Assembly (NCBI GenBank): GCA_944323165.1
Contig: CALURK010000002.1
Location: forward strand, 124,001 to 188,000
Direction of reading: 5' to 3'
From: Candidatus Gastranaerophilales bacterium
GTDB taxonomy: Bacteria; Cyanobacteriota; Vampirovibrionia; Gastranaerophilales; Gastranaerophilaceae
DNA length: 64,000 bases
Shown here: piece by piece, positions 1 to 64,000 of the stretch
Position numbering within the stretch: position 1 is the first letter of the stretch
Layout: every line of letters begins with the position of its first letter
The notes under the pieces: model-generated
What the model was told of the DNA's origin: nothing
The model's database searches: none
Seen by the model: only the letters and a program-made list of their open reading frames with translations
Made by a program: the position numbers and the translations under genes

Positions 1-31
1 TATTTTGACAATACGTTTACAAAACGAAAAG

Positions 32-54
32 AAACCGGCTTAAAGAGCCGGTTT
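32..54. terminator. Bidirectional intrinsic terminator
   Basis: Nine-base perfect stem (32-40 with 46-54, five-base loop). T-rich tails follow on both strands. It lies just beyond the stop of the minus-strand repeat peptide gene at 86 and probably ends its transcript. Confidence 0.75.
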
Positions 55-85
55 TGAATAAATTTATGTTGATTAGAAATTTATA

Positions 86-451
86 TTAGCAAGAATAGCT
101 GCAACTTCCGCCGCTTGAAAATCCTCCGCTGCTTGCTGTTGAAACAGATGCAGAAGCGATAGAACCGCAAGATTCTCCACTACCTGAATATGCGATAGAA
201 CCGCAAGATTCTCCACTGCCTGAATATGCAATAGAACCAGCAGCTTCACAGCTTTCTCCAAATGCCATGATTGATGCATCGCTAGGTCCTGAATAAAAAC
301 TACATGTATCAAGTCCACTATCTCCTGAATCTGATGAAATTAGTGATGTATTATTTGATATTAAATGAGTTGTTTTAGATGATGTGTCAGAACATCCTAT
401 AAATTTAAAACATTTGCTTTGTTTTTCGTCTGATGAACTTACTGTTAGCAT
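86..451 (-). CDS. Ser/Gly/Cys-rich tandem-repeat small protein (121 aa)
   Basis: I do not recognise a family. The protein has no signal peptide or membrane segment. The N-terminal half is polar and Ser/Thr-rich. The C-terminal half is built from a 12-residue repeat (GSIAYSGSGESC), encoded by two almost identical 36-bp DNA units at 158-193 and 194-229 plus degenerate flanking copies. It ends in a Gly/Ser-rich tail closing on SCSYSC, so the last residue is Cys; there are about eight Cys in all. The start is the ATG at 451 with an AAGGAT ribosome site just upstream. Possible roles are a precursor of a modified peptide or a disulfide-linked or metal-binding surface peptide; the gene has its own promoter and terminator, and no modifying enzyme is visible nearby, although the left flank is outside the window. 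A second reading frame (73-318) through the repeats is a shadow. Confidence 0.6.
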   Translation of the reverse strand: MLTVSSSDEKQSKCFKFIGCSDTSSKTTHLISNNTSLISSDSGDSGLDTCSFYSGPSDASIMAFGESCEAAGSIAYSGSGESCGSIAYSGSGESCGSIASASVSTASSGGFSSGGSCSYSC

Positions 452-480
452 AACCTTAATCCTTACTAAATGTGTTTACA

Positions 481-509
481 CATATATAAAGTAAAAAAAA
501 AGAGGTCAA
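481..509 (-). promoter_or_regulatory. Sigma-70-type promoter of the repeat peptide gene
   Basis: On the minus strand TTGACC (504-509) is followed after 17 bp by TATATG (481-486; TATATA is also available two bases away). The predicted start of transcription lies about 23 bases before the ATG at 451. The promoter overlaps the terminator hairpin of the upstream gene. Confidence 0.5.
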
Positions 510-528
510 TTTCAGAACTCTTTTTTTT
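493..528 (-). terminator. Terminator of the gene at 552-1994
   Basis: An A-tract plus GAG at 494-504 pairs with CTC plus a T-tract at 518-528. The symmetrical A/T flanks give a U-run on the minus-strand transcript just after the stop at 552. Confidence 0.55.
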
Positions 529-551
529 CTTTACAAATGTTAACAAATTTT

Positions 552-1994
552 TTAAGCATTCACTTCATGGTGGTTTTTATAATCATACGTTCCAGGGAAA
601 GCGTTTACACCTGTAGTTTTTCGGGTAACATAGTACTGAATTTTAGGTATATAAGTTGAAAGCATTGCTGCTGCAAATCCAAATCCTGTAATAAAGTTAA
701 TAAAGCTTAACGCTAAATTCTTGTTTTTAGCTTTAGCAAGTATCTCTTTATTAATTTTTCCGTCTTTAGAATTTTTACACAAGCTTTCAACATATTGTTC
801 CATTTCAGATTTTAGTTTATAAAGCTTTTTATTTGAAACGTACTTAAATTCTTCTTTATGTGCACCTTTCGTAAAATCTTTGAAAACTTCATCTAAGAGT
901 TTAGGGTTGTTGATTTCAGCTTTGTTAAAGGAGTCTAAAAGCTGCTGCTTTGTAAGAACTGCCTCTCCAAGTCTTTCTGGCTGAAGCTTAGACATTTCTC
1001 TTGCTCTTGCCATTACTTCAGAATCTTTTATATATTTTTCAGCTTCGCTTAATTTTATAACTTCTAACGGGTTTTTATTGGTTAATTTTTGAAATTTCGA
1101 TTGTTCAGCTGTTTCAAATTTTATTCCTTCCGGTAATTTTACTTCTTTACCTAATACAGCTTTTTTGAACTCTTCAACACTCATTTCTTTATCTTTAATA
1201 AAATCTGTTAAGCGTTTAGTAAGAAGCTCTGCAGTAGAAGGATTTAAACGACTGGCTCTGCCTGTTTCCAATAGATTCATAAGCTTAATAATGTGTCCTT
1301 GAGCCCACATATAGAAGTAAATTGAGCCAATATCTCTTATTGCGACTTCTCTTCTTTCTTCTTTGCTTCTTGCATTGTACATTCTACCGCCTGCAATTCC
1401 GGCGTCACTGGAAAGGAGTTTACCTGTATTAGTATTCTCTATTGCATTTGTAAATGCATTTATCGCACTTATTCCTCCGCCCTTAAATGACGGATTTTGT
1501 GCATTTTTTACCTCAGGTTGATTGCGTCTTTTGTGAAGAACGTGGCGTGTGAGAGCTTGATTAACTTTTGGAACCACAAAACCTATAAATAAGTTTGTAA
1601 CAATAACACTTGTAAGAACTTTTGCTCCCTTGATTAGTGCCACTTGCTTGGATGAGAAACCTTTTGGAGCGACTTTTTTCATGAAATTTTCAAATGGTGT
1701 TCTTAAAACTTTATCCGTTCCGACATCAAAATTTGCACCAGGTTTTTTTAGAATATGAGCGACTACTTTATCTCCCAGGCTGTTCATTGCTCCAACACCG
1801 CATAACCAAACAACAGAACCCATGCTCTCTTCTATAAATCTTTCTCTTGCTTCATCCCATTTTCCGCGTTTATATGCCTGATAGGTTCTTCCGACTACTA
1901 CTGTGCCTTCCAACGCAACAATTGGAGCCATTGCATCGGCCTTTGTTAACTTTGTAAGTGCTTCTGTAACTTTGCCTGTAACTATCGGATTCAA
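552..1994 (-). CDS. Membrane-associated unknown protein, paralogue A (PSFKG motif)
   Basis: No known family is recognised. The 480-residue product is homologous to the gene at 25260-26489. Shared blocks are an N-terminal G-(S)-x-V-W-L-x-G-(I/V)-x-x-M-N-S segment (about residues 59-72), a hydrophobic helix at about 125-145 ending in V-P-K, the motif PSFKG (168-172), a GR-x-Y-x-AR segment (203-209), and a C-terminal hydrophobic segment followed by PK-x-x-x-x-x-RK-x-TG (about 430-462). The middle (about 260-420) is Lys/Glu-rich and helical and differs between the two. Two hydrophobic helices suggest membrane attachment; no signal peptide is seen. The start is TTG at 1994 with AAAGGG eight bases before; no better ATG exists. 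It is monocistronic with its own terminator. Confidence 0.6.
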   Translation of the reverse strand: MNPIVTGKVTEALTKLTKADAMAPIVALEGTVVVGRTYQAYKRGKWDEARERFIEESMGSVVWLCGVGAMNSLGDKVVAHILKKPGANFDVGTDKVLRTPFENFMKKVAPKGFSSKQVALIKGAKVLTSVIVTNLFIGFVVPKVNQALTRHVLHKRRNQPEVKNAQNPSFKGGGISAINAFTNAIENTNTGKLLSSDAGIAGGRMYNARSKEERREVAIRDIGSIYFYMWAQGHIIKLMNLLETGRASRLNPSTAELLTKRLTDFIKDKEMSVEEFKKAVLGKEVKLPEGIKFETAEQSKFQKLTNKNPLEVIKLSEAEKYIKDSEVMARAREMSKLQPERLGEAVLTKQQLLDSFNKAEINNPKLLDEVFKDFTKGAHKEEFKYVSNKKLYKLKSEMEQYVESLCKNSKDGKINKEILAKAKNKNLALSFINFITGFGFAAAMLSTYIPKIQYYVTRKTTGVNAFPGTYDYKNHHEVNA

Positions 1995-2205
1995 TATAAA
2001 ACCCTTTCACTTTACTTATATTTCGGTTACTTTTCTAAAGTTTGTCAATGCTTATTTTTGCTAATTTTAGAATAAAATGTTACAAAAGTAAAAAAATGTT
2101 TACATTTCTCTTAAAATATACCAAAACTACTTGTATTTAGTTTTTGTTTTATTTATGATTATTGTAAAATATGTACAGATAGTCAAAATATAAGGAATAG
2201 CAAAA

Positions 2206-2559
2206 ATGAATCCTATTATTAAGAATTTAGAATCAGAATACACAACAAGAGAATTACCGGATATGAATCCTGGTGATACAGTTCGTGTATTTGTTAAAAT
2301 CGTAGAAGGTAACAAAGAAAGAATACAGGCTTACGAAGGAACTATTATTGCAGAACACGGTTCTGGTATTAATAAAACTATTACTGTAAGAAAAGTATTC
2401 CAAGGTGTTGGCGTTGAACGTGTATTCTTGGTATATTCACCACGTATCGAAAAAATCACTGTTCAAAGAAAAGGTGATGTAAAACGTGCTAAATTATACT
2501 ATTTAAGAGAACGTTCTGGTAAAGCTACTCGTATTAAAGAAAAAATTGAAAAAAGATAA
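2206..2559 (+). CDS. rplS: 50S ribosomal protein L19
   Basis: L19 sits at the interface of the 30S and 50S subunits. The 117-residue length is usual. Family hallmarks are visible: [20 protein letters not shown] near residues 22-41, the [10 protein letters not shown] segment, GVGVERVF and the C-terminal [17 protein letters not shown]. The ATG at 2206 follows a TAAGGAAT ribosome site. The gene is 13 bp before rbgA, an order also common in Firmicutes; the usual partners rpsP, rimM and trmD are not adjacent here. Confidence 0.97.
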
Positions 2560-2572
2560 GGGGTAATTTGAG

Positions 2573-3406
2573 TTGCATATTCACTGGTATCCCGGTCATA
2601 TCGCTAAGGCTGAAAGACAGCTTAAGGATAAGTTGAATTTAGTTGATGTGATCATTGAGGTTCGTGATAGCAGATTGCCTTTATCAAGCAGTTATTCAAA
2701 CATTAAGAAGCTCTTGGGTGATAAGCCAAGGCTTCTTTTGTTGAATAAAGCCGATTTAACGGATAAAGATGAATTAAAAAAATGGGTTAGTTATCTAAAA
2801 GAAACCACAGGGTGTCCTGTAATTGTAACTGAAGCAAAAGGAAATAAGGACTTAAATCAAGTTGTAAAAACGGCTGTAGAACTAAGTGAGCCTAAAATAC
2901 AGGCTCTTATGGCTAAAGGACTTTTAAGACGTCCTGCAAGAGCTATGGTTGTAGGTATGCCAAATGTCGGCAAGTCCAGTGTTATAAATAAACTAACTAA
3001 GTCATCTAAAACTAAGATTGGAGCAAAGGCTGGTGTTACAAGACAGCAACAGTGGGTAAGAATCAATCCTAAATTGGAATTGTTAGATACTCCAGGCATC
3101 ATTCCTACGCGTCAGGATGATCAAGAGCAGGCAGTAAAGTTGGCTTTTGTAAGTTCTGTTTCAGAAAATGCCTATTCGCCAGAACCTGTAGCAAAAGCGT
3201 TGCTTAGTTATTTGAGTGATAATGAAAGTGTAAAAGAGTATTATAAAGTAGATGAATTGACCCTAGAAAACATCGCTCTTGCAAGAAAATGGATTATAAA
3301 AGGCGAATCTCCCGATACTGAGAGGACTGCAATTTATGTTTTAAAGGATTTTAGAGAGGGAAGGTTAGGACTTTTCATTTTGGATGAATTTCCTGAGAAA
3401 AATTAA
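2573..3406 (+). CDS. rbgA: Ribosome biogenesis GTPase RbgA (YlqF family)
   Basis: Circularly permuted GTPase that promotes late assembly of the 50S subunit. The protein opens with HIHWYPGHIAKAERQL, typical of YlqF, and the GTPase motifs come in permuted order: NKAD (G4, about residues 58-61) before the P-loop GMPNVGKSS (about 128-136) and then DTPG (G3, about 173-176). The C-terminal helical domain is present and the 277-residue length fits. The start is TTG at 2573 with AAGGGG upstream; there is no ATG before the conserved HWYPGH. Co-transcription with rplS is likely. Confidence 0.95.
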   Translation: MHIHWYPGHIAKAERQLKDKLNLVDVIIEVRDSRLPLSSSYSNIKKLLGDKPRLLLLNKADLTDKDELKKWVSYLKETTGCPVIVTEAKGNKDLNQVVKTAVELSEPKIQALMAKGLLRRPARAMVVGMPNVGKSSVINKLTKSSKTKIGAKAGVTRQQQWVRINPKLELLDTPGIIPTRQDDQEQAVKLAFVSSVSENAYSPEPVAKALLSYLSDNESVKEYYKVDELTLENIALARKWIIKGESPDTERTAIYVLKDFREGRLGLFILDEFPEKN

Positions 3407-3408
3407 TC

Positions 3409-4227
3409 CTAATGTAAAATTAAAATAGTCGCCCCGATTATCATTATAAGTGAACCTGTAAGTTTCCTTTTTAGATTTTTTTCGTGGAAAACATTTGCCC
3501 CAAGAAAAACGCTTAAAAGAGTTGAAAGTTGGAATAGTGCTAGGGCGTAAGAAACGTTCATTCTTGCAAAAACAAAATTTGTAGAATACTGCATAATTCC
3601 TACCGCTAAAATGAGCAGAAATTGGTATTTATAGTCTTCAATTTTGGGTTTGTGTTTAGAGAAAATCATTAAAATTGATGAAAATAAAAGGCCTGATAGT
3701 ACCCATAAAATAAAGCAGTTTAGAGTACCGCAAATAAGAATAATCTTTTTTATAAAAACAGCTTCCGTTCCTGAACAAACTAATGCAATAACTCTGTATA
3801 AAATTGCCTTTTTATTTGTTTTATTGCCGTTAATATCAAGTACAAAATATGTTCCGGCTATAATTAATAAAATTGCAAGAATTGCCGAAACGGACGGAAT
3901 TTCTTTTAAAAAAAACATTCCAAAAAGAAGTGCAACAACAGGTTTATAAGAATTAATAGGAGCAAGGGTGGAAAGCTCTCCTAATGACAAAGCTTTTATA
4001 ATAAAATAGTTTCCTAAAGCTCCTAATAAGCCCATGATTAATACGAAAGGTATAGCAGTTGTGGGAATATCTTTTATAAACCATACGCATAAAAGGCTTA
4101 AGCCCAAATATGTATAAAAATTAACTACAGAAGATTTTTGACCTTTATTTGTTAAAATTTTCTGAAAAACATTTAGATAAGAATTAGAAAGTATTCTTAT
4201 TAATATTCCTAAGTACGTAAAAATCAT
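3409..4227 (-). CDS. EamA/DMT-family transporter
   Basis: About ten hydrophobic segments fill the 272 residues, arranged as two EamA-like halves. The first half ends with GELSTLAPINSYKPVVALLFG, the typical conserved helix of drug/metabolite transporters, and the second half repeats the pattern (YALALFQLSTLLSVFLGANVF). The substrate cannot be told. It converges on rbgA with only two bases between the stops. There is no recognisable strong ribosome site at the ATG at 4227. Confidence 0.85.
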   Translation of the reverse strand: MIFTYLGILIRILSNSYLNVFQKILTNKGQKSSVVNFYTYLGLSLLCVWFIKDIPTTAIPFVLIMGLLGALGNYFIIKALSLGELSTLAPINSYKPVVALLFGMFFLKEIPSVSAILAILLIIAGTYFVLDINGNKTNKKAILYRVIALVCSGTEAVFIKKIILICGTLNCFILWVLSGLLFSSILMIFSKHKPKIEDYKYQFLLILAVGIMQYSTNFVFARMNVSYALALFQLSTLLSVFLGANVFHEKNLKRKLTGSLIMIIGATILILH

Positions 4228-4241
4228 AATTTAATTTTACT

Positions 4242-4278
4242 AAAAAAAAACCACTCGTTGTGTGTGTGATTCGAGTGG
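4242..4278 (-). terminator. Intrinsic terminator of the candidate antisense RNA
   Basis: Seven-base stem CCACTCG (4251-4257) with CGAGTGG (4272-4278). On the minus strand it is followed by nine T (A-run at 4242-4250). A weaker T-rich tail also follows it on the plus strand. Confidence 0.75.
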
Positions 4279-4390
4279 GTTTTGTTTTCTGCATCCTAAT
4301 GGTCTTTTTAGTGTTTATTATCTAGGAGTTTATATGATTTTTGGGGTTATTAGTTTTTTGCTATTTAGTGTTTCGGCTACACTTAAAGTG
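4242..4390 (-). ncRNA. Candidate antisense small RNA (possible type I antitoxin)
   Basis: On the minus strand TTGACT (4422-4427) is followed after 18 bp by TAATAT (4398-4403; TATAAT overlaps at 4395-4400), which predicts a start near 4390. The transcript would end at a strong intrinsic terminator at 4242-4278, giving about 150 nt. It carries no convincing ORF. It is fully complementary to the first half and the ribosome site of the small hydrophobic ORF at 4334-4438 on the other strand. No known RNA family is recognised. The role as antitoxin is inference. Confidence 0.5.
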
Positions 4391-4438
4391 TGTAATTATA
4401 TTATTGCACATAAGAATTTTAAGTCAAGAGGGGGATAA
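4334..4438 (+). CDS. Candidate 34-aa hydrophobic peptide (type I toxin-like)
   Basis: An ATG at 4334 preceded by AGGAG (4324-4328) opens a 34-codon frame. Residues 1-17 are a hydrophobic helix (MIFGVISFLLFSVSATL), followed by a polar part with one Cys and a basic end (HKNFKSRGG). Short membrane peptides with a basic tail and an antisense RNA across the ribosome site are the pattern of type I toxins. I do not recognise the sequence itself. The plus-strand promoter is not obvious; TATTAT at 4316-4321 is one possibility. Confidence 0.45.
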   Translation: MIFGVISFLLFSVSATLKVCNYIIAHKNFKSRGG

Positions 4439-4531
4439 ACATATTTATAAAATTTTAATATAAATTTTATAAATAGCTGTAAATACTGTGTTTTAACGCT
4501 TTACAAAACTTAATATAATTAAAATAAAAAT

Positions 4532-4564
4532 AAAGGGTATTAATAATTGTAATTAATACCCTTT
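4532..4564. terminator. Terminator after lpxA
   Basis: Perfect 13-base stem (4532-4544 with 4552-4564), seven-base loop. The minus-strand tail is T-rich, placing it 28 bases after the lpxA stop. It may also end a plus-strand transcript of the small ORF at 4334. The remaining bases of the gap 4228-4592 are AT-rich, with no other element seen. Confidence 0.8.
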
Positions 4565-4592
4565 ATAATTGTTATATCAGATTTAAATAAAT

Positions 4593-5429
4593 TTATTCTT
4601 CATTAGATAATGATTGATATCCTGATTTGTGTGTTTTAAGAAGAACACCTCTTTTGGAAGTTTTAATAAATTCAATCATTTTTTCAATATATTCATTCAT
4701 AGGAATTTCAGCTTTAATTTTTTCTATAGCTTGCGTAGTATTGTATTCTTCTGAAATAAGAAGTTTAAACGCTTCATTCGTAGCAGTTCTAATTTCCTGC
4801 GGAACGCCTCTTCTTTTCATTGCAATAACGTTCAACCCACGTGGAACAGGAGGTCTGCCTTCACCTTTTGAATAAGGAAGAATATCTTGTCTGGACGCAG
4901 AGAAACCGCTAATAATAGCCATATCGCCTATTCTTATGTTTTGGTGGAAAACGCTCATGCCGCCGACGAATGCTCCAAATCCAACGTGAACATGCCCGCC
5001 TAAAGTTACTAAGTTTGCTAAAATAACCTGATCTTCAAGCACGCAGTTATGAGCAATATGTGAACCTACCATAAGAAGGCACTTGTTACCTATTCTTGTT
5101 GTAAAATCGCCGCAAGCTGCGCCACGGTGAATAGTTACATTTTCTTTTACGATTGTATCATTTCCAATAACAACTTTGGTTGGTTCTCCTTTATATCCCA
5201 AATCTTGAGGTTCAGAACCTATTGTTGAGAATGGAGATATTGTACAATTTTCTCCAATTTCTGCAAATTCTATATATGCATTTGCAATTACTCTTGTGCC
5301 TTTGCCGAGTTTTACGCCTTCTCCTATAACCACGTTAGGACCTATTGTAACTCCTTCTGATATTTCTGCTGAAGGGTGGATTACAGCTGAAGGATGAATT
5401 GTACCTTTTTCCAGAACCGAATTTGTCAT
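4593..5429 (-). CDS. lpxA: UDP-N-acetylglucosamine acyltransferase
   Basis: Catalyses the first step of lipid A synthesis, moving an acyl chain from ACP to the 3-OH of UDP-GlcNAc in the cytoplasm. Hexapeptide repeats of the left-handed beta-helix run from about residue 9 to 195. The catalytic His lies in SHIAHN (H127, equivalent to E. coli H125), and the helical C-terminal domain (about 210-278) follows. At 278 residues it is slightly longer than the E. coli enzyme (262) owing to a C-terminal tail. ATG at 5429 follows GGAG. It shows that the cell makes an LPS-type outer membrane. Other lpx genes are not in the window. Confidence 0.95.
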   Translation of the reverse strand: MTNSVLEKGTIHPSAVIHPSAEISEGVTIGPNVVIGEGVKLGKGTRVIANAYIEFAEIGENCTISPFSTIGSEPQDLGYKGEPTKVVIGNDTIVKENVTIHRGAACGDFTTRIGNKCLLMVGSHIAHNCVLEDQVILANLVTLGGHVHVGFGAFVGGMSVFHQNIRIGDMAIISGFSASRQDILPYSKGEGRPPVPRGLNVIAMKRRGVPQEIRTATNEAFKLLISEEYNTTQAIEKIKAEIPMNEYIEKMIEFIKTSKRGVLLKTHKSGYQSLSNEE

Positions 5430-5474
5430 TTAATTTTCTCCATATTATTTTCTACAATTCAAGTATATTATAAA

Positions 5475-5539
5475 AAAATACAGAAACGCCAAATATTTAT
5501 ATAATCTTTATCTTACATAAAAGAGCGTATCTGTATTTT
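5475..5539. repeat. Long inverted repeat between the GH57 gene and lpxA
   Basis: A 15-base arm at 5475-5489 pairs with 5525-5539 with one mismatch, around a 35-base AT-rich loop. It may be a large-loop terminator for the gene ending at 5547 or part of the lpxA control region. Confidence 0.4.
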
Positions 5540-5546
5540 GTATATT

Positions 5547-8072
5547 TTATTTAGCTTTAGAAACAAGTGATTTGTTGAACATTTGCTTATAGTATTCCAT
5601 ATTGATGTTCAAGTTTTCACCAATTTCAAACAGCATGATGAGTAAATCTCTATCTGCCTGACAGGAGATACTATTTATTAAATCTTCAATATTAGTAACT
5701 ATTTTTGAGAAATAGTAATTTTGAGCTTCCGCAATGTCAACTTTTATCTCAAGTTTTGCAATACAATCAAGCAGCTCAAGCGTAGCTTCTACTTGTTGCA
5801 AATCCAGTGCGTATGATAATCTGTTTATATTTTGAGCAATTTTTTTGCTGAAAATCCTGGAAGTAGGCCGTTTATCAATTTCTATACCAATTCTTTTTGC
5901 TTCAAAGTTAATATCAGAAGCTTGTTGAATAATGTCATTATCCAAGAAGCCTTTTGAATCAACAAACAGGTCGTTAAATTGCTTTGTTAAAACATACTGA
6001 GCGGAAATCTTGAATTCTTTTGGGATTTCTAAGCCCAGAGTTTGCATTTGGTATATAGAGCCTTTGCCTTCGTTGTACATAGATTCGTACGTGTTCGCAA
6101 AAAGTTGTAATTTACCTTTAAGCATTGTTTGAAGAATTTTACGTCTTTCTTCAATAAATATGTCTTTAAGAGTAAAGTATTCTGTTCCGAAGTAATTGTC
6201 TATGCTTCTTATAATTTCTGTAAGCGGAGAAACAAGATAAGTTCTTACAAGTTCCTTCTGTACATCTTCGTAGTTATCTGAGTATTCCTTTATTGCGCAG
6301 TGGAAATCTCCGCCGGAGAATTGAAGCATTGCAAAAATCATATTAGATTTTTCTAAAGTAACCTTTGATTCAACTTCAATATGCCCTATAACTAGTTTTG
6401 AATTGCCTTTAGTAACAGTTTTGTACGAGTGTTTGCGGATTTTGTAGCAATAAACAGTTTCCTCATCTTCAATATCTGTATATAGTGAGGAAATTGCCCA
6501 CAAGCTTACAATTTGTTTAGCAGTTACGACAGAAGGTTTAACAAACTTTTCGTAAACATCTTTTCCTGTACCAAATTCAGGAATATTACTTTTTGCCTCT
6601 TTTAATATATCAAGGAAAGGTGTTTCCAGATCTTTTTTCAGAAAAGATTTTGCAAGCTGCATAACCCTTGCCGCGTATTTCATAATTTGGACTGTTTCTA
6701 TTCCTGAAATCTCTGAGAAGAACCATCCGCAGCTTGTATACATAAGCATTGCTTGTCTTTGAATTTCAAGTAATTCCATTGCTCTTACTTTTTGTTCATC
6801 GCTTAAATCCGGAACAAAAAATTCATCCTGAAAGTTTTTAACACTTATATCGCTTCTGTCCAAAATAACGCTAATATAATTTTCTCGTGCTTCCTGCGGA
6901 TTTTTGAAGTATTTTTTGCCGTGCTTATGGTAGACGGTAATCATTTCATCTCTCAGAAAATCAAGAGCATTTCTAAGAGGCTTTCTCCATTTTTGGTTCC
7001 AGCCTGGGTGGCCGCCGGTTGAGCAACCGCAATCGTCGCACCATCTTCCTACTCCGTGGAAGCAACTCCAAGAAGATACAGGTTTTATTTCTACTTCCCA
7101 GTCACTTCTGTATTTTTCGAGGTATTCTCCGTAGTTTGTTATCTCAAATCCGGCATCTTTTACTTTTACTTTTACAGCATAAGCTAAAGCCATATCACCA
7201 AATTTTGTATGGTGTCCGTAGCTTTCTCCATCCGTTGCAATGTGGACAAGTTGAGGATAGTTCCTTAAATTAGAAATACCGTCTTTTAATCTGTTAACAA
7301 ATTTGTTTCCATCCTTCAAAAGTTCATCAAAAGCTACAGAACGTGAAATTGCACCATCATAGAAGAATAAGTCAATGTATTTCCCCGGTGCTGATTTAAT
7401 GTAATATCTGTACGATCTTGCCGGATCAATATTACCCCAGCTTACATCTTGCCAAGTCTTTTCGCCTTCTTTTCGAATTCTTTGAGCTTGGTACGGGGAT
7501 AGAATGGTAAATTTTATACCGTTTTCGACGAGAACTCTCATTGTGTCATCGTCGCAAGCGGTTTCTGCAAGCCACATACCTTCAGGTTTTCTGCCAAACC
7601 TGTATTCAAAATCCTTAATCCCCCATTTAACCTGAGTTTGTTTATCTCTCTCATTGGCAAGAGGCATTATCATGTGGTTGTAAACTTGAGCTATTGCATT
7701 ACCGTGACCGGAGTGCATTCTTCTGGAATTGATATCAGCTTTTATGACTCTTTCATAAGCTAGGGGGGCAAATTCTTCCATCCAAGATAACAACGTCGGA
7801 CCAAAGTTATAGCTCATATATTCGTAGTTATTTACTACATTAAGAATTTGATTTTTTGAATCAACAATTTTTGAAACAGAATTAGGATTATAGCATTCAG
7901 CATTAATTCTCTCATTCCAATCGTGGTAAGGCTGTGCGCTATCTTGCTGTTCGATAGCTTCTAACCAAGGATTTTCTCTCGGCGGCTGATAAAAATGCCC
8001 GTGTATCGTCAGAAATACCTTGTTTTTATCCTGCTTAGCATCCTGTTTTTTATCTGTTTTTTTATCTGGCAT
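5547..8072 (-). CDS. GH57-type glycoside hydrolase/deacetylase-fold protein with DUF3536
   Basis: The N-terminal 320 or so residues have the GH57 (beta/alpha)7 barrel signature, beginning FLTIHGHFYQPPRENPW and containing MHSGHGNAIAQVYNHMIMPL, EGMWLAETACDDDTMRVL and HIATDGESYGHH, in which the catalytic Glu/Asp candidates lie. The remainder corresponds to the DUF3536 region of this subfamily. The full length of 841 residues fits. Enzymes of this type act on alpha-glucans or related polymers, but the substrate of the DUF3536 subgroup is not established as far as I know. It has no signal peptide, so it is cytoplasmic, with a Lys/Asp-rich N-tail. It is 3 bp downstream of an exported protein gene (8076-8600), so the two are probably co-transcribed. 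Confidence 0.88.
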   Translation of the reverse strand: MPDKKTDKKQDAKQDKNKVFLTIHGHFYQPPRENPWLEAIEQQDSAQPYHDWNERINAECYNPNSVSKIVDSKNQILNVVNNYEYMSYNFGPTLLSWMEEFAPLAYERVIKADINSRRMHSGHGNAIAQVYNHMIMPLANERDKQTQVKWGIKDFEYRFGRKPEGMWLAETACDDDTMRVLVENGIKFTILSPYQAQRIRKEGEKTWQDVSWGNIDPARSYRYYIKSAPGKYIDLFFYDGAISRSVAFDELLKDGNKFVNRLKDGISNLRNYPQLVHIATDGESYGHHTKFGDMALAYAVKVKVKDAGFEITNYGEYLEKYRSDWEVEIKPVSSWSCFHGVGRWCDDCGCSTGGHPGWNQKWRKPLRNALDFLRDEMITVYHKHGKKYFKNPQEARENYISVILDRSDISVKNFQDEFFVPDLSDEQKVRAMELLEIQRQAMLMYTSCGWFFSEISGIETVQIMKYAARVMQLAKSFLKKDLETPFLDILKEAKSNIPEFGTGKDVYEKFVKPSVVTAKQIVSLWAISSLYTDIEDEETVYCYKIRKHSYKTVTKGNSKLVIGHIEVESKVTLEKSNMIFAMLQFSGGDFHCAIKEYSDNYEDVQKELVRTYLVSPLTEIIRSIDNYFGTEYFTLKDIFIEERRKILQTMLKGKLQLFANTYESMYNEGKGSIYQMQTLGLEIPKEFKISAQYVLTKQFNDLFVDSKGFLDNDIIQQASDINFEAKRIGIEIDKRPTSRIFSKKIAQNINRLSYALDLQQVEATLELLDCIAKLEIKVDIAEAQNYYFSKIVTNIEDLINSISCQADRDLLIMLFEIGENLNINMEYYKQMFNKSLVSKAK

Positions 8073-8075
8073 AAA

Positions 8076-8600
8076 TTATTTTTCTCCGTTATTCTTATTT
8101 TCCGGTGCTTTTTTCAATACAGTAAGTTGTGATACATCTACCCAAGCGTCACCAAGAGCATCTGAAAATACTTTTCCTTTAATTTCTATTTCATCGTTTG
8201 TTTTTAGTTCAATAAATTTTTCTGCCATATCCCTTTTCAAGAATAGTTTCATTTCAGACAAAGGAATATCATGTGTTGTATCATCTCTCTTTATCAAAAA
8301 GGAAATGTAGTCGTCAGAAGACTTGAAAGCAGGTTTGTAGTCAAGCCCAAGTGTTGAAAACTTGTCGAACTTTGCTTTCATTATCACATTTTTATTGAGG
8401 TAACTTGACGGCGAATTTACTATCGCTAAAGGTGTTGCAGAAATTGCTTGATTATTTTGTAGGGTTTGGGCAGTAGCAGGCTTTGTTGTAGTTGCTGCAG
8501 GCTGGGCAGAAACTCTCTCTATGCATACTGCACTTGTTGTAAGTATGCCTGCACTTAATAATATTAGTGTTGCGGACTTTAAGTATCTATAAAATTTCAT
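8076..8600 (-). CDS. Exported OB-fold-like protein of unknown function
   Basis: The N-terminus (KFYRYLKSATLILLSAGILTTSA) is a signal peptide or membrane anchor, followed by a Thr/Ala/Pro/Gln-rich linker to about residue 55. The rest is a compact beta-rich domain (INSPSSYLNKNVIMKAKFDKFS...IEIKGKVFSDALGDAWVDVSQL) resembling the nucleic-acid/OB-like folds of small periplasmic proteins. I chose the ATG at 8600 because GAGAGG precedes it; an in-frame ATG six codons upstream has no ribosome site of its own. It leads a two-gene unit with the GH57 enzyme. Function unknown. Confidence 0.65.
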   Translation of the reverse strand: MKFYRYLKSATLILLSAGILTTSAVCIERVSAQPAATTTKPATAQTLQNNQAISATPLAIVNSPSSYLNKNVIMKAKFDKFSTLGLDYKPAFKSSDDYISFLIKRDDTTHDIPLSEMKLFLKRDMAEKFIELKTNDEIEIKGKVFSDALGDAWVDVSQLTVLKKAPENKNNGEK

Positions 8601-8665
8601 AATAACCTCTCTTTTCACCTTTTATTTTATCACGTTTTATAATTAATGTAAAATTATGAATATCC

Positions 8666-8697
8666 TTGCATTTGTCTATCCTTTTTTGGTATATTAT
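8666..8697 (+). promoter_or_regulatory. Promoter of the sigma factor gene at 8703
   Basis: TTGCAT (8666-8671) with TATATT/TATTAT at 8690-8697. The predicted transcription start falls at or within one or two bases of the ATG at 8703, and no ribosome binding site is seen, so the mRNA may be leaderless. Confidence 0.45.
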
Positions 8698-8702
8698 AAG
8701 GT

Positions 8703-9341
8703 ATGAAAGATTTAGATTCTATAAACAGAGAGAGGGAAGGAAGGGCTAATCTTTCCCAGTATAAAGATTTAATCGAAACTGTATCTAAGGTTGAATATAA
8801 AAAGTTCTCTAACTTAGGTTTAATAGAGTTGTCGGAAGTTATAGGACTCGCAAATTACACAGTGTATTACTTAACGAACAATTCTAAAAGCAAGGATTTG
8901 TACAATACAGCTTATTTGACAAAAGCTATAAAATGGGCTATTAGAAACGAAATGCGCAGACGCTATAAGTGGTATGTAATGAAAAACCAAGAGGTTAGTG
9001 AGCAAGAAAAGATCAAAGATGCTGTATATAAGACAATACTCTCTATAGAAGAAATGGCAGATGCTGATAATCCTACCTTAATAAAGGATAATCACAGAAC
9101 TCCTGAAGAAAAAGCAGAGATTGTAGAATTAAAGAGAAGAATTTGTGATGTAATGAAAAATTTATCCCAAAGAGAGCAAGATTTAATCGAGGCAAAATAT
9201 TTTTATGACAAAAAATTGAAAGATATTTCAGCAGAGTTTAATATATCTCAGTCAAGAATTTCAAGGATTATACAAAACGCGTTGGATAAGATTAAAAAAG
9301 AGTTATTAAAACAGGAAGTAATTGATGAAAACAATATTTGA
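8703..9341 (+). CDS. Sigma-70-family RNA polymerase sigma factor (short, FliA/SigF-like)
   Basis: The 212-residue protein has sigma region 2-like sequence at about 35-90 ([18 protein letters not shown], then [19 protein letters not shown]) and a clear region 4 at about 145-205 ([48 protein letters not shown]) with a helix-turn-helix. Region 1 is missing, so this is an alternative sigma factor. The SQSRISRI recognition helix resembles that of FliA/WhiG-type factors, making it one candidate for the GCCG-type promoters in this window. Its end overlaps the gcvPB start by 17 bp. No anti-sigma gene is adjacent. Confidence 0.85.
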
Positions 9342-10758
9342 GATTGGTAACGATAAGGGTGATGTGTCAGGAGTAAAGGATTTAGGGGGGATAGAGTTAG
9401 GAGATTTTTTACCTGAATCTTTATTGAGAAAAGAAAAAATCGGTATTCCTGAATTAAGTGAATTAGAAGTTATGCGCCACTATAAAGAACTTAGTGACAG
9501 AAATTTCTGTATTGAAAAGGGGTTTTATCCATTAGGTTCTTGTACGATGAAATATAATCCAAAGGTTAATGAGTTGCTGGCTTCTCTGGATGGTTTTGTT
9601 AATTTACATCCTTTACAGCCTGATGAGGATTCTCAAGGAGCATTAGAGTTAATGTATAATCTTCAGGAAAAATTGAAGAAAATAACCGGAATGGATGAAA
9701 TAACTCTGCAACCTGCTGCCGGTGCACACGGTGAACTTACAGGAATGATGATTATAAAGAAGTATTTTGAAGTAAAAGGAGAATTAAACCGTAAAAAAGT
9801 TATTATTCCTGACTCTGCTCACGGAACAAATCCTGCGAGTGCAAAAATGTGCGGGTTTGATATAGTAGAAATAAAATCAAATCAACGCGGACAGGTAGAT
9901 ATAGATGCCTTAAAAGAAGTCTTAGATGAAGATGTTGCTGCTATAATGATGACTAATCCAAATACATTGGGGCTTTTTGAGGAAAATGTGCTTGAAATCT
10001 CTGAAATAATGCATAAAAATGGATCTTTGTTATATTATGACGGTGCAAACTTCAATGCAATAATGGGCTGGACAAATCCTGCTATTATGGGATTTGATGT
10101 AGTGCATTTAAATTTACACAAAACATTCGCGACTCCGCACGGTGGTGGAGGGCCTGGAGCTGGGCCTGTTGGAGTTAGATCTTTCTTGAAAGATTTTCTT
10201 CCAAAACCTACAATAGAATTTGATGGAGAGAGATATTACAGGAATTATGATGTTAAACACTCGATAGGCAAGGTGAGAAGTTTCTACGGAAACTTTGGGG
10301 TTTTGGTAAAAGCTTACGCTTATATCTTAATGATGGGAAATGACTTAAAACTTGCGAGTGCTGATGCGGTTTTAAATGCAAATTATTTGAAAGAGAAGTT
10401 AAAAGGTGTTTATGAATTGCCTTATGATGAGCCATGTATGCATGAATTTGTGTTATCAGGAGAGAAGCAACATCAAAAAGGCGTTTCTACTTTAAACATT
10501 GCAAAGAGATTGATGGATTATAACTGTCATCCTCCTACGGTTTATTTCCCATTGATTGTTCATGAGGCAATGATGATCGAGCCTACAGAGTCTGAATCTA
10601 AGCATGTATTAGATGAGTTTGTGGAAATAATGTTAAAAATAGCAAAAGAAGTTGAAGAAAATCCTGAAATAGTAATTTCTTCACCTCATTGTACGCCTGT
10701 TAAAAAAGTGGATGAAACTTTAGCTGCAAGACATCCTGATTTGACATTTAAGGGATAG
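9325..10758 (+). CDS. gcvPB: Glycine dehydrogenase (decarboxylating) subunit 2
   Basis: The PLP-binding subunit of the two-subunit P-protein of the glycine cleavage system. The PLP lysine lies in [18 protein letters not shown] (about residue 264). Other hallmarks are [13 protein letters not shown] (about 65-77), [14 protein letters not shown] and [11 protein letters not shown]. The length of about 477 residues is normal for the B subunit. I chose the ATG at 9325, with AGGAAG upstream, over the TTG one codon earlier. It overlaps the sigma factor gene, which is unusual; gcvPA, gcvT and gcvH are not in this window. Confidence 0.95.
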
Positions 10759-10766
10759 TTTTCTTA

Positions 10767-12407
10767 TTAGTTAAATAGGTCGTAAAGTCTTTCTCTGATT
10801 TCTTTCTCAGAGAGTTCTTCCGTAATCTTGTTCAAATCCATTGTCATTTGATAGTATTCAGCAGCAAGAGCTTTATCTCCGATTGCTTGGTATGCTCTTC
10901 CAAGATTGAAATATGCAAGAGTATAGTTAGGGTTTATGTTTATTGCATTTTTAAAATATTCAACAGATTCCTTTGGATCTCCAAGACCGTCTAAATATAC
11001 TACACCAAGATTGTTTTGAGCTATTTCAAAATCAGGATTTAGCTCGATTGATTTATGAAATGCTACTATGGATTCCTCTAAATAATCTTTTTCCCAGAGA
11101 GCAAGTCCTGTTTTAGCGTAAGAAAGATAATTTGCAGGATCTGTAGTAATCGCATCACAATAAGTTTTTATAGCTTTATCTAAATCTCCTTGTGACATAT
11201 AAAGATCGCCAAGAGATAATTGAATATCGATATTATTAGGATCAAGAACTATCCCAGCGTTAAATGTAGCTTCTGCAGCATCAAAGTTGTTTTTTACTTC
11301 TGCGTAAATAGCCCCTAGAGCGTGGCAGACTATAGATGTCCATTGAGCATCCGGATTTAGCTTAATTGCTTGTTGATAATATTCAATTGCATCATCGTAC
11401 AGTTCTGCCTTAATATACGCATAGGCTAAAGAATTGTTATAGTATGGATTTTCAGGATTCAATTCCTGTGCAAGCTTAAATGCGCTTACAGCATTAATTT
11501 TGTCGGATTTATTCAGATAAAGATGTCCTAATTCGTAGTATATCTTATCCATGTCAATTCCGAATTCTAATAAAGTGTTGTAATAATCAATTGTTTCATC
11601 AATCTTGTCAGGGAAATATGTCTGACAGATTGTTGCTAGTTTAATCAAAACTTCTCTGTCTGAAGGATTCAGTTCATAAGCCTTTTTGAAACAATCTAAG
11701 CTTGCTTCTATATCATTGCATTCCAGCGACAGATCTCCCATTTTTTGGTAGAAAAGATTTCCTTGAGAAGTTTTTTCCAACCCCTTAGAGTAAGCTTCTA
11801 AAGCTGACGGAAAGAGCTTCATTTTTTCAAAAGTTTCACCAAGTGTTTTGTATGAAAAAACAGAAAAATCATTAGCTAAGAATTTGCAAAACATTTTTAA
11901 AGATGGGCAGTCCCACATAATCATCATGCTCCCGGATAGAAAATAATATAAAAACTTCATAACATCTTTAACAGAAGAGTTGTGGTTTTGAATTCTGGAA
12001 AATAAAACCTTTGATAAAAATAGTCTTGGTCGTGCAGAATTTTTTCCGGAGTTATTGACTGCCAGTTTAAATTCCTTTTCCGCCTCATCAAAATTCCCGT
12101 TAAGGCATTGAAAATATCCCGCATAAATATGAGCATTAACATTATTAGGTTCTAAAGTTAATGCTGTTTTGCACTGTTCAATCGCGCCATCTACTGAAAT
12201 TTGTCCTTTAAGCAATAAAAGACTTGCTAAACGATAATAAGATTCAGAAATTGACGGATTTACTTTTATAGCGTCAATATAGTATTCAATAGCTTTTTCT
12301 AAATCTGAATCCTGTTGTTTAATGAGATAATTCTCATGATGAGTTCTGGCTTCCTCAAGTAAAATAGCCGCTTTGTCATCAATAGTTATAACCGGGGTAT
12401 TTGTCAT
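10767..12407 (-). CDS. TPR-repeat protein
   Basis: The product (546 residues from this start) is almost entirely tetratricopeptide repeats, with at least ten units that show the W/Y-L-G-A-Y-A-F-P spacing, such as YYELGHLYLNKSDKINAVSAF and AYFNLGRAYQAIGDKALAAEYY. It is a protein-protein interaction scaffold; partners are unknown. A less regular stretch at about 145-190 contains hydrophobic residues. The ATG at 12407 is preceded by GGAG, whereas the frame extends 45 codons further upstream without a good ribosome site. It converges on gcvPB with eight bases between, and no terminator is visible there. Confidence 0.85.
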   Translation of the reverse strand: MTNTPVITIDDKAAILLEEARTHHENYLIKQQDSDLEKAIEYYIDAIKVNPSISESYYRLASLLLLKGQISVDGAIEQCKTALTLEPNNVNAHIYAGYFQCLNGNFDEAEKEFKLAVNNSGKNSARPRLFLSKVLFSRIQNHNSSVKDVMKFLYYFLSGSMMIMWDCPSLKMFCKFLANDFSVFSYKTLGETFEKMKLFPSALEAYSKGLEKTSQGNLFYQKMGDLSLECNDIEASLDCFKKAYELNPSDREVLIKLATICQTYFPDKIDETIDYYNTLLEFGIDMDKIYYELGHLYLNKSDKINAVSAFKLAQELNPENPYYNNSLAYAYIKAELYDDAIEYYQQAIKLNPDAQWTSIVCHALGAIYAEVKNNFDAAEATFNAGIVLDPNNIDIQLSLGDLYMSQGDLDKAIKTYCDAITTDPANYLSYAKTGLALWEKDYLEESIVAFHKSIELNPDFEIAQNNLGVVYLDGLGDPKESVEYFKNAININPNYTLAYFNLGRAYQAIGDKALAAEYYQMTMDLNKITEELSEKEIRERLYDLFN

Positions 12408-12532
12408 TTTTTTCTCCGAACCAAACTTTCTGTGTATATTAGAACTTTTCGACAAAGAGTTTTTTTTCTTTAACAAATTTTTATGTAAATCATCCGAATG
12501 GGGTAAATTATTAAAAAAATAATTTGTAAAGA

Positions 12533-12586
12533 TTTGTAACAATTTTTGATAATATCCTAAAGTTTTAGCGCATTTTAGCCGTAATA
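12533..12586 (+). promoter_or_regulatory. Three-part FliA/SigD-like promoter (copy 1)
   Basis: TTTGTAACAA at 12533-12542, then 15 bp, TAAAGTTT at 12558-12565, then 12 bp, GCCGTAAT at 12578-12585. The last two boxes match the sigma-28 class consensus (TAAAGTTT, N11, GCCGATAA). The predicted start is about 35 bases before the ATG at 12631. The same arrangement precedes three other unknown genes in the window. Confidence 0.75.
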
Positions 12587-12630
12587 CATATTACAAAGGG
12601 AAAATTTTATAAAGGAAAGCGGTACAGAAA

Positions 12631-14124
12631 ATGGGAATGGCAGCATCACAAGTTAGATTATTGCAGCTGACTAGCCGAAAAAATGACATCGGTTATCAGT
12701 TACAAGACTTGTCTTTGCAAAAAACGTCGCTTTCGAGGGATATGAAGAGGGTTACAAAAAATTATCAAAATGCATTAAGTTCCAAGACATTAAAATGGTC
12801 AAATAATGGCGGAGCTTCTTATGTAGATTTAAGCTATGCAACATTAATGCGTCCAGGCTCTTCTAATCAGAATAATCCATACTTATTAACAGATAGTTCT
12901 GGTAAAGTTGTTGTTGATAGCAAGTATCAAAAGTATGCAGAGATGATTTCTCCTGAGGGTAAAGCCGGAGGAAATTGGGATTCTGTAAGGACTCAGGTTC
13001 TATCGAGTTTAACGGGAATTTCTGCAGACAAAATTGATAATTCAGTTTTAACAGAGGATAGTGTAAATGCTGCAGCTGATAATGTCAATGCTCTAATGGA
13101 AAAAGTTGATGAATTACAAGCAGAAGCAGAAATTAGTGGAACAGATATTGATTTCATGGCGGAATGTTTTGGCTCGAGCTGGACAGGTGCTGACGAATCA
13201 AATGATTTGACGAGCGCATCGACAATAGCAGAGGACTATAAAGGTGATAGTACTGTATGGCTTTTGGGAACAGATTTAAGCTCTTCTAAAACAAAATTAA
13301 AATCAATGCTCGATCAAATAGAAACCAGAGTAAGCGCATATTTGTCAGATGATGACATATCAGCTTTTCAAGAAGCCTGTGAAACTACTTTAAGTAATTA
13401 TGACACCTACTTAGAAACGTCAGGTGAAGATTGTGGCTCTACTTGCCAAACTTCAAAAAATACAAAAGGTGATACTGCCGGATATTATGTAGTAAATATT
13501 CAACTGTTAATGACGGAGCTGTTAAGAAACTATAGAAGTGCCGGTGGTACAACAGATACTAATAGTAGAGGAGAAGAGGTCTACTGTTGGTATGATAAGA
13601 ATTCTAAAGAATATCAGGCTTATATAGAAAAACTAGAAGAATTAGAAGCTGCAAAAGAAAACTACAATACATCGGTAGATATCAACAATCAGGTTCTTAC
13701 AGCAGAAGAGGAAAGTTTGATAAACTTCTATGATCAAATGTTTTCTGCAATAGCAGACAATGGCTGGGTTGCTGATGCACAAGTTGAAGATAATAATTAC
13801 TTAAATAACATGTTGCAAAACAATCAGTATTACATAACAACAATGGATTCAAAAGAAAATAGTGAAGGGGAAGAATATTTTGAATACAGTACAGATATTG
13901 CTTCCAACTTTGAAAATATTTTTTCTGTAAACGATACAAATGCTCAAAATGATGCTCAAGTTCAATACGAATATGAAAAGAGTGTTATTAATGAAAAAGA
14001 ATCTCGTATTGATACGAGAATGGAGAACTTACAGACGGAACAATCTGCGATTAATGAAATGATAAAAGGTATTGAGTCTGTAAGAAATGACAACACTGAA
14101 AGAACATTCAGCATATTCTCATAA
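12631..14124 (+). CDS. MGM-x-ASQ family large unknown protein, copy 1
   Basis: Unrecognised 497-residue protein, homologous at both ends to the gene at 47620-49203. The N-terminus reads MGMAASQVRLLQL and continues as an amphipathic coiled coil (residues 1-55); the C-terminal 50 residues are another helical coil (INEKESRIDTRMENLQTEQ..., ending in FSIFS). The middle is Ser/Thr/Asp/Asn-rich with few hydrophobic stretches. There is no cleavable signal peptide. N- and C-terminal helices around a variable centre, plus a FliA-like promoter, resemble rod, hook or flagellin-type export substrates, but this is analogy only. AAAGGA lies 13 bases before the ATG. Confidence 0.6.
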   Translation: MGMAASQVRLLQLTSRKNDIGYQLQDLSLQKTSLSRDMKRVTKNYQNALSSKTLKWSNNGGASYVDLSYATLMRPGSSNQNNPYLLTDSSGKVVVDSKYQKYAEMISPEGKAGGNWDSVRTQVLSSLTGISADKIDNSVLTEDSVNAAADNVNALMEKVDELQAEAEISGTDIDFMAECFGSSWTGADESNDLTSASTIAEDYKGDSTVWLLGTDLSSSKTKLKSMLDQIETRVSAYLSDDDISAFQEACETTLSNYDTYLETSGEDCGSTCQTSKNTKGDTAGYYVVNIQLLMTELLRNYRSAGGTTDTNSRGEEVYCWYDKNSKEYQAYIEKLEELEAAKENYNTSVDINNQVLTAEEESLINFYDQMFSAIADNGWVADAQVEDNNYLNNMLQNNQYYITTMDSKENSEGEEYFEYSTDIASNFENIFSVNDTNAQNDAQVQYEYEKSVINEKESRIDTRMENLQTEQSAINEMIKGIESVRNDNTERTFSIFS

Positions 14125-14137
14125 AAATATGTTTGTG

Positions 14138-14166
14138 ATATCCTCTTTTATAGAATTAGAGGATAT
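14138..14166 (+). promoter_or_regulatory. Hairpin covering the ffh ribosome binding site
   Basis: ATATCCTCT (14138-14146) pairs perfectly with AGAGGATAT (14158-14166), which contains the ffh ribosome site AGAGGA. The loop is 11 bases. There is no T-run after it, so a pure terminator is less likely. Confidence 0.5.
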
Positions 14167-14171
14167 ATTAA

Positions 14172-15560
14172 ATGTTTGATTCGTTGTCAGAAAGATTACA
14201 GGATATAATTGCCAAAACTGCAGGTCAAAAAGAGCTTACCCAAGAAAACATGCAGGAAGCTTTAAGAGAAATTCGAAGGGCTTTGCTGGAAGCAGATGTT
14301 AATTTGCGAGTTGTTAAAGCTTTTATTTCGAATATAAAGGACAAAGCAGAAGGTGAAAATGTTTTGCAGGGAGTCAATCCCTCTCAACAGTTGGTAAAGA
14401 TTGTTCACGATGAGTTGATAGAGCTTTTAGGTAAGGAAGTATCTCCGCTGGATTTTTCAGGTCATCCTAATTTGATAATGATGTTAGGTCTTCAAGGAAG
14501 CGGTAAAACGACTTCTTCTGCAAAGTTAGCTGTAAAATTAAAGAAAGAAGGCAGAAATCCTTTACTTGTGGCATGTGATGTCTATCGACCTGCTGCAATT
14601 ACGCAATTAAAGACCTTAGGTGAACAAATTGGGGTAGAGGTTTATTCAGAAGATTCCAAAGATGTTCAGTCAATTATTCAAAATGCAATAAATTATTCAA
14701 AAGAAAAAGGTTATAATACACTGATTCTTGATACGGCAGGACGATTGCAGATAGATACGGACATGATGGCAGAACTCTTGTTGATTGATAGAGTTTTTCA
14801 TCCGGCGGAAAAATTATTGGTAATCGATGCTATGACTGGTCAAGAGGCTGTAAATGTTGCAGAAAATTTTGACGCGCAGTTAGAAATTACAGGGCTTGTG
14901 CTCACAAAATTAGATGGTGACTCCAGAGGTGGTGCAGCATTAAGTGTAGTTTATTGTACTCGTAAACCAATAAAATTAACAGGTACAGGGGAAAAACTAA
15001 ATGCTTTAGAAGATTTTTATCCTGAGCGTATGGCAACAAGAATATTGGGAATGGGAGATATCGTTTCTCTTGTTGAACGAGCACAAGAAGTCTTCGATGA
15101 GAAAACTGCTAAAGAAATGGAAACAAAGATGGCGAAAGCTGAATTTTCGTTCAACGATTTCCTAAAAATGCAGTCACAAATGAAGATGTTTGGCTCTATG
15201 GATCAGTTATTAGGCATGATTCCGGGTTTAAAAATGTCAAAGGATGACAGGCAGAAAATTTCTCACGAGGGTGAAAAGCAGATAAAGCGCATAGAAGTTT
15301 TAATACAGAGTATGACCCCAGAAGAACGCGAACATCCTGAACTAATGAATTCTTCAAGAAAAAGACGTATTTCTCAAGGCTCAGGTATTTCCATTCACGA
15401 ATTGAACGTCTTTATTAATCAATTTGAACAGATGAGAAAGATGATGAAGGGTTTTTCTGATGTTAAGAAAAATATGGGCAGTTTGATGGGAAAAATGGGC
15501 TCAGCCGGCGCTAAGTTAACTGCTCATCAGATGATGAAAAACATGCGACGTTTTCGATAA
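14172..15560 (+). CDS. ffh: Signal recognition particle GTPase
   Basis: Binds 4.5S RNA and signal sequences of nascent membrane proteins and delivers ribosomes to FtsY. Domain order is usual: N domain (1-90), G domain with GLQGSGKTT (106-114), DTAGR and TKLDGDSRGGAAL, then the methionine-rich M domain (about 320-462) with SGISIHELNVFINQFEQMRKMMK and a C-terminal Met/Gly-rich tail. The 462-residue length is typical. It starts a run ffh-pth-TPR-U32 on the same strand. The 4.5S RNA was not found in this window. Confidence 0.97.
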   Translation: MFDSLSERLQDIIAKTAGQKELTQENMQEALREIRRALLEADVNLRVVKAFISNIKDKAEGENVLQGVNPSQQLVKIVHDELIELLGKEVSPLDFSGHPNLIMMLGLQGSGKTTSSAKLAVKLKKEGRNPLLVACDVYRPAAITQLKTLGEQIGVEVYSEDSKDVQSIIQNAINYSKEKGYNTLILDTAGRLQIDTDMMAELLLIDRVFHPAEKLLVIDAMTGQEAVNVAENFDAQLEITGLVLTKLDGDSRGGAALSVVYCTRKPIKLTGTGEKLNALEDFYPERMATRILGMGDIVSLVERAQEVFDEKTAKEMETKMAKAEFSFNDFLKMQSQMKMFGSMDQLLGMIPGLKMSKDDRQKISHEGEKQIKRIEVLIQSMTPEEREHPELMNSSRKRRISQGSGISIHELNVFINQFEQMRKMMKGFSDVKKNMGSLMGKMGSAGAKLTAHQMMKNMRRFR

Positions 15561-15582
15561 TATAGTTTAAGGTTAGAATTTA

Positions 15583-16140
15583 ATGAAATTAATAGTAGGA
15601 TTGGGAAATATTGGCGATAAATATGTTTTTACGAGGCATAATGTAGGGTTTATGCTAATAGACAGTATCGCCTTGAATTCTAATTTGACATTTCGTGAAA
15701 ATTCCCGTTTGAAGAGTATAATGACCAATTTACGAACAGGAGTAGAGGATTATCTATTGATAAAACCCACCACTTTTATGAACCTGTCGGGGGAGGCTGT
15801 AAGGGCTGTAATGGATTATTATAAAATCCCGGTAGAAGATGTCCTGATTGTTTATGATGATATTTCATTAGAATTAGGAAAAATCCGTTTTAGAGCGAAC
15901 GGTTCTGATGGGGGACATAATGGGATAAAATCTGTTATAAAACATTTGGGAACGAGTAATGTTGCAAGGTTAAAAATCGGAATTGGACCTCAACCGAACT
16001 TACCGTCTGAAGTTTTTGTTTTACAAAACTTCTCAAAAGATGAGCTTGAGAATTTAAAAACGGTTTTGTTAAGAGCAAAAGAGGGTATAGGGTGTTATTT
16101 TAAAGAAGGACTTTCTGTAGCACAAAATAAATTTAACTAG
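15583..16140 (+). CDS. pth: Peptidyl-tRNA hydrolase
   Basis: Releases tRNA from peptidyl-tRNAs that drop off the ribosome. Signatures are LIVGLGNIGDKYVFTRHNVGF with the catalytic His at residue 19, KPTTFMNLSGEAV, the DD pair in IVYDDISLELGKIR, and the GSDGGHNGIKSVI loop. The 185-residue length is normal. AAGG lies upstream of ATG 15583, and it is 22 bp after ffh. Confidence 0.97.
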   Translation: MKLIVGLGNIGDKYVFTRHNVGFMLIDSIALNSNLTFRENSRLKSIMTNLRTGVEDYLLIKPTTFMNLSGEAVRAVMDYYKIPVEDVLIVYDDISLELGKIRFRANGSDGGHNGIKSVIKHLGTSNVARLKIGIGPQPNLPSEVFVLQNFSKDELENLKTVLLRAKEGIGCYFKEGLSVAQNKFN

Positions 16141-16150
16141 GAGAATTTAT

Positions 16151-17434
16151 ATGAATACGGCAGAACAATTAGAACAAAATGAAAAATATGATGAAGCTTA
16201 TGCTGAGTATAAAAAACAATTGGCTCAGAAACCTTCTGATATAGATATTTTAACAAAATTGGCACATTTGGCTTTGATTTTGGAAAAGAAAGAGGATGCA
16301 AAAATTTATTATGCAAAAATATTGGAGATTGATCCGGCTAATATCCTTGCACACGAGCAATTGATAGATATTTTCGCAAATGAAGACAGATTTAAGTATT
16401 ACTTGATAAGAGGAAATCTGCATGCGCTTCAGCAGCAAATGAGCCATGCGAAAAATGATTACAAAAAGGCAATAGAGCATGCAAAAGATCAAGAAGAATC
16501 GCTTCCTGCCAGATATTTGTATGCAGGTTTATGTGAGGGGCAGGGAAAATTAAATGAAGCGATTGATGAATACTTGAAAATTTCTGATTACGATGAAAAA
16601 AATCCAGTAGTGTTCATAAAACTTGCAGAATTGTATGAAAAAACAGAAGGTGTCGCTTCTGCAATACAAATCTTGGAAAGAGGAAGAAAAGACAGAGGGT
16701 TTAAGGATTTTGAAGAAATCTTAGCTGGGTATTATATAAGAAATTCTCAGCCTGAAAAGGCTTATGAACTTACTAAAAGTGATTTAACAAAGGCTAGAGC
16801 TCTTTTTGATATGGGCAAAAATGAAGATGGATATTCAATTCTTATGAAAATAAAAGATAAGTTTTCAAAGGAAAAGGTGTTCCATTCTCTTTTAGCTCAA
16901 TATTATTTCCAAAAAGAGATGTTTGAGGATGCTTTCAAAGAAATAGATGAGTATGCAAAGTTAGATCCGAATTCTCCGCTGATTTATCAAATGCGAGCTT
17001 TGATTTACGAAAAACAAGGTGATTCATTTAATGAACATATAAATTGGGGAAAATATAATATAATTCGCGGTGAAAAAGATGTTGCTTTGAATGAGTATTT
17101 AACCGCTTACAGATTTAATGACAGTAATGTAGATTTGATAGAAACAATAGCAGCTTTATTAGAAGCAGAGGGCGATAAGATGAAGGCTGCAGAGTTTTAT
17201 GAAAGACTTTATGATGTTGATTCTAAGAATAAATTAGCATTGGAAAAATTAGCAACTTTCAGAGAATCTATAGGTGACAATTATGGTGCAATTGAATATA
17301 TGGATAGATTAAAGGAATTAGATCCAAGAAATCAATTTGTCAAAGATAATTACGAAAAAATAAAAAATCAAGCCGAAAATGGCGGATTAGGCGCATTTTT
17401 AAAGAAAATATTTGGACGAAAAATGGGTGTTTAA
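16151..17434 (+). CDS. TPR-repeat protein
   Basis: 427 residues of tetratricopeptide repeats from about residue 10 to 400 (for example AYAEYKKQLAQKPSDIDILTKLAHLAL and AIEYMDRLKELDPRNQFVKDNYEKI), ending with a short hydrophobic, basic tail (GGLGAFLKKIFGRKMGV) that could bind membrane. No signal peptide. It is 10 bp after pth and 3 bp before the U32 peptidase gene, so it is in the same transcript. The partner is unknown. Confidence 0.85.
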   Translation: MNTAEQLEQNEKYDEAYAEYKKQLAQKPSDIDILTKLAHLALILEKKEDAKIYYAKILEIDPANILAHEQLIDIFANEDRFKYYLIRGNLHALQQQMSHAKNDYKKAIEHAKDQEESLPARYLYAGLCEGQGKLNEAIDEYLKISDYDEKNPVVFIKLAELYEKTEGVASAIQILERGRKDRGFKDFEEILAGYYIRNSQPEKAYELTKSDLTKARALFDMGKNEDGYSILMKIKDKFSKEKVFHSLLAQYYFQKEMFEDAFKEIDEYAKLDPNSPLIYQMRALIYEKQGDSFNEHINWGKYNIIRGEKDVALNEYLTAYRFNDSNVDLIETIAALLEAEGDKMKAAEFYERLYDVDSKNKLALEKLATFRESIGDNYGAIEYMDRLKELDPRNQFVKDNYEKIKNQAENGGLGAFLKKIFGRKMGV

Positions 17435-17437
17435 TAA

Positions 17438-19183
17438 ATGCGAACAGAACTTTTAGCACCAGCCAAAGATAAAGAAACTGCAATTGAGGCAATAGATTGT
17501 GGTGCGGATGCCGTGTATATTGGTGCATCTGATTTTGGAGCAAGAAAAAATGCTTCTAATTCTCTTGAGGATATAAAAGATGTTGTAAATTACGCACATA
17601 AATTTTGGGCTAAGGTTTTTGTAACACTAAATACAATACTAACGGATGATGAGTTGGAAAAAGCTGTAGAACTTGCGAAGAAGTTGGATGATATGCAGGT
17701 AGATGCACTAATAATCCAAGATATGGGGCTTTTATACAGGTTAATTCAGGAGAAATTAAAAATCCCGATACACATAAGTACACAATGTGATAACAGAGAT
17801 GTCGATAAGGTATCTTTTTTCAGAAAAATTGGTGTTTCAAGAGTTGTACTTGCACGGGAACTTTCATTATCTAAAATAAAAGAAATTCATGATGCTAATC
17901 TGAATTTAGAATTAGAAGCCTTTGTTCACGGAGCTCTTTGTGTTTCGTATAGCGGTCAGTGCTATTTGAGCCAATATATAGGAGGTCGTTCTGCAAATAG
18001 AGGAGAATGCGCTCAGCCTTGCAGAAAAAAGTATACAGTAGAAACGACAGACGGGAAAGTTCTTGCAAAAGATATTTATGCTCTTTGCTTGAAAGATTTC
18101 AACGCTTCTACTCATTTGAAAGATATGATAGAAGCAGGTGTATTTTCTTTTAAAATAGAGGGAAGATTAAAAGACTCTAATTACGTTAAAAATATTACTG
18201 CAAATTACCGGCATGAGCTTGATAAATATTCTGATAAAACCTCTTCAGGAAGGAGTATTTATCCCTTTGAGTCGGATCCTGAAAAAAGTTTCAATCGAGG
18301 TTTTACGGATTATTTTTTAGAAAAGCGAAAAGATTGCTATAACTTTATTTCACCCAAATCGAGAGGAGAATATGTCGGGAAAATTGTCGAAATAAAGGGA
18401 AATCATTTTAAAATACAAACAGATAAGGAAATACATGCTCAAGATGGTTTAACGAATGGAACAGACGGCTTTTTGGTAAATAAATGTGAAAATGGCTATG
18501 TATATCCGAACAAAATTATAAAATTAAAGATCGGTGATTTAATATACAGAAATGTGGATGTAGAGTTTGAAAAATTGCTGGCTCAACAAGTTAAACGCCA
18601 AGTAGGAGTTAACGTTTTAGTTTCTAAAGGAAAATTGTTTCTGGAAGACGAGGATAAAATTTCATTAAGTATTGATATTCCAAGAGGTGAGGCTGCAAAA
18701 AATATTAATAAGATGTCGGAAACTTTTAAAAAACAGTTTTCTAAAACCGGTGATTCTGATTTTTATATAATAAAGTTTGCAATATTATCTGAACTTCCAT
18801 TTATGCCGGTTTCGCAAATTAATGAGCTTAGGCGAAAAGCTTTGGACAAGCTTATGCAAAAACGTCTTGAAAACTATAAAAGACAAGAACAAAAAGAGAT
18901 GAGCATACAACCTTTTTATAAGTCAGAAGTAGATTACAGGGCAAATATTTATAACCAAGTAGCTAAAGATTTTTACGAAAAATGCGGAACAAAAGTTTTA
19001 GAAATGGCTCTTGAATCTAAAACTCCATCTCATACGATAGAGCTTATGCGTACTAAACATTGTATAAAATACGCGCTTGGTATTTGTAAATCTCCTTTAA
19101 ATTTAGTATTAAGAGATGAATGCGGTAAGATTTATCCGTTAAAGTTCGATTGTTCAAAATGTGAAATGGTCGTTTCAAATTAA
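17438..19183 (+). CDS. rlhA: U32-family protein, RlhA-like (with DUF3656)
   Basis: Peptidase-U32-fold proteins of this subgroup take part in RNA hydroxylation; RlhA modifies C2501 of 23S rRNA. The N-terminal barrel starts ELLAPAKDKETAIEAIDCGADAVYIG; the Cys cluster GQCYLSQYIGGRSANRGECAQPCR lies near residues 173-196. A DUF3656-type segment follows (about 310-490), ending with FMPVSQINELRRKALDKL. C-terminal Cys (CGKIYPLKFDCSKCEM) may bind a cluster or zinc. At 581 residues it is shorter than E. coli RlhA (about 650). Family assignment is good; the exact RNA target is inference. Confidence 0.82.
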   Translation: MRTELLAPAKDKETAIEAIDCGADAVYIGASDFGARKNASNSLEDIKDVVNYAHKFWAKVFVTLNTILTDDELEKAVELAKKLDDMQVDALIIQDMGLLYRLIQEKLKIPIHISTQCDNRDVDKVSFFRKIGVSRVVLARELSLSKIKEIHDANLNLELEAFVHGALCVSYSGQCYLSQYIGGRSANRGECAQPCRKKYTVETTDGKVLAKDIYALCLKDFNASTHLKDMIEAGVFSFKIEGRLKDSNYVKNITANYRHELDKYSDKTSSGRSIYPFESDPEKSFNRGFTDYFLEKRKDCYNFISPKSRGEYVGKIVEIKGNHFKIQTDKEIHAQDGLTNGTDGFLVNKCENGYVYPNKIIKLKIGDLIYRNVDVEFEKLLAQQVKRQVGVNVLVSKGKLFLEDEDKISLSIDIPRGEAAKNINKMSETFKKQFSKTGDSDFYIIKFAILSELPFMPVSQINELRRKALDKLMQKRLENYKRQEQKEMSIQPFYKSEVDYRANIYNQVAKDFYEKCGTKVLEMALESKTPSHTIELMRTKHCIKYALGICKSPLNLVLRDECGKIYPLKFDCSKCEMVVSN

Positions 19184-19199
19184 TAAATTAAATTATATT

Positions 19200-21545
19200 T
19201 TAGCTTTCTTTTTCTTCTTTTTTCTCGGAATCTTCATTATCTTTTTCTTGTGCTTTATTTTCAGCCTGTTCTTGCGCTTGAGCTTCTTGTTGTGCCTTTG
19301 CCTGTGCTTCTAACTGTGATTTAAGACTTTCCCATTTTTCTGCAGTATCTATATTTTCCAACTCTTTAAGAGCGTTTTCTAAATCCTCTTTTTGTTGCTC
19401 TGCCTGGTTAAGCAGACTGTCACCATCTTCCTCGCTGCACTGTGTTAAGGAACCGAACATAGGCACTGAGTATTCTCTATTCCATTGAGAATATATCAAC
19501 GGCGCAGACGCCATAGGTGATGTGATTGCGCTTCCTGTTACTTGTCTGAATCCTTTGAAGCTTGTATTACTACCTCCAATATATAAGCTGTATTCATTTT
19601 TTCTCCAAGTAGAAGATTTTAATTTAGATTTGAATTTTATTGAATTACAAATATTAAGTTCATTTTCTACTTGAAGCTTTTGAGAAGAATAATTTTGTAG
19701 TTCTCTGCGTAATTTTGCTAGTTTTTTACGACTTGTTGTTCCTTTAATTTTTGCTTCAGTATCTGCAATCTTAGTTTTTAAATCGTTTAATTGATTGTTC
19801 AAAGCTTCTTTGCCGGCTTTTAATTTAGCTTTAGTATTATATTTAGCCCTAATGTTTGCATCTGTGTATTCGTTAAGTTCTTTTCTGTGAGCATCAGGTT
19901 TCCTTGAATAATTACGCATATAGCTTTCTTTATAAGTATTTAATTCTTTTAAATCTTTTATGTAGCTTTTTTGTGCAGAATCCATTTCTTTTTTGAATAT
20001 TTCAAATCTTTTTTGAGAAATTGTCTGACCGTTGATATCATACCCTCCTCTGGAATTTTGGGTGTATGAACCTAATTTTTCCTGATTTTTTATTCCTGAA
20101 TTTGTGCTGCTAAGTTTATCAAATTCAGTTTTTGACTTAAATCCTGATATAGATCTGAGCTCATTTAAGTTACTTTCAAGCATTGTTTTTTGTTCTTGAA
20201 GTAAAGCACGTTTTGAGGCATTAGTTTCAGTTGCAATTTTATTGTTAAGTTCTGTAATTTTATTATTCAAAGAGGTTTCCATATTTTTGTATTTATCTTG
20301 ATATTTTTTATGAAAATCAGCACTTTTAAAGGAAGTTTTGATTTTTGTACCCCAAGCTTTCATAAACCCGGTGAAACCTCCACCTTTAATATTATTTAAA
20401 TCCTCTTTTACTGCTTTAGCTGTAGCTTTTACTGCATTAACGGTCATGTCCTTAAAAGGTTTAGCAGCCCATCTAGAAACTTTTGCTAAAGTACTGCTGG
20501 AAGATGCTGCTGCACTTGCTGCACTACCAGTTGTAGCACCTGCCGTAGCACCTGCTGTGGCACCTGCTGTGGCACCTGCTGTAGCACCTGCCGTAGCACC
20601 TGCTGTGGCACCTGCTGTGGCACCTGCTGTAGCACCTGCTGTAGCACCTGCTGTAGCACCTGCTGTAGCACCTGCTGTGGCTCCTGCTGTAGCACCTGTT
20701 GTAGCACCTGTCGTAGCTCTTGCAGTGGTACTTGCCGCAGTACTTGTTGTAGAAGATGCTGAACCTAAAGAACGTCCAAGACCTCTAAGTCCAAAAGCAG
20801 AGGTTACACCGACTAGAACTCCGGCACAAATATCTTGTCTTGCTCTTTCTTTTTCTTCTTCAGTAGTTGCATCATTAAGCTTTTCAATTCCTTTACTAGC
20901 TCCAATGATTCCGCTTCCGACACCCCAAGCTAAAACTCCTAATCCAATAATAGGACCTATGACAGGTATAAACGGTCCACCAATACAAATGGCTGTAGTT
21001 ATAAATTTCCCCCAGCTCCATTTTCCGTCTTTATCATTACAAATTTTAGGTATACTTTTGCCTATATTTTTTACAGATTCCCAAGCAGATCCGGCCCATT
21101 CCATAGCTTTACCAAAGAAACCTTTTTTCTTCGGTTTTGAAGCTTTTTTATCAATAGAACCATCTTCTTTTAGCACAGGAGCTTGGAGTTTAGATTGATC
21201 AAGAACGTATGTTCCATCGGCTTTTTTTGCCTTTTTAATACTTTTAATTGTTTTATCTTGGTATTCTATTAATTCTTTTGTTTTTTTGATTTCTTTATCG
21301 CGTTCTTCTAGAAAAGCCTTTGTTTTTGCTTCTTTTTCCTGTTCTTTTAATTTTTTTGCTTTCCAACTTTCATAAGAATCACTACTAGATGAAGACGATG
21401 ATGTTGTTGTCGAATATCCATTCCACGGCATTTGAAAATTCCAAACGTTATTCATCGGCATTGGTGTTGTTTGAAAATTAGAAAAATCGAAATTGTTTGG
21501 CATCCAAAGCGGATTACTGTTAATAGTGTTGAAATTAAAATCCAT
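19200..21545 (-). CDS. Glycine-zipper repeat protein of unknown function (781 aa)
   Basis: Not a recognised family. The N-terminus is Asn/Phe/Trp/Pro-rich (residues 1-50), then a Ser run (about 51-60), a Lys/Glu coiled coil (60-105), and a hydrophobic segment (about 180-210: FITTAICIGGPFIPVIGPII) with further Gly/Ala helices. Residues about 277-338 are about 15 copies of the four-residue unit G-A-T-A. The rest is charged coiled coil (about 390-640), a PSFKG-like NTSFKGF motif near 667-673, and a Gln/Glu/Ala-rich acidic C-terminus. The layout resembles a pore-forming or translocator-like protein, but that is only a guess. ATG at 21545; AAAGGG upstream. A long plus-strand frame (20338-21198) through the repeats is a shadow. 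Confidence 0.6.
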   Translation of the reverse strand: MDFNFNTINSNPLWMPNNFDFSNFQTTPMPMNNVWNFQMPWNGYSTTTSSSSSSSDSYESWKAKKLKEQEKEAKTKAFLEERDKEIKKTKELIEYQDKTIKSIKKAKKADGTYVLDQSKLQAPVLKEDGSIDKKASKPKKKGFFGKAMEWAGSAWESVKNIGKSIPKICNDKDGKWSWGKFITTAICIGGPFIPVIGPIIGLGVLAWGVGSGIIGASKGIEKLNDATTEEEKERARQDICAGVLVGVTSAFGLRGLGRSLGSASSTTSTAASTTARATTGATTGATAGATAGATAGATAGATAGATAGATAGATAGATAGATAGATAGATAGATAGATTGSAASAAASSSSTLAKVSRWAAKPFKDMTVNAVKATAKAVKEDLNNIKGGGFTGFMKAWGTKIKTSFKSADFHKKYQDKYKNMETSLNNKITELNNKIATETNASKRALLQEQKTMLESNLNELRSISGFKSKTEFDKLSSTNSGIKNQEKLGSYTQNSRGGYDINGQTISQKRFEIFKKEMDSAQKSYIKDLKELNTYKESYMRNYSRKPDAHRKELNEYTDANIRAKYNTKAKLKAGKEALNNQLNDLKTKIADTEAKIKGTTSRKKLAKLRRELQNYSSQKLQVENELNICNSIKFKSKLKSSTWRKNEYSLYIGGSNTSFKGFRQVTGSAITSPMASAPLIYSQWNREYSVPMFGSLTQCSEEDGDSLLNQAEQQKEDLENALKELENIDTAEKWESLKSQLEAQAKAQQEAQAQEQAENKAQEKDNEDSEKKEEKES
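20531..20714 (-). repeat. 12-bp tandem repeat (about 15 copies) encoding G-A-T-A units
   Basis: The plus strand shows near-perfect copies of GCACCTGCTGTA with third-position changes (GTG, GCC). Each unit is four codons, so copy-number change keeps the frame, and Gly recurs every fourth residue. The near-identity suggests recent expansion or slippage. Confidence 0.95.
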
Positions 21546-21679
21546 GTTTATCCCTTTTTAATATCCCTTGAATATATAAAGTTTATGTTAAATAAAAAAT
21601 TGCTTTTTCGTAATAAAAATTTACAAAAAAATCATGTAAAGATATGGTACAGAATAAATTTTTAGTATAGAATTGATGT

Positions 21680-22576
21680 ATGAAGTGTGGTTTTGTAACA
21701 ATATTAGGGCGTCCTAATGTTGGCAAATCTACTCTTTTGAATCAGATGCTGGGACAGAAGATAGTAATTGCAACAGACAAGGCGCAAACTACGAGGAAAA
21801 GAATAAAAGGGATTTTAACCGAAGAGAATGGACAGATTGTGTTTATAGATACACCGGGTGTCCATAGACCATTGAATAAGTTGGGAGAATTTTTATTAGA
21901 TGAGGCAAAAGTTGCGGTTCCGGATGCGGATTTGATATTATTTTTGGTTGATGGATCAGAACCCGCCGGTAAGGGTGACAAGTGGATAGTGGAAAATATT
22001 CTAAAAGATATTAAAATACCTGTGTTACTTGTTATGAATAAAGTAGACAAAGTAAAAAATGTACAGAAAATAGAAGAAAATTTAATGTCTTATAAAACAC
22101 TGTTCAAAGAAAATGTTCCGGTAGTCAGAATTTCTGCAAAAACAGGAAGAAATAAAGATACTCTTTTAGAAAATATCTATAAGAAATTGCCAGAAGGAGA
22201 AAAATTATATCCGGATGATGTTATAACAGAAGAGAGTATGCGAAGTGTAGCAGAAGAAATAATAAGAGAGAAAATTCTTATTCATACCCAAGATGAAATA
22301 CCTCATTCGGTGGCAATAAAGATAGATAGGTATGAAGAAAAAGAGGATATAGATAAAATTTATGCAATCATATATTGCGAGCAAAAAAGTCAAAAGGGTA
22401 TTTTGATAGGAAAAGGCGGTTTATTACTAAAAACAATAGGTACAGAAGCTCGTTTAGAATTGGAAGAGATTTTAGAAAAAAAAGTTTATTTAAATTTGGA
22501 AGTAAAGGTGGAAAAAGATTGGAGAAAGAAAGAAAAATTATTAAAAGATTTTGGATATCAATCCAAAGATCAATAG
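21680..22576 (+). CDS. era: GTPase Era
   Basis: Essential GTPase of 30S maturation that binds the 3-prime end of 16S rRNA. The G domain shows GRPNVGKST (about residues 10-18), DTPG (about 60-63) and NKVD (about 120-123); the C-terminal KH domain contains KGILIGKGGLLLKTIG (about 240-255). The 298-residue length is usual. No ribosome site precedes the ATG and TATAGA lies about eight bases upstream, so its mRNA may be leaderless. It stands alone rather than in the common ybeY-era-recO context. Confidence 0.96.
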   Translation: MKCGFVTILGRPNVGKSTLLNQMLGQKIVIATDKAQTTRKRIKGILTEENGQIVFIDTPGVHRPLNKLGEFLLDEAKVAVPDADLILFLVDGSEPAGKGDKWIVENILKDIKIPVLLVMNKVDKVKNVQKIEENLMSYKTLFKENVPVVRISAKTGRNKDTLLENIYKKLPEGEKLYPDDVITEESMRSVAEEIIREKILIHTQDEIPHSVAIKIDRYEEKEDIDKIYAIIYCEQKSQKGILIGKGGLLLKTIGTEARLELEEILEKKVYLNLEVKVEKDWRKKEKLLKDFGYQSKDQ

Positions 22577-22684
22577 CAAAAAAATCTTTCATGTGCTTTA
22601 TTATAAATGAAAGTGTGTGAAAAAGATATAAGTCAAAATTTATGAACATGAAAATATTAAAAGTGTGTGTTAGGAGATTTTAGA

Positions 22685-25012
22685 ATGAAAGTTGAAAACA
22701 TTGGTGTTACATTAGGAACAAACAATTTTACAATCAAGAAATCAAAAAATCAGAAAAACAGTTCACCTTCGTTTAAGCGGAACTGGGCGGAACATGCAAG
22801 TTGGGGTGCTAATTATTTAAAAGAGTCAGGTACTACAAATTTTAAGTTATTTTCGTTTCCAGACGCTAAAGCTGTGTTTGTAGAAGTAGCAGATAGAGCT
22901 GTTGCAGAATTTACAAATATAAGAGATAGGTTATTAAAAATAGTAGGAGTGTCCTTAGCTGGAGCGGGTGCTGCTGCAACTGTTGACACATCAAAAAATA
23001 ATTCGCAAGAGCAACCGGAAATAAAAACAGTTGATCAGAAAACAAGAATATATCCAATGGAGCACAAAGGTGCAGGTGTTTATGAGGTTAATGGAGTTAA
23101 TGCAAAGGTTGATGATAATTATAGGTATATAATTATTGATAAAAACAATGAAATAAATATTGTAAAAGATCCGTATGCCAAAAAGCAAGACGATATTTTA
23201 GGATGGAGCTCTGTATATAATTCTGATAATTATAAGTGGCAAAATACTTCTTGGTTGGAGGGAAAAGATCCACGTCGTATAGTCAGAAAGCCGGGCGAAC
23301 CTTTGCGTGGGCTTGAAAAACTTATAATAGATGAAGTAAATATTCCGACTTTATCAAAGGAAGGTGATTTTCAAAGTGCAAAATCAAGAATTGATACAAT
23401 CGCACAACGTGGAGTAGCAACAGCGATAGAGTTGATGCCGGTAGAGAATACATACTCAAAACAATGGGGGTATGATGGTGTTGACAAGTTTGCTGTAAAT
23501 TCTAATTTAGGGACTCCTGAACAATTAAAAGAGTTAGTTGATTATGCACATGGAAAAGGGCTTAATGTTGTAATGGATATGGTGCCAAATCACATGGGAC
23601 CTGATGGTAATTACTTGGGGCAAACTGGCCCATATATAAAATGTTCAGGAGAATTTGGTGACCTATTAAATTATCAGGGTGAAAATAATAGATATGTAAG
23701 AGATTGGATGGTAAATGCAGCTCTATGGTGGGCAAATGAATTCAAGGTTGATGGAATAAGGTTAGATTTGACCAAGGATATGGATTCTGACTATACATTA
23801 AGACAGATTGCATTGGAACTTAACGAGCATAATCCAAATGTGTTTGTGATCGCTGAGGACCACCGCAACAAAATGCATTCACTTACTAGTTACTATACAC
23901 CTGATAGGATGACACATAACGAACAAATTGAAGATATTGATAATCGTATAGAATGTATAAGGAAAGGCTGGAAAGATTCACCTTGGAGTATCGGTATTGA
24001 TAGTGAATGGGATTCAAATTACAGGTCTTCGTTGATAGATAATGTTCTATCTCCAAATGGAGCAAATCTTAATAAATTAGACGAAAACTTAGCATCTTCT
24101 CATTATAGAGTAAAGTATGGTTTGAGTCATGACGAGATCGGGAATGAGGATGGAACACGCTTGATTCCAAAATATTTAGTAAGGCATTTCTTTTTATCTT
24201 CAAAAGTAGATGGTGCAAATGAAGCTTCAAGGGGACAGAAAGCGGCTCAAGCTTCTCAAAAGTTAGCAGAATTAATAGTATCAAAAGAATTTGAAAATCT
24301 TACTAATTCGGAATTGGCTGTAGCAGAAAAGAACATTGGTTTGAACGAATTTATTCCTAAAATAGACTTGATAAATGCTTTCAAATCAGCATTGGCCAAA
24401 CAAAAAACGGTATTAGGTACAGTGATGACGACTCCGGGCCCAAAAATGTATTTCCAAGGTGATGATGAAGTGGATTTGTCACAGTTTAAATTCTTTAGAG
24501 AATTGTCTGGTGATAGAGTACAAAGAGAGTCAGATCCGAGAGAAATTTTCAAAATATACAAAGAAAAAGGATATGACACTTTAGAAAAATTTGCGCGTCC
24601 TGATTCTACACTGGGAAAGGTAAAATATGGTGGCATGTTCGCTGATGTTCCAAATGAAATGATTAAGTACTCACAAGATTTAAGAGCTCTTATAGATAAG
24701 TATCCTTCTATAGAAAAAGGTGAAATTAGCGGTACATATAAAGATTTCAATAATAATATTCATATTCATAAATTAAAGTATGAGAATGAAGAAACAATGG
24801 TGATAAAAAATTATGGAACAGGATTTCATAATAAATCATATGGTTTTGATGGATTTCCTGACAATTCAGTCTGGGAAGAAGTTTTCAATAGTGATGATGT
24901 GAAATATTGTGGTGGCGGATATTCTAATGCCGGTCGAAAGGATATAACTCGCAATAACCAGAATTTATCAGTTGCACCAAATAGCATTGTTGTATTAAGA
25001 CGAGTAAAATAG
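22685..25012 (+). CDS. GH13-family alpha-glucan enzyme (branching enzyme/TreZ-like)
   Basis: An N-terminal E-set/CBM48-like domain (residues about 50-170) precedes a GH13 barrel. The conserved regions are DMVPNHMG (298-305), VDGIRLDLTKD with the nucleophile Asp at 361, FVIAED with the acid/base Glu at 391, and LSHDEIGN near 478-485. The overall arrangement recalls glycogen branching enzyme or maltooligosyltrehalose trehalohydrolase; I cannot decide between them. Odd points are the N-terminal tail with PSFKR (28-32) and a segment at about 78-110 with a hydrophobic stretch (VGVSLAGAGAAATV) that appears inserted in the E-set domain. I chose the ATG at 22685 because AGGAG lies upstream; the frame extends six codons further without a ribosome site. 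Confidence 0.85.
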   Translation: MKVENIGVTLGTNNFTIKKSKNQKNSSPSFKRNWAEHASWGANYLKESGTTNFKLFSFPDAKAVFVEVADRAVAEFTNIRDRLLKIVGVSLAGAGAAATVDTSKNNSQEQPEIKTVDQKTRIYPMEHKGAGVYEVNGVNAKVDDNYRYIIIDKNNEINIVKDPYAKKQDDILGWSSVYNSDNYKWQNTSWLEGKDPRRIVRKPGEPLRGLEKLIIDEVNIPTLSKEGDFQSAKSRIDTIAQRGVATAIELMPVENTYSKQWGYDGVDKFAVNSNLGTPEQLKELVDYAHGKGLNVVMDMVPNHMGPDGNYLGQTGPYIKCSGEFGDLLNYQGENNRYVRDWMVNAALWWANEFKVDGIRLDLTKDMDSDYTLRQIALELNEHNPNVFVIAEDHRNKMHSLTSYYTPDRMTHNEQIEDIDNRIECIRKGWKDSPWSIGIDSEWDSNYRSSLIDNVLSPNGANLNKLDENLASSHYRVKYGLSHDEIGNEDGTRLIPKYLVRHFFLSSKVDGANEASRGQKAAQASQKLAELIVSKEFENLTNSELAVAEKNIGLNEFIPKIDLINAFKSALAKQKTVLGTVMTTPGPKMYFQGDDEVDLSQFKFFRELSGDRVQRESDPREIFKIYKEKGYDTLEKFARPDSTLGKVKYGGMFADVPNEMIKYSQDLRALIDKYPSIEKGEISGTYKDFNNNIHIHKLKYENEETMVIKNYGTGFHNKSYGFDGFPDNSVWEEVFNSDDVKYCGGGYSNAGRKDITRNNQNLSVAPNSIVVLRRVK

Positions 25013-25033
25013 GTAAGGTAAATATATTTAAAG

Positions 25034-25065
25034 AAGCGGTAAAATTTATATAAGTTTTACCGCTT
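25034..25065 (+). terminator. Terminator after the GH13 gene
   Basis: Perfect 11-base stem (25034-25044 with 25055-25065), ten-base loop, moderately T-rich tail. It touches the -35 box of the next promoter. Confidence 0.7.
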
Positions 25066-25091
25066 TACAATATTTTACTTTATGTTACTAT
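25064..25091 (+). promoter_or_regulatory. Promoter of the His-rich leader and the gene at 25260
   Basis: TTTACA (25064-25069), 16 bp, TACTAT (25086-25091). Transcription should begin near 25098, at the edge of the ribosome site of the leader ORF. Confidence 0.45.
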
Positions 25092-25110
25092 TAGAAAAAA
25101 GGATTTGAAA

Positions 25111-25185
25111 ATGACATTAAAAGGCAGAAGACATCATCATACTCATACGAACCCGAAAGGGCGTAGAGTGTTGTTGCTTCTCTAG
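25111..25185 (+). CDS. Candidate 24-aa His-rich leader peptide
   Basis: ATG at 25111 with AAAAAAGG eight bases before. The peptide is basic and His-rich: after MTLKGRR come four His within five codons (HHHTH), then TNPKGRR and a Val and four Leu before the TAG. Its 3-prime half lies within the hairpin 25152-25211. The size, position and structure resemble leader peptides that control a following gene by ribosome position, but the following gene has no obvious link to histidine. Confidence 0.4.
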   Translation: MTLKGRRHHHTHTNPKGRRVLLLL

Positions 25186-25247
25186 GCATTCTTTTAATCG
25201 GCTCTTTCGGGATATTTTGAGAGAAGGTAAAGGGTACGATTAAAAGG
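25152..25247 (+). promoter_or_regulatory. Structured leader with possible ribosome-site sequestration
   Basis: CCCGAAAGGGC (25152-25162) pairs with GCTCTTTCGGG (25201-25211), one G-U pair, with an inner 5-bp stem (25164-25168 with 25180-25184). CTTTTAATCG (25191-25200) is a perfect complement of CGATTAAAAG (25238-25247), which overlaps the AAAAGGAG ribosome site of the gene at 25260. The two pairings could form a pseudoknot or compete. No T-run follows, so control of translation is more likely than termination. Confidence 0.5.
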
Positions 25248-25259
25248 AGAATTTAGAAA

Positions 25260-26489
25260 ATGTCACTAATAAATTTAATATCAGCAATAGGTAATAATTC
25301 AAGCATTTATCCGTTAATAGTTCGTGATTGTGGAATAGAAAATCCTGTTAAGATTGGAATGACTTACAGCCAAAATTTAAAGGATTCAAAACAAATGGCT
25401 AATAATGCTTTTAGGGAACGTACAATTGATGAGTACGGTTCGTCAATTGTATGGTTAGGTGGAATCCCTGTTATGAACAGTGTTTGTGACTGGATGATAA
25501 AGAAGTTCGGTTTTGATCCGTCAGTAAACATCAGTTTATTAAAGGAAAACGATTCACAAGGTTTAAAATACAATATTGAAAAATTTAAAAATACTGCTCC
25601 AGAGGAGGTAAAGAGCCTTGAGAAAGTTTTAAATAATAAATCAAAATATCAGAAATTATTAGCTGGTAAGTTTGTATTATCAACAGCTATTCCTGTATTG
25701 TTGATGGGGTATTTGCTTCCAAAATCAAATTTTGCGTTGACTGCAAAATTAAAAAAGAAGCAGGAAGCTGTAAAACCGATTTTAGAAGAAACTCAAAAGG
25801 CAGAAAAAAAATATGAAATGGGGGGAGAACAACCGTCTTTTAAAGGATTTTCTGCTTGTCTTGCTAATATGTCTACTGTAAATAAAATGGCAGTAACTGA
25901 TGGAGGTTTAACAGTAGGAAGAGTTTATACTGCAAGAAACAAGTATGAAAAGTTGGAAAATGGATTTAAAATGACAATGATGATGTTTTTAAACTTTGTT
26001 GCTCCAATATGGATAGCGAAGGGGTTTGATAGTTTATCGGGAAGATTATTTAATACAAATGTAAATCTGGATCCAAAACTCTTGGCAAATAAGTCTTTTA
26101 TTGATTCAATAAAAAACGGAACATTAGATATTCCGGAGGGTAATTATATAGAATATCTTGATAAAAATCCTAATTCACAAGTTTCAAAATTATGTGAAAA
26201 GTATTGTGGGGTCAAGTATCTAAAAAATGGAATAAGAGATCCAAGGGAGTATGTAGATGAAAAAGGCATTGAGAAATTTTTACAGGAAGTAAAGAAATTT
26301 TCGCAGGAAGCAAAGGCTTCAGATAATATAGAGAAATACGCCAAAAAAGCCTTAAAAGTTAAATCTGCAAATATCTTGGCAAATGTAGGCATAAGCAGTT
26401 TACTTTTAGCAGTAGCTCTTCCTAAGGTAACATTTATTCTAAGAAAGAAAGTTACAGGATCTGACGCAGAACCTGGTTTGGCAAAATAG
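25260..26489 (+). CDS. Membrane-associated unknown protein, paralogue B (PSFKG motif)
   Basis: The 409-residue product is a paralogue of the gene at 552-1994. Matching blocks are SSIVWLGGIPVMNS (61-74), a hydrophobic helix at about 136-154 ending LPK, PSFKG (192-196), DGG-x-x-x-GRVYTAR (214-226), a second hydrophobic segment (about 238-252), and the C-terminal helix with ALPK, then RKKVTG, then EPG (386-406). It lacks most of the charged middle of paralogue A. No family is recognised. AAAAGGAG lies 8-10 bases before the ATG and is complementary to an upstream leader segment. Confidence 0.6.
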   Translation: MSLINLISAIGNNSSIYPLIVRDCGIENPVKIGMTYSQNLKDSKQMANNAFRERTIDEYGSSIVWLGGIPVMNSVCDWMIKKFGFDPSVNISLLKENDSQGLKYNIEKFKNTAPEEVKSLEKVLNNKSKYQKLLAGKFVLSTAIPVLLMGYLLPKSNFALTAKLKKKQEAVKPILEETQKAEKKYEMGGEQPSFKGFSACLANMSTVNKMAVTDGGLTVGRVYTARNKYEKLENGFKMTMMMFLNFVAPIWIAKGFDSLSGRLFNTNVNLDPKLLANKSFIDSIKNGTLDIPEGNYIEYLDKNPNSQVSKLCEKYCGVKYLKNGIRDPREYVDEKGIEKFLQEVKKFSQEAKASDNIEKYAKKALKVKSANILANVGISSLLLAVALPKVTFILRKKVTGSDAEPGLAK

Positions 26490-26494
26490 GAATT

Positions 26495-27892
26495 CTATTT
26501 TTTTCTAATCAAATTAATACCTGCTTTAAAATAATTCTTAAATTCAGCAAAGCTCCTTAGTGAAAGCAGTGTTTTGAGGATAAATTTTGGTCTGAGATAA
26601 AAGCGTTTAACAGCTTTTTTGTGAAGTTCGAAAATTCTTTCTTTAGTTAGTTCGTGCGATCTTACTACTGGTTGGTAGTATGCACTTTTGAAATCCATAT
26701 TTCCATCAACAAGCTTATTCAGCATAGCGTAAGCAAAAAACTTTGTCCCAGGAAGAGGGGTTGCAGTGTAGAAGCTTATAAAATTGCTGTCAAGTTCTAT
26801 TGCAAATCTAATGGTTTCTTCAACAGTTTCCTCTGTTTCCCAAGGAAGTCCTATTACAAAGTAATTATAAATTTTGATTTTATTCTTTTTTAGAATTTTT
26901 ACGGTCTTTCTAATATCATCAAGCGTAATTTTTTTGCCAATGTTGTCTAACATTTTTTGAGAACCGCTTTCAACTCCAATACTTACAAGTCTGCAACCTG
27001 ATTTATACATCATTTTTGCCATCTCTTCATCCATAGTATCGGCCCTTGTATTAGATGACCAAGTTATCTTAAGTCCGCTATCAATTATTTTTTTGCATAA
27101 ATCGATAGTCCAATCTCTATTAATATTGAAGATATCTGACCAGAATAAGAAATTTCTTATATTATATTTTTCGACGCATTCTTTGATTTCTGCAATAATG
27201 TTTTCCGCAGATCTCATTCTGACTTTAGCTCCCGAAACAGGTGTTGCCAAGCAGAAGAAACAGTGAAACGGACAGCCTCTTGAAACTTTAATTACCCCCT
27301 GAACTTTTCCGTTATCAGGTCTTATGTATTTAGAGTTGTCAACCAAGTGCCTTGCTGGAAACGGCAGAATATCCAAATCTTCTATAAAAGGGCGTTTCTC
27401 ATTTTTTACAGACTGGAAGTTTTCACGGTAGCATATTCCCAATATTTCATTGTCAGGTACACCGTTTAATATATCTCTGAGGGTAAATTCGGCCTCTCCC
27501 ATAATTACATAGTCTAAAAACGGATTTTCATATATAGCGTTTGTGTTATATGTTAAAAAAGGCGCACCTTTTACTATCGTTTTAAGGGATGGTAAAATCT
27601 CCTTTGCCTGTCTTACCCAGTCCATGTCCGACAAAAATGTCGGTGTTGCAACATTGACAACAAGATAGTGCGGCTTAAATTCTTTTAATTCTTTCAAGAA
27701 ATCTCCGCCTTGGCTATAATCTTCAATTTTAGCTTCAAACCCGCACATTTCCGCAATAGATGCCAAATACATTAAATCTGTTGGCGGAAGAGGCGGAATC
27801 ACCAGTAAATCCTCAGTAGGCTGCTGACATCTGTCTTCCCTGTTAAGAACAGGTGAAGGTGGATATATTAGTAAAACTCTACCCTTTGTCAT
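26495..27892 (-). CDS. B12-binding-domain radical SAM protein
   Basis: The N-terminal part (about residues 1-160) has a cobalamin-binding-like Rossmann fold (LLIYPPSP, then PPTDLMYLASIAEMCGFEAKIEDY). The radical SAM core follows with SRGCPFHCFFC (Cx3Cx2C, about 204-214) that binds the 4Fe-4S cluster, and conserved GVESGSQKMLDNIGK and NYFVIGLPWETEETVEETI. Relatives act in hopanoid, lipid, tetrapyrrole or natural-product chemistry; the substrate here is unknown. It overlaps the MFS gene upstream by four bases, so the two are translationally coupled and probably act in one pathway. Confidence 0.85.
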   Translation of the reverse strand: MTKGRVLLIYPPSPVLNREDRCQQPTEDLLVIPPLPPTDLMYLASIAEMCGFEAKIEDYSQGGDFLKELKEFKPHYLVVNVATPTFLSDMDWVRQAKEILPSLKTIVKGAPFLTYNTNAIYENPFLDYVIMGEAEFTLRDILNGVPDNEILGICYRENFQSVKNEKRPFIEDLDILPFPARHLVDNSKYIRPDNGKVQGVIKVSRGCPFHCFFCLATPVSGAKVRMRSAENIIAEIKECVEKYNIRNFLFWSDIFNINRDWTIDLCKKIIDSGLKITWSSNTRADTMDEEMAKMMYKSGCRLVSIGVESGSQKMLDNIGKKITLDDIRKTVKILKKNKIKIYNYFVIGLPWETEETVEETIRFAIELDSNFISFYTATPLPGTKFFAYAMLNKLVDGNMDFKSAYYQPVVRSHELTKERIFELHKKAVKRFYLRPKFILKTLLSLRSFAEFKNYFKAGINLIRKK

Positions 27893-29262
27893 TCAACGAC
27901 CTTTTCTTTAACTCTTGAGGCAATTGCTGCAGCAGTAACAAGGCAGATTGCTCCGATAAAGAAAGTGTATTCCCAGTGATAATTAACACCACCGATTACA
28001 TTAAAGCTGCATTTGTTTATAACCCAAGAAACAAGCGTACAAACAAAAACTTGCGGACCAGCGATAAATATATTGAATATCCCCATAACAGATCCCTCTG
28101 TTCCAGGTTTTATGTACTGAGAAAGCATCGCAAACGGAAGAGCACAAATACTTGCCCAGCCGATACCGGAAATTGCCATTAAAAGAGCTACAAGTTTTAC
28201 ATTTGTTGTAAATATAGCCATACCAAGGAACGCTAGTGCCATTGATAACATAGAAATTATATGAACTTTTTTGTTTCCGTACTTAACTGATAGAACCCCG
28301 ATAGGTATAGCGACAAGAAAACAAACCAAATTAAATATCGCAAAACAAACAGAAGAGAAATTAGTTCCTGCAAGTACAGCAGAATCATAGCTTGATTTTA
28401 CAACTTCTGAAACGTCAGCCAAATCAGGGACTCCAAATACTGTGTGTACACAATATTGAGTAAAATAAATCATCATGCACATATTCCCAATCCAAGTGAA
28501 AAACTGCATCCAGCAGATTTTTCCAACTTCAGGTGAAAGTGCAAAAAAATCTTTAAGCGCATTTAAAATATTAAATTTTTCCTTGTTTTCATCTTCTTTC
28601 GGAACATATCTTTTTTCTTTTATAGAAAGACAAGTCCAAATCATACCTAATGAGAAAGCCAGCGCTGCCATAATGAACTGAGCATTAATAGACATCTGGT
28701 AATTAAAAGCCCATTTTAAGAAAGGTGCAGTACCAGCTGCAACAACAGAGCCGAGTCCGATTGCAAGACTTATATAAGAATTTGCAATAGAATGCTGTTC
28801 AGGAGGAACTACATCAGGAATAAGTGCTCTGTATGGACCTTGAGCAATATTAACGCAAGCATCTAATATCCAAATCATGACTGCTGCAAAGAATAAAGCT
28901 GCAAGTTCAGGGAATTTTATATGTAAAACGGAAGAAATAAAGTTTGTAATCAATTCCGAATTAGGTAAAGCCCAAAGAGCCACTGCTGAAAGAAGAGCAC
29001 CACCTAAAAGATAAGGTCTTCTTCTTCCAAAAATAGAAGAAGTTTTATCACTAAGTGCACCAATGACAGGTTGAACGACCATGCCTGTAAATGGTCCTGC
29101 AAGCCAAATTAAACCGAATAAAAGAGGGGATGCTCCCAAATCTTCGGTAACAGGACCTGATAAAATTATTCTCATTTGCCAAGCAAATTGCAGTCCAAAA
29201 AAACCAAGTGCAAAACTCAAAAATTTTGCAGTGTTAAACTTTTTTAAAGAATTTTCTTCCAT
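27889..29262 (-). CDS. MFS/GPH-type sugar transporter (SLC45-like)
   Basis: Twelve hydrophobic segments. The motif GALSDKTSSIFGRRRPYLLGG (about residues 70-90), and FGLQFAWQMRIILSGPVTEDLGA near the N-terminus, are typical of sucrose/maltose-type transporters of the GPH/SLC45 group. The likely substrate is a glycoside, by family only. I chose the ATG at 29262 because GGAGAG precedes it; the frame extends five codons upstream through that site. It is followed with a four-base overlap by the radical SAM gene. Confidence 0.85.
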   Translation of the reverse strand: MEENSLKKFNTAKFLSFALGFFGLQFAWQMRIILSGPVTEDLGASPLLFGLIWLAGPFTGMVVQPVIGALSDKTSSIFGRRRPYLLGGALLSAVALWALPNSELITNFISSVLHIKFPELAALFFAAVMIWILDACVNIAQGPYRALIPDVVPPEQHSIANSYISLAIGLGSVVAAGTAPFLKWAFNYQMSINAQFIMAALAFSLGMIWTCLSIKEKRYVPKEDENKEKFNILNALKDFFALSPEVGKICWMQFFTWIGNMCMMIYFTQYCVHTVFGVPDLADVSEVVKSSYDSAVLAGTNFSSVCFAIFNLVCFLVAIPIGVLSVKYGNKKVHIISMLSMALAFLGMAIFTTNVKLVALLMAISGIGWASICALPFAMLSQYIKPGTEGSVMGIFNIFIAGPQVFVCTLVSWVINKCSFNVIGGVNYHWEYTFFIGAICLVTAAAIASRVKEKVVE

Positions 29263-29337
29263 TTTGTCTCTCCACACATCTATTTACATAGTTTACAAGC
29301 AACAAAAAGCCCCGTCAATACATTAACGTATAAAGGT

Positions 29338-30033
29338 TTAATACATTGTAATTATTTTATCAATTCCACTTTTTGCAATGTTAAACAATTCAACCATTTT
29401 GTCGAATTCGTAAGGTTCACCCTCAGAAGTTGTTTGAAAATCAACGATTTTTCCACTTTTTGTTAAAACTACATTTGAATCCACTTGCGCATGAGAGTCC
29501 TCTGCATAGTTTAAATCTAATTTTATATCACCGTCAACAATACCAATAGAGATTGCTCCAATAGGTTCTATAATAGGATTTTTTTTTAAATCTCCCGATT
29601 CTAAAAGCTTATTAACAGCATCCCTAAGCGCAAGAAAACCGCCGCAAATACTTGCAGTTCTTGTTCCGCCATCAGCTTGAATAACATCAGCATCAATTGT
29701 AATAGTCATATTAGGCATTTTCTCCAAATCAACGCAAGCTCTAAGACTTCTTCCAATAAGTCTTTGAATTTCTTGAGTTCTACCTGAAACTTTTTCACGC
29801 TCTCTTTTACATCTGGTATTGGTTGAAGCCGGAAGTAGTGAATATTCAGCTGTAACCCATCCTCTATTATCATTTTCATCCATCCATTTTGGCTTTTTAA
29901 GTTCTGCTGATGCTGTTACAATAACTTTTGTATCTCCAAATTCCGTAAGAACCGAGCCTAAAGCGTGTTTAGTAAAGTTGTGTGTAAAATGTATTTCCCT
30001 TAATTGGTTGTTTTCTCTTCCGTCTATCCTCAT
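29338..30033 (-). CDS. rph: RNase PH
   Basis: Phosphorolytic 3-prime exonuclease for tRNA end trimming. Hallmarks are RIDGRENNQLREI at the start, GDTKVIVTASAE, the GWVTAEYSLLPASTNTR segment, RSLRACVDLEKM and DADVIQADGGTRTASICGG with the phosphate-binding Arg. The 231-residue length is slightly short but complete. ATG at 30033 follows GGGAG. Monocistronic as far as can be seen. Confidence 0.96.
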   Translation of the reverse strand: MRIDGRENNQLREIHFTHNFTKHALGSVLTEFGDTKVIVTASAELKKPKWMDENDNRGWVTAEYSLLPASTNTRCKREREKVSGRTQEIQRLIGRSLRACVDLEKMPNMTITIDADVIQADGGTRTASICGGFLALRDAVNKLLESGDLKKNPIIEPIGAISIGIVDGDIKLDLNYAEDSHAQVDSNVVLTKSGKIVDFQTTSEGEPYEFDKMVELFNIAKSGIDKIITMY

Positions 30034-30085
30034 AAAATTCTCCCTTTTTTATTAATTATATAACAAATAAGGTGCGAAATTTGCT

Positions 30086-30120
30086 TAAAAAAAAGAGCAT
30101 CAAATAGATGCCCTTTTTTA
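30086..30120 (-). terminator. Terminator of the gene at 30137-31666
   Basis: AAAGAGCATC pairs with GATGCCCTTT (one mismatch) around a five-base loop, with a long T-run on the minus strand. Confidence 0.7.
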
Positions 30121-30136
30121 TTTTAGAAATCTTACT

Positions 30137-31666
30137 TTAAAATTCTTCTTTTTTATCTTTATCCTGAGCAGTAGAATTAGTTCCACTTGTATTGCTGCTG
30201 TTATTACTATTATTATTTGTAGGTATGCCAGCTGCTAGACCTGTACCAACTTCTGGCTCTTCACCTTCTTGCGTGCCTAGTTTTGCAAGCGTTTCAGCTG
30301 ACTCTTCTCCCAGTTGTTCTACAACTTCTTCTGGATTTTCCATGTCTTCAGGCATTTCGAGCTCGAAATTCTCAAGACCTTCCATAGATCCTTCGTATCC
30401 GGCTATAGACTCATCATATATATCGTTTGTAGCAGAATTCAAATCTTGAGTATCTTTTCTCATATCAATTTCTGTTCCGACTTGCCCTGCCCAATCAAAT
30501 TGCTCTTTGGTCCCGATTCCACTCATTACAGCTGCGGCGGTGCCCATTCCAACAAAACCCCAAGCCCAAGCGGTAAAGATACCTCCAGAAGCTGCAAATT
30601 TACTAGCGCTCAGAGCATGTTTTGTTCCTGAAAGTGCATTTATAGATTGTGAAGCACCTTCAACATAGCACATGTTTTGTGTTGATGTATCAAAACTTTC
30701 AGCGTAATCTGTCAGACCTTGAACTTCTCCAACAGTAGAGGCCGCATTGTCATAATCTTCTTGGTATGTGCCCATATCACTATATATATCACCGACTGTT
30801 TCTGTCGTTTCTTCTTGTGTGTCTTGTATACCTATGCCAAGTTCTTGCATAAGAGGTACAAGTTCTTTTAATAACTCTTTTTCGCTATCAGTAAGCTGCT
30901 CTCCTGACTTCATTTTTTCCATTAAAGCTTCATAAGAAGCTTTGTACATATCATATTCAGATTTATTTTCTTCTATAGTTTCGTTAGCATCTTCATTATA
31001 GCACTGAGCTTCATCAGATAGTGCGTTGACTTCATCACTTGCATAACTCATTTCTTCTTGAGCGCTATATAGAGCATTATTTGCATTTACCATTTCATCT
31101 TGTAGTGCATCACAGGCTTTTTTTTGTTCCTTATTGGGCTTGTTTGCTGTATAATTAGCAGCATTAGCGAGTGATAGTGGCGCTCCGATGATCCATCCGC
31201 CAGCTGTTGTGGAACACGCATCTGAATCTATAGCATTTTTGCCTAATAAGCTAGCGGTTGCGTTTGCAGCGCCTGCGGTAACTGTAGTAGAAACTCCTGA
31301 CAGTGCTCCATTTAGTACACCTGTAGAAAGTATTCCGCTCCCAAGACTCATTGCTCCGTCTACAACAGTTCTTGTGACTTGTCCGCCTTGTTTGCCATCA
31401 TATCCTGTTTTATCTTTTGCCTGATCTCTACCATCCTCTTTTGCAGTAGAAAAATCATCATCCTCTATTTCATAGGCATTCTCATCGTCCATCGCTGTTG
31501 CATGCCAGTTTTTTAGTTCACTGTTCCAAGTTTGAGTTATCTCTCCCATATCTTTAGCAGAGATTCCCATGGTATTGTTACCATAATTGTAGTTATACCA
31601 GCATTTGTAAGCGTATGATTGTGAGTTTAATGCATTGCTTAAGTTAAACGAATCTTGAATTGCCAT
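30137..31666 (-). CDS. Large unknown protein of the FliA-like promoter group (509 aa)
   Basis: No family recognised. The N-terminus is aromatic and Asn/Ser-rich with no signal peptide. Residues about 95-175 contain Gly/Ala/Ser/Thr-rich weakly hydrophobic stretches (VDGAMSLGSGILSTGVLNGALSG and TAGGWIIGAPLSLAN). A Glu/Asp-rich helical region (about 180-320) follows, then another Gly/Ala helix (about 355-385: FTAWAWGFVGMGTAAAVMSG), and an acidic then Asn/Ser-rich tail. This alternation of amphipathic coils and Gly/Ala hydrophobic helices resembles translocator-type secreted proteins, by analogy only. GGAGGG precedes the ATG at 31666. Confidence 0.6.
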   Translation of the reverse strand: MAIQDSFNLSNALNSQSYAYKCWYNYNYGNNTMGISAKDMGEITQTWNSELKNWHATAMDDENAYEIEDDDFSTAKEDGRDQAKDKTGYDGKQGGQVTRTVVDGAMSLGSGILSTGVLNGALSGVSTTVTAGAANATASLLGKNAIDSDACSTTAGGWIIGAPLSLANAANYTANKPNKEQKKACDALQDEMVNANNALYSAQEEMSYASDEVNALSDEAQCYNEDANETIEENKSEYDMYKASYEALMEKMKSGEQLTDSEKELLKELVPLMQELGIGIQDTQEETTETVGDIYSDMGTYQEDYDNAASTVGEVQGLTDYAESFDTSTQNMCYVEGASQSINALSGTKHALSASKFAASGGIFTAWAWGFVGMGTAAAVMSGIGTKEQFDWAGQVGTEIDMRKDTQDLNSATNDIYDESIAGYEGSMEGLENFELEMPEDMENPEEVVEQLGEESAETLAKLGTQEGEEPEVGTGLAAGIPTNNNSNNSSNTSGTNSTAQDKDKKEEF

Positions 31667-31698
31667 ATTCCCTCCAAAAATTTATTCTTTTATTATGG

Positions 31699-31751
31699 TT
31701 TACGGCATTCCTTTACTAAAACTTTAGCTTTTTTATCAAAATTTTTACAAA
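31699..31751 (-). promoter_or_regulatory. Three-part FliA/SigD-like promoter (copy 2)
   Basis: On the minus strand TTTGTAAAAA (31742-31751), 15 bp, TAAAGTTT (31719-31726), 12 bp, GCCGTAAA (31699-31706). It is about 30 bases from the ATG at 31666 and begins directly after the rqcH stop. Confidence 0.75.
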
Positions 31752-31754
31752 ACT

Positions 31755-33170
31755 TTACACTAATACTTCTTTTTCGTTTTTGTATGTGACGTAACCTAGT
31801 GGGGAGTTTGGAGGCTTGCGTAAATTTTTGGCTTTAGTATAGATTACTCCTACTTTTGAAGGCTGTTGAGCGCTTGAATATTTCCGGGCCAGTTTGCAGC
31901 ATTCATACAAAACTGCTTCATCAGGTTCTTGTATGTCGGGAACTTTTAATAAAACATGGGAGCCTGCACACAGGCGAGTGTGAAACCAGTAATCATTATC
32001 TTTAGCAAGTTTTGATATTATGTAATCATTTTGTTTATTGTTTCTTCCTATGTAAACAACAAAATTATTAATATTGGTTTTTAAGATTGTTTTTTCATCT
32101 TGCTTTTTAGGCTTTGTCTTTTCAGGTTCCAATTCAGAATTTATGTCTTCGAAATCGTTATTAGTTTTGGCTTCCTCAATACTATACAAAATATTTTCTA
32201 AGTATTCTTTTTCAATTTTTAAATTGTTTAGTAGTTCTTGCGATTTTTCTTTTGTAGATTTTGACTTCGTATACAATTTAAAATATCTCTGTGCATTTTC
32301 GTTAAGAGTTTTTGTTTTATCAAGTTCGATTATTATGTTTTGATTATTGATATAGTCAAAAACTTCTATCTGCGGTTGATAATCATGTCTTTGGTATAGG
32401 TTGGCGGTCAAAAGCTCGCCGTAGAGCTTATATTTGTCAGTATTATCACGTTTTTTTAAAAGGGCTTCTATTTTGTTTATTGAATTTTTAACCTTTTTTA
32501 GCTTTGGAAGTACGATTGCCGTTAATCTTGCTCGTTCGGTTTTAATATTTGTATCTTCCTGAATTTTTGCATAATAATTATCAATTGCTTCGTTAACGCT
32601 AGTTGTCTTCATCTTTAGAATTTGAGATTCTGAAGGCGGATTAGGAGTTGTTGGCGGGTAAATATATTTTAGTCCACCTTGTAGCTCTCTATATCTGCTT
32701 TTTTCTGCTCCTACGTTATGCGCACAGCCTATAATCATTTTGCTTATTCTGTCATATAAAATTACGTTTGAATGCTTTCCCATCAATTCGATACTCAGAC
32801 AGAGTGAGCGTTCTTGAGAAAATTCATCCATAGTTTCAAAATGAAATTCTATTATTCTTTCGTTATTTATTGCCAAAGTATCAGTAATCTTGCAGCCTTC
32901 AAGGTATTTTCTCAGTAGCATACAAAACATCGGCGGGTGTTTGGGAATCTTTAATCTTCTTTTTTCTTCATTTTCTGCAGACATAAAGCAAATATGATAT
33001 GTTTGCGGGCAAATATTTATGTATAACTTTCGGCTTTCTCCGTTGTTTCTAAGAGAGAATATAAAATCCCTTCTTGTAGGCTGCTGGATTTTTTGGAGGC
33101 GTGAACCTATTATAAAATCGATATTTTCATCTATAAATGCTTTTAAAGTAAGACAGTCTATATTAATCAA
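31755..33170 (-). CDS. rqcH: NFACT/Rqc2 family protein (RqcH-like)
   Basis: Family members bind stalled 50S-peptidyl-tRNA and add alanine tails in ribosome quality control. Visible are the NFACT-N domain (start INIDCLTLKAFIDENI; KIPKHPPMFCMLLRKYLEG near 77-95), a coiled-coil middle with conserved LYGELLTANLY (about 246-256), and the NFACT-R domain with VYIGRNNKQNDYIISKLAKDNDYWFH (about 375-400) and GSHV. In the last domain, where many homologues have PGSHV, this one has AGSHV. At 471 residues it is on the short side (most are about 550-580). The start is TTG at 33170 after GGAGAG, overlapping the preceding small gene by four bases. Confidence 0.88.
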   Translation of the reverse strand: MINIDCLTLKAFIDENIDFIIGSRLQKIQQPTRRDFIFSLRNNGESRKLYINICPQTYHICFMSAENEEKRRLKIPKHPPMFCMLLRKYLEGCKITDTLAINNERIIEFHFETMDEFSQERSLCLSIELMGKHSNVILYDRISKMIIGCAHNVGAEKSRYRELQGGLKYIYPPTTPNPPSESQILKMKTTSVNEAIDNYYAKIQEDTNIKTERARLTAIVLPKLKKVKNSINKIEALLKKRDNTDKYKLYGELLTANLYQRHDYQPQIEVFDYINNQNIIIELDKTKTLNENAQRYFKLYTKSKSTKEKSQELLNNLKIEKEYLENILYSIEEAKTNNDFEDINSELEPEKTKPKKQDEKTILKTNINNFVVYIGRNNKQNDYIISKLAKDNDYWFHTRLCAGSHVLLKVPDIQEPDEAVLYECCKLARKYSSAQQPSKVGVIYTKAKNLRKPPNSPLGYVTYKNEKEVLV

Positions 33171-33424
33171 TATTCTCTCCTGTAATAATTATTGTATTGT
33201 GATGATTGAGAATAATTGTAGTTGTTATTATAAATTCTGTTTCTGGTTGAATAATTAGACTGAGCTTGCCAGTAAGGAATTTGTCGATTTTGTTGCTGCT
33301 GCTGGTACCTGCTTCTTTGATATTGCTGAAGTTGCATTTGTCTGTACGCTACAGGGTTAATTGATGCAGCATAAACCGCAATATTTAAAAGTAATAGAAA
33401 TGATATTATTATAATTCTTTTCAT
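33167..33424 (-). CDS. Small exported Gln/Asn/Tyr-rich protein
   Basis: 85 residues. A signal peptide (about residues 1-19, KRIIIISFLLLLNIAVYAA) is followed by a low-complexity mature part rich in Gln, Asn, Tyr, Ser and Arg with no hydrophobic core. No family is recognised. Such composition is typical of disordered, prion-like or matrix-forming peptides. It overlaps the rqcH start by four bases, which couples the two in translation although no functional link is evident. Confidence 0.65.
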   Translation of the reverse strand: MKRIIIISFLLLLNIAVYAASINPVAYRQMQLQQYQRSRYQQQQQNRQIPYWQAQSNYSTRNRIYNNNYNYSQSSQYNNYYRREY

Positions 33425-33439
33425 AATAATATTCTAGCA

Positions 33440-34333
33440 CTAAATGCCTAAAGCAACCAAGTCTGGATGGTCAAGAACTGAACGAACATAATTATAATAT
33501 TCATTCTTATATCCGTATTTTTCTATTTTCTTAAGTAGTTCTTCTTTGGAAATAAAGCCTTGATTAAAAGCTATTTCCTCTAAGCAAGAAATTTTCACCC
33601 CTTTATTAAGCTCCATAGTTTGAACAAACAAACTTGCCTGAAGCATAGAATCATGAGTTCCTGTATCAAGCCAGGCAAAACCGCGTCCTAAAATTTCTAC
33701 ATTCAGTTGACCTAGCTCTAAATAAATCTTATTAAGGTCTGTAATTTCTAACTCTCCTCTTTTTGAAGGTTTTAGTAACTTTGCAAAATCGCAAACTCTG
33801 TTATCGTAGAAATAAAGCCCTGTAACTGCATAATTAGATTTAGGATTAGCAGGTTTTTCTTCAAGAGAAATTGCTTTATTATTACTATCAAATTCCACAA
33901 CTCCGAAGCGTTCTGGATCTTTTACCGTATATCCGAAAACGGTAGCTCCTATGTTTTTCTTAATAGCATTTTTCATTATTGTGGAAAATCCCTGACCGTG
34001 GAATATATTATCTCCTAAAATTAGTGCAACGTCATCTTTATCAATAAAATCTTCAGCAATCAAGAAAGCGTCAGCGATACCTCTTTGAACGTATTGTATT
34101 CTGTATTGAAGATTTAATCCGTATTGCGAACCATCCCCAAGAAGTTTGATAAAGTTGTCATAATCAGATTCGTTAGTGATAATTAAGATATCTCTTATCC
34201 CCGCAAGCATAAGCGTTGAAAGCGGGTAATAAATCATTGGTTTGTCATATATTGGGAGCAAAATCTTTGAAATAGGCTGTGACGCCGGGTACAATCTTGT
34301 TCCTGCTCCTCCTGCTAAAACGATACCTTTCAT
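33440..34333 (-). CDS. rmlA: Glucose-1-phosphate thymidylyltransferase
   Basis: Makes dTDP-glucose, the first step to dTDP-rhamnose and other dTDP sugars. Nucleotidyltransferase motifs are [14 protein letters not shown] (3-16), [61 protein letters not shown] and [10 protein letters not shown]. The length of 297 residues is typical. I chose the ATG at 34333 after GGTGG; the frame runs 16 codons upstream. rmlB, rmlC and rmlD are not nearby. Confidence 0.94.
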
Positions 34334-34346
34334 ATAACCACCTTTT

Positions 34347-34718
34347 CTATAAATTCCTAAATTCTTCCATACTGCTTTCAATGCACTTAAGATCCATTAA
34401 ACAGTATGGAGGTATTTGCGCTGCTACTTTTTTCTTCGAATTTATCATTATTACGTAAGGTACGTAACTACCTCTATATTCATATAATAATGAACTACCG
34501 TATTTAGTAGACGTATCCGCTTTTATAAATACAAATTGACCATTATGTTTATGCAAAATTTTGTTATAGTTAGGTGTGAACATTGTACAATACTTACATT
34601 CCGGCGAAAATAAGTATAAAAATACATTGTATCCCTTGTCTAAAGCGTTTTCTACTTCTCCGGCAAATGTCGGAAGGATTGAAAATAAAGACAAAAATAA
34701 CAAACACTTCTTAAACAT
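34347..34718 (-). CDS. Exported thioredoxin-like protein with CKYC motif
   Basis: A signal peptide ([19 protein letters not shown]) is followed by a thioredoxin-fold segment: [21 protein letters not shown] with the redox motif C-K-Y-C (41-44), [13 protein letters not shown], and the cis-Pro region [10 protein letters not shown]. About 123 residues. It probably acts in the periplasm on disulfides. The start is uncertain: ATG at 34718 gives a normal signal peptide, but a TTG at 34754 and another ATG are in frame, and none has a clear ribosome site. Confidence 0.75.
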
Positions 34719-34782
34719 AATAGAAATCATATCATTATAAAAAAGCTTTTTCAATAGGTAAGAATATTTAGCCGGAAATATG

Positions 34783-34810
34783 TTGACAAATGTTTTCCAA
34801 TCATTAAATT
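34783..34810 (+). promoter_or_regulatory. Promoter of the J-domain protein gene
   Basis: Perfect TTGACA (34783-34788), about 16 bp, TAAATT (34805-34810). The predicted start falls at the ATG (34817), and no ribosome site exists, so the transcript may be leaderless. Confidence 0.5.
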
Positions 34811-34816
34811 TATGAT

Positions 34817-35809
34817 ATGACTAAAGATTACTATAAAATTTTAGACATATCGGAGTTTAGCACACTAGATGAAATTAAGCATGCATACAGGAATTTAGCA
34901 AGAAAATGGCATCCTGATGTTGCCGGAAATTCACCTGATGTTATTCAAAGATTTAAAGAAATTAATGAAGCTTATGAAATACTTTCTGATAAGGTTAAAA
35001 AAACTGATTATGATAAAGCCAGAAAGTTTTATAACTACAGCTCATACAATTCTCAAAAACAAACAAAATCTTACGATAAAAGTACCACGAACCCCAATTT
35101 TAAAGAAACCTATTCCTCTGGTAAAGATGAAAAGAAAGGTTCTTTTTGGGATGAAATTTTCAAATCTCATACAAACAATAAATCAGATGAATTTAAATCT
35201 CCTAAAAAAGGCGATGATGTATATTCAGATGTCGAAATTTCAGTTTTCGAGGCTGTTAACGGTACAACTAAAGTTATCAATATGTTGCAGACTCAAATTT
35301 GTCCAAAATGTGGTGGAAGAAAATTTGTAAACGATGCGCAATGTGCTTTTTGTAAGGGAAAAGGTGAAACTTCTGTTTATAAAAGGTTTAAAGTTAAAAT
35401 TCCTGCCGGAATTAAAAACCTATCAAAAATAAGACTGGCGGAAGAAGGTGAAAAAGGACAAAATGGTGGAAGAAACGGTGATTTGTATTTAACTATCCAC
35501 ATTAGAGAAACTCAAAATTATAAAACCGATGGTTTGAATATTTTGAAAAATATTCAAATAACTCCTGATGTTGCTGTTTTAGGCGGACAGGTTACTGTTG
35601 CAACTTTAATAGGTAATGTTGCTCTTAAAATATCTCCTAAAACAAAAAGTGGACAAAAAATTAGGCTTGCAGGGTGTGGAATTAAGCAAGATAAAAAAGT
35701 TGGTGATATGATAGTAACTGTAGAAATTCAAATTCCTCAAAATTTAACGGATGAAGAAATTGATTTGTACAGAAGACTTCGTCAGTTAAATAAAAGAGAA
35801 GTTCTGTAA
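34817..35809 (+). CDS. DnaJ-like co-chaperone with half a zinc-finger domain
   Basis: The J domain spans residues 1-70 with HPD at 33-35 (KWHPDVAGN) and stimulates DnaK. A Ser/Lys-rich linker (about 75-130) follows. The zinc region (about 155-190) has only two Cys pairs, CPKCGG and CAFCKGKG, where classical DnaJ has four. The C-terminal beta-sandwich client-binding domains follow (KVKIPAGIKNLSKIRLAEEGEKGQNGG, GDLYLTIHI). The 330-residue length is intermediate between DnaJ and CbpA. Not in an operon with dnaK or grpE here. It is 20 bp before queE. Confidence 0.88.
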   Translation: MTKDYYKILDISEFSTLDEIKHAYRNLARKWHPDVAGNSPDVIQRFKEINEAYEILSDKVKKTDYDKARKFYNYSSYNSQKQTKSYDKSTTNPNFKETYSSGKDEKKGSFWDEIFKSHTNNKSDEFKSPKKGDDVYSDVEISVFEAVNGTTKVINMLQTQICPKCGGRKFVNDAQCAFCKGKGETSVYKRFKVKIPAGIKNLSKIRLAEEGEKGQNGGRNGDLYLTIHIRETQNYKTDGLNILKNIQITPDVAVLGGQVTVATLIGNVALKISPKTKSGQKIRLAGCGIKQDKKVGDMIVTVEIQIPQNLTDEEIDLYRRLRQLNKREVL

Positions 35810-35829
35810 AGTGGAAGGATAAAAAAAGT

Positions 35830-36492
35830 ATGGAAGCTGATATAAGAGAGGTTTTTTCTTCAATACAAGGAGAAGGACCTTATGTAGGATATAAACAATT
35901 ATTTGTAAGGTTTTGCGGGTGTAATTTGAAGTGCAAATATTGCGATACAGATTTTGATACAGCTCATGCCTCCAAGTATTCAGCTAGCGGTTTACTTAAG
36001 CTTGCTGAGATGAATCAGGATTGCCATTCAATTTCTCTTACGGGAGGCGAACCGCTTTTAAGTATAAAATTCTTGAAAGAATTTCTTCCGAAATGTAAGC
36101 TTCCGGTATATTTAGAAACTAATGGAACATTATATAAAAATTTGGCTGAAATAATCGATTATATTTCTTATGTTTCTGCTGATATAAAATTGCCTAGTTG
36201 TACGGGATTGAGGCAAATGTGGGATTTGCATGACAAATTTTTTAAAATAGCTTCTCAAAAAATACTTTTTGCCAAAATGGTCTTTAATAATTCAATCACT
36301 GAAGATGAATTGATAAAAGCTTGTAATTTATGCAAAAAGTATAGCATAGAACTCGTACTGCAGCCAGAGATGGTGGATAATAAACTTTCAGTTAGTTCAG
36401 AATTTATGGAAGCGATTTTAAACAATGCTCTAAAATATTATCATAACGTAAGGCTAATTCCGCAAGTACATAAATTTCTAAATGTACAATAA
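35830..36492 (+). CDS. queE: 7-carboxy-7-deazaguanine synthase
   Basis: Radical SAM enzyme of queuosine biosynthesis that contracts 6-carboxytetrahydropterin. The cluster motif is CNLKCKYC (Cx3Cx2C, about 31-38) followed by DTDFDT; upstream is IREVFSSIQGEGPYVGYKQLFVRF and later LTGGEPLL and YLETNGTL, all typical. At 220 residues it is complete. queC and queD are not next to it. Confidence 0.94.
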   Translation: MEADIREVFSSIQGEGPYVGYKQLFVRFCGCNLKCKYCDTDFDTAHASKYSASGLLKLAEMNQDCHSISLTGGEPLLSIKFLKEFLPKCKLPVYLETNGTLYKNLAEIIDYISYVSADIKLPSCTGLRQMWDLHDKFFKIASQKILFAKMVFNNSITEDELIKACNLCKKYSIELVLQPEMVDNKLSVSSEFMEAILNNALKYYHNVRLIPQVHKFLNVQ

Positions 36493-36496
36493 CTTC

Positions 36497-36880
36497 TTAT
36501 GCTAAATATTCTAAAATAGCTCCGCCAATTTCTTCGTTTGGATCAAATGGGCAGTTCTTAGGGGGATTAATAGAATTTTGAATTAACATAGCAAATAAAG
36601 GTCCAAATGCGTCCGGAATTTTTGTTTTCCTGTATATTCCAGCTAGAAAGGTTTGTATATTAGGTGAAGTTGTTTTGTTGTACTTTGATAGTGTAGGGTA
36701 TAGCTGTTTTACTTCTTGATTACCTTCGTCAAGCAGTAAATTTAACTCATACAAACTCTCTATAACTTCAGTTTCAGATTTTGGCTTCTCAAGGGTCGTT
36801 TTTATCTCATTTAGACTATGTCTTTTGGGAATATCAACAACGCAATAATTTCTATATTGATTAGGATACGATACACTCAT
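36497..36880 (-). CDS. Unknown 127-aa protein
   Basis: No family recognised. Polar, helical, with Cys at about 13 and near the C-terminus (NPPKNCPFDPNEEIGGAILEYL); no signal peptide or membrane segment. TATAAT lies at 36887-36892 (minus), six bases before the ATG, so the mRNA could be leaderless. It is seven bases downstream of the prepilin peptidase gene. Confidence 0.55.
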   Translation of the reverse strand: MSVSYPNQYRNYCVVDIPKRHSLNEIKTTLEKPKSETEVIESLYELNLLLDEGNQEVKQLYPTLSKYNKTTSPNIQTFLAGIYRKTKIPDAFGPLFAMLIQNSINPPKNCPFDPNEEIGGAILEYLA

Positions 36881-36887
36881 AAGATGA

Positions 36888-37793
36888 TTATACGATAAAG
36901 AATAAAAAGATTAAAGCTCCGACGGCAAGTGCCGGGACATACGGCAAGTAGTTTCTATTTTCGACTTTTTTGATGTTTTTAATAATGGAGTATGCCAAAG
37001 CTATTCCTGTAATTATTAAAAAAGCAAGTGTATAGTAGTTTTGCCAAGCAGCTTCCATTATTACAACAGATAGTGCAAACAATACTCCTAATATACAGGT
37101 CATTTTATTATTATTTTTATATTGATTGTAGAAAAATATAGGTAGTATAAAAATCATAGATGATATAAATCCCAATAGTAATACTAGTATGATTTCTTTT
37201 CCGAAAATAGCACCTAATGCTCCCGCAACGTATGTGTCAGCTTCACCCATGGCTCGTTTATCCGTAAAAAGATAGCCGGAGCGGGCTAGTATTTCAAGAA
37301 TTATTACGCCTATTAATAAGCCGATAATAGAGTTTATAAACCCACCCATGCCTGAAGTGACAGCGTTGAATATAATACCGCTAATTCCCATTGCAATTGC
37401 TATATTGCAGTCTACGAGTTGTTCTTTTAAGTCTGTACCAGTCATTATTATTAAGCACGAAATCCAAAAAAGGGTAAATAAAGCTTTTAAACTTATTCCA
37501 AACTTAACAAAAGTAAAAGCAAATAAAAGCATTGTAATTATTTCGACAATCGGATATTGTATACTAATTTTTTCTTTACAAAAATAACATTTGCCGCCTA
37601 ACAAAATATATGAAATTACCGGAATGTTGTGCCAGAATAACAATTTATTTCCACATTTTGGACATTTGGAAGGTGGAAAAACTATGCTTTCACCAGATAA
37701 AGTTCTTAAAATAACAACATTATAGAAACTTCCAAGACATAATCCTAAAATACATATCCAGAACAAAATGTAGTGAAATGAATCAATCATCAT
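36888..37793 (-). CDS. pilD: Prepilin peptidase (type IV leader peptidase)
   Basis: Cleaves and methylates prepilin-like proteins at the inner membrane. The N-terminal domain has two CxxC pairs, CPKCGN and CYFCKE (about residues 43-75); the A24 aspartyl protease domain has the catalytic Asp residues in GTDLKEQLVD and GEADTYVAG. About eight membrane segments. The start overlaps the end of the sigma factor gene by 11 bases; ATG at 37793 or the next codon is used with GAGGAG immediately before. Pilin genes are not in the window. Confidence 0.93.
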   Translation of the reverse strand: MMIDSFHYILFWICILGLCLGSFYNVVILRTLSGESIVFPPSKCPKCGNKLLFWHNIPVISYILLGGKCYFCKEKISIQYPIVEIITMLLFAFTFVKFGISLKALFTLFWISCLIIMTGTDLKEQLVDCNIAIAMGISGIIFNAVTSGMGGFINSIIGLLIGVIILEILARSGYLFTDKRAMGEADTYVAGALGAIFGKEIILVLLLGFISSMIFILPIFFYNQYKNNNKMTCILGVLFALSVVIMEAAWQNYYTLAFLIITGIALAYSIIKNIKKVENRNYLPYVPALAVGALIFLFFIV

Positions 37794-38583
37794 TCTCCTC
37801 TTCCGTTTCATTTACAAACAGCTTATACAGTATAGAAAAAGCTTTTTTAAGTTTTCGAGAAACTTGCATTGGGGTTAAGTTAAATTTTCGAGCAATTTCC
37901 TTTTGAGATAAATCGTCGTAATAATAAGCTTTAACGAGTTTTTTAGATTCCGGTGGAAGTTTTTCTATTATTTCTCTCAAGACGATTTTTGTATCTTCAA
38001 GCTCTCTTGCGTCTTTGTAATTTTCTTTTGTGATAACTTCTTCGTATCCTAAGTTGTTAGAATCATTTGTGTATAAATCATCCAAAGAAAGAGTTGAGCA
38101 TCTTCTGTCCACTTGAAAAGCTAAATCTATGTTTTTTCTAGAAACTTTAAGTGCTTCTGCTACATCGTCATTAGTAAGTTCGTTTAACTCCTCAACAGTA
38201 AGAGCCTTAATAAAGCTGTTAATACGAAAGGCAAGCTCTTGCATATGTCTTGGAACTCTAATGGTACTTGTCTTATCTCTCAAGAAATGTTTCATTTCGC
38301 CAATAATGTAGTAACCGGCAAATATTTTAAAATTATCATTGATATTTTCGGAATATGCATCTATCGCTTTTAATAAACCAATAGCCCCTGCCTGTACTAA
38401 ATCCTCAATTGGGTCATAAGAACGTCTTGCAATCGTGCGGGCTATTTTTTTTATAATCGGCAGCATTTGGGTTACGATAAGAGCTTTGGCTCTTGCTTTT
38501 TTATACTTATTAGTTTCAGAATGGTATTTATCCAACCACTCTGAAACTAATTCATAAGTATTTTGCTCGCTCTTATTTTGCAT
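37783..38583 (-). CDS. sigF: SigF/SigB-like group 3 sigma factor
   Basis: 266 residues with regions 2, 3 and 4 and no region 1. Region 2 shows IEDLVQAGAIGLLKAIDAY (about 57-75) and FAGYYIIGEMKHFLRDKTSTIRVPRHMQEL (about 87-116), region 3 LTNDDVAEALKVSRKNI, and region 4 LSQKEIARKFNLTPMQVSRKLKKAF (about 225-249). This pattern is SigB/SigF-like; in cyanobacteria SigF controls type IV pili. Its overlap with the prepilin peptidase gene supports a surface-structure role. It could also read the GCCG-type promoters in this window. No anti-sigma gene is adjacent. The start at 38583 has no strong ribosome site. Confidence 0.88.
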   Translation of the reverse strand: MQNKSEQNTYELVSEWLDKYHSETNKYKKARAKALIVTQMLPIIKKIARTIARRSYDPIEDLVQAGAIGLLKAIDAYSENINDNFKIFAGYYIIGEMKHFLRDKTSTIRVPRHMQELAFRINSFIKALTVEELNELTNDDVAEALKVSRKNIDLAFQVDRRCSTLSLDDLYTNDSNNLGYEEVITKENYKDARELEDTKIVLREIIEKLPPESKKLVKAYYYDDLSQKEIARKFNLTPMQVSRKLKKAFSILYKLFVNETEEENDD

Positions 38584-38611
38584 TTAATTTAAATCCATTC
38601 CAGTATTATTT

Positions 38612-38640
38612 ATAATAACACGATTATATGGGTTTATCAA
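38612..38640 (-). promoter_or_regulatory. Housekeeping-type promoter of sigF
   Basis: On the minus strand TTGATA (38635-38640), 17 bp, TATTAT (38612-38617), giving a leader of about 22 bases before the ATG at 38583. Confidence 0.6.
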
Positions 38641-38641
38641 T

Positions 38642-39109
38642 TTATGCATTTGTATTTTTTACCTTATTCTCAAGAGAATCTAATTCTTTTTTTAAGGCAT
38701 TACTATATTCTTGCTTTAACATATCTACTTTTGATAGAGCTTCATCTAATTTAAATTTAATTGTTTCAAGTTGTCTTGATTTGCTTTTATTAAATTTATC
38801 AGAATATTCACTAAGAGCTTCCGTACAAAGATATCCTTCATTTGCTTTTGATTTATTCAAAACACGTTCTTCTCCTGATTTAAACTTAGTAAATACACCT
38901 TGTTTAGGTTTCAAAATAAATGAAACTTCATCTTGGGATTTATCATTTAGGACTGTCCTCACGTTATCAGAAAAATCTTTAGCAAAATTAAGATCTTTCA
39001 TTAAAAGCGAATCTGTGCTGTTTTTTGCAAGTTCAAAACCTTTTTGCATTGTTTTGTTGTAACCAATTTTTGAACCGAAGTTTGTATTATTGATTGGATT
39101 AATTTTCAT
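38642..39109 (-). CDS. Unknown 155-aa coiled-coil protein with N-terminal NTNFG motif
   Basis: Begins MKINPINNTNFGSKIG, similar to the (P/N)-S-F-K-G motif of other unknown proteins here. The rest is charged and helical; the last 60 residues form a coiled coil (LETIKFKLDEALSKVDMLKQEYSNALKKELDSLENKV). No signal peptide. AAAGGA lies upstream of the ATG. It is 33 bp downstream of mlaE and may be co-transcribed with it. Confidence 0.6.
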   Translation of the reverse strand: MKINPINNTNFGSKIGYNKTMQKGFELAKNSTDSLLMKDLNFAKDFSDNVRTVLNDKSQDEVSFILKPKQGVFTKFKSGEERVLNKSKANEGYLCTEALSEYSDKFNKSKSRQLETIKFKLDEALSKVDMLKQEYSNALKKELDSLENKVKNTNA

Positions 39110-39142
39110 TTTTTCTGTCCTTTCTTTTACCTTACCTGTGTA

Positions 39143-39874
39143 CTATAAATAGAAAATTAAATTAATAATAAAATCTGCAATAAGCATGTAGACAGTTGAT
39201 AATACCGCTGCTTTTGTAGTTGATTCTCCAACATCTTTTGCGCCCCCTTTAGTTTCATAACCCTGGGTTGCGCATACAAGTGCGATGAGAATTCCAAAGA
39301 TCATGCCTTTAAGTAAACTTATATAAATATCTCTTGTACTTAGCCAAAGCCAAACTGAATTTATGTATCTTGCAGGATGCAGATGTATTGTCGCGTGTGA
39401 AACCAATAGCCCGCCTAAAATACCTACAACTTCAGCAAGAAGTACAACCATAGGTACAGTAATTGCTGCAGCAAGTAGTCTTGGTGAAAAATAATATCCA
39501 ACAGGATCTATTTTTAGAGTTTTAATGGCGTCGACTTGAGAAGTAACTTGCATGTTGGCAATTTCTGCCGAAATTGCAGTTCCGGCTCTTGCCCCGATTG
39601 CGAGGGCTACAAAACCCGGAGCAATTTCTCTTATCATAACAACAGCAATAGAGCCTCCTACATAGGCTTCTGCTCCCGACATAAGAAACTGTTTTGAAAC
39701 TTGTATTGCAATAACTGCTGCCGATACAAATGCTATTACTAAAGATATTAAAAGCGAATCATAACTAATAGCTGCTGCTTGTGAAATAACATGACACCAT
39801 CTGGAGCGTCCGGTAATCAGATACTTAACGCTCGTATATAGGTTTTGCATGCATTTTCCAAAAAAATTAATCAT
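39143..39874 (-). CDS. mlaE: MlaE/TGD1-type ABC transporter permease
   Basis: Inner-membrane permease of the phospholipid (Mla) or chloroplast-lipid-type (TGD) transporter. Typical features are GSIAVVMIREIAPGFVALAIGARAGTAISAEIANMQVTSQVDAIKTL (about 73-117), the DUF140 signature, and about five hydrophobic segments. The 243-residue length fits. The usual ATPase (MlaF) and MCE protein (MlaD) are not adjacent. Its first codons overlap the end of ilvE by eight bases. A second in-frame ATG eight codons in has a somewhat better ribosome site. Confidence 0.93.
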   Translation of the reverse strand: MINFFGKCMQNLYTSVKYLITGRSRWCHVISQAAAISYDSLLISLVIAFVSAAVIAIQVSKQFLMSGAEAYVGGSIAVVMIREIAPGFVALAIGARAGTAISAEIANMQVTSQVDAIKTLKIDPVGYYFSPRLLAAAITVPMVVLLAEVVGILGGLLVSHATIHLHPARYINSVWLWLSTRDIYISLLKGMIFGILIALVCATQGYETKGGAKDVGESTTKAAVLSTVYMLIADFIINLIFYL

Positions 39875-40781
39875 ATACAGGAATACACCATTTCTTGAAT
39901 TTTTCTACCTTACCTTTTACGACATCAAAATAAAGTGTTTGAATTTGCTTTGTAATAACACCTATTTTCCCGTCACCTACATATCTGTGATCAATACTTT
40001 TAACAGGAACAATTTGAGCACCTGTTCCACAGCAAAAAGCTTCTTCTGCTGCATAGAGCTCTGTTCTATCAATGGAACGCTCTTTTACCGGTATGCCAAG
40101 TTCTTTAGCAAGTTCAATAACAGTATTTCTTGTTACACCTACAAGAATGTCATCTGTTGTGCTTGTAGTTACTAGAGTTCCATTGATAATAAGGAATATA
40201 TTCATAGCGGAGCCTTCTGTTACCTGACCTGATTCAGAAAGAACTACAGCATCATCAAAACCAGCTTCGTGTGCATCAGTTTTAATGAGGGCTGAATTAG
40301 CATAAGCACCGCTAACTTTTGCTCTTGGAGGTATTGCATTATCAGATGTTCTTCTCCAGCTTGATACGCAAAGCTTTAAACCTCTGTTGTTTTCAAAATA
40401 ATCTCCAAAAGGAGTTGTAAAAATTAAAAAAGAATCTTCATTATCAGTTAGTGTAGGACCAACTTTCTGTGAGGATTTGTAAAGAGTTGGTCTTATATAA
40501 ACATCAGTTTTATAGCCGTTTAATTTTAGCAAGTCCTTGGTGATATTTGTGTATTCGTCAATAGTATAAGGACTTTGCATCCACATTACTTTTGCACTAT
40601 TAAGAAGTCTTTCATAATGTTCTTTGACTCTAAATGCATAAAGTTGATTTTCTTCTTTATTATAGTAGGCTCTTATACCCTCAAATACAGAGGTACCATA
40701 CAAAAAAGCGTGTGTCCTTACAGGTAAAACTGCCTTATCAGCTTCAATAAATTCGCCATTCATAAAGACGTGTTCTGTCAT
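39867..40781 (-). CDS. ilvE: Branched-chain aminotransferase, class IV short type
   Basis: PLP enzyme interconverting branched-chain amino acids and 2-oxo acids. Signature segments are VLPVRTHAFLYGTSVFEGIRAY (about 17-38), YIRPTLYKS, AKVSGAYANSALIKTDAHEAGFDDAVVLSESGQVTEGSAMNIF with the PLP-contacting part, and GVTRNTVIELA. The 304-residue length is typical of the IlvE type of E. coli. The start was set at ATG 40781, seven bases after GGGAGG. A second, structurally different aminotransferase lies at 41651-42685. Confidence 0.92.
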   Translation of the reverse strand: MTEHVFMNGEFIEADKAVLPVRTHAFLYGTSVFEGIRAYYNKEENQLYAFRVKEHYERLLNSAKVMWMQSPYTIDEYTNITKDLLKLNGYKTDVYIRPTLYKSSQKVGPTLTDNEDSFLIFTTPFGDYFENNRGLKLCVSSWRRTSDNAIPPRAKVSGAYANSALIKTDAHEAGFDDAVVLSESGQVTEGSAMNIFLIINGTLVTTSTTDDILVGVTRNTVIELAKELGIPVKERSIDRTELYAAEEAFCCGTGAQIVPVKSIDHRYVGDGKIGVITKQIQTLYFDVVKGKVEKFKKWCIPVYD

Positions 40782-40928
40782 TACGTGTCCTCCCATCATT
40801 TTATTTTACTACAACTATGAAACTTTGATATTTAACTTGTTACATTTTGTAAAGTATTGTAGTTAAATATAAGCAATTTTTAATCCTTTCGTGTTTTTAT
40901 ATAAGTATAGTAGTGTGGAGGCAGTTTT

Positions 40929-41603
40929 ATGTACGAAGTCAATAATGGCGTTGTAAAAGTTGACGGTTCAAGAGGTAAATATGATAATAAGGTTTCAGAT
41001 CCATCTGTCAGGTATGGAAGAAATGCTGTAGAAAATCTATATACGTATATGGAGCAGCCGTTAGTTGCTGATAACATGACAGTTGCACCAATTTTAGATT
41101 TCGGCGTAAACCCGGAGACTGCTCAGCACAATATTGATAAATTGGATAAATTTTTAAAAGAAAATGATGAGTATCTAAAAGCATTACCTCCTCTCGAGTA
41201 TGAATATAGGTATATGCCTCAAATGCAGAAAGGGCAAGTTGATAAAAAGGCTCTGTTAGGAGCAGCTTATGAGGAAATGGGAAAAGTAAATGATTTATCA
41301 GTTGAAGATTTGGACAGCAGATTTGCGCCTGATAAAAATTACACATCGAAGCCTCTAGATGTGAATAATGATGGTAAGGTTGATATTGCAGAATATGGTT
41401 CAAGTCTTTTGGCAGCGGATATGTTAAGCAAGTCAGATACTCCCAATAATGCTAATATCGATGGTACAATAAACAAAAGAGGTTTTGATGCTGTTCTTGC
41501 TTATACTAAAAAAAGTAATGCAGAAGCTGCTGCAAAACTATATTCAAATATCTATAATACATACAATTTAGGCGATGCAAAAAAAGATTTTAAGGCTGAA
41601 TAG
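40929..41603 (+). CDS. EF-hand-containing unknown protein (224 aa)
   Basis: Contains one canonical EF-hand loop, DVNNDGKVDIAE (144-155), and a degenerate second one starting near residue 170 (DTPNNANIDGTIN). No signal peptide or membrane segment. The N-terminal 130 residues are polar with Tyr/Pro-rich stretches (LPPLEYEYRYMPQM) and match nothing I know. Calcium binding is likely from the motif. GGAGG lies upstream of the ATG. Confidence 0.65.
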   Translation: MYEVNNGVVKVDGSRGKYDNKVSDPSVRYGRNAVENLYTYMEQPLVADNMTVAPILDFGVNPETAQHNIDKLDKFLKENDEYLKALPPLEYEYRYMPQMQKGQVDKKALLGAAYEEMGKVNDLSVEDLDSRFAPDKNYTSKPLDVNNDGKVDIAEYGSSLLAADMLSKSDTPNNANIDGTINKRGFDAVLAYTKKSNAEAAAKLYSNIYNTYNLGDAKKDFKAE

Positions 41604-41610
41604 AAAATAC

Positions 41611-41642
41611 AAAAAAAGACCGATTTTTAAATCGGTCTTTTT
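41611..41642. terminator. Bidirectional terminator between convergent genes
   Basis: A-tract plus GACCGAT pairs with ATCGGTC plus T-tract, a compact stem with a short AT loop. It serves the EF-hand gene on plus and the aminotransferase gene on minus. Confidence 0.85.
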
Positions 41643-41650
41643 TATTATGT

Positions 41651-42685
41651 TTAAGCAATTTCTTTAATCCAGCCTTCAGGAGCTTCAATCCTTCCCATTT
41701 GAATTCCTGTAAGAGTGTCATACAATTTTTGGGAAATAGGTCCCATCTTTTCCATTCCTGAAGGGAAAAGAACTGTTTCATCGTGGTTTACGACTTTACC
41801 TACAGGAGAAAGAACTGCAGCTGTTCCACAAAGAGCGCATTCTGCAAAATCCTTAACTTCGCTGAATAGAATTTCTCTTTCTTCCGCTTCTAATCCTAAA
41901 TAGTGCTTAGCAACGTACATCAAAGATCTTCGTGTGATAGATGGCAAAATCGTGTTAGATTTTGGAGTAACAATCTTATTATCTTTTGTTACGAAAATTA
42001 TGTTAGCTCCGCCGGTTTCTTCTACTTTTGTTCTTGTCGCAGAATCCAGATACATATTTTCATTGTAACCTTTATTATGAGCGTCAACTATTGCGTGAAG
42101 GCTCATTGCATAATTAAGCCCCGCTTTAATGTGTCCGGTACCGTGAGGAGCAGCTCTATCAAAATCAGGAACTCTTAATGTAATAGGCTTAGCTCCACCT
42201 TTAAAATATGGTCCTACAGGTGAAGTGAATATCCTAAATTGAAATTCTGTAGCGGGTTTAACTCCCATAACAGGATTTATACCGAACATATATGGTCTTA
42301 TGTATAAAGAAGCTCCTGAACCGTAAGGAGGAACGTAGTCAATATTTTTTCTAACAGTTTGAACGACAGCATCTACAAATCTATCTTCAGGAAAAACAGC
42401 CATTTCTAAGTAACTGCAAGAATCTGCCATTCTTTTAGCATTCAAATCAGGTCTAAAACAAACAACTCTTCCGTCAACAGTCCTATAAGCCTTCATTCCC
42501 TCAAAGCAAGTCTGAGCATATTGAAGAACGCAAGCGCATTCATTCATCACTATATTTTCGTCAGTTGTGATAGTTCCCTCGTCCCACTTGCCGTCTTTGT
42601 AATTTGAAACAAAACGGTAATCAGTCTTCATGTAGCCAAAACCTAAGTTTGCCCAATCAATATTTTTAGCTTCAAGTGTTTTCAT
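41651..42685 (-). CDS. ilvE: Branched-chain aminotransferase, class IV long (eukaryotic/Bacillus-like) type
   Basis: A second aminotransferase of the longer BCAT type (344 residues). Signatures are WDEGTITTDENIVMNECACVLQYAQTCFEGMKAYRTVDGRVVCFRPDLNAKRM (about 34-85), LYIRPYMFGINPVMGVKP, HIKAGLNYAMSLHAIVDAHNKGYNENMYLDSATRTKVEETGGANIIFV with the PLP lysine, and ILPSITRRSLMYVA. The start was set at ATG 42685 after AAGGAGG; a GTG three codons earlier lies inside that site. Having two BCAT types so close suggests different directions or substrates. Confidence 0.93.
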   Translation of the reverse strand: MKTLEAKNIDWANLGFGYMKTDYRFVSNYKDGKWDEGTITTDENIVMNECACVLQYAQTCFEGMKAYRTVDGRVVCFRPDLNAKRMADSCSYLEMAVFPEDRFVDAVVQTVRKNIDYVPPYGSGASLYIRPYMFGINPVMGVKPATEFQFRIFTSPVGPYFKGGAKPITLRVPDFDRAAPHGTGHIKAGLNYAMSLHAIVDAHNKGYNENMYLDSATRTKVEETGGANIIFVTKDNKIVTPKSNTILPSITRRSLMYVAKHYLGLEAEEREILFSEVKDFAECALCGTAAVLSPVGKVVNHDETVLFPSGMEKMGPISQKLYDTLTGIQMGRIEAPEGWIKEIA

Positions 42686-42723
42686 TATGTCCACTCCTCC
42701 TTAATTCTATCTAATTATATAAC

Positions 42724-42755
42724 AAAACGGGAAATCTAGAAAGACTTCCCGTTTT
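42724..42755. terminator. Terminator after the symporter gene
   Basis: AAAACGGGAA (42724-42733) pairs with TTCCCGTTTT (42746-42755). It ends the transcript of the minus-strand symporter gene (stop at 42777). Confidence 0.85.
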
Positions 42756-42776
42756 ATAAAGTAAACTTATATTAAC

Positions 42777-44102
42777 TTAGCTAATAATATCTCCGTATGC
42801 TTCGGGATTATTAAGTAAGTCATAGTTAATTTCATTTTCATTGTCAGCAATTGCAGCTGCAACAACCGCATCAGAAGTTACATTAAGAAGAGTTCTCATC
42901 ATATCTGTAATTCTTTCTATTGTAAACAGGAATGCAAAACCTGCAACAAGCTGTTCAGGGCTCAATCCCATACCGTTAAGAACAAGAGCAATTGTAATTA
43001 AGCCGGCTCCAGGAATTCCTGCGCAAGTTGAAGACGCAACAATTGCCAAAAGTGCAATTTGAACAACTAAAAATGGTGTTAGAGCAACTCCGTAAGCTTG
43101 AGTCAAGAATATAACCGCAATAACCTGAAGCATTGCAGTGCCGTCCATGTTTAATGTTGCTCCAAGCGGTAGTACAAAGCTTGAAACTTTATGCGAAATA
43201 CCTCTTTTTTCGCAGCAAGCAATTGTTAAAGGTAGAGTAGCTGAAGAGCTTGCTGTACCAAACGCAACCATCATAGCCTCTGCCATAGCTGCGTAAAGCA
43301 TCATAACAGGGACTTTTGAAAATATCTTCAAAAATACAGGATAAACAATAAAGAATTGTATCGCAAACCCGATAGCCAATACTCCCAAGTATTTAGAAAT
43401 ACTCATGAATATATCAATACCGAAAGAAGAAACGGCTACAGCGGTCAATGCAAATACACCAGGAGCTGCAAAGCACATTATCCAATCGGTAATTTTCATT
43501 GTAGCGGCAAAAATAGATTCAAAGAAACTTACAAAAGGTCTGTTTATATCACCAACTTTTGCAAGTGCTATAGAAAACATTACAGCAAATACAATAATCG
43601 GTACCATATCTCCGCTTGCAATTGAAGCTAAAGGATTTTTAGGTATAAAATCTAAGAAAATATTTAATAAATTGCCTTTCTGAGCCTCAATTGTAGCAGC
43701 AACCTGTGCTTGAATATCAGTTGCTGTATCAATATTTATATAGTGAGCAGCTCCTAGACCAGGTTTTAACAATAAAGCCAAAGCTGCACCAATCGTTACT
43801 GCAACAACAGTAATGATTGTGTAGTAAAAAATCATCTTAGTACCAAGTTTGCTCAACTGTTTACTGTCACCAATGCTTGTAATGCCAATTACTATAGCAG
43901 AAATTACTAAAGGTATTACAACCATTTGAATCAGTCTGATAAACACTTGCCCAATGAAGGTTAGGGTTGTCATAATAATCGGGCTTGGTTCATTATGAAG
44001 CCAAATTCCGACTAAAACACCCAAGATAAGTCCGGCAAATATATGCCAATTTCTTTTTAAACCCAAACCAAGTGCAATTAACACTTGCATGTGAAATTTC
44101 AT
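42777..44102 (-). CDS. Dicarboxylate/amino acid:cation symporter (DAACS family)
   Basis: Sodium- or proton-coupled transporter of glutamate, aspartate or C4-dicarboxylates. Signatures are LIQMVVIPLVISAIVIGI (about 57-74), the serine-rich AFGTASSSATLPLTI hairpin (about 276-290) and LPLGATLNMDGTAM (about 308-321), and STCAGIPGAGLIT (about 353-365). Eight membrane segments with the expected re-entrant loops; 441 residues. Ligand specificity cannot be told. Confidence 0.93.
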   Translation of the reverse strand: MKFHMQVLIALGLGLKRNWHIFAGLILGVLVGIWLHNEPSPIIMTTLTFIGQVFIRLIQMVVIPLVISAIVIGITSIGDSKQLSKLGTKMIFYYTIITVVAVTIGAALALLLKPGLGAAHYINIDTATDIQAQVAATIEAQKGNLLNIFLDFIPKNPLASIASGDMVPIIVFAVMFSIALAKVGDINRPFVSFFESIFAATMKITDWIMCFAAPGVFALTAVAVSSFGIDIFMSISKYLGVLAIGFAIQFFIVYPVFLKIFSKVPVMMLYAAMAEAMMVAFGTASSSATLPLTIACCEKRGISHKVSSFVLPLGATLNMDGTAMLQVIAVIFLTQAYGVALTPFLVVQIALLAIVASSTCAGIPGAGLITIALVLNGMGLSPEQLVAGFAFLFTIERITDMMRTLLNVTSDAVVAAAIADNENEINYDLLNNPEAYGDIIS

Positions 44103-44190
44103 ATATAAATCCTCTCATATACTTATATTAACTAGTATATCTTACTATTTTTTAGCATGATTGTAAATACTATCAATGAAGTGTTTTGAA

Positions 44191-44234
44191 AAAAGAATAA
44201 GCGCCGCGTCTAATGACGCGGCGCTTATTCTTTT
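44191..44234. terminator. Strong 20-bp terminator after valS
   Basis: A perfect 20-base stem (44191-44210 with 44215-44234) around a TAAT loop, GC-rich in the middle with A/T ends providing T-runs for both strands. Confidence 0.9.
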
Positions 44235-44249
44235 TTATTCTGTTATTTA

Positions 44250-46931
44250 TTATTTTAAAGAATTTATTAATTCTTGTATTGCCTGCTGTTGGGTAGAAAT
44301 TTCTTCTATTCTCGCTGTTGTTTGTTCTACGAGTTCTTTTGGAGCATTTGCAACAAACTTCTCGTTCTTCATTCTACCCTCTAAAGAGTTCTTTTCATTT
44401 GTTAATTTTTCTAACTTCTTCTCTTGTCTTTTTATTTCTGCTTCTAAATCAATCAAGTCTGCTAGAGGAACAATTAGTTTAGACGCTGAAACAATTGCAG
44501 AAGCTGATTTAGGTGGAACAACAGCGTTCATATCCGCATAAGTTATCTTATTAACTTTTGCTAATCTATGAATATAAGATTCAATTTCTTCAAAAATCTC
44601 TTTTTCGCTCTTATCAGCTCTTATTTCTACATCAACAGTGGCTGATGTCGGAATATTAAAGCTTTGTCTTACGTTTCTTAATGAAGTAATTGTGTCAAAT
44701 ACCAACTTCATCTCAGATGCTTCTTTAGGGAAGCTTAGCTCTTCTGAGTAAACAGGGAAATCTGCTACTATTAAAGCTTTAGGGTTAATACCCTTGTGAG
44801 TGAAAGCTCCTACTTCTTTGCTACCAGGAATTAAGCTCCATACTTTTTCTGTAATATGCGGCATAATTGGGTGAAGCATTCTAAGCGACATATCCAACAC
44901 ATATCTTAGAACTCTTTGAGTATTTGCTTTCAATTCGCTATCCTGAAGTTGTATCTTAGCAATTTCAACATACCAATCGCAATATTCACTTCTGAAGAAA
45001 TCATACAATGTATGCGCAATTTCTCCTATTCTGTACTCTTTCATATACTGATTAACTAGTTTAGCAGTTTCATTTAATTGGTTTAAAATCCACTTATCTA
45101 CTAAAGTAAGTTTATCTTTATCAATAGGATTATCATCAACACCATCAAGGTTCATAAGAACAAATCTTGATGCGTTCCAGATTTTGTTTGCAAAATTTCT
45201 TCCGTATTCGAATCTTTCATCAGATACTTTAATATCCTGACCACCATAAGTACATAGGGATGTCATCGTAAAACGAAGAGCATCACAACCGTACTTATCA
45301 ATAATTTGAACCGGATCAATAGTATTACCTTTAGATTTGGACATTTTTTGCCCTTTTTCATCCCTTATAAGTCCGTGTATATAAACAGTAGAGAAAGGAG
45401 CTTTTCCTGTGAATTCAAGTCCCATTGTAATCATTCTTGCAACCCAGAAGAAAATGATATCAAATCCTGTTACAAGTACTGATGTAGGATAAAATTTCTT
45501 GAAATCATCTGTTTCAGCGTTAGGAAATCCCATTGTAGAGAATGGCCATAAGCCTGACGAGAACCAAGTATCAAGACAATCAGTATCTTGTACGTAATTT
45601 TCAGGATCAGGGTTTTCCTTTGCAACAACCATTTCTCCAGTAACCTTGTGATAATATGCAGGAATTTGATGTCCCCACCATAGTTGTCTTGAAATACACC
45701 AGTCACGGATGTTTTCCATCCAGCCTAAATAATTCTTTTCCCAACGCTCAGGGATAAATTTAATTCTTCCGTCTTTTACAGCAGCAATAGCTTCCTTAGC
45801 CAAAGGCGCCATCTTTACAAACCACTGTTCAGAAAGTAAAGGCTCAATTGTTGTATTACATCTTTGACATTTTCCAACGTTGTGTTCGTGATCCTTAACT
45901 CTTAGCAAGAAGTTGTTGTAGCTAAGCATATCAACTACCTTCTTACGAGCTTCATATCTGTCTAATCCTTGATATTCAGGCGGAACTTCTGCACAAGCTT
46001 TCATCTTACCTTCTTCATCAATAACCCAAATTGGTGAGAAGTTATGACGTTTCCCTACTTCATAATCATTAGGATCGTGTGCAGGAGTAATTTTTACGGC
46101 ACCTGTTCCAAAAGACTTGTCTACATATTCATCTGCAATAATCGGGATTCTTCTTCCTGAAAGTGGAATCATAACTGTTTTTCCGATAAGTTCCGAATAT
46201 TTCTTGTCTGATGGGTGAACAGCAATTGCAACATCTCCAAAAATAGTTTCAGGTCTTGTTGTTGCAACGATTATTGCTCCTGGTTCTCCAACCAGCGGGT
46301 AAGAAATTTCCCACAAATGTCCTTGTTCTGTTTCATATTCAGTTTCAATATCAGAAATCGCACTCTGGCATCGAGGACACCAGTTTACAATATATGCACC
46401 TTTATAAATAAGACCTTTATTATATAAGGTTACAAAAACTTCTTTAACGGCTTCGGAGCAGCCTTCATCAAAAGTAAATCTTTCTCTTGAACGGTCAAAA
46501 GAAGCTCCTAATCTCTTAAATTGGTTTAAAATTGCTGATTTATGCTCATTTGCCCACTTCCAAGTACGTTTTAGGAATTCTTCTCTGCCTATATCTTGTC
46601 TTGTCAGCCCTTCTTTTCTGAGCTGTTTTTCAACAACAGCTTGAGTTGCAATACCAGCGTGGTCAGTTCCCGGAAGCCAAAGAGCTTCATATCCGCTCAT
46701 TCTGTGATAACGGGTTAAAATATCTTGCAAAGTCCCATCAAGAGCGTGACCCATGTGTAATACTCCGGTAACATTCGGAGGCGGAATTACTATTGTGAAA
46801 GGAGGCTTATCTGAATGAGCGTCTGCTCTAAAGTATCCTCCGTCTTCCCAAAATTTATACATTTCCTCTTCTGTTGATTTTGCATCATAAACGGTCGGCA
46901 AATCATCAATTTTAGTTTTTGTTTCTGTCAT
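44250..46931 (-). CDS. valS: Valyl-tRNA synthetase
   Basis: Class I synthetase charging tRNA-Val. HIGH-type signature HMGH (in PPPNVTGVLHMGHALD, about residue 59), valine/threonine editing domain in the middle (TTRPETIFGDVAIAVHP), zinc-type Cys residues (CPRCQSAISDIETEYE), KMSKSKGNTIDP (about 540), and the C-terminal coiled-coil arm (LEAEIKRQEKKLEKLTNEK). The 893-residue length is typical. GAGGAA precedes the ATG at 46931. Confidence 0.98.
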   Translation of the reverse strand: MTETKTKIDDLPTVYDAKSTEEEMYKFWEDGGYFRADAHSDKPPFTIVIPPPNVTGVLHMGHALDGTLQDILTRYHRMSGYEALWLPGTDHAGIATQAVVEKQLRKEGLTRQDIGREEFLKRTWKWANEHKSAILNQFKRLGASFDRSRERFTFDEGCSEAVKEVFVTLYNKGLIYKGAYIVNWCPRCQSAISDIETEYETEQGHLWEISYPLVGEPGAIIVATTRPETIFGDVAIAVHPSDKKYSELIGKTVMIPLSGRRIPIIADEYVDKSFGTGAVKITPAHDPNDYEVGKRHNFSPIWVIDEEGKMKACAEVPPEYQGLDRYEARKKVVDMLSYNNFLLRVKDHEHNVGKCQRCNTTIEPLLSEQWFVKMAPLAKEAIAAVKDGRIKFIPERWEKNYLGWMENIRDWCISRQLWWGHQIPAYYHKVTGEMVVAKENPDPENYVQDTDCLDTWFSSGLWPFSTMGFPNAETDDFKKFYPTSVLVTGFDIIFFWVARMITMGLEFTGKAPFSTVYIHGLIRDEKGQKMSKSKGNTIDPVQIIDKYGCDALRFTMTSLCTYGGQDIKVSDERFEYGRNFANKIWNASRFVLMNLDGVDDNPIDKDKLTLVDKWILNQLNETAKLVNQYMKEYRIGEIAHTLYDFFRSEYCDWYVEIAKIQLQDSELKANTQRVLRYVLDMSLRMLHPIMPHITEKVWSLIPGSKEVGAFTHKGINPKALIVADFPVYSEELSFPKEASEMKLVFDTITSLRNVRQSFNIPTSATVDVEIRADKSEKEIFEEIESYIHRLAKVNKITYADMNAVVPPKSASAIVSASKLIVPLADLIDLEAEIKRQEKKLEKLTNEKNSLEGRMKNEKFVANAPKELVEQTTARIEEISTQQQAIQELINSLK

Positions 46932-47022
46932 ATAATAATTCCTCGCTCGTGTAAATCTAATAATAGAATAACATAAAAATAAAAATGGGTTTATTTAGTA
47001 ATAGTGATTTTTAATAAAAAAT

Positions 47023-47031
47023 TGTTATAAT
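47023..47031 (+). promoter_or_regulatory. Extended -10 promoter
   Basis: TGTTATAAT (TGn plus TATAAT at 47026-47031), no clear -35 box. Transcription should start at the ATG at 47039, giving a leaderless message. Confidence 0.5.
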
Positions 47032-47038
47032 AAGTATT

Positions 47039-47530
47039 ATGAAAAAATTTGTAATCTTAATATTAATGCTTTTGTTAGTTCCGACAGCTTTAGCGCAAGA
47101 CTATACGCTAAAAGCAGGAGTTTCTGTAAATGACGTTCCAAAAGCGTTATTTGGTAGCTGGAGAGTTAACGCAAAATTAGATGATACAAACAGTTATGGG
47201 ACTTTTAAACCAAACAGTGTAGATTTTTGGACCCTTTCGAGAGTCGGCGATAAAATAACTCTTACAAACCCTTTTACAGGTGCAACAGCAGATGTATCTT
47301 TAAAAGCAGTTGAGGGTAATGTAATAGTCTTTTCGAAAAAAGCTCCTTATGATAATAAAATGTTAACGGATACTATTACTATAAGGCTAACGGATAATAC
47401 ATTTTCCGGCATAAATACACTAAAATTAGAATCTTTTTCACTTGTAGATAACCATTTGATGAAAACAGAAACTGCAAGATATAACATAAGTGGAGAAAAG
47501 ATCTCAGGTGATAGTGTATTAAAGAAATAA
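47039..47530 (+). CDS. Exported protein of unknown function (163 aa)
   Basis: A clear signal peptide (residues 1-19: KKFVILILMLLLVPTALA) with cleavage before QDYTL. The mature part is beta-rich (GSWRVNAKLDDTNSYG, FWTLSRVGDKITLTNPFTGATADVSLKAVEGNVIVFSKKA) like small periplasmic or lipocalin-like barrels, but no family is recognised. It is flanked on the right by a long hairpin and has no ribosome site. Confidence 0.75.
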   Translation: MKKFVILILMLLLVPTALAQDYTLKAGVSVNDVPKALFGSWRVNAKLDDTNSYGTFKPNSVDFWTLSRVGDKITLTNPFTGATADVSLKAVEGNVIVFSKKAPYDNKMLTDTITIRLTDNTFSGINTLKLESFSLVDNHLMKTETARYNISGEKISGDSVLKK

Positions 47531-47532
47531 TC

Positions 47533-47573
47533 ATATGAATCGAGAGCCCTTCGTCAGGGCTCTCGATTCATAT
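47533..47573. repeat. Perfect 18-bp inverted repeat
   Basis: 47533-47550 pairs with 47556-47573, loop TCGTC. It lies between two convergent genes and is probably a terminator, but it lacks T-runs on both strands. Confidence 0.8.
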
Positions 47574-47619
47574 TCGACTAGAATAAAACTATGAAAAAGG
47601 AAGGAGGAGCGTTTTTAAA

Positions 47620-49203
47620 TTACCCATTAAATGTTTTATATGATGCTTCGATGTTATCATTGATAACTTTTTCTACAGCTTCAATTTCTGTAGTAATCTG
47701 TGTTCTTTCGTTATCAAGTCTTTGAAGTTTTAATTCAAGGTTTCTATCTTCTTGTTGTATGATTTCTGTTTTAGCGTTAATTTCTTTATTCTTTTGATCA
47801 TACAAGTAGGTTTCATATTCATATTCTGCATAAGCATCTTTATAAGCATCATTATCTGTTACAGTTGCTGCTTCAAGATTTACAGTTTCATATCTAGTAA
47901 CTTTGCCATCTTCCACTATTGGTATACCAATTGAAACGATCCTGCCTGAAGAGTCAAATGTTAGCTTACATCCACTATTTTCTGTAGCTTCGGTATATGT
48001 ACCGTTCGAAACTAATGAAAATACTTCAACCCTTGCTTGACCAGTACCACTGGAAATCATTTGCTGTTGTTGTAAATCTGCGGTTTTTACAAAGCAAGGA
48101 ACTTGTGTACCAGCTTCATTTTGTTGATAAAACATCTTAAAATCACGAAGAATAGCTGTTTCATCAGGTTTTCCGTTATCATTTCGATACTCTGGATATG
48201 AGTTTGCTATTGCTTCTAAAACTCCTTGGTAAGAAGAACTAAGCAGATCTTGCGATATAGCATAAGTTATATTTCCACCAACTGTTGTTCCTTGATTTGC
48301 CTTATCCGGATCATACTCACTATTCTTTAATTGTGTAGAACCGTCGCCATTAGGAGTTTCTTTATATATTTCTGTAACATCTCCGAAACTGTAAACTGTA
48401 TTACCATTTGCATCTTTACCGACTTCTGTACAAGTTATCTGCTTTGCATATCCATTTTCATCTGTCGTAAAGAATGTATAGCCACTTATTTGGTCGGCGT
48501 ACAAACCACCTTCATAATAGGTTTTAGCGCTTTGGTTATATGTCCAGTCTTGTGTGCTTTCACTATCCCAATCGTAGTCAGGATCGGATTTCTTTACTTC
48601 ACCAACTGTTGTCTGGATAAATACAAATTGTCCTGCACCAGCATTTTTTATAGCATCATCATAGTCTTTTGCTTGTATAAAATCACCATTATCGTTTTGA
48701 TAATAATAATATCCATCATAGTCAGAAACTTCACCATTAACTCCGTGCATGATGCTTTGGTTATCATTGTTTACTTCGTTAGATTGTAATTCATCGACAT
48801 CTTCGTAATAAGTTACAGGAGTCGGTACTGTATAATTATTAATTTTGTTTACATAGTAGTACTCAGGTATGTTATAAGATTCTACAGATTGGAAAGTACC
48901 ACCTTTAATGCAAGCACCATTCTTTTGGTATTTTATTTCAACATTATATGTATCATCTTTTTCTGGAATAATAGATCCTAATGTGAATTCAGAATCACCA
49001 ATCGTACCAGAATATTCGATGGTTTGGAAATCTGTTGTGGTTGGCGGGGTCGGAACTGTCATTGATAGCAAGCTGTTGTATAAAGCTGTTGCTTGTTGTG
49101 ATAGTACTGTTCTTGCCTGGTTGATTTGTTGACCTTGATATTCAAGGTTAGATTGTCGTGCCTGTAAACTTAACAATCTTGCTTGTGATGCTGACATTCC
49201 CAT
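47620..49203 (-). CDS. MGM-x-ASQ family large unknown protein, copy 2
   Basis: 527-residue paralogue of the gene at 12631-14124. It starts MGMSASQARLLSLQARQ followed by an amphipathic coil to about residue 45, and ends with a helical coil (QQEDRNLELKLQRLDNERTQITTEIEAVEKVINDNIEASYK) and FNG. The middle is Asp/Asn/Tyr/Gly/Thr-rich with no Cys cluster and no membrane segment. Both ends are conserved between the two genes and the centre is not, as expected for proteins that share an export or assembly signal and expose different centres. No signal peptide. GGAG precedes the ATG at 49203. Confidence 0.6.
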   Translation of the reverse strand: MGMSASQARLLSLQARQSNLEYQGQQINQARTVLSQQATALYNSLLSMTVPTPPTTTDFQTIEYSGTIGDSEFTLGSIIPEKDDTYNVEIKYQKNGACIKGGTFQSVESYNIPEYYYVNKINNYTVPTPVTYYEDVDELQSNEVNNDNQSIMHGVNGEVSDYDGYYYYQNDNGDFIQAKDYDDAIKNAGAGQFVFIQTTVGEVKKSDPDYDWDSESTQDWTYNQSAKTYYEGGLYADQISGYTFFTTDENGYAKQITCTEVGKDANGNTVYSFGDVTEIYKETPNGDGSTQLKNSEYDPDKANQGTTVGGNITYAISQDLLSSSYQGVLEAIANSYPEYRNDNGKPDETAILRDFKMFYQQNEAGTQVPCFVKTADLQQQQMISSGTGQARVEVFSLVSNGTYTEATENSGCKLTFDSSGRIVSIGIPIVEDGKVTRYETVNLEAATVTDNDAYKDAYAEYEYETYLYDQKNKEINAKTEIIQQEDRNLELKLQRLDNERTQITTEIEAVEKVINDNIEASYKTFNG

Positions 49204-49244
49204 AATTGAGTTCTCCTTTTTCCTTGTTTCTTTCTATACTACCT

Positions 49245-49297
49245 ATTACGGCATTTTTTTATAAAAACTTTAGGAATTTTAATAATATTGTTACAAA
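49245..49297 (-). promoter_or_regulatory. Three-part FliA/SigD-like promoter (copy 3)
   Basis: On the minus strand TTTGTAACAA (49288-49297), 15 bp, TAAAGTTT (49265-49272), 12 bp, GCCGTAAT (49245-49252), about 40 bases before the ATG at 49203. Confidence 0.75.
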
Positions 49298-49421
49298 AGT
49301 TAATAATATACCTCTGAAACCCAGTAAAATCAGACTTTTTATTTTTACAGAATTTCTGCTTAATATTCTAAAAAGCCTGTATCCTTTCGTTGTTAAACTC
49401 TTAAAGCAAGGTTTTTTATTC

Positions 49422-49450
49422 TTGCGTAAACCCTTTTTTTAAGTTACAAT
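49422..49450 (+). promoter_or_regulatory. Promoter of the operon starting at 49477
   Basis: TTGCGT (49422-49427), 17 bp, TACAAT (49445-49450). It probably drives the run from the zinc-finger gene towards hpt. Confidence 0.6.
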
Positions 49451-49476
49451 CAGGTAGAAGAGGAGAGGTCTTATAG

Positions 49477-49752
49477 ATGTCAGAAGAAAAAGTTATTAAA
49501 TTGGGTCGTAGAAGTAAAAATAAAGCGCAAGAGAGCGAGTCAACTCATCATCACGAAGGAATACAAGAGCCTGTTTACTGCAGTTTTTGCGGAAGACCTA
49601 ATACAGAAGTTATAAAGATGGTAAAAGGACCTGGGGTGAATATTTGCTCTGAATGTACTATGATTGCAGTACAATACCTAATACTAAATGATAGAATGCT
49701 TTCTGCTGATGCTCAGCAAATCTTGGATGCATTTTGGGGTAAGTGTAAATAG
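49477..49752 (+). CDS. Stand-alone ClpX-type zinc-binding domain protein
   Basis: 91 residues. Residues 32-65 match the C4 zinc-binding domain of ClpX: YCSFCGRPNTEVIKMVKGPG and ICSECTMIA, with Cys at 35, 38, 57 and 60. The AAA+ part is absent; the tail is a short helix. In ClpX this domain binds adaptors and substrates such as SspB and lambda O, so the protein may deliver substrates or compete with ClpX, which is encoded 8 kb away (57584). The N-tail is Lys/Glu-rich with three His. A promoter and GGAGAGG precede the ATG. Confidence 0.85.
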   Translation: MSEEKVIKLGRRSKNKAQESESTHHHEGIQEPVYCSFCGRPNTEVIKMVKGPGVNICSECTMIAVQYLILNDRMLSADAQQILDAFWGKCK

Positions 49753-49808
49753 GTTTATTATAAATTTTCTGAAAAATAATATTAAATGTCCGTAAAAAGA
49801 GAGGTTAT

Positions 49809-51404
49809 ATGAATAAGATTCAAATAAAAGCAGAAATACTTGCTACTTTAACAGCTCTGATGACTTCTAGTCAGCCGCAAGCATCTTTAATTACTGATTT
49901 AAAAAATATAGAAGACAAAAAGACTGTTTTAGAGGTTTTGATAAGAGAGCTTGTCAGTGCAAGTGAACAAAAGGCTGTTTTGATATGCTGGCTTCTTATG
50001 GAACTTATTGATAAAGAAACTCTGAATAATGAATTATGGAATGTTATAAAAGCTCCTGAATTTAATGATCACGTAAAAATGATAGCATTCAATATGTTAA
50101 AGGATTTGGGTAATAAGATTGATTATGATGTCATAAGCGGATATTTTGAAAAATTTAACGAATTAATAAATAAAGAAACAAAGCAACTTTTGGAAACAGC
50201 TATTATGAATCCTGAGGCTCAGATTGATTTTATGGATTTTTTGAATGCTTTGGGTGATGAGGATAAGATCATACTGATAAAGTCTTTGGAGGAAGATTAT
50301 GCAAATGATGCTTTGGCTAATATTCTAATACCTGTCTTTTTATATTATATGGATTCAGACGTCGGTTTGACGGCTCTTGATATTTTGGGCAGAACAAAAT
50401 CTCAGCTGGCATATCACGCATTGGAAAGTGCAATGACTTATGTTTCAGAAGATTTAAAAACAAAAATAAATAAAGCATTATCTGAGTTAAAGATGGGCGG
50501 GGTCAGAGTTGATAATACTATAGAGTTTTATCGTGAGATATTACGAGAGTCAAAGCCGTATAAAGTGTATACGTCATTCCCTGACGGACACGGTAATATG
50601 GCAATAATATTTTCTCGAATAAGAGCAAATAAGACGTTACAGTTTTTAGCTATAGTTATAAACGCAAGATATGGCATATTAGACTCGTTCGGATTTAACT
50701 CTATGACAGAGCAAGACTTTTATAAGATAGTTGATAAGTTTTATAATTACCAAGAAAAATATGAGATAAATGCGGGAGTTGCAAAATATTTGTTAGATCA
50801 GGCAGAAGAGAGCTCTCATATAAATGGTGAAACTATTCCTTATGAATATATATGCTGGCAAAGTATATTATTGGATATAGAGGCTGAGAAACCTGCAATA
50901 TACTTGGAAAAACGAGAATTAAATCAAAAGGATGTAGATAAGCTGTGTCTGAGTGATTATGTGCAGAATTGGTTTTTTGATGAAATTACATCTGAGGAGT
51001 TTAAGAAATTTATAGACAAGTTGTCAGTAGAATTTAAGGCAAACAATTTTAGCGTAGATTTGGATAAATTTGTGGCGGATAACTTTGATAGTATATACAG
51101 TGCCCAAGAACTTGCTTATAAACTTGTAACATTCAATATGGCGGCTTATTTGAGAATGCTTAAAGGTGATAAGGAGATTGCAGAAATATTTTATTCGTTG
51201 GGTTCCAATTACAGCTTTTTAACTAATATTTTGCGCAAGAGTATTTATGAATATTATGTCGGAAAACGTTATATTTTGAAAAATCAAAGAAAGGCATCAA
51301 GTATTTTTGAGAAGAAAACCCAGGGAAATTCAGACGATTTTAAGTTATTGCAACTGGATATGATAATATCGAGTATAGAAGCAAGGTGGGTTGATAATGC
51401 ATAA
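49809..51404 (+). CDS. HEAT-like helical protein of unknown function
   Basis: 531 residues, no signal peptide. The first 230 residues look like helical HEAT-type repeats (TLTALMTSSQPQASLITDLKNI, VLICWLLMELID, GLTALDILGRTKSQLAYHALESAM). The rest (about 235-531) has a distinct domain with YKVYTSFPDGHGNMAIIFSRI and a helical C-terminus. No known family recognised. It is preceded by a ribosome site (AGAGGT) and overlaps the ruvX start by eight bases. Confidence 0.65.
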   Translation: MNKIQIKAEILATLTALMTSSQPQASLITDLKNIEDKKTVLEVLIRELVSASEQKAVLICWLLMELIDKETLNNELWNVIKAPEFNDHVKMIAFNMLKDLGNKIDYDVISGYFEKFNELINKETKQLLETAIMNPEAQIDFMDFLNALGDEDKIILIKSLEEDYANDALANILIPVFLYYMDSDVGLTALDILGRTKSQLAYHALESAMTYVSEDLKTKINKALSELKMGGVRVDNTIEFYREILRESKPYKVYTSFPDGHGNMAIIFSRIRANKTLQFLAIVINARYGILDSFGFNSMTEQDFYKIVDKFYNYQEKYEINAGVAKYLLDQAEESSHINGETIPYEYICWQSILLDIEAEKPAIYLEKRELNQKDVDKLCLSDYVQNWFFDEITSEEFKKFIDKLSVEFKANNFSVDLDKFVADNFDSIYSAQELAYKLVTFNMAAYLRMLKGDKEIAEIFYSLGSNYSFLTNILRKSIYEYYVGKRYILKNQRKASSIFEKKTQGNSDDFKLLQLDMIISSIEARWVDNA

Positions 51405-51795
51405 AATAATGGCATTGGATGTTGGAACTAAGCGTATAGGTGTTGCATTAAGTGATTATTTGCAAGTTATAGCTGTTCCGTGTGTCTGTATTCAAAGAGA
51501 ACCCGAGAATAAGGCTATTGAAGAGATTACGAAAATTGCGAAAGAAAATCGTGTAGAAAAAATTGTTGTAGGGGTTCCAATCAATATGGACGGGAGTTTG
51601 GGGTTTCAAGCTCAGAATTGTATAGATTTTTCACAAAAATTGCATGGTTTTGATATAATATTAGAGGATGAACGTCTTACTTCGGAAGAAGCCGAGGAAC
51701 GTTTAAAGGAGCGTAAAGTTGATTTTCGCAAAAATAAAGGACTTGTCGATATAGAAAGTGCTTGTATAATATTAGAACAGTATTTAGGGAAATGA
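51397..51795 (+). CDS. ruvX: RuvX/YqgF-type Holliday-junction resolvase-like protein
   Basis: RNase H-fold protein implicated in 16S rRNA 5-prime maturation or recombination. Hallmarks are IMALDVGTKRIGVALSDYL (4-22), IVVGVPINMDGSLGFQAQ, LEDERLTSEEAEERL and the end motif VDIESACIILEQYL. 132 residues. I used the ATG at 51397 with AAGGTGG upstream, not the TTG two codons before. It overlaps both neighbours' coding ends slightly. Confidence 0.93.
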   Translation: MHKIMALDVGTKRIGVALSDYLQVIAVPCVCIQREPENKAIEEITKIAKENRVEKIVVGVPINMDGSLGFQAQNCIDFSQKLHGFDIILEDERLTSEEAEERLKERKVDFRKNKGLVDIESACIILEQYLGK

Positions 51796-51797
51796 TT

Positions 51798-52082
51798 ATG
51801 AGTGATGAAATTAAAGAAACTGAACTGCAGTATGTAGAAATTTATGATGAAGACGGAAATGTTATAAAGTGTGAAATTTACGATATAGTAGATTTTGATG
51901 AAAAGACTTATGCTCTACTTCTACCTTTAACTGAAGACGAAAATGATGAGGATTCTGAAGTTATTGTTATGCAATATGTAGAGGAGGGTGATGAAGGATA
52001 TTTCCAAAACATAGATAATGATGAAGAATTCAAAAGAGTTTGTGAGTATATAGAGTCATTGAGTGAAGAAGAGGGTGAATAA
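51798..52082 (+). CDS. DUF1292 (YrzB-like) protein
   Basis: 94 residues, very acidic. The segment VEIYDEDGNVIKCEIYDIVDFDEKTYALLLPL and the closing EEFKRVCEYIESL match DUF1292. In Bacillus the homologue sits beside ruvX (yrrK) as here, which supports the assignment. The start is ATG 51798, or 51792, which overlaps the ruvX stop. Confidence 0.85.
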   Translation: MSDEIKETELQYVEIYDEDGNVIKCEIYDIVDFDEKTYALLLPLTEDENDEDSEVIVMQYVEEGDEGYFQNIDNDEEFKRVCEYIESLSEEEGE

Positions 52083-52084
52083 GT

Positions 52085-53437
52085 TTGTTTGAACGTTTTA
52101 CTGAAAAAGCAGTTAATGTGGTTTGTGAAGCCCAAAATATCGCCCGCGAAATGGGATGTGAAGAAGTTCTCCCGGAACATCTTTTATTAGCCTTGGTTAA
52201 GGATGCAAAAGGGGTTTCCTTAAAGCTGTTTAGGATGTATAACGTTACTTATGATGCGGTTTTAAGCCAGGTAAATAATTATGTAAAAAAGACCTCTAGG
52301 CACATTGAAAACATACCATTTAGTCATTCTTTTAAGGATATTTTGAAACATACATTAGACTTGGCTGCAAAATCAGGAAACACAAATATCCTGTTTGAAC
52401 ATATTTTTCTCACTGTTATAACGGAAAAAATTCCTAGCATACAAGAAATATTGAGCAGTTTTAATTTTGATATATATAACTCGAAAGATATCTTAACAAA
52501 GCTGGTACAAAAGAAGATAAAGCGTTTAGAGCATCCGGAAGCAGAGGAGGATGATGATAAGAATGCATCATTTGAATCTGTATATGAAGGTGAAGCACTT
52601 TCTGATGTTTTTGACAGAGCAGTTTCTAAACTTTCTGCGGCAGGATATGAGATTCTCGGTACTGAGCAGATAATGTCATCAATTTTAGAATCATCAGATA
52701 GTGATTTGGTGAATACGATTAATAAATATGGCTTAAATTCTTTAAATTTTGAACAAAAGCTGGCAGAACAAAAATCCAGATCATCTGAATATGCTGATAA
52801 AAAGATAATCTTCACTCCAAATGCGTTTTTGGTAATGAATTCTGCTTTACAGATAGCAAAAGAGTTGGGCTCATCTGTTATAACTCCGGAACATATAGTT
52901 TTGAGTATACTAAAACTTAAACGCGGGTTAGCGTATGACATAATAAATTCTCTTGGTATAAATGGAGAAAAAATGTCTGAAGATATTTTGCGTCCTATAG
53001 AGAAGCAAATGCCGGAAACTCTTACTATAATGAAATTGGCAAAAGAAGAAGCTAGAAGAATAGGTCGCAATATTGTTGGTACTGAAATGTTTTTGCTAGG
53101 AATTATCGCAGAAGGAACAAGTGTTGCATTTGAAGTATTGAATGACCTTGAAATTACTATGAAGGACGCAAGGATTGTTGTAGAAAATCTTGTAGGCTAT
53201 GGTAATGAATACTTTGATAAAGAAATAACATTTACCAAAAGAGCAAAGAAGGTTTTGGAAAAAGCTTGGTTATCGGCAAAAAAATCCAATAAGCAAAAAA
53301 TAGAAGCCGTAGATTTGCTTTTAGCGATAATAGAAGAACCTGATTCATTAGCAATGAAGGCTCTAAACCAATTAGGAGTAGATGCTGTAGAAATTAAGCA
53401 TGGTATACAGAGCAGAAGTAAAAATTTAAGTAAATAG
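52085..53437 (+). CDS. Clp N-domain repeat protein without AAA+ ATPase
   Basis: 450 residues made of three Clp N-type double domains. The first (1-140) starts MFERFTEKAVNVVCEAQNIAREMG with PEHLLLALV; the second (about 180-290) has FDRAVSKLSAAGYEILGTEQIM and FTPNAFLVMNSALQIAKELGSSVITPEHIVLSIL; the third (about 310-450) has MKLAKEEARRIGRNIVGTEMFLLGII and FTKRAKKVLEKAWLSAKKSNKQKIEAVDLLLAII. No Walker motif is present anywhere. In ClpA/ClpC these domains bind adaptors and substrates. The start is TTG at 52085 after GAGGG. It lies in the operon between DUF1292 and tilS. Confidence 0.85.
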   Translation: MFERFTEKAVNVVCEAQNIAREMGCEEVLPEHLLLALVKDAKGVSLKLFRMYNVTYDAVLSQVNNYVKKTSRHIENIPFSHSFKDILKHTLDLAAKSGNTNILFEHIFLTVITEKIPSIQEILSSFNFDIYNSKDILTKLVQKKIKRLEHPEAEEDDDKNASFESVYEGEALSDVFDRAVSKLSAAGYEILGTEQIMSSILESSDSDLVNTINKYGLNSLNFEQKLAEQKSRSSEYADKKIIFTPNAFLVMNSALQIAKELGSSVITPEHIVLSILKLKRGLAYDIINSLGINGEKMSEDILRPIEKQMPETLTIMKLAKEEARRIGRNIVGTEMFLLGIIAEGTSVAFEVLNDLEITMKDARIVVENLVGYGNEYFDKEITFTKRAKKVLEKAWLSAKKSNKQKIEAVDLLLAIIEEPDSLAMKALNQLGVDAVEIKHGIQSRSKNLSK

Positions 53438-53446
53438 AGTAAAAAA

Positions 53447-54808
53447 ATGCAGGAAATTGTCTCAAAAGTTATTGAGTTTTTAAAGAAATACAATTTATAC
53501 GATAAGACAATTGTAGTTGGTTTTTCGGGCGGGTATGATTCAATGTGCCTACTTGATATTCTTGCGGATATAAAAAATATGCCTGATTTCTACGACTTAA
53601 ATGTAATAGCCGCTCATTTTAACCATAATTGGAGGGGAGAAGAGGCTCTAAGAGAACAAGAAGTTTGTAGAATATTTGCAAGTTCAAAAGGTTTTGAATT
53701 TTATACCAAAACAGCCCAAGGTAATATAAAAAAGACGGAAAATGATGCCAGAATAGCTCGTTATGAGTTTTTTGAAGAAGCAATGGACGAATATGATGCG
53801 GATGCTGTGTTTACTGCTCACAATTATGATGATAACGCTGAAACTGTTTTATATCGAATTGTCAAAGGAACTGGTGTAATGGGTTTAAGAGGAATTTCAG
53901 AAAAAAGAGATTGCTTTTACAGACCGTTATTGAAAGTAAAACGTTCTGAAATTCTTGATTATTGTAATTACAAAAATCTGTCACCCAATAATGATTCTTC
54001 TAATTCAAATACTATTTATAACAGGAATTACTTGCGTTTGAACGTTATTCCCTCTTTAGAGAAGATTAATGTAAATGTTAAAGATGCTGTAAATACTTTA
54101 TCGGAAATAGCTAAAAGTGATAATGATATTATTGAAGAGTATTTAAATCCAATAAAATCCAGAGTTTTAAAAGAGTTAGGAAAGATTAATGCGAGTGAAT
54201 ATCGGGAACTTTCAAAACCTGTTAAAATGCGTATTTTGCACGAATTTATCCAAAGTTTAGATTTAGATTACGATTATAGGAAAGTTTGTGAAATATACGA
54301 TTTTATAGAGGAGAATATAAGGCAAAGAAATGGAAGTACGAAATCTCTTGCAACTGCACAATGGCTTTACGCAGATGAAAAAACGATAGAAGTAATTCCT
54401 GCCAAAAAAGATTTACACAAAGAAGTTAACAAAATGCTTGAGCTTGAAATAAAAGAAGAAGGTAAGTATTCTTATGCTGATAAAGTTTTTGAAATAAAAA
54501 AGTTTGAGGATAAGGATTTGTTTGTCTTTCCGGCTTCCACATCCAGTTTTGCTTATGTAGATCTAACAGATATAAAATACCCGCTTACAATAAGAACGCG
54601 AAGAGATGGCGATGTGATAAGTCCGTTTGGGATGACGGGCACAATGAAGCTCAAAAAGTTCTTAAATTCAAAAGGTGTTCCAAGACATTCCAGAGATAAT
54701 TTGGTATTGTTGTGCTCAGAAGATGAAGTTCTGTGGGTAGTCGGGGTAGGATTGAGTAATAAAATTTCAGTAAAAGATAAGCCGACTCACGTTTTAGAAT
54801 GTAAGTAG
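53447..54808 (+). CDS. tilS: tRNA(Ile)-lysidine synthase
   Basis: Converts C34 of tRNA-Ile2 to lysidine, so AUA is read as Ile. The PP-loop SGGYDS (27-32) lies in VVGFSGGYDSMCLL, followed by AAHFNHNWRGEEALRE, ARIARYEFF and AHNYDDNAETVLYRIVKGTGVMGLRGI. A C-terminal TilS domain follows with RTRRDGDVISPFGMTGTMKLKKFL (about 384-407). 453 residues. It ends shortly before hpt, a widely conserved order. Confidence 0.96.
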   Translation: MQEIVSKVIEFLKKYNLYDKTIVVGFSGGYDSMCLLDILADIKNMPDFYDLNVIAAHFNHNWRGEEALREQEVCRIFASSKGFEFYTKTAQGNIKKTENDARIARYEFFEEAMDEYDADAVFTAHNYDDNAETVLYRIVKGTGVMGLRGISEKRDCFYRPLLKVKRSEILDYCNYKNLSPNNDSSNSNTIYNRNYLRLNVIPSLEKINVNVKDAVNTLSEIAKSDNDIIEEYLNPIKSRVLKELGKINASEYRELSKPVKMRILHEFIQSLDLDYDYRKVCEIYDFIEENIRQRNGSTKSLATAQWLYADEKTIEVIPAKKDLHKEVNKMLELEIKEEGKYSYADKVFEIKKFEDKDLFVFPASTSSFAYVDLTDIKYPLTIRTRRDGDVISPFGMTGTMKLKKFLNSKGVPRHSRDNLVLLCSEDEVLWVVGVGLSNKISVKDKPTHVLECK

Positions 54809-54823
54809 GCTTTGGAGGTTTGC

Positions 54824-55354
54824 ATGATTACGGAAAAGGACCTGAAGTTGTTGTTTTCAGAAGATGATATTCAAGGGGCTATAAAAGCGCTTGGAGATAG
54901 AATAAATAATGATTATGGCAATGAAGAACTCTTTCTTGTCTGTGTACTAAAAGGGGCTGTAATGTTTATGGTTGATTTATCTAAGCATTTGAGGATGCCT
55001 CTCAGTATGGAATTTATACGTTTATCAAGCTACGGATCAGGCTTTACTTCTTCAGGAAAGGTTAATACCGTAGATATTTCGCTTCCTGATTTGAATGGTA
55101 AGAATGTTTTAATAATAGAAGATATTATTGATACCGGGCATACTGCAAAATTTTTGGTGGATTTTATAAATCATAATTTTAAGACAAAGTCTTTAAAATT
55201 CTGTTCTTTGTTGGATAAGAAAATAAAACGAGAAGTTGATATAGATCCTGATTATTATGGATTAGATGTTGCTGATAAATTCCTTGTGGGGTATGGGCTG
55301 GATTATGACGGATTTTACAGAAACCTGCCTTATATAGGTTATGTAGAAATGTAG
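54824..55354 (+). CDS. hpt: Hypoxanthine phosphoribosyltransferase
   Basis: Salvages hypoxanthine and guanine with PRPP. Motifs are LVCVLKGAVMFMVDL and the PRPP loop VLIIEDIIDTGHTAKFL, then FLVGYGLDYDGFYRNLPYIGYV. About 176 residues. ATG 54824 is seven bases after GGAGG; the frame runs four codons upstream. It follows tilS closely; ftsH, which often comes next, is absent. Confidence 0.95.
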   Translation: MITEKDLKLLFSEDDIQGAIKALGDRINNDYGNEELFLVCVLKGAVMFMVDLSKHLRMPLSMEFIRLSSYGSGFTSSGKVNTVDISLPDLNGKNVLIIEDIIDTGHTAKFLVDFINHNFKTKSLKFCSLLDKKIKREVDIDPDYYGLDVADKFLVGYGLDYDGFYRNLPYIGYVEM

Positions 55355-55411
55355 CAAGTTTTTGTTTAGGTTATAATACACTTATAATATAAATAGCTAA
55401 GGAGTGTAGTT

Positions 55412-56617
55412 ATGCATAATGTAAGAAAAATTACAGAAGATATATTTTATTTGGGTTGTTCAGATAGAAAGCTTTCTCTTTTTGAGAGTGCTTATCCTGT
55501 AAAGGATGGAATGTCCTATAATTCTTATTTATTAAAAGACGAAAAGACTGTTCTTTTTGATACGGTGGATAAAGTTTGTGCAGAACAGTTTTATGAAAAT
55601 CTTGATTTTGCACTAGAAAACAGGCAGCTAGATTATATAGTAGTTCAACATATGGAACCGGATCACTGTGCTCTTTTAGGCGAAGTCATAAAAAATCATC
55701 CAAATGTGAAAATTGTGTGTTCTCAAAAAACTGTAGGTATGATAAAACAGTTTTTTGATTTTGAGGTTGATTCACGTGTAATTGTTGTAAAAGAAGGGGA
55801 TACTTTAAATTGCGGTAAGCACGAGTTGCAGTTTATTATGGCACCTATGGTTCATTGGCCTGAGGTTATGGTAACATACGATAAAAAAGATAAAATTCTG
55901 TTTACAGCAGATGCATTTGGAACTTTTGGTGCAATTAATGGCAACTTATTTGATGATGAAGTCGATTGGGAAAGAGATTACCTAGATGAAGCTAGAAGAT
56001 ATTATACAAATATTGTGGGAAAATATGGGCTTCAGGTACAAATGCTTTTGAAAAAGGTTTCTGCTTTTGATATAAAAATGCTTTGCCCTCTTCACGGTTT
56101 ATTGATAAGAAAAAATATAGGTCTGTTTATCAAAAAATATGATAAGTGGTCAAGTTATACCCCGGAAGAGAACTCTGTATTAATAGCTTATTCTTCTGTT
56201 TATGGAGGAACAGAAAGTGCGGTAAACTTATTAGCATCAAAACTTGCGGATAAAGGTGTTAAACATATAAAAATGTATGATGTTTCAATGACACATCCAT
56301 CTTTTGTATTGTCGGATGCATTTAAATATTCTCATATAGTTCTGGCGACTACTACTTATAATGCTGGAATTTTTGAATCGATGGAAACATTCTTACACGT
56401 AATGCTTTCACATAATTTACAAAATAGAAAGTATGTGATTATTCAGAACGGTTCTTGGGCTCCGGCATGCGGTGGTCAAATTAGAGCAATTTTAGAAAAA
56501 CTAAAAGGTTCTGAAATATTAGATGATTCTATATGTATAAAATCAACTTTGAAGAAAGACCAACTTGACCAGTTGGATAATGTTGTAAATACAATAGCAA
56601 AATCTTTAAATGTTTAG
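55412..56617 (+). CDS. fprA: Flavodiiron protein (FprA-type)
   Basis: Reduces oxygen to water or NO to nitrous oxide, taking electrons from rubredoxin. The N-terminal metallo-beta-lactamase-like domain holds the diiron ligands in HMEPDH (about 85-90) and APMVHWPEVMVTYD and FTADAFGTFG; the C-terminal flavodoxin domain has the FMN loop YSSVYGGTESAVNLLA (about 256-271). 401 residues, cytoplasmic. AAGGAG precedes the ATG. It is followed by rubredoxin, its usual electron donor, in one operon. Confidence 0.96.
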   Translation: MHNVRKITEDIFYLGCSDRKLSLFESAYPVKDGMSYNSYLLKDEKTVLFDTVDKVCAEQFYENLDFALENRQLDYIVVQHMEPDHCALLGEVIKNHPNVKIVCSQKTVGMIKQFFDFEVDSRVIVVKEGDTLNCGKHELQFIMAPMVHWPEVMVTYDKKDKILFTADAFGTFGAINGNLFDDEVDWERDYLDEARRYYTNIVGKYGLQVQMLLKKVSAFDIKMLCPLHGLLIRKNIGLFIKKYDKWSSYTPEENSVLIAYSSVYGGTESAVNLLASKLADKGVKHIKMYDVSMTHPSFVLSDAFKYSHIVLATTTYNAGIFESMETFLHVMLSHNLQNRKYVIIQNGSWAPACGGQIRAILEKLKGSEILDDSICIKSTLKKDQLDQLDNVVNTIAKSLNV

Positions 56618-56644
56618 TATTATAAAACTAAGGAGGAATTATCA

Positions 56645-56803
56645 ATGAAAAAATACGTATGCACAGTATGTCACTATATTTATGATCCGGCAGTAGGAGA
56701 TCCTGATAACGGAATAGAACCGGGTACAGAATTTAAAGATTTGCCTGCAGATTGGGTATGTCCTTTATGCTCAGTTGGTAAGGAAATGTTTGAAGAAGAA
56801 TAA
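56645..56803 (+). CDS. Rubredoxin
   Basis: A complete 52-residue rubredoxin. The iron is held by two CxxC-type pairs, [15 protein letters not shown] (Cys 6 and 9) and [11 protein letters not shown] (Cys 39 and 42). The aromatic and acidic residues are typical. AAGGAGG at 56631-56637 lies eight bases before the ATG. It is the electron donor of the flavodiiron protein just upstream. Confidence 0.97.
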
Positions 56804-56809
56804 AAAAAT

Positions 56810-56833
56810 AAAAGCTTCCAAATGGAAGCTTTT
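56810..56833. terminator. Terminator after rubredoxin
   Basis: AAAAGCTTCC (56810-56819) pairs with GGAAGCTTTT (56824-56833), four-base loop. A further TATAAT with TGC before it at 56835-56843 may start another transcript. Confidence 0.85.
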
Positions 56834-56889
56834 ATGCTATAATGAACGTAACCCAATAAGAACAAATTAATATCATACAAACTGATTAT

Positions 56890-56917
56890 TTGTTAAAAAT
56901 TATATGTAATGTATAAT
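56890..56917 (+). promoter_or_regulatory. Promoter of clpP-clpX
   Basis: TTGTTA (56890-56895), 16 bp, TATAAT (56912-56917). It gives a leader of about 35 bases before the ATG of clpP at 56958. Confidence 0.55.
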
Positions 56918-56957
56918 AATATTGTCTTTTATATTAAATAAGAAAGGAATTTATAAG

Positions 56958-57542
56958 ATGAGTTTTGTACCTGTAGTAATAGAACAATCAAGCCGAGGCG
57001 AACGTTCTTTTGATATTTTTTCAAGATTGTTGAGAGAAAGAATAATCTTTTTAGGCACAGCAATTGATGATATGGTTGCAAATTTGGTTGTAGCACAGCT
57101 TTTGCTTTTGGATAGTGAAAATCCTGAAAAAGATATAATGCTTTATATCAATTCTCCAGGAGGAAGTGTAACTGCAGGTCTGGCAATATATGATACTATG
57201 CAGCACATAAGAGCAGATGTTCAGACAATTTGTTTAGGTCAAGCTGCTTCAATGGGTGCATTCTTGTTATGCTCAGGTGCAAAGGGAAAAAGAATGGCAT
57301 TACCTCATTCAAGAGTTCTAATTCACCAACCTTTAGGTGGTGCTCAAGGTCAGGCTACAGATATCGAAATTCAAGCTCAAGAAATCTTGAGAATTAAAAA
57401 GACATTGAATGAAATCATGGCATCAAATACAGGTCAATCAATCAAGAAAATAGAAAAAGATACAGATAGAGATTATATTATGACACCTCAAGAAGCTCTT
57501 GAATATGGTATGATTGACAAAGTTATTACAAAAGAAGGTTAA
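56958..57542 (+). CDS. clpP: ATP-dependent Clp protease proteolytic subunit
   Basis: Serine protease subunit of ClpXP. The catalytic triad is visible: Ser98 in [11 protein letters not shown], His123 in VLIHQPLGG and Asp172 in [10 protein letters not shown]. The 194-residue length is typical. The start is ATG 56958 with GAAAGGAA upstream; the frame runs 12 codons further upstream without a site. It is followed 41 bp later by clpX. Confidence 0.98.
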
Positions 57543-57583
57543 GATAAAACGTCTTAAAAGAAAATCATTAACAGGAGAAATAT

Positions 57584-58915
57584 ATGTCATCTAATGATAG
57601 GTTAAAATGTTCATTTTGTGGAAAAACTCAAGATCAGGTAAAGAAGCTTATTGCTGGACCTGATGTGTTTATCTGTGATGAGTGCGTTGAGTTATGTAAT
57701 GAAATATTGGATGAAGAATTCTTTGAATCAAAAGAAAAAAATGGAGAAAAACACGAAAAAGCTTCTGACGATATAGAAGAGAAGGCAATTCCAAAACCTC
57801 ATGAAATTAAAGCCTATTTAGATCAACATATTGTTGGTCAGGATGATGCCAAAAAGGTTCTCTCTGTTGCAGTGTATAACCACTATAAACGTTTAAAACA
57901 CAATAAACAAGAAGATACAAATGGTGTGGAAATTCAAAAGTCTAATATCTTGCTAGTAGGACCAACTGGTAGTGGTAAAACACTTCTTGCTCAGACATTA
58001 GCCAAGATGTTGGATGTACCGTTTGCTGTAGCTGATGCAACAACTTTAACCGAGGCTGGTTATGTTGGTGATGATGTTGAAAATATCTTGTTAAGGCTCT
58101 ATCAAAATGCTGATTATGATGCAAAGAAGGCCGAAAAAGGTATCATATACATAGACGAAATCGATAAGATAGCAAGAAAATCTGAAAATACATCAATAAC
58201 AAGAGATGTATCAGGTGAAGGTGTTCAACAAGCGTTATTGAAACTTATTGAAGGTACTATAGCAAATGTTCCTCCGCAAGGTGGCAGAAAGCATCCTCAA
58301 CAAGAATTTATCCAAATTGATACAAGCAATATTTTGTTTATTGTGGGTGGTGCTTTCGTAGATTTGGATAAAATTATTGAGCATCGTGTAAAAGACGGTT
58401 CTTCAATAGGTTTTGGAAAATCGGCTCCTACTCAGGCAGAGAAGGAACAACAAGCTGCTAAACTTCTAAAAAAATTGCAGCCTGAAGATTTGTTAAAATT
58501 TGGTTTAATTCCTGAGTTTATCGGCAGAATTCCTGTTTACGCGGTATTAGATGCACTTGATGAAAAGACATTAAAGATGATTCTGACCGAGCCTAAGAAC
58601 GCGGTTCTTAAGCAGTATCAATGTCTGCTTAAGATGGACGGCGTAGATCTGGAATTCGAACCAGAAGCAATTGACTTAATAGCTCAAAAAGCATTAAAGA
58701 GAAAAACAGGTGCAAGAGCATTGAGGTCAATTGTAGAGGAACTTATGCTTGATGTAATGTACGATATTCCGACAAAGCATGATATTGATAAGTTTGTAAT
58801 AACAAAAGAAATGGTTGAAAGACAAGATGAGATTGATAATCAAGCAGAGTTAATTCATTTACCTCAAAATAAAACTGCTGATATTTCTCAAAAAACAAGA
58901 GCGGAAATTGCTTAA
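57584..58915 (+). CDS. clpX: ATP-dependent Clp protease ATP-binding subunit ClpX
   Basis: Unfoldase that feeds ClpP. The N-terminal zinc domain has Cys 9, 12, 31 and 34. The AAA+ core has the Walker A GPTGSGKT (126-133), Walker [14 protein letters not shown], and the ClpP-docking loop with IGF (SSIGFGKSA). Sensor 2 [18 protein letters not shown] closes the domain. 443 residues. It may share the pair clpP-clpX with the stand-alone zinc-finger and Clp-N proteins upstream in the window. Confidence 0.98.
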
Positions 58916-58926
58916 AAAGTATTATA

Positions 58927-58965
58927 AAAAGAAGGAAAATGCTTTTGCATTCCCCATCTTTTTTT
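58927..58965. terminator. Terminator between clpX and the convergent gene
   Basis: Imperfect hairpin with an ATGC-GCAT core around TTTT, ending in a T-run. Confidence 0.55.
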
Positions 58966-58973
58966 GCTCTTTA

Positions 58974-61496
58974 TTATGAAATAAGATTTTGATATAACAG
59001 TTTATCAAAGAAGTATAATGTAAGTTGTACAAGTTTATCCATGTCTATTTGTCTATACATAATACTATTCTTGCCCTTACGAGTATCACTACCACCCCAG
59101 TCTTTATTATTTCCGTCTTCTACTCTGCTATCATTATAGCCGGTACCATATGGACAGTCTGGAGTATTGTAATTTTCACATACATCCATAGCTTTTTGTT
59201 GAGCTTCCCTAAATACAGATGTTACCAGTGTTGAATCAATGCTAGAATACTTTTTAATGACTCTACTTAATAGTTCGCTCATTGTAACCTGATAATCAGG
59301 ATCATCTTTTTCATTTGCAAGGTGTACGGTTCCATCTGATGAAATTTCATAGCCACCTATAAGTCTTAAGGCTTCATCATTTCCTCTAGTAGTTTTAGTT
59401 CCATAGTGGGTAAGACCTGTAGTTAAGCTAGAATCAGCATAAGCTGTGTGTTCTGTAAATATTTCCAGATATTCCGGATTTGTTTCTAATTTATTAAATA
59501 TAGCTTCTAAATTATCTAAAACAGTTGTTATAAATGAAGCTCTGGAGTTTTTAGTAGAAGAATTATATGTGTTATAAGTTGTTATCCAAGCTGCTTGAAT
59601 AAGTTTTTTTACAACACTTTCTCCACCCATTTGTTCGAGAGCTGCTTTGCCTTCAGAGGTTTTATTAAATTCTTCAAGAACTTTATTTACAAGGTTGTTG
59701 TATACTGCAGTTGTTTCTTCTTCTTGGAATACAATATTTCCATTGGTATCCATTCCAAATTCTGTATGCATTTTGGATGAATTACCTATTATAGAAGCAA
59801 GGCCGTTTGTTCTAATGTTTTCGAAAGTATCAGCTAATGTACTAGCAGCATCTTTGGTATTTTCACTTTGCTCCTCAGCTATGACTTTTTCTGCAGTATC
59901 TAGGTAATCTGCTAACTTACCATCTGTATCTATATTTCTTAAAAGTGTTACTAAATCATCCATTAAATCATTGCCATCAGTGTAAGCGTTAATTAAGTCT
60001 TTATAATTGCTGCTTGTTAAAGTCTTTGAACCTAGTTTTAATCCATTAGCTGATCCCAATACACTTTCTATTGCAGCTATGCAGGTTTCTTTATATTCTG
60101 CTAATTCTCTGTCTGAAATAAATGGATCTTCTGTAACAATTTCAATAGCGTTGTCTACAGCTTCAGAATTTCCACCCATAAGGTAACTTTCTATGTAATC
60201 CTGTAATTGAGCTTTAAACTCATCAGTATCAGCTCCTGAAGCTATGAAACTTGCAATAAAGCTTTCCAGTGAACTATTAAGATCTTTTAGAAGGGTTCTA
60301 ATTGTTTCTTTGTCTAGTTTATAATCACCATATTCACTGTTGTATAAATCTAGTCCTAATCTTGTTTTTACTTCAGATGCCCTTGTTTGTGTTATACCGT
60401 TTGCGAGTTCATCCGCAAGGCTGTCAAGTAATTCCTCAGCTTCTTCAGTATAAAATTCTTCTAAAACAGGATTTTTCATATCATCTGTAACAAAGCTTGA
60501 TAAATCGAATTCTGCTATTTTAGTGTCTATGTCAAGAAAATCCTTGTAAGTTAATGAGTCTATAAAGCTTGTTTTTGCTTCTTCTATAACTGTTTTTAAT
60601 GCTGTGTTGAAATTTTCCTTTGCTTCTTCTGATCCAAAACTTATATCTTTAAAAATGGATTCAAATACGGTTTCAATAGATTGATCTATGTGTGTATCCA
60701 ATTTTGATTTTACAACAGCTTTTTGCAAATCATTAAGCTTAGAACCATTCTGTTGAGAATAGCCATATTGTGACAGATCAAATGCACTATCACTGCCTTC
60801 TCCCAAGCCTGCTGTAGCTAGATATGCATTAATGATTTCCTTTATCTCATTTTGAATATCTTCGAAGCTTGCATCTTCTGGAATTGAATTGTTAATATAG
60901 TTATTAATGATTTCATTCAATGTTGCATCATCATTGTAGTAATAGTCCAAATCTTTTAACATATCACCTGCAACCTGGCTCAAGTATTCAGAAGCAAAAA
61001 AGTCAGCGGTTGCCTTTCTTTCAATAGATTGAGAATTTTCTTCCAAGTAAGCTTCAAGGTCTTCTGCTTTACCGCCCTCTTTTATAAATTCTTCCACAAG
61101 CGAGCCTAAACTTTCTGATACTGATTTTTTCCAGCCCAAAGAGTCTGAAATTCCATTTGGAGCAGATAGTTTTGATGTAAAATCATTCAAGATTTCATAC
61201 ATTTCAATTTTGTTTTCCATATTGGCAATTTCTTTTGAATCCAAAGCATTTTTATTTTTTAGATTTGTGCCGCTTATTTTGCCACTTTGATTTGTGTCGA
61301 TAGTATTCCAAAAACTATTGATTAAGTCATTTTTTTCTGAATCAGTTGGTGTACCATCCCATTCAAAATTGTCTTCCATATAGTTTCTGAACTCGGTCTT
61401 TGTAACTGCTCCATCGCCGTTTGCATCGGCCTTATTATCCCAGTTACCCTGTTTTGCTAAGAATTGATACACTCTTGAAATACTATCATTTGACAT
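58974..61496 (-). CDS. Giant EF-hand protein of unknown function (840 aa)
   Basis: Begins with two EF-hand-type loops: DANGDGAVTKTE (24-35) and DTNQSGKISGTN (68-79), the second degenerate in its last ligand. The rest (about 90-750) is a long series of helices rich in Glu/Asp/Leu/Asn with repeated spacing such as FxxxLxxxIxxxIxxFI, containing no signal peptide and no membrane segment. The C-terminus (about 760-840) contains a Cys pair (VCENYNTPDC) and closes with hydrophobic LTLYFFDKLLYQNL. No family recognised. GGAG precedes ATG 61496. Confidence 0.6.
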   Translation of the reverse strand: MSNDSISRVYQFLAKQGNWDNKADANGDGAVTKTEFRNYMEDNFEWDGTPTDSEKNDLINSFWNTIDTNQSGKISGTNLKNKNALDSKEIANMENKIEMYEILNDFTSKLSAPNGISDSLGWKKSVSESLGSLVEEFIKEGGKAEDLEAYLEENSQSIERKATADFFASEYLSQVAGDMLKDLDYYYNDDATLNEIINNYINNSIPEDASFEDIQNEIKEIINAYLATAGLGEGSDSAFDLSQYGYSQQNGSKLNDLQKAVVKSKLDTHIDQSIETVFESIFKDISFGSEEAKENFNTALKTVIEEAKTSFIDSLTYKDFLDIDTKIAEFDLSSFVTDDMKNPVLEEFYTEEAEELLDSLADELANGITQTRASEVKTRLGLDLYNSEYGDYKLDKETIRTLLKDLNSSLESFIASFIASGADTDEFKAQLQDYIESYLMGGNSEAVDNAIEIVTEDPFISDRELAEYKETCIAAIESVLGSANGLKLGSKTLTSSNYKDLINAYTDGNDLMDDLVTLLRNIDTDGKLADYLDTAEKVIAEEQSENTKDAASTLADTFENIRTNGLASIIGNSSKMHTEFGMDTNGNIVFQEEETTAVYNNLVNKVLEEFNKTSEGKAALEQMGGESVVKKLIQAAWITTYNTYNSSTKNSRASFITTVLDNLEAIFNKLETNPEYLEIFTEHTAYADSSLTTGLTHYGTKTTRGNDEALRLIGGYEISSDGTVHLANEKDDPDYQVTMSELLSRVIKKYSSIDSTLVTSVFREAQQKAMDVCENYNTPDCPYGTGYNDSRVEDGNNKDWGGSDTRKGKNSIMYRQIDMDKLVQLTLYFFDKLLYQNLIS

Positions 61497-61538
61497 AATC
61501 TGCTCCTTTTAATTTTCCCTTATTTCTATATATTATTG

Positions 61539-61590
61539 TTTACGTCACTTTTATGGAAAACTTTAGGAGTTTTGACTTTTTTGTTACAAA
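61539..61590 (-). promoter_or_regulatory. Three-part FliA/SigD-like promoter (copy 4)
   Basis: On the minus strand TTTGTAACAA (61581-61590), 15 bp, TAAAGTTT (61558-61565), 11 bp, GACGTAAA (61539-61546), about 42 bases before the ATG at 61496. The first box begins next to the stop of the upstream gene (61594). Confidence 0.7.
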
Positions 61591-61593
61591 AAT

Positions 61594-62532
61594 TTACATT
61601 TCATCTTTTAGTAAATGGGTAAAGTATTCGATTGTGTTATCTAAGCCTTTATATATGTCAATTTTAGGTTCCCAATTTAAATATTTCTTGGCTATAGAAA
61701 TATCTGGTTGACGTTTAGCGGGATCATCTTTGGGAAGTTGAGTATATATGATTTTTGATTTAGAATTTGTTATTTGTATAATGAGTTCAGCAAATTCTAA
61801 TATTGTCCGTTCGCTAGGATTTCCTAAATTGACAGGTCCTGTTAAATCTGATTCCATCATTTTTATTAAGCCATCTACCAAGTCGTCAACATAACAAAAA
61901 GAACGAGTTTGTGTGCCTTTTCCGTATATTGTTATGTCTTCATTTTTTAAAGCCTGTAAAATAAAGTTAGAAACAACTCTTCCGTCATCGGGCGTCATAT
62001 AAGGACCATAGGTGTTAAAGATTCTAACAATTTTTGTATCTAAACCCTCTGTTCTATGGTAATCCATTATAAGAGTTTCTGCACATCTTTTGCCTTCATC
62101 ATAGCAGCTTCTTATCCCGATTGGGTTTACATTTCCCCAATAACTTTCAACTTGCGGATGGATTAGGGGATCTCCATATACTTCACTTGTTGAAGCTTGG
62201 AGTATTTTGGCTTTGTATTTTTTCGCAAGCTCCAACATATTTATAATTCCAAGAACTGAAGTCTGCATTGTTTTTATAGGATCATACTGGTAATGAGGAG
62301 GACTTGCAGGACAGGCCAAATTATATATTTCATCAACTTCTATATCAATTGGGTTTATTATATCGTGTTCGATGAGTCGAAAATTAGGATTTTGAATAAA
62401 TTGTTCTATATTTTTATGTCTGCCTGTAAAAAAATTATCAAGACACATTACAATATTATTTTCACTTAGTAATTTTTTACATAAATGAGTGCCAATAAAA
62501 CCTGCTCCGCCTGTTATTAATATTTTCTTCAT
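61594..62532 (-). CDS. UDP-glucuronate decarboxylase-like (UDP-xylose synthase) NAD-dependent sugar epimerase
   Basis: Short-chain dehydrogenase-type enzyme of nucleotide-sugar metabolism. GGAGFIG (8-14) is the NAD-binding loop; the catalytic YxxxK is in SCYDEGKR (about 142-149); [18 protein letters not shown] and [14 protein letters not shown]-type segments ([15 protein letters not shown]) fit the UXS subgroup. 312 residues, cytoplasmic. It supplies sugars for cell-surface glycans, consistent with rmlA in the window. Confidence 0.88.
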
Positions 62533-62641
62533 AGATAAAATTTTAACATAAACATAAATTTATTACATTTTGTTAATTATTACTTTATTAACAGATTCTT
62601 TTTGTGTACACTGTACGTGTATGGTTAAAAGGAGGGCAAGT

Positions 62642-63283
62642 ATGCCAAAATTTAATTTGATGTCATATATTATGCCGCCTGAGGATAAAATGTTTTTTAC
62701 ACTATTCCAGAACAGTGCGGAACTTTGTATAGAAACGGCAAAATTATACTTAGAAATTATAGAATCTGGACTTAATGAAGAGAAGAAAGAGGAGGTTCTT
62801 AAAGCTAAAAAGAAAGGTTCTTTATCTCTGAAGTTAACATTAAAACAGTTAAATAAAAGTTTTATAACGCCGCTGGAGCGTGAGGACATTCAATATATAG
62901 CCGTAAATTTATATAAAATCAATAAAAAAATTGGAAAAGCCTGCTTAAACTTAGACGTATACAAATTAAAAAAGTGTACTGAAGAAATGAAAGAGCAGGC
63001 TTCAATTTTGGTCAAGGCTTCCTGTAAACTTGCTGAAATTATCAAATGTCTTAAAAAGGTAAGTGATGTTGAATTAATCACAAAATTGAATATTGAAATG
63101 AAAGAGCTTGAAACTTATGGTGACGGAGTTCATAGAAAAGCAATTTCAGATTTATTTTCCGGCAAATATGATGCGCTTGAGGTTATCAAATTGAGAGATA
63201 TTTACAAAGATATCGAGAATTCTCTTGATACTTGCTATCATATTTCGGATACAATTTTGAATGTTGCTTTGAAGCAAAGTTAA
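62642..63283 (+). CDS. PhoU-like (DUF47) phosphate-transport regulator
   Basis: 213 residues of helical bundle. The DUF47/PhoU pattern is visible in DKMFFTLFQNSAELCIETAKLYLEI, REDIQYIAVNLYKINKKIGKACLNLDVYKLKKC and KLRDIYKDIENSLDTCYHISDTIL. ATG 62642 has AGGAGGG upstream; the frame extends 24 codons upstream. It is 13 bp before a PiT transporter, the usual partner, which it probably regulates. Confidence 0.92.
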   Translation: MPKFNLMSYIMPPEDKMFFTLFQNSAELCIETAKLYLEIIESGLNEEKKEEVLKAKKKGSLSLKLTLKQLNKSFITPLEREDIQYIAVNLYKINKKIGKACLNLDVYKLKKCTEEMKEQASILVKASCKLAEIIKCLKKVSDVELITKLNIEMKELETYGDGVHRKAISDLFSGKYDALEVIKLRDIYKDIENSLDTCYHISDTILNVALKQS

Positions 63284-63296
63284 GGGCTGGAAATTT

Positions 63297-64000
63297 ATGA
63301 TAACGATTTTATTACTAATAGCTGTAGTAGCAATAGCATTAATTTTTGAATTTATAAACGGGTTTCATGATTGCGCAAACGCAATTGCAACAGTTGTTTC
63401 GACAAAAGTTTTATCTCCGAGGCATGCCGTTCTTTTCGGGGCAAGCCTTGAATTTATAGGAGCATTAACCGGAACTCACGTTGCAAAAACTATAGGTTCA
63501 GGGATTGTTAATTCTGAGATGATAACTTTGACGGTAATTTTTTGTGCGCTGTTAGCGGCAGTATTGTGGAATCTCTTAACATGGTATTTGGGACTGCCTT
63601 CGAGTTCTTCTCACGCATTAATTGGCGGACTTCTGGGAGCAACAATTGTAAAAGCAGGATTAAGTGCAGTGCACTTTACAACTTTGATTGATAAAGTCAT
63701 AATACCGATGTTTACTTCTCCGCTTTTAGGCTTTTGTGTAGGTTTTTCTTTTATGCTCTTCTTGATAAGGATTTTGAACCGTGCAAACCCTCAAAAAGTA
63801 AATAAACGTTTCAGAAAGCTGCAATTATTTTCATCAGGCTTAATGGCATTAAGCCACGGCTCAAATGATGCCCAAAAAACGATGGGTATAATCACACTTG
63901 CACTTCTTGCCGGCGGAGTTTTGCATAAAGGTCCTGACGGTGATTTTGAAATACCTTTGTTTGTAATAATTGTTTGTGCTCTTATGATGGCTGCAGGTAC
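63297..64000 (+). CDS. pit: PiT-family inorganic phosphate transporter (cut by window end)
   Basis: An open frame from ATG 63297 runs to the window edge without a stop. The start is a membrane segment followed by the family motif FEFINGFHDCANAIATVVSTKVLSP (about 17-41), GASLEFIGALTGTHVAKTI, and the second copy SSGLMALSHGSNDAQKTMGII (about 179-199). This is typical of PiT permeases. Only about 234 residues are present. It follows its DUF47 partner in one operon. Confidence 0.93.
   Translation, partial: MITILLLIAVVAIALIFEFINGFHDCANAIATVVSTKVLSPRHAVLFGASLEFIGALTGTHVAKTIGSGIVNSEMITLTVIFCALLAAVLWNLLTWYLGLPSSSSHALIGGLLGATIVKAGLSAVHFTTLIDKVIIPMFTSPLLGFCVGFSFMLFLIRILNRANPQKVNKRFRKLQLFSSGLMALSHGSNDAQKTMGIITLALLAGGVLHKGPDGDFEIPLFVIIVCALMMAAG

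Follow-up and report, generated by a model that had tools for sequence, protein, structure and literature searches.

An RpaB-type operator combined with FliA promoters upstream of four genes in a non-photosynthetic gut relative of cyanobacteria

Introduction

Promoters recognized by sigma-28 (FliA/SigD/WhiG) consist of the -35 element TAAAGTTT and a -10 element of the type GCCG(A/T)(T/A)A(A/T), and the consensus TAAAGTTT-n11-GCCGATAA was quoted by Hollands et al. 2009 (PMC2859248). Two E. coli promoters of this class, aer and trg, driving chemoreceptor genes, are directly activated by CRP bound upstream of the FliA core, with the CRP palindrome centred at -49.5 (PMC2859248). In photosynthetic cyanobacteria the OmpR-family response regulator RpaB, known for light and redox control of photosynthesis, binds the 18-bp direct repeat HLR1, KTTACAWW-N2-KTTACAWW (PMC13421787; PMC11633204). 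HLR1 located at -66 to -45 activates transcription, whereas HLR1 overlapping the core promoter represses it (PMC13421787). Gut Melainabacteria retain homologues of RpaA, RpaB and NblS without photosynthesis, and Di Rienzi et al. 2013 (PMC3787301) suggested that these proteins may have another function. Later papers repeat this remark (PMC5877343; PMC4040986), and those found in our literature search do not go further.

Here, we analyzed a 64,000-nucleotide stretch (referred to as the window) of a Candidatus Gastranaerophilales MAG, corresponding to positions 124001-188000 of contig C2 (CALURK010000002.1) of a 1.93-Mb, 99.8% complete assembly (GCA_944323165.1, here G000). The order represents the non-photosynthetic sister lineage of oxygenic cyanobacteria. 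The original prediction described a three-part, FliA/SigD-like promoter upstream of four large genes of unknown function, with the first box at a constant distance ascribed to an activator or an extra contact, and proposed a non-flagellar regulon, with two alternative sigma factors encoded in the window as candidate readers.

Results

Anatomy of the four promoters

Inspection of the DNA confirmed the three-part element at 12533 (plus strand), 31751, 49297 and 61590 (all minus strand), with every box and spacing as predicted. The promoter parts and the downstream genes are as follows.

12523-12540, plus: HLR1-type direct repeat TTTGTAAAGATTTGTAAC, 18/18 match to WWTGTAAMNNWWTGTAAM, with TGTAA at -33 and -23 from TAAAG; it contains most of the predicted first box (12533-12542)
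12558-12565, plus: sigma-28 -35 element TAAAGTTT
12578-12585, plus: sigma-28 -10 element GCCGTAAT, 12-bp spacer
12631-14124, plus: gene 1, 497-aa protein MGMAASQVRLL..., a divergent paralogue of gene 3 with conserved N- and C-termini
31744-31761, minus: HLR1-type repeat AGTGTAAAGTTTTGTAAA, 17/18, overlapping the stop codon of the upstream gene 31755-33170
31719-31726, minus: sigma-28 -35 element TAAAGTTT
31699-31706, minus: sigma-28 -10 element GCCGTAAA, 12-bp spacer
30137-31666, minus: gene 2, 509-aa protein of unknown function, no Pfam match
49290-49307, minus: HLR1-type repeat with a good downstream half (TTTGTAAC) and a degenerate upstream half, not recovered when one mismatch to the repeat was allowed
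49265-49272, minus: sigma-28 -35 element TAAAGTTT
49245-49252, minus: sigma-28 -10 element GCCGTAAT, 12-bp spacer
47620-49203, minus: gene 3, 527-aa protein MGMSASQARLL..., with conserved terminal helices and a variable beta middle, predicted to be flagellin-like in architecture
61583-61600, minus: HLR1-type repeat AATGTAAATTTTTGTAAC, 18/18, overlapping the end of the upstream gene 61594-62532
61558-61565, minus: sigma-28 -35 element TAAAGTTT
61539-61546, minus: sigma-28 -10 element GACGTAAA, 11-bp spacer
58974-61496, minus: gene 4, 840-aa protein with an N-terminal EF-hand

The core TAAAGTTT-N11/12-GMCGTAA, searched as TAAAGTTTN{11,12}GMCGTAA, occurred four times in the window against a mean of 0.00 in 100 dinucleotide shuffles. 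The search for TGTAA-N18-TAAAGTTT with up to one mismatch returned only these four sites, all of them exact, against a shuffle mean of 0.79 and a maximum of 3. Statistics for the whole genome rest on pattern searches with the reversed pattern as the control, and only stretches around hits (designated L with a number) were examined. The pattern TAAAGTTTN{10,13}GNCGTAA gave 11 hits against 0, and TAAAGTTTN{8,15}GCCG gave 25 against 8, nearly all of the latter having an 11- or 12-bp spacer and a gene just downstream. The composite TGTAAN{17,19}TAAAGTTTN{9,13}CCG gave 21 against 0. The observation thus held, also against the criterion set in advance for its rejection, that hits should be no commoner than expected by chance.

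The core is of the sigma-28 type and the genome encodes FliA

The second and third boxes correspond to the sigma-28 consensus, although three of the four window cores have a 12-bp rather than 11-bp spacer, one has GACG, and the -10 element is often GCCGTAA rather than GCCGATAA. A FliA-type sigma factor was found at C2:54130-54792, about 70 kb outside the window on the same contig, scoring 229 bits against a cut-off of 189.6. Neither transcription starts nor their dependence on FliA were measured, as RNA data were lacking. The sigma factors encoded in the window, at 37783 and 8703, were considered as the readers of the core, the latter lying 3 kb from the first promoter. However, the 37783 protein fits SigB/F/G models best and reached only 97.8 bits on the FliA/WhiG model, whereas the 8703 protein reached 52 bits and matched mainly region 4, in the C-terminal part of the sigma models. 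Recognition of the core by either of them is therefore very unlikely.

The lack of a flagellar gene in the window had been taken to indicate a non-flagellar regulon. We found that the genome carries six flagellin-domain genes, rod/hook-family genes, FlhA and FlhB above their equivalog cut-offs, and a FliH-like protein beside a second FlhA-like protein; the ORFs beside FlhB look by eye like FliR, FliQ and FliP. Two flagellin genes (C2:115266 and C5:62458, stretches L165 and L176) carry HLR1-type repeats upstream without a clear sigma-28 core, and one flagellin has a sigma-28-like core. Flagella in this order are known from the literature (PMC3787301; PMC5877343; PMC4040986), hence a purely non-flagellar regulon was rejected as unproven. 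Besides the two full-length FlhA-like proteins, a 493-aa protein (L019:11882-13363, minus) carries only the FlhA cytosolic domain (residues 133-492) behind an unrelated N-terminal part, possibly being a soluble adaptor of the export gate. Near the two FlhA loci on different contigs lie 81-aa ORFs (L015:15520-15765 and L017:16903-17148) that share at least their first 60 residues and showed no family match.

The first box is half of an HLR1-type direct repeat

The original prediction overlooked that the first box is usually the downstream half of a 10-bp direct repeat, WWTGTAAM-NN-WWTGTAAM, which is the reverse complement of HLR1. Among 25 cores of this genome, picked by pattern and not by expression, TGTAA started at exactly -23 from TAAAG in 18 and at -33 in 13. 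Among 58 promoters of gene 3 orthologues with a core, it was at -23 in 53 and at -33 in 35. Two window sites match HLR1 at 18 of 18 positions, one at 17 of 18, with the mismatch in the end of the upstream gene, and one keeps only the downstream half. If transcription starts 6 bp after the -10 octamer, as mapped at E. coli aer (PMC2859248), the operator would span about -67 to -50 for the 11-bp spacer or -68 to -51 for the 12-bp spacer, next to or within the range in which RpaB activates.

The possibility that the first box is only an A+T-rich UP-like element or an extra contact of FliA itself was considered, as the region is A+T-rich and some sigma-28 cores (e.g., in L005 and L040) lack this box. 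This seems unlikely since G at -22 carries 1.32 bits in the own-genome profile and the repeat keeps a strict 10-bp register. Moreover, the same direct repeat occurs about 30 more times in the genome away from sigma-28 cores, which a FliA contact would not explain.

A candidate regulator

The genome encodes three OmpR-type regulators (Trans_reg_C proteins). One of them, L151 (L151:964-1749; C2, about 14.2-15.0 kb), scored 356 bits on the NCBIfam RpaB model NF045944 against a cut-off of 330, whereas the two others, L152 and L153, scored about 200-211. The DNA-binding domain of L151 is 71-76% identical to RpaB of other phylum members, with the stretch RVVDVHISRLR unchanged, while that of L152 shows 29% identity. 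RpaB passed the cut-off in 111 of 116 genomes of the phylum and in only one of 14 control genomes. Binding of the first box by an RpaA-like protein, L152 or L153 instead of RpaB is conceivable, since RpaA and RpaB compete for some shared promoters in S. elongatus (PMC13421787). We regard it as unlikely because only L151 passes the RpaB cut-off, the motif equals HLR1 over 16-18 positions, and the HLR1 pattern is also enriched in phylum members whose RpaB is L151-like.

Distribution in the genome and the lineage

The HLR1 pattern TGTAAMNNWWTGTAAM occurred 51 times in this genome against 3 in controls, and about a third of the sites are on sigma-28 cores, hence RpaB would not be specific to them. 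The pattern occurred 1209 times against 179 in 49 other genomes of the family and 616 against 94 in 51 other phylum members, but was not enriched in three genomes of another family (f7) of the same class, despite the presence of RpaB in these relatives. In six stretches (L158, L164, L177, L184, L186 and the minus strand site of L191) the repeat is followed about 40 bp downstream by a shared TATACTTTATATATATAAG-like element before other unknown genes, representing a second HLR1-linked promoter type. In L172, L183 and L187 HLR1-type repeats lie upstream of genes whose starts look by eye like ribosomal proteins S15 and S10 and the RNA polymerase beta subunit, hinting at a growth role of the regulator.

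The composite promoter was found in 128 of 145 genomes of the order. Sixty-three of these summed to 505 occurrences against 5 in controls, although this subset was assembled by hand and includes the richest genera, so it is descriptive. The promoter is greatly multiplied in two genera, with 17-35 copies per genome in the genus of the window (g1) and 13-21 in a second one (g15), in comparison with mostly 0-9 elsewhere. FliA was detected in 144 of 145 genomes of the order, so the correlation of promoter counts with FliA presence had no contrast, and nearly universal RpaB likewise offered little contrast with HLR1 enrichment. Near-identical composite promoters sit at the ends of contigs C5 and C22 (L006 and L010) just before a gene start, as if a repeated gene of this regulon broke the assembly.

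The downstream genes

Some 24 genes follow such promoters in this genome. Most encode proteins without known function, some have EF-hands, RHS or MORN repeats, and in L026, L033 and L037 the promoters are followed by very short ORFs of 42-51 aa. Only 1 of 24 proteins has a strongly hydrophobic N-terminus by a simple hydropathy measure, against 12 of 53 window proteins, so Sec export is unlikely for them. Pfam and PDB sequence searches for genes 1-4 gave only EF-hands, an HrpF-like match below the cut-off and noise.

Relatives of gene 3 are overwhelmingly named Candidatus Gastranaerophilales, Melainabacteria or Cyanobacteria MAGs from animal guts. The alignment of this family showed nearly invariant N- and C-termini and a variable middle, and the AlphaFold2 model (mean pLDDT 85) predicted terminal helices at residues 2-46 and 451-526 around a beta-rich middle, as in flagellar axial proteins (flagellin, FlgL, FlgK). 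No match to a flagellar axial family was found in Pfam, nor any sequence match in the PDB. In the structural comparison, flagellins, FlgL, FliD and hook proteins made up much of the VIA list at Z 7-9, but long helices of Tc toxins scored higher (11.0) and the best Foldseek E-value was only 2.9e-3. As long helices match many things, the comparison is suggestive of a flagellar axial fold without deciding for or against it. We take the protein as flagellin-like in architecture, not as a member of a flagellar family.

Discussion

The interpretation given in the original prediction was supported in part: the FliA/SigD-type core, the activator-like upstream box and a genome-wide regulon of mostly unknown genes are upheld, whereas the window sigma factors as readers and the non-flagellar character are not, and the unspecified first box is identified here as an HLR1-type operator with RpaB as the specific candidate regulator. 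The best explanation, to which we assign a probability of about 0.7, is a two-input promoter in which FliA supplies specificity and RpaB, most likely phosphorylated by an NblS-type kinase, binds the direct repeat as a tandem dimer fixed 18 bp upstream of the -35 element and recruits or stabilizes FliA-RNA polymerase. The genes would thus be expressed only when FliA is free, which in known systems follows the flagellar hook-basal body stage, and RpaB is active. The regulon would comprise about 20-25 genes, plausibly encoding surface proteins or proteins exported by the flagellar export system, including the flagellin-like MGMSASQ family. Our analyses demonstrated the anatomy of the promoters, their exact spacing, conservation and genome-wide enrichment, and the presence of FliA and RpaB, but RpaB binding was not assayed and expression was not examined, so that binding, the positive sign, the AND logic, the kinase and the export route are inferences. 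The opposite sign, with RpaB repressing or only modulating, for example by blocking FliA-polymerase until dephosphorylated, seems unlikely, as the site lies wholly upstream of -35 at fixed spacing, the geometry of activation in cyanobacteria.

In comparison with previously described sigma-28 promoters, those presented here have an HLR1-type direct repeat at a fixed distance upstream and precede mostly unknown genes. In comparison with the RpaB regulon of photosynthetic cyanobacteria, the 18-bp repeat, its similar position and the orthologous RpaB are shared, but the host has no photosynthesis, the operator is fused to sigma-28 cores, and the candidate targets are unknown, flagellar or ribosomal genes rather than photosystem genes. 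Like CRP at aer and trg, the closest precedent found, the putative activator site lies at fixed spacing upstream of a FliA core, but it is an OmpR-type direct repeat centred near -58 at some twenty promoters. The parts are known, whereas the combination, the scale and the host are new, and no paper linking Gastranaerophilales to a promoter or regulon study was found in the library searched.

A more far-reaching reading, which we consider tentative, is that in non-photosynthetic gut Cyanobacteriota the RpaB system serves as an obligate co-activator of FliA-dependent promoters, gating a lineage-specific set of exported, flagellin-like and EF-hand surface proteins that leave through the flagellar export apparatus. 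This would suggest a non-photosynthetic role of RpaB that could predate photosynthesis.

Altogether, these results give RpaB a likely and testable job in a lineage without photosynthesis, naming candidate targets, a candidate sign and exact DNA sites for the question raised in 2013, which thereby becomes accessible to a simple binding assay. They also present a recurrent, genome-wide design in which an OmpR-type regulator is tied to a flagellar sigma factor, and mark out a set of unknown, probably surface-facing proteins of animal-gut bacteria for study.

What the first reader, a model, noticed from the sequence alone, without database searches (positions are those of the whole stretch)
47620..49203. 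MGM-x-ASQ protein family: conserved ends, variable middle, sigma-28-like control
The products at 12631-14124 and 47620-49203 share MGM(A/S)ASQ(V/A)RLL and an amphipathic coil at the N-terminus and a helical coil of about 50 residues at the C-terminus, while the middle differs fully. Two further promoter-sharing genes (30137-31666 and 58974-61496) lack that N-terminus but also lack signal peptides. In flagellar systems, FliA-controlled late genes encode exported filament proteins with coiled ends. I infer that these could be substrates of an unidentified export or assembly pathway.
Basis: partly seen in the sequence, partly recalled or inferred. Interest (0 to 1): 0.8.

Follow-up and report, generated by a model that had tools for sequence, protein, structure and literature searches.

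The report
Flagellin-like cargo of hidden secretion machine
Gut relatives of cyanobacteria carry a second flagellum-like protein-export machine, kept even in species without flagella, and a large unnamed family of flagellin-shaped proteins, including the two in this window, looks like what that machine exports.

Summary
Proteins 47620-49203(-) and 12631-14124(+) share N- and C-terminal helices (profiles built only from other genomes: E 1e-32 and 1e-12 for the N end, 5e-32 and 8e-7 for the C end) around unrelated middles. All four genes named sit behind one sigma-28-like promoter, TAAAGTTT-N11/12-(G/A)(C/A)CGTAA.

No Pfam or NCBIfam family covers the MGM proteins. AlphaFold models (pLDDT 83 and 89) show a 45-residue N-helix and a 75-residue C-helix around a beta insert. 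The first 29 structural neighbours of the cleaner model are all flagellar axial proteins, without sequence homology to flagellin.

The genome encodes a true flagellum plus a second, divergent type III apparatus (FliE, FliF2, FliH2, FlhA2, FliMN, FliO, FliP2, FlhB2, FliI2, and a FliA-like sigma factor beside FlhB2). In the sampled family, 97 of 97 genomes carry MGM genes and FlhA; only 22 have flagellin. MGM cassettes lie beside the second apparatus.

Best reading: MGM proteins are axial, filament-like substrates of a non-flagellar, flagellum-derived type III system that the literature read as a degenerate flagellum. Export and polymerisation are inferred, not shown.

The parts
47620..49203 (-). 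MGM-x-ASQ family protein P0002, 527 aa
   Evidence: N-end HMM E 1.3e-32, C-end HMM E 4.8e-32; AF2 pLDDT 82.8
49060..49203 (-). N-terminal arm of P0002 (helix 3-46, MGMSASQARLLSLQARQ...)
   Evidence: AF2 secondary structure; invariant M1 G2 A5 Q7 R9 across family
47854..49038 (-). variable beta-rich middle of P0002 (residues 56-450)
   Evidence: AF2; no similarity to the middle of P0001
47629..47853 (-). C-terminal 75-residue helix of P0002 (451-525)
   Evidence: AF2; C-end HMM
49246..49272 (-). sigma-28-like promoter TAAAGTTTTTATAAAAAAATGCCGTAA, about 42 bp before the ATG
   Evidence: same motif before most P0002-type genes of other genomes
12631..14124 (+). second MGM family protein P0001, 497 aa
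   Evidence: N-end HMM E 1.3e-12, C-end 7.9e-7; closest relatives are MGM genes divergent from FliMN-FliOPQR operons of non-flagellated genomes
12558..12584 (+). sigma-28-like promoter of P0001
30137..31666 (-). co-regulated protein P0003, 509 aa, unknown family, not MGM
   Evidence: shared promoter; no family match
31700..31726 (-). sigma-28-like promoter of P0003
58974..61496 (-). co-regulated protein P0004, 840 aa, N-terminal EF hand, not MGM
   Evidence: PF00036 E 2.5e-6 above cut-off; promoter
61540..61565 (-). sigma-28-like promoter of P0004
37783..38583 (-). sigma-70 family factor, SigB/SigF/SigG type; possible but not preferred regulator
   Evidence: TIGR02980 E 2.5e-45, below cut-off
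8703..9341 (+). sigma-like protein (region 4; FliA/WhiG a leading profile hit)
   Evidence: TIGR02479 E 7.4e-14; PF04545

Best explanation
The MGM-x-ASQ proteins are substrates, most likely axial (filament, tip or hook-like) subunits, of a second type III export apparatus that descends from a flagellar one but is separate from the cell's flagellum. Shown by sequence: the family; its shared promoter; a second full-length FlhA/FliF/FliP/FlhB/FliI set with a FliA-like sigma gene beside FlhB2; conserved linkage of MGM cassettes to that set; and presence in many genomes without flagellin. Predicted: N- and C-terminal helices pack as a coiled stem and carry a variable beta domain, as in flagellin, FlgL, FliD and FlgE. 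Inferred: the FliA-like sigma factor reads the TAAAGTTT...GCCG(T/A) promoters once the basal body is ready; the unfolded subunits leave through FlhA2/FlhB2/FliP2; the helical ends polymerise or dock on the rod/hook-like FlgE-F-G protein; and the variable middles face outward. Co-regulated EF-hand, glucosaminidase, LysM and RHS/MORN-repeat proteins would be companion substrates or wall-piercing helpers.
For: Ends conserved in 120 fetched proteins of 110-607 aa; those with one end only are cut by a contig end or are among the short 108-110 aa forms. Family spread: 97/97 sampled genomes of the own family plus f2, f4, f9, f10; every one of the 116 MGM-positive genomes has FHIPEP. Flagellin in only 22 of those 97. 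FlhA tree: flagellar copies against second copies plus the sole copies of non-flagellated genomes, support 100/100; FlhA2 is 81-92% identical within the family and about 37% to FlhA1. Second apparatus: FliE, FliF2, FliH2; FliMN, FliO, FliP2, FlhB2 in the own genome; FliQ2 and FliR2; FliI2; FlgE/F/G-like, FliJ-like, FliK-like. FlhB2 is followed by a FliA-like sigma gene in five genomes. Cassette MGM-SYKND-p90-mini-MGM beside FliE-FliF2-X338-FliH2-FlhA2, 7 of 20 in a test set chosen without looking at MGM positions, operon itself 20 of 20. Fold: VIA rows 1-29 all flagellar axial proteins, Z 9.2 to 5.3, unrelated rows from 4.9 down; Foldseek best hit a flagellar filament, E 6.4e-4.
Against: No export or microscopy data. 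No sequence homology to flagellin (hhalign probability 0.1%; no PF00669 hit). Fold resemblance rests on two long helices plus beta inserts, and Z 9 can be a common arrangement for long helices; for P0002 itself Tc-toxin coils rank above flagellins. AF2 pTM is low (0.41, 0.48). The second apparatus is scattered over several loci and an outer-membrane channel was not identified. In 13 of 20 unbiased genomes no MGM gene lay within the fetched window around FlhA2. Families f5 and f7 have FlhA2-type genes without detectable MGM.
Confidence: 0.6

Rival explanations
1. The MGM proteins are type III-exported but are effectors, adhesins or translocators released to the medium or a neighbour, not structural subunits of an appendage.
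For: 3-16 diverse paralogues per genome with unrelated middles; co-regulation with EF-hand, glucosaminidase, LysM and RHS/MORN-repeat proteins.
Against: The conserved C-terminal helix, and a 110-aa form that is only the two ends (L115:6728-7060), are typical of subunits that pack by their ends; effectors usually conserve only the N-terminal signal.
Confidence: 0.22
2. They are accessory proteins of the true flagellum (alternative filament, cap or junction proteins).
For: One flagellin gene of the same genome (C2:11325) has a variant of the promoter; fold resembles flagellin, FlgL and FliD.
Against: 75 of 97 family genomes have MGM genes but no flagellin, and all non-flagellated genomes placed in the tree have only the second FlhA; MGM cassettes flank the second apparatus.
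Confidence: 0.07
3. They are cytosolic coiled-coil or scaffold proteins whose link to the export genes is incidental.
For: No signal peptide, no family match, no experimental localisation.
Against: Tight co-distribution, shared sigma-28-like promoter, cassette synteny and flagellar-axial fold together.
Confidence: 0.07
4. The second apparatus is a decaying flagellar remnant, as the literature reads it, and the MGM genes are unrelated to it.
For: Published view: MEL.A1 lacks filament, cap, junction and L/P-ring genes (PMC3787301); [quoted passage not shown]
Against: Flagellated genomes carry both sets; FlhA2 is a separate clade, 81-92% identical, and the FlhA2 matches listed are full-length with no stop; FliE-FliF2-X338-FliH2-FlhA2 intact in 20/20.
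Confidence: 0.04

Closest known systems
Flagellin / FlgL / FliD / FlgE axial proteins (Pfam Flagellin_N PF00669 and relatives)
   Same: Conserved helical N and C ends with a variable beta insert; sigma-28-like promoter; model neighbours are these proteins
   Different: No sequence homology; shorter N-arm (about 45 residues, aligning from flagellin residue 48-49 on); 3-16 paralogues; present where flagellin is absent
Flagellar type III export apparatus (FlhAB-FliPQR-FliHIJ, FliEF)
   Same: Homologous components, including FliE, FliO and a FlgE/F/G-like rod/hook protein
   Different: Separate clade; FlhA2, FlhB2, FliF2, FliI2 and FliR2 all score below the curated flagellar cut-offs; no flagellin in 75 of 97 genomes
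Non-flagellar T3SS / injectisome (SctC-SctV; Abby and Rocha 2012, PMC3459982)
   Same: Homologues of all eight shared core proteins, without flagellin
   Different: Scores below the SctV/SctU/SctJ/SctN cut-offs; keeps FliE and a FlgE/F/G-like protein; secretin not identified; scattered loci
Myxococcales early-branching NF-T3SS (PMC3459982)
   Same: Flagellum-derived export system without classical flagellar or needle genes, function unknown
   Different: Myxo systems lack FliE, FlgE and any needle protein; here FliE, a FlgE/F/G-like protein and the MGM family are present
Retained flagellar export genes in non-flagellated Lysobacter (PMC9927559; title and abstract only)
   Same: Flagellar genes kept without flagella
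   Different: Lysobacter kept part of its flagellar genes; here a second, separate set exists beside the flagellum in flagellated relatives

Membership tests
Flagellin / flagellar axial protein family | Sequence match to Flagellin_N or related profiles | tested here: not met
   No PF00669 hit for P0001, P0002 or 33 family members; hhalign with own flagellins probability 0.1%
Flagellin / flagellar axial protein family | N- and C-terminal helices pairing around a variable insert | tested here: met
   AF2 models; first 29 VIA rows flagellar axial, Z 9.2-5.3. Prediction only
Flagellin / flagellar axial protein family | Found together with a flagellum | tested here: not met
   75 of 97 own-family genomes have MGM genes without flagellin
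Flagellin / flagellar axial protein family | Exported and polymerised outside the cell | not testable with these tools
   Needs proteomics or microscopy
sigma-28 (FliA) regulon | Promoter TAAAGTTT-N11-GCCGATAA-like | tested here: met
   -35 identical, -10 GCCGTAA variant, before P0001-P0004 and most P0002-type genes elsewhere; consensus recalled from general knowledge
sigma-28 (FliA) regulon | Cognate FliA sigma factor | tested here: inconclusive
   FliA/WhiG is the best profile for the sigma gene beside FlhB2, E 1.4e-22, but 80 bits against a cut-off of 190; binding not tested
Non-flagellar T3SS (second apparatus) | At least seven of eight shared core genes | tested here: met
   FliF2, FliI2, FliMN, FliP2, FlhB2, FlhA2 in the own genome; FliQ2 and FliR2 in relatives (own contig ends just after FliP2)
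Non-flagellar T3SS (second apparatus) | Secretin | not tested
Non-flagellar T3SS (second apparatus) | Absence of flagellum-specific genes | tested here: not met
   FliE (PF02049 E 6.7e-18) and a FlgE/F/G-like protein (TIGR03506 119 bits, cut-off 70) are present
Flagellum (second apparatus) | Flagellin filament | tested here: not met
   No Flagellin_N in 75 of 97 genomes of the family that carries it
Flagellum (second apparatus) | Components above the curated flagellar cut-offs | tested here: not met
   FlhA2 702 vs 772, FlhB2 333 vs 349, FliF2 116 vs 130, FliI2 568 vs 630, FliR2 158 vs 169; only FliP2 passes, 218 vs 217

The most novel reading that the evidence does not exclude
Gastranaerophilales build a surface appendage unlike both flagellum and injectisome: a flagellum-derived type III organelle without flagellin, whose filament or tip is made of MGM-x-ASQ proteins with interchangeable, fast-diverging outer domains. 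Part of what has been filed as a degenerate flagellum in these gut bacteria is this intact organelle.
Probability: 0.45. Interest if true: 0.87.

Novelty: new variant of a known kind. Interest (0 to 1): 0.77.

Why it matters
Gastranaerophilales are common gut bacteria and sisters of the photosynthetic cyanobacteria. Published accounts explain their incomplete flagellar gene sets by flagellum loss. If this reading is right, those genes include a second, intact type III machine with its own sigma factor and its own large, variable substrate family, so these bacteria have an unrecognised surface organelle or secretion route that could touch the host. It would also be a fresh case of a flagellum-derived export system with a non-flagellin axial family, relevant to how injectisomes arose.

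Tried and rejected
Pfam and NCBIfam for MGM proteins: only sub-threshold coiled-coil hits; HrpF (E 8e-4) and SPAM hits discarded as below cut-off. XopAW hit of P0004 is an EF-hand match far below cut-off. PDB sequence search with the family profile: nothing. hhalign against own flagellins: nothing. Idea that MGM belongs to the flagellum: dropped after the flagellin survey. Idea that the genome has no type III system: wrong, three FHIPEP matches. First FlhA tree lost most rows through a bad filter and was rebuilt. Early synteny examples were picked because hits were close, so a set chosen without regard to MGM position was run. Tc-toxin rows at the top for P0002 were treated as a long-coil coincidence, since they vanish for the cleaner model. 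Papers linking Gastranaerophilales to a type III secretion system: two co-mentions in unrelated papers.

Full report
WHAT WAS CHECKED. The gene at 47620-49203 is on the minus strand and starts MGMSASQARLLSLQARQ; 12631-14124 is on the plus strand and starts MGMAASQVRLLQLTSRK. Pairwise BLASTP is weak (E 0.005), so profiles of the first 58 and last 62 residues were built from 26 and 28 sequences of other genomes only. Against 498 own-genome ORFs they find seven proteins at both ends: 47620-49203 (E 1.3e-32 and 4.8e-32), 12631-14124 (1.3e-12 and 7.9e-7), four paralogues, and a 110-aa protein that is nothing but the two ends (1.5e-3 and 2.1e-4); 30137-31666 and 58974-61496 are not members. The middles are unrelated.

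PROMOTER. All four named genes sit 35-48 bp behind TAAAGTTT-N-(G/A)(C/A)CG(T/A). Four full sites in the window, against none in Markov sequences; 12 sites in the genome with the pattern TAAAGTTT-N10-14-CGTAA against 3 for the reversed control. In the fetched part of the genome 15 of 432 ORFs have such a site within 150 bp, and none of the 15 is a recognisable housekeeping gene: MGM proteins, unknown proteins, one flagellin, a protein with a glucosaminidase domain, one with LysM, two with RHS or MORN repeats. The looser pattern of that scan found 19 sites in total against 0-13 in shuffles, so position, not count alone, carries the weight. In other genomes most P0002-type genes have the same promoter at 36-120 bp; counting looser matches, 55 of 83 upstream regions are positive.

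FAMILY. No curated family covers it. 80 loci from public genomes, nearly all labelled Gastranaerophilales, Melainabacteria or uncultured gut bacteria. In 194 sampled genomes of the class, 116 have it, with 3-16 copies in the own family. Near-invariant positions are M1, G2, A5, Q7, R9 at the N-end and a leucine/glutamate heptad-like helix at the C-end. Of 132 N-end and 121 C-end matches, 120 proteins have both; the rest are cut by a contig end or are among the short 108-110 aa forms.

FOLD. AlphaFold with 20 sequences gives P0002 as helix 3-46, beta-rich 56-449, helix 451-525, pLDDT 82.8, pTM 0.41. A 343-residue relative with 33 sequences gives helix 3-47, beta 60-265, helix 267-341, pLDDT 89.3, pTM 0.48. 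For the latter, the first 29 VIA-align rows are flagellins, FlgL, FliD, hook FlgE and rod proteins with Z 9.2 to 5.3, and only then unrelated chains; Foldseek's best match is a flagellar filament at E 6.4e-4. For P0002, Tc-toxin coils rank first and flagellar proteins follow, and Foldseek has none below 1e-3. There is no sequence homology with the genome's own flagellins. So the family looks like a flagellar axial protein but cannot be filed as flagellin.

EXPORT APPARATUS. The genome has two full-length FlhA genes and a truncated one, two FliF, two FliP, two FlhB and two FliI. One set with flagellins, FlgK and FlgL is an ordinary flagellum. The second set is FliE-FliF2 on C3, X346-FliH2-FlhA2 on C16, FliMN-FliO-FliP2 at the end of C7, and FlhB2 on C5 with a FliA-like sigma factor next to it and FliI2 10 kb away. 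In relatives FliQ2, a small secretin-N-like protein, FliR2, and FliJ-, FliK- and FlgE/F/G-like proteins complete it. Scores for FlhA2, FlhB2, FliF2, FliI2 and FliR2 fall below the curated cut-offs of both flagellar and injectisome models.

CO-DISTRIBUTION. In the own family all 97 sampled genomes have MGM genes and FHIPEP, 96 have FliP, but only 22 have flagellin. All 116 MGM-positive genomes have FHIPEP; of the 78 MGM-negative genomes 24 do. An FlhA tree splits flagellar copies from a second clade that holds the second copies of flagellated genomes and the only copies of non-flagellated ones, support 100/100; within the family FlhA2 is 81-92% identical, against about 37% to FlhA1. The tree tool warns that long branches meet at the family f5 rows; the split used here does not depend on them.

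SYNTENY. In non-flagellated genomes a cassette MGM, SYKND (272 aa), p90, mini-MGM (110 aa) lies 5-8 kb from FliE-FliF2-X338-FliH2-FlhA2, and other MGM genes lie divergent from FliMN-FliO-FliP2-FliQ2-FliR2 or 1-10 kb from FlhB2. Those examples were partly chosen for closeness. In 20 further genomes picked without regard to MGM, the five-gene operon is intact in 20 and the cassette lies within about 12 kb in 7; with about 11 MGM genes in 1.9 Mb, my rough expectation for any MGM gene that close is 7-13%. In the own genome the cassette is on C14, with the sigma-28-like promoter before p90 and mini-MGM.

HOW IT PROBABLY WORKS. As in flagella, a FliA-type sigma factor would switch on late genes; their products carry export signals in a helical N-terminus, pass FlhA2/FlhB2/FliP2Q2R2, and pack through their helical ends. 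The minimal 110-aa form would be a rod- or needle-like unit, and the long forms the outer subunits with variable faces. The step from export to filament is inference; secreted effectors or adhesins are the main rival.

LITERATURE. Di Rienzi 2013 saw that MEL.A1 lacks filament, cap, junction and L/P-ring genes and took it as genome reduction (PMC3787301). [quoted passage not shown] Neither passage describes a second system. [quoted passage not shown] this system, without an identified secretin and with FliE and a FlgE/F/G-like gene, would be missed. The library holds open-licence papers only, so a description elsewhere cannot be excluded.

LIMITS. Export, filament formation and sigma specificity are untested. 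The genomes appear to be draft or metagenome assemblies. Secretin, FlgH/FlgI and the placement of FlhA2 among reference systems were not tested.

Noticed in passing
L111:16882-18363 (own genome C18): A third FlhA-family gene holds only the cytoplasmic domain (profile 315-655) behind an unrelated N-terminal part; most family genomes show an extra FHIPEP match, so it may be a conserved soluble FlhA-C protein.
   Followed up: partly
L151:8492-8860, L149:16908-17300 and equivalents: A 122-130 aa protein with a signal-peptide-like start sits between FliQ2 and FliR2; for L151 a weak T2SS/T3SS secretin N-domain match (E 0.0014), reminiscent of split secretin RhcC1.
   Followed up: partly
L110:9762-10802; L139:17233-18249: A 340-aa protein takes the place of FliG between FliF2 and FliH2; no family hit except weak MgtE_N, a fold related to FliG from general knowledge.
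   Followed up: partly
L108:15520-15765 and L110:13903-14148: An identical 81-aa ORF (MAIGARDFIDKLLVEKYAQEK...) occurs on C22 near flagellar FliP and on C16 beside FlhA2; possibly a repeat that breaks the assembly.
   Followed up: no
G053:C2, G061:C11, G084:C3, G033:C2: Pairs of MGM genes with identical N-end scores lie 17-19 kb apart in several genomes of one genus, and MGM N-ends often lie at contig ends: recent duplication or gene conversion, perhaps a variation mechanism.
   Followed up: no
L114:7145-7981: A glucosaminidase-domain protein (PF01832 E 6e-9) has the sigma-28-like promoter; a candidate wall-piercing enzyme of the second system.
   Followed up: partly
L120:3251-8254 and L114:16903-18948: Promoter-sharing large proteins with a LysM domain (1667 aa) and with MORN/RHS repeats (682 aa, running to the contig end); candidate companion substrates.
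   Followed up: partly
window 37783-38583 and 36888-37811: A SigB/F/G-type sigma gene lies directly before a gene that reads like a type IV prepilin peptidase (by eye).
   Followed up: no
families f5 and f7 of the class (L173-L179): FlhA2-type genes occur without detectable MGM genes; f7 has no flagellin at all, so the second system may be older than the MGM family or use other substrates.
   Followed up: partly
window 19200-21545: A 781-aa protein contains a long perfect GATA (Gly-Ala-Thr-Ala) peptide repeat, roughly residues 275-340.
   Followed up: no
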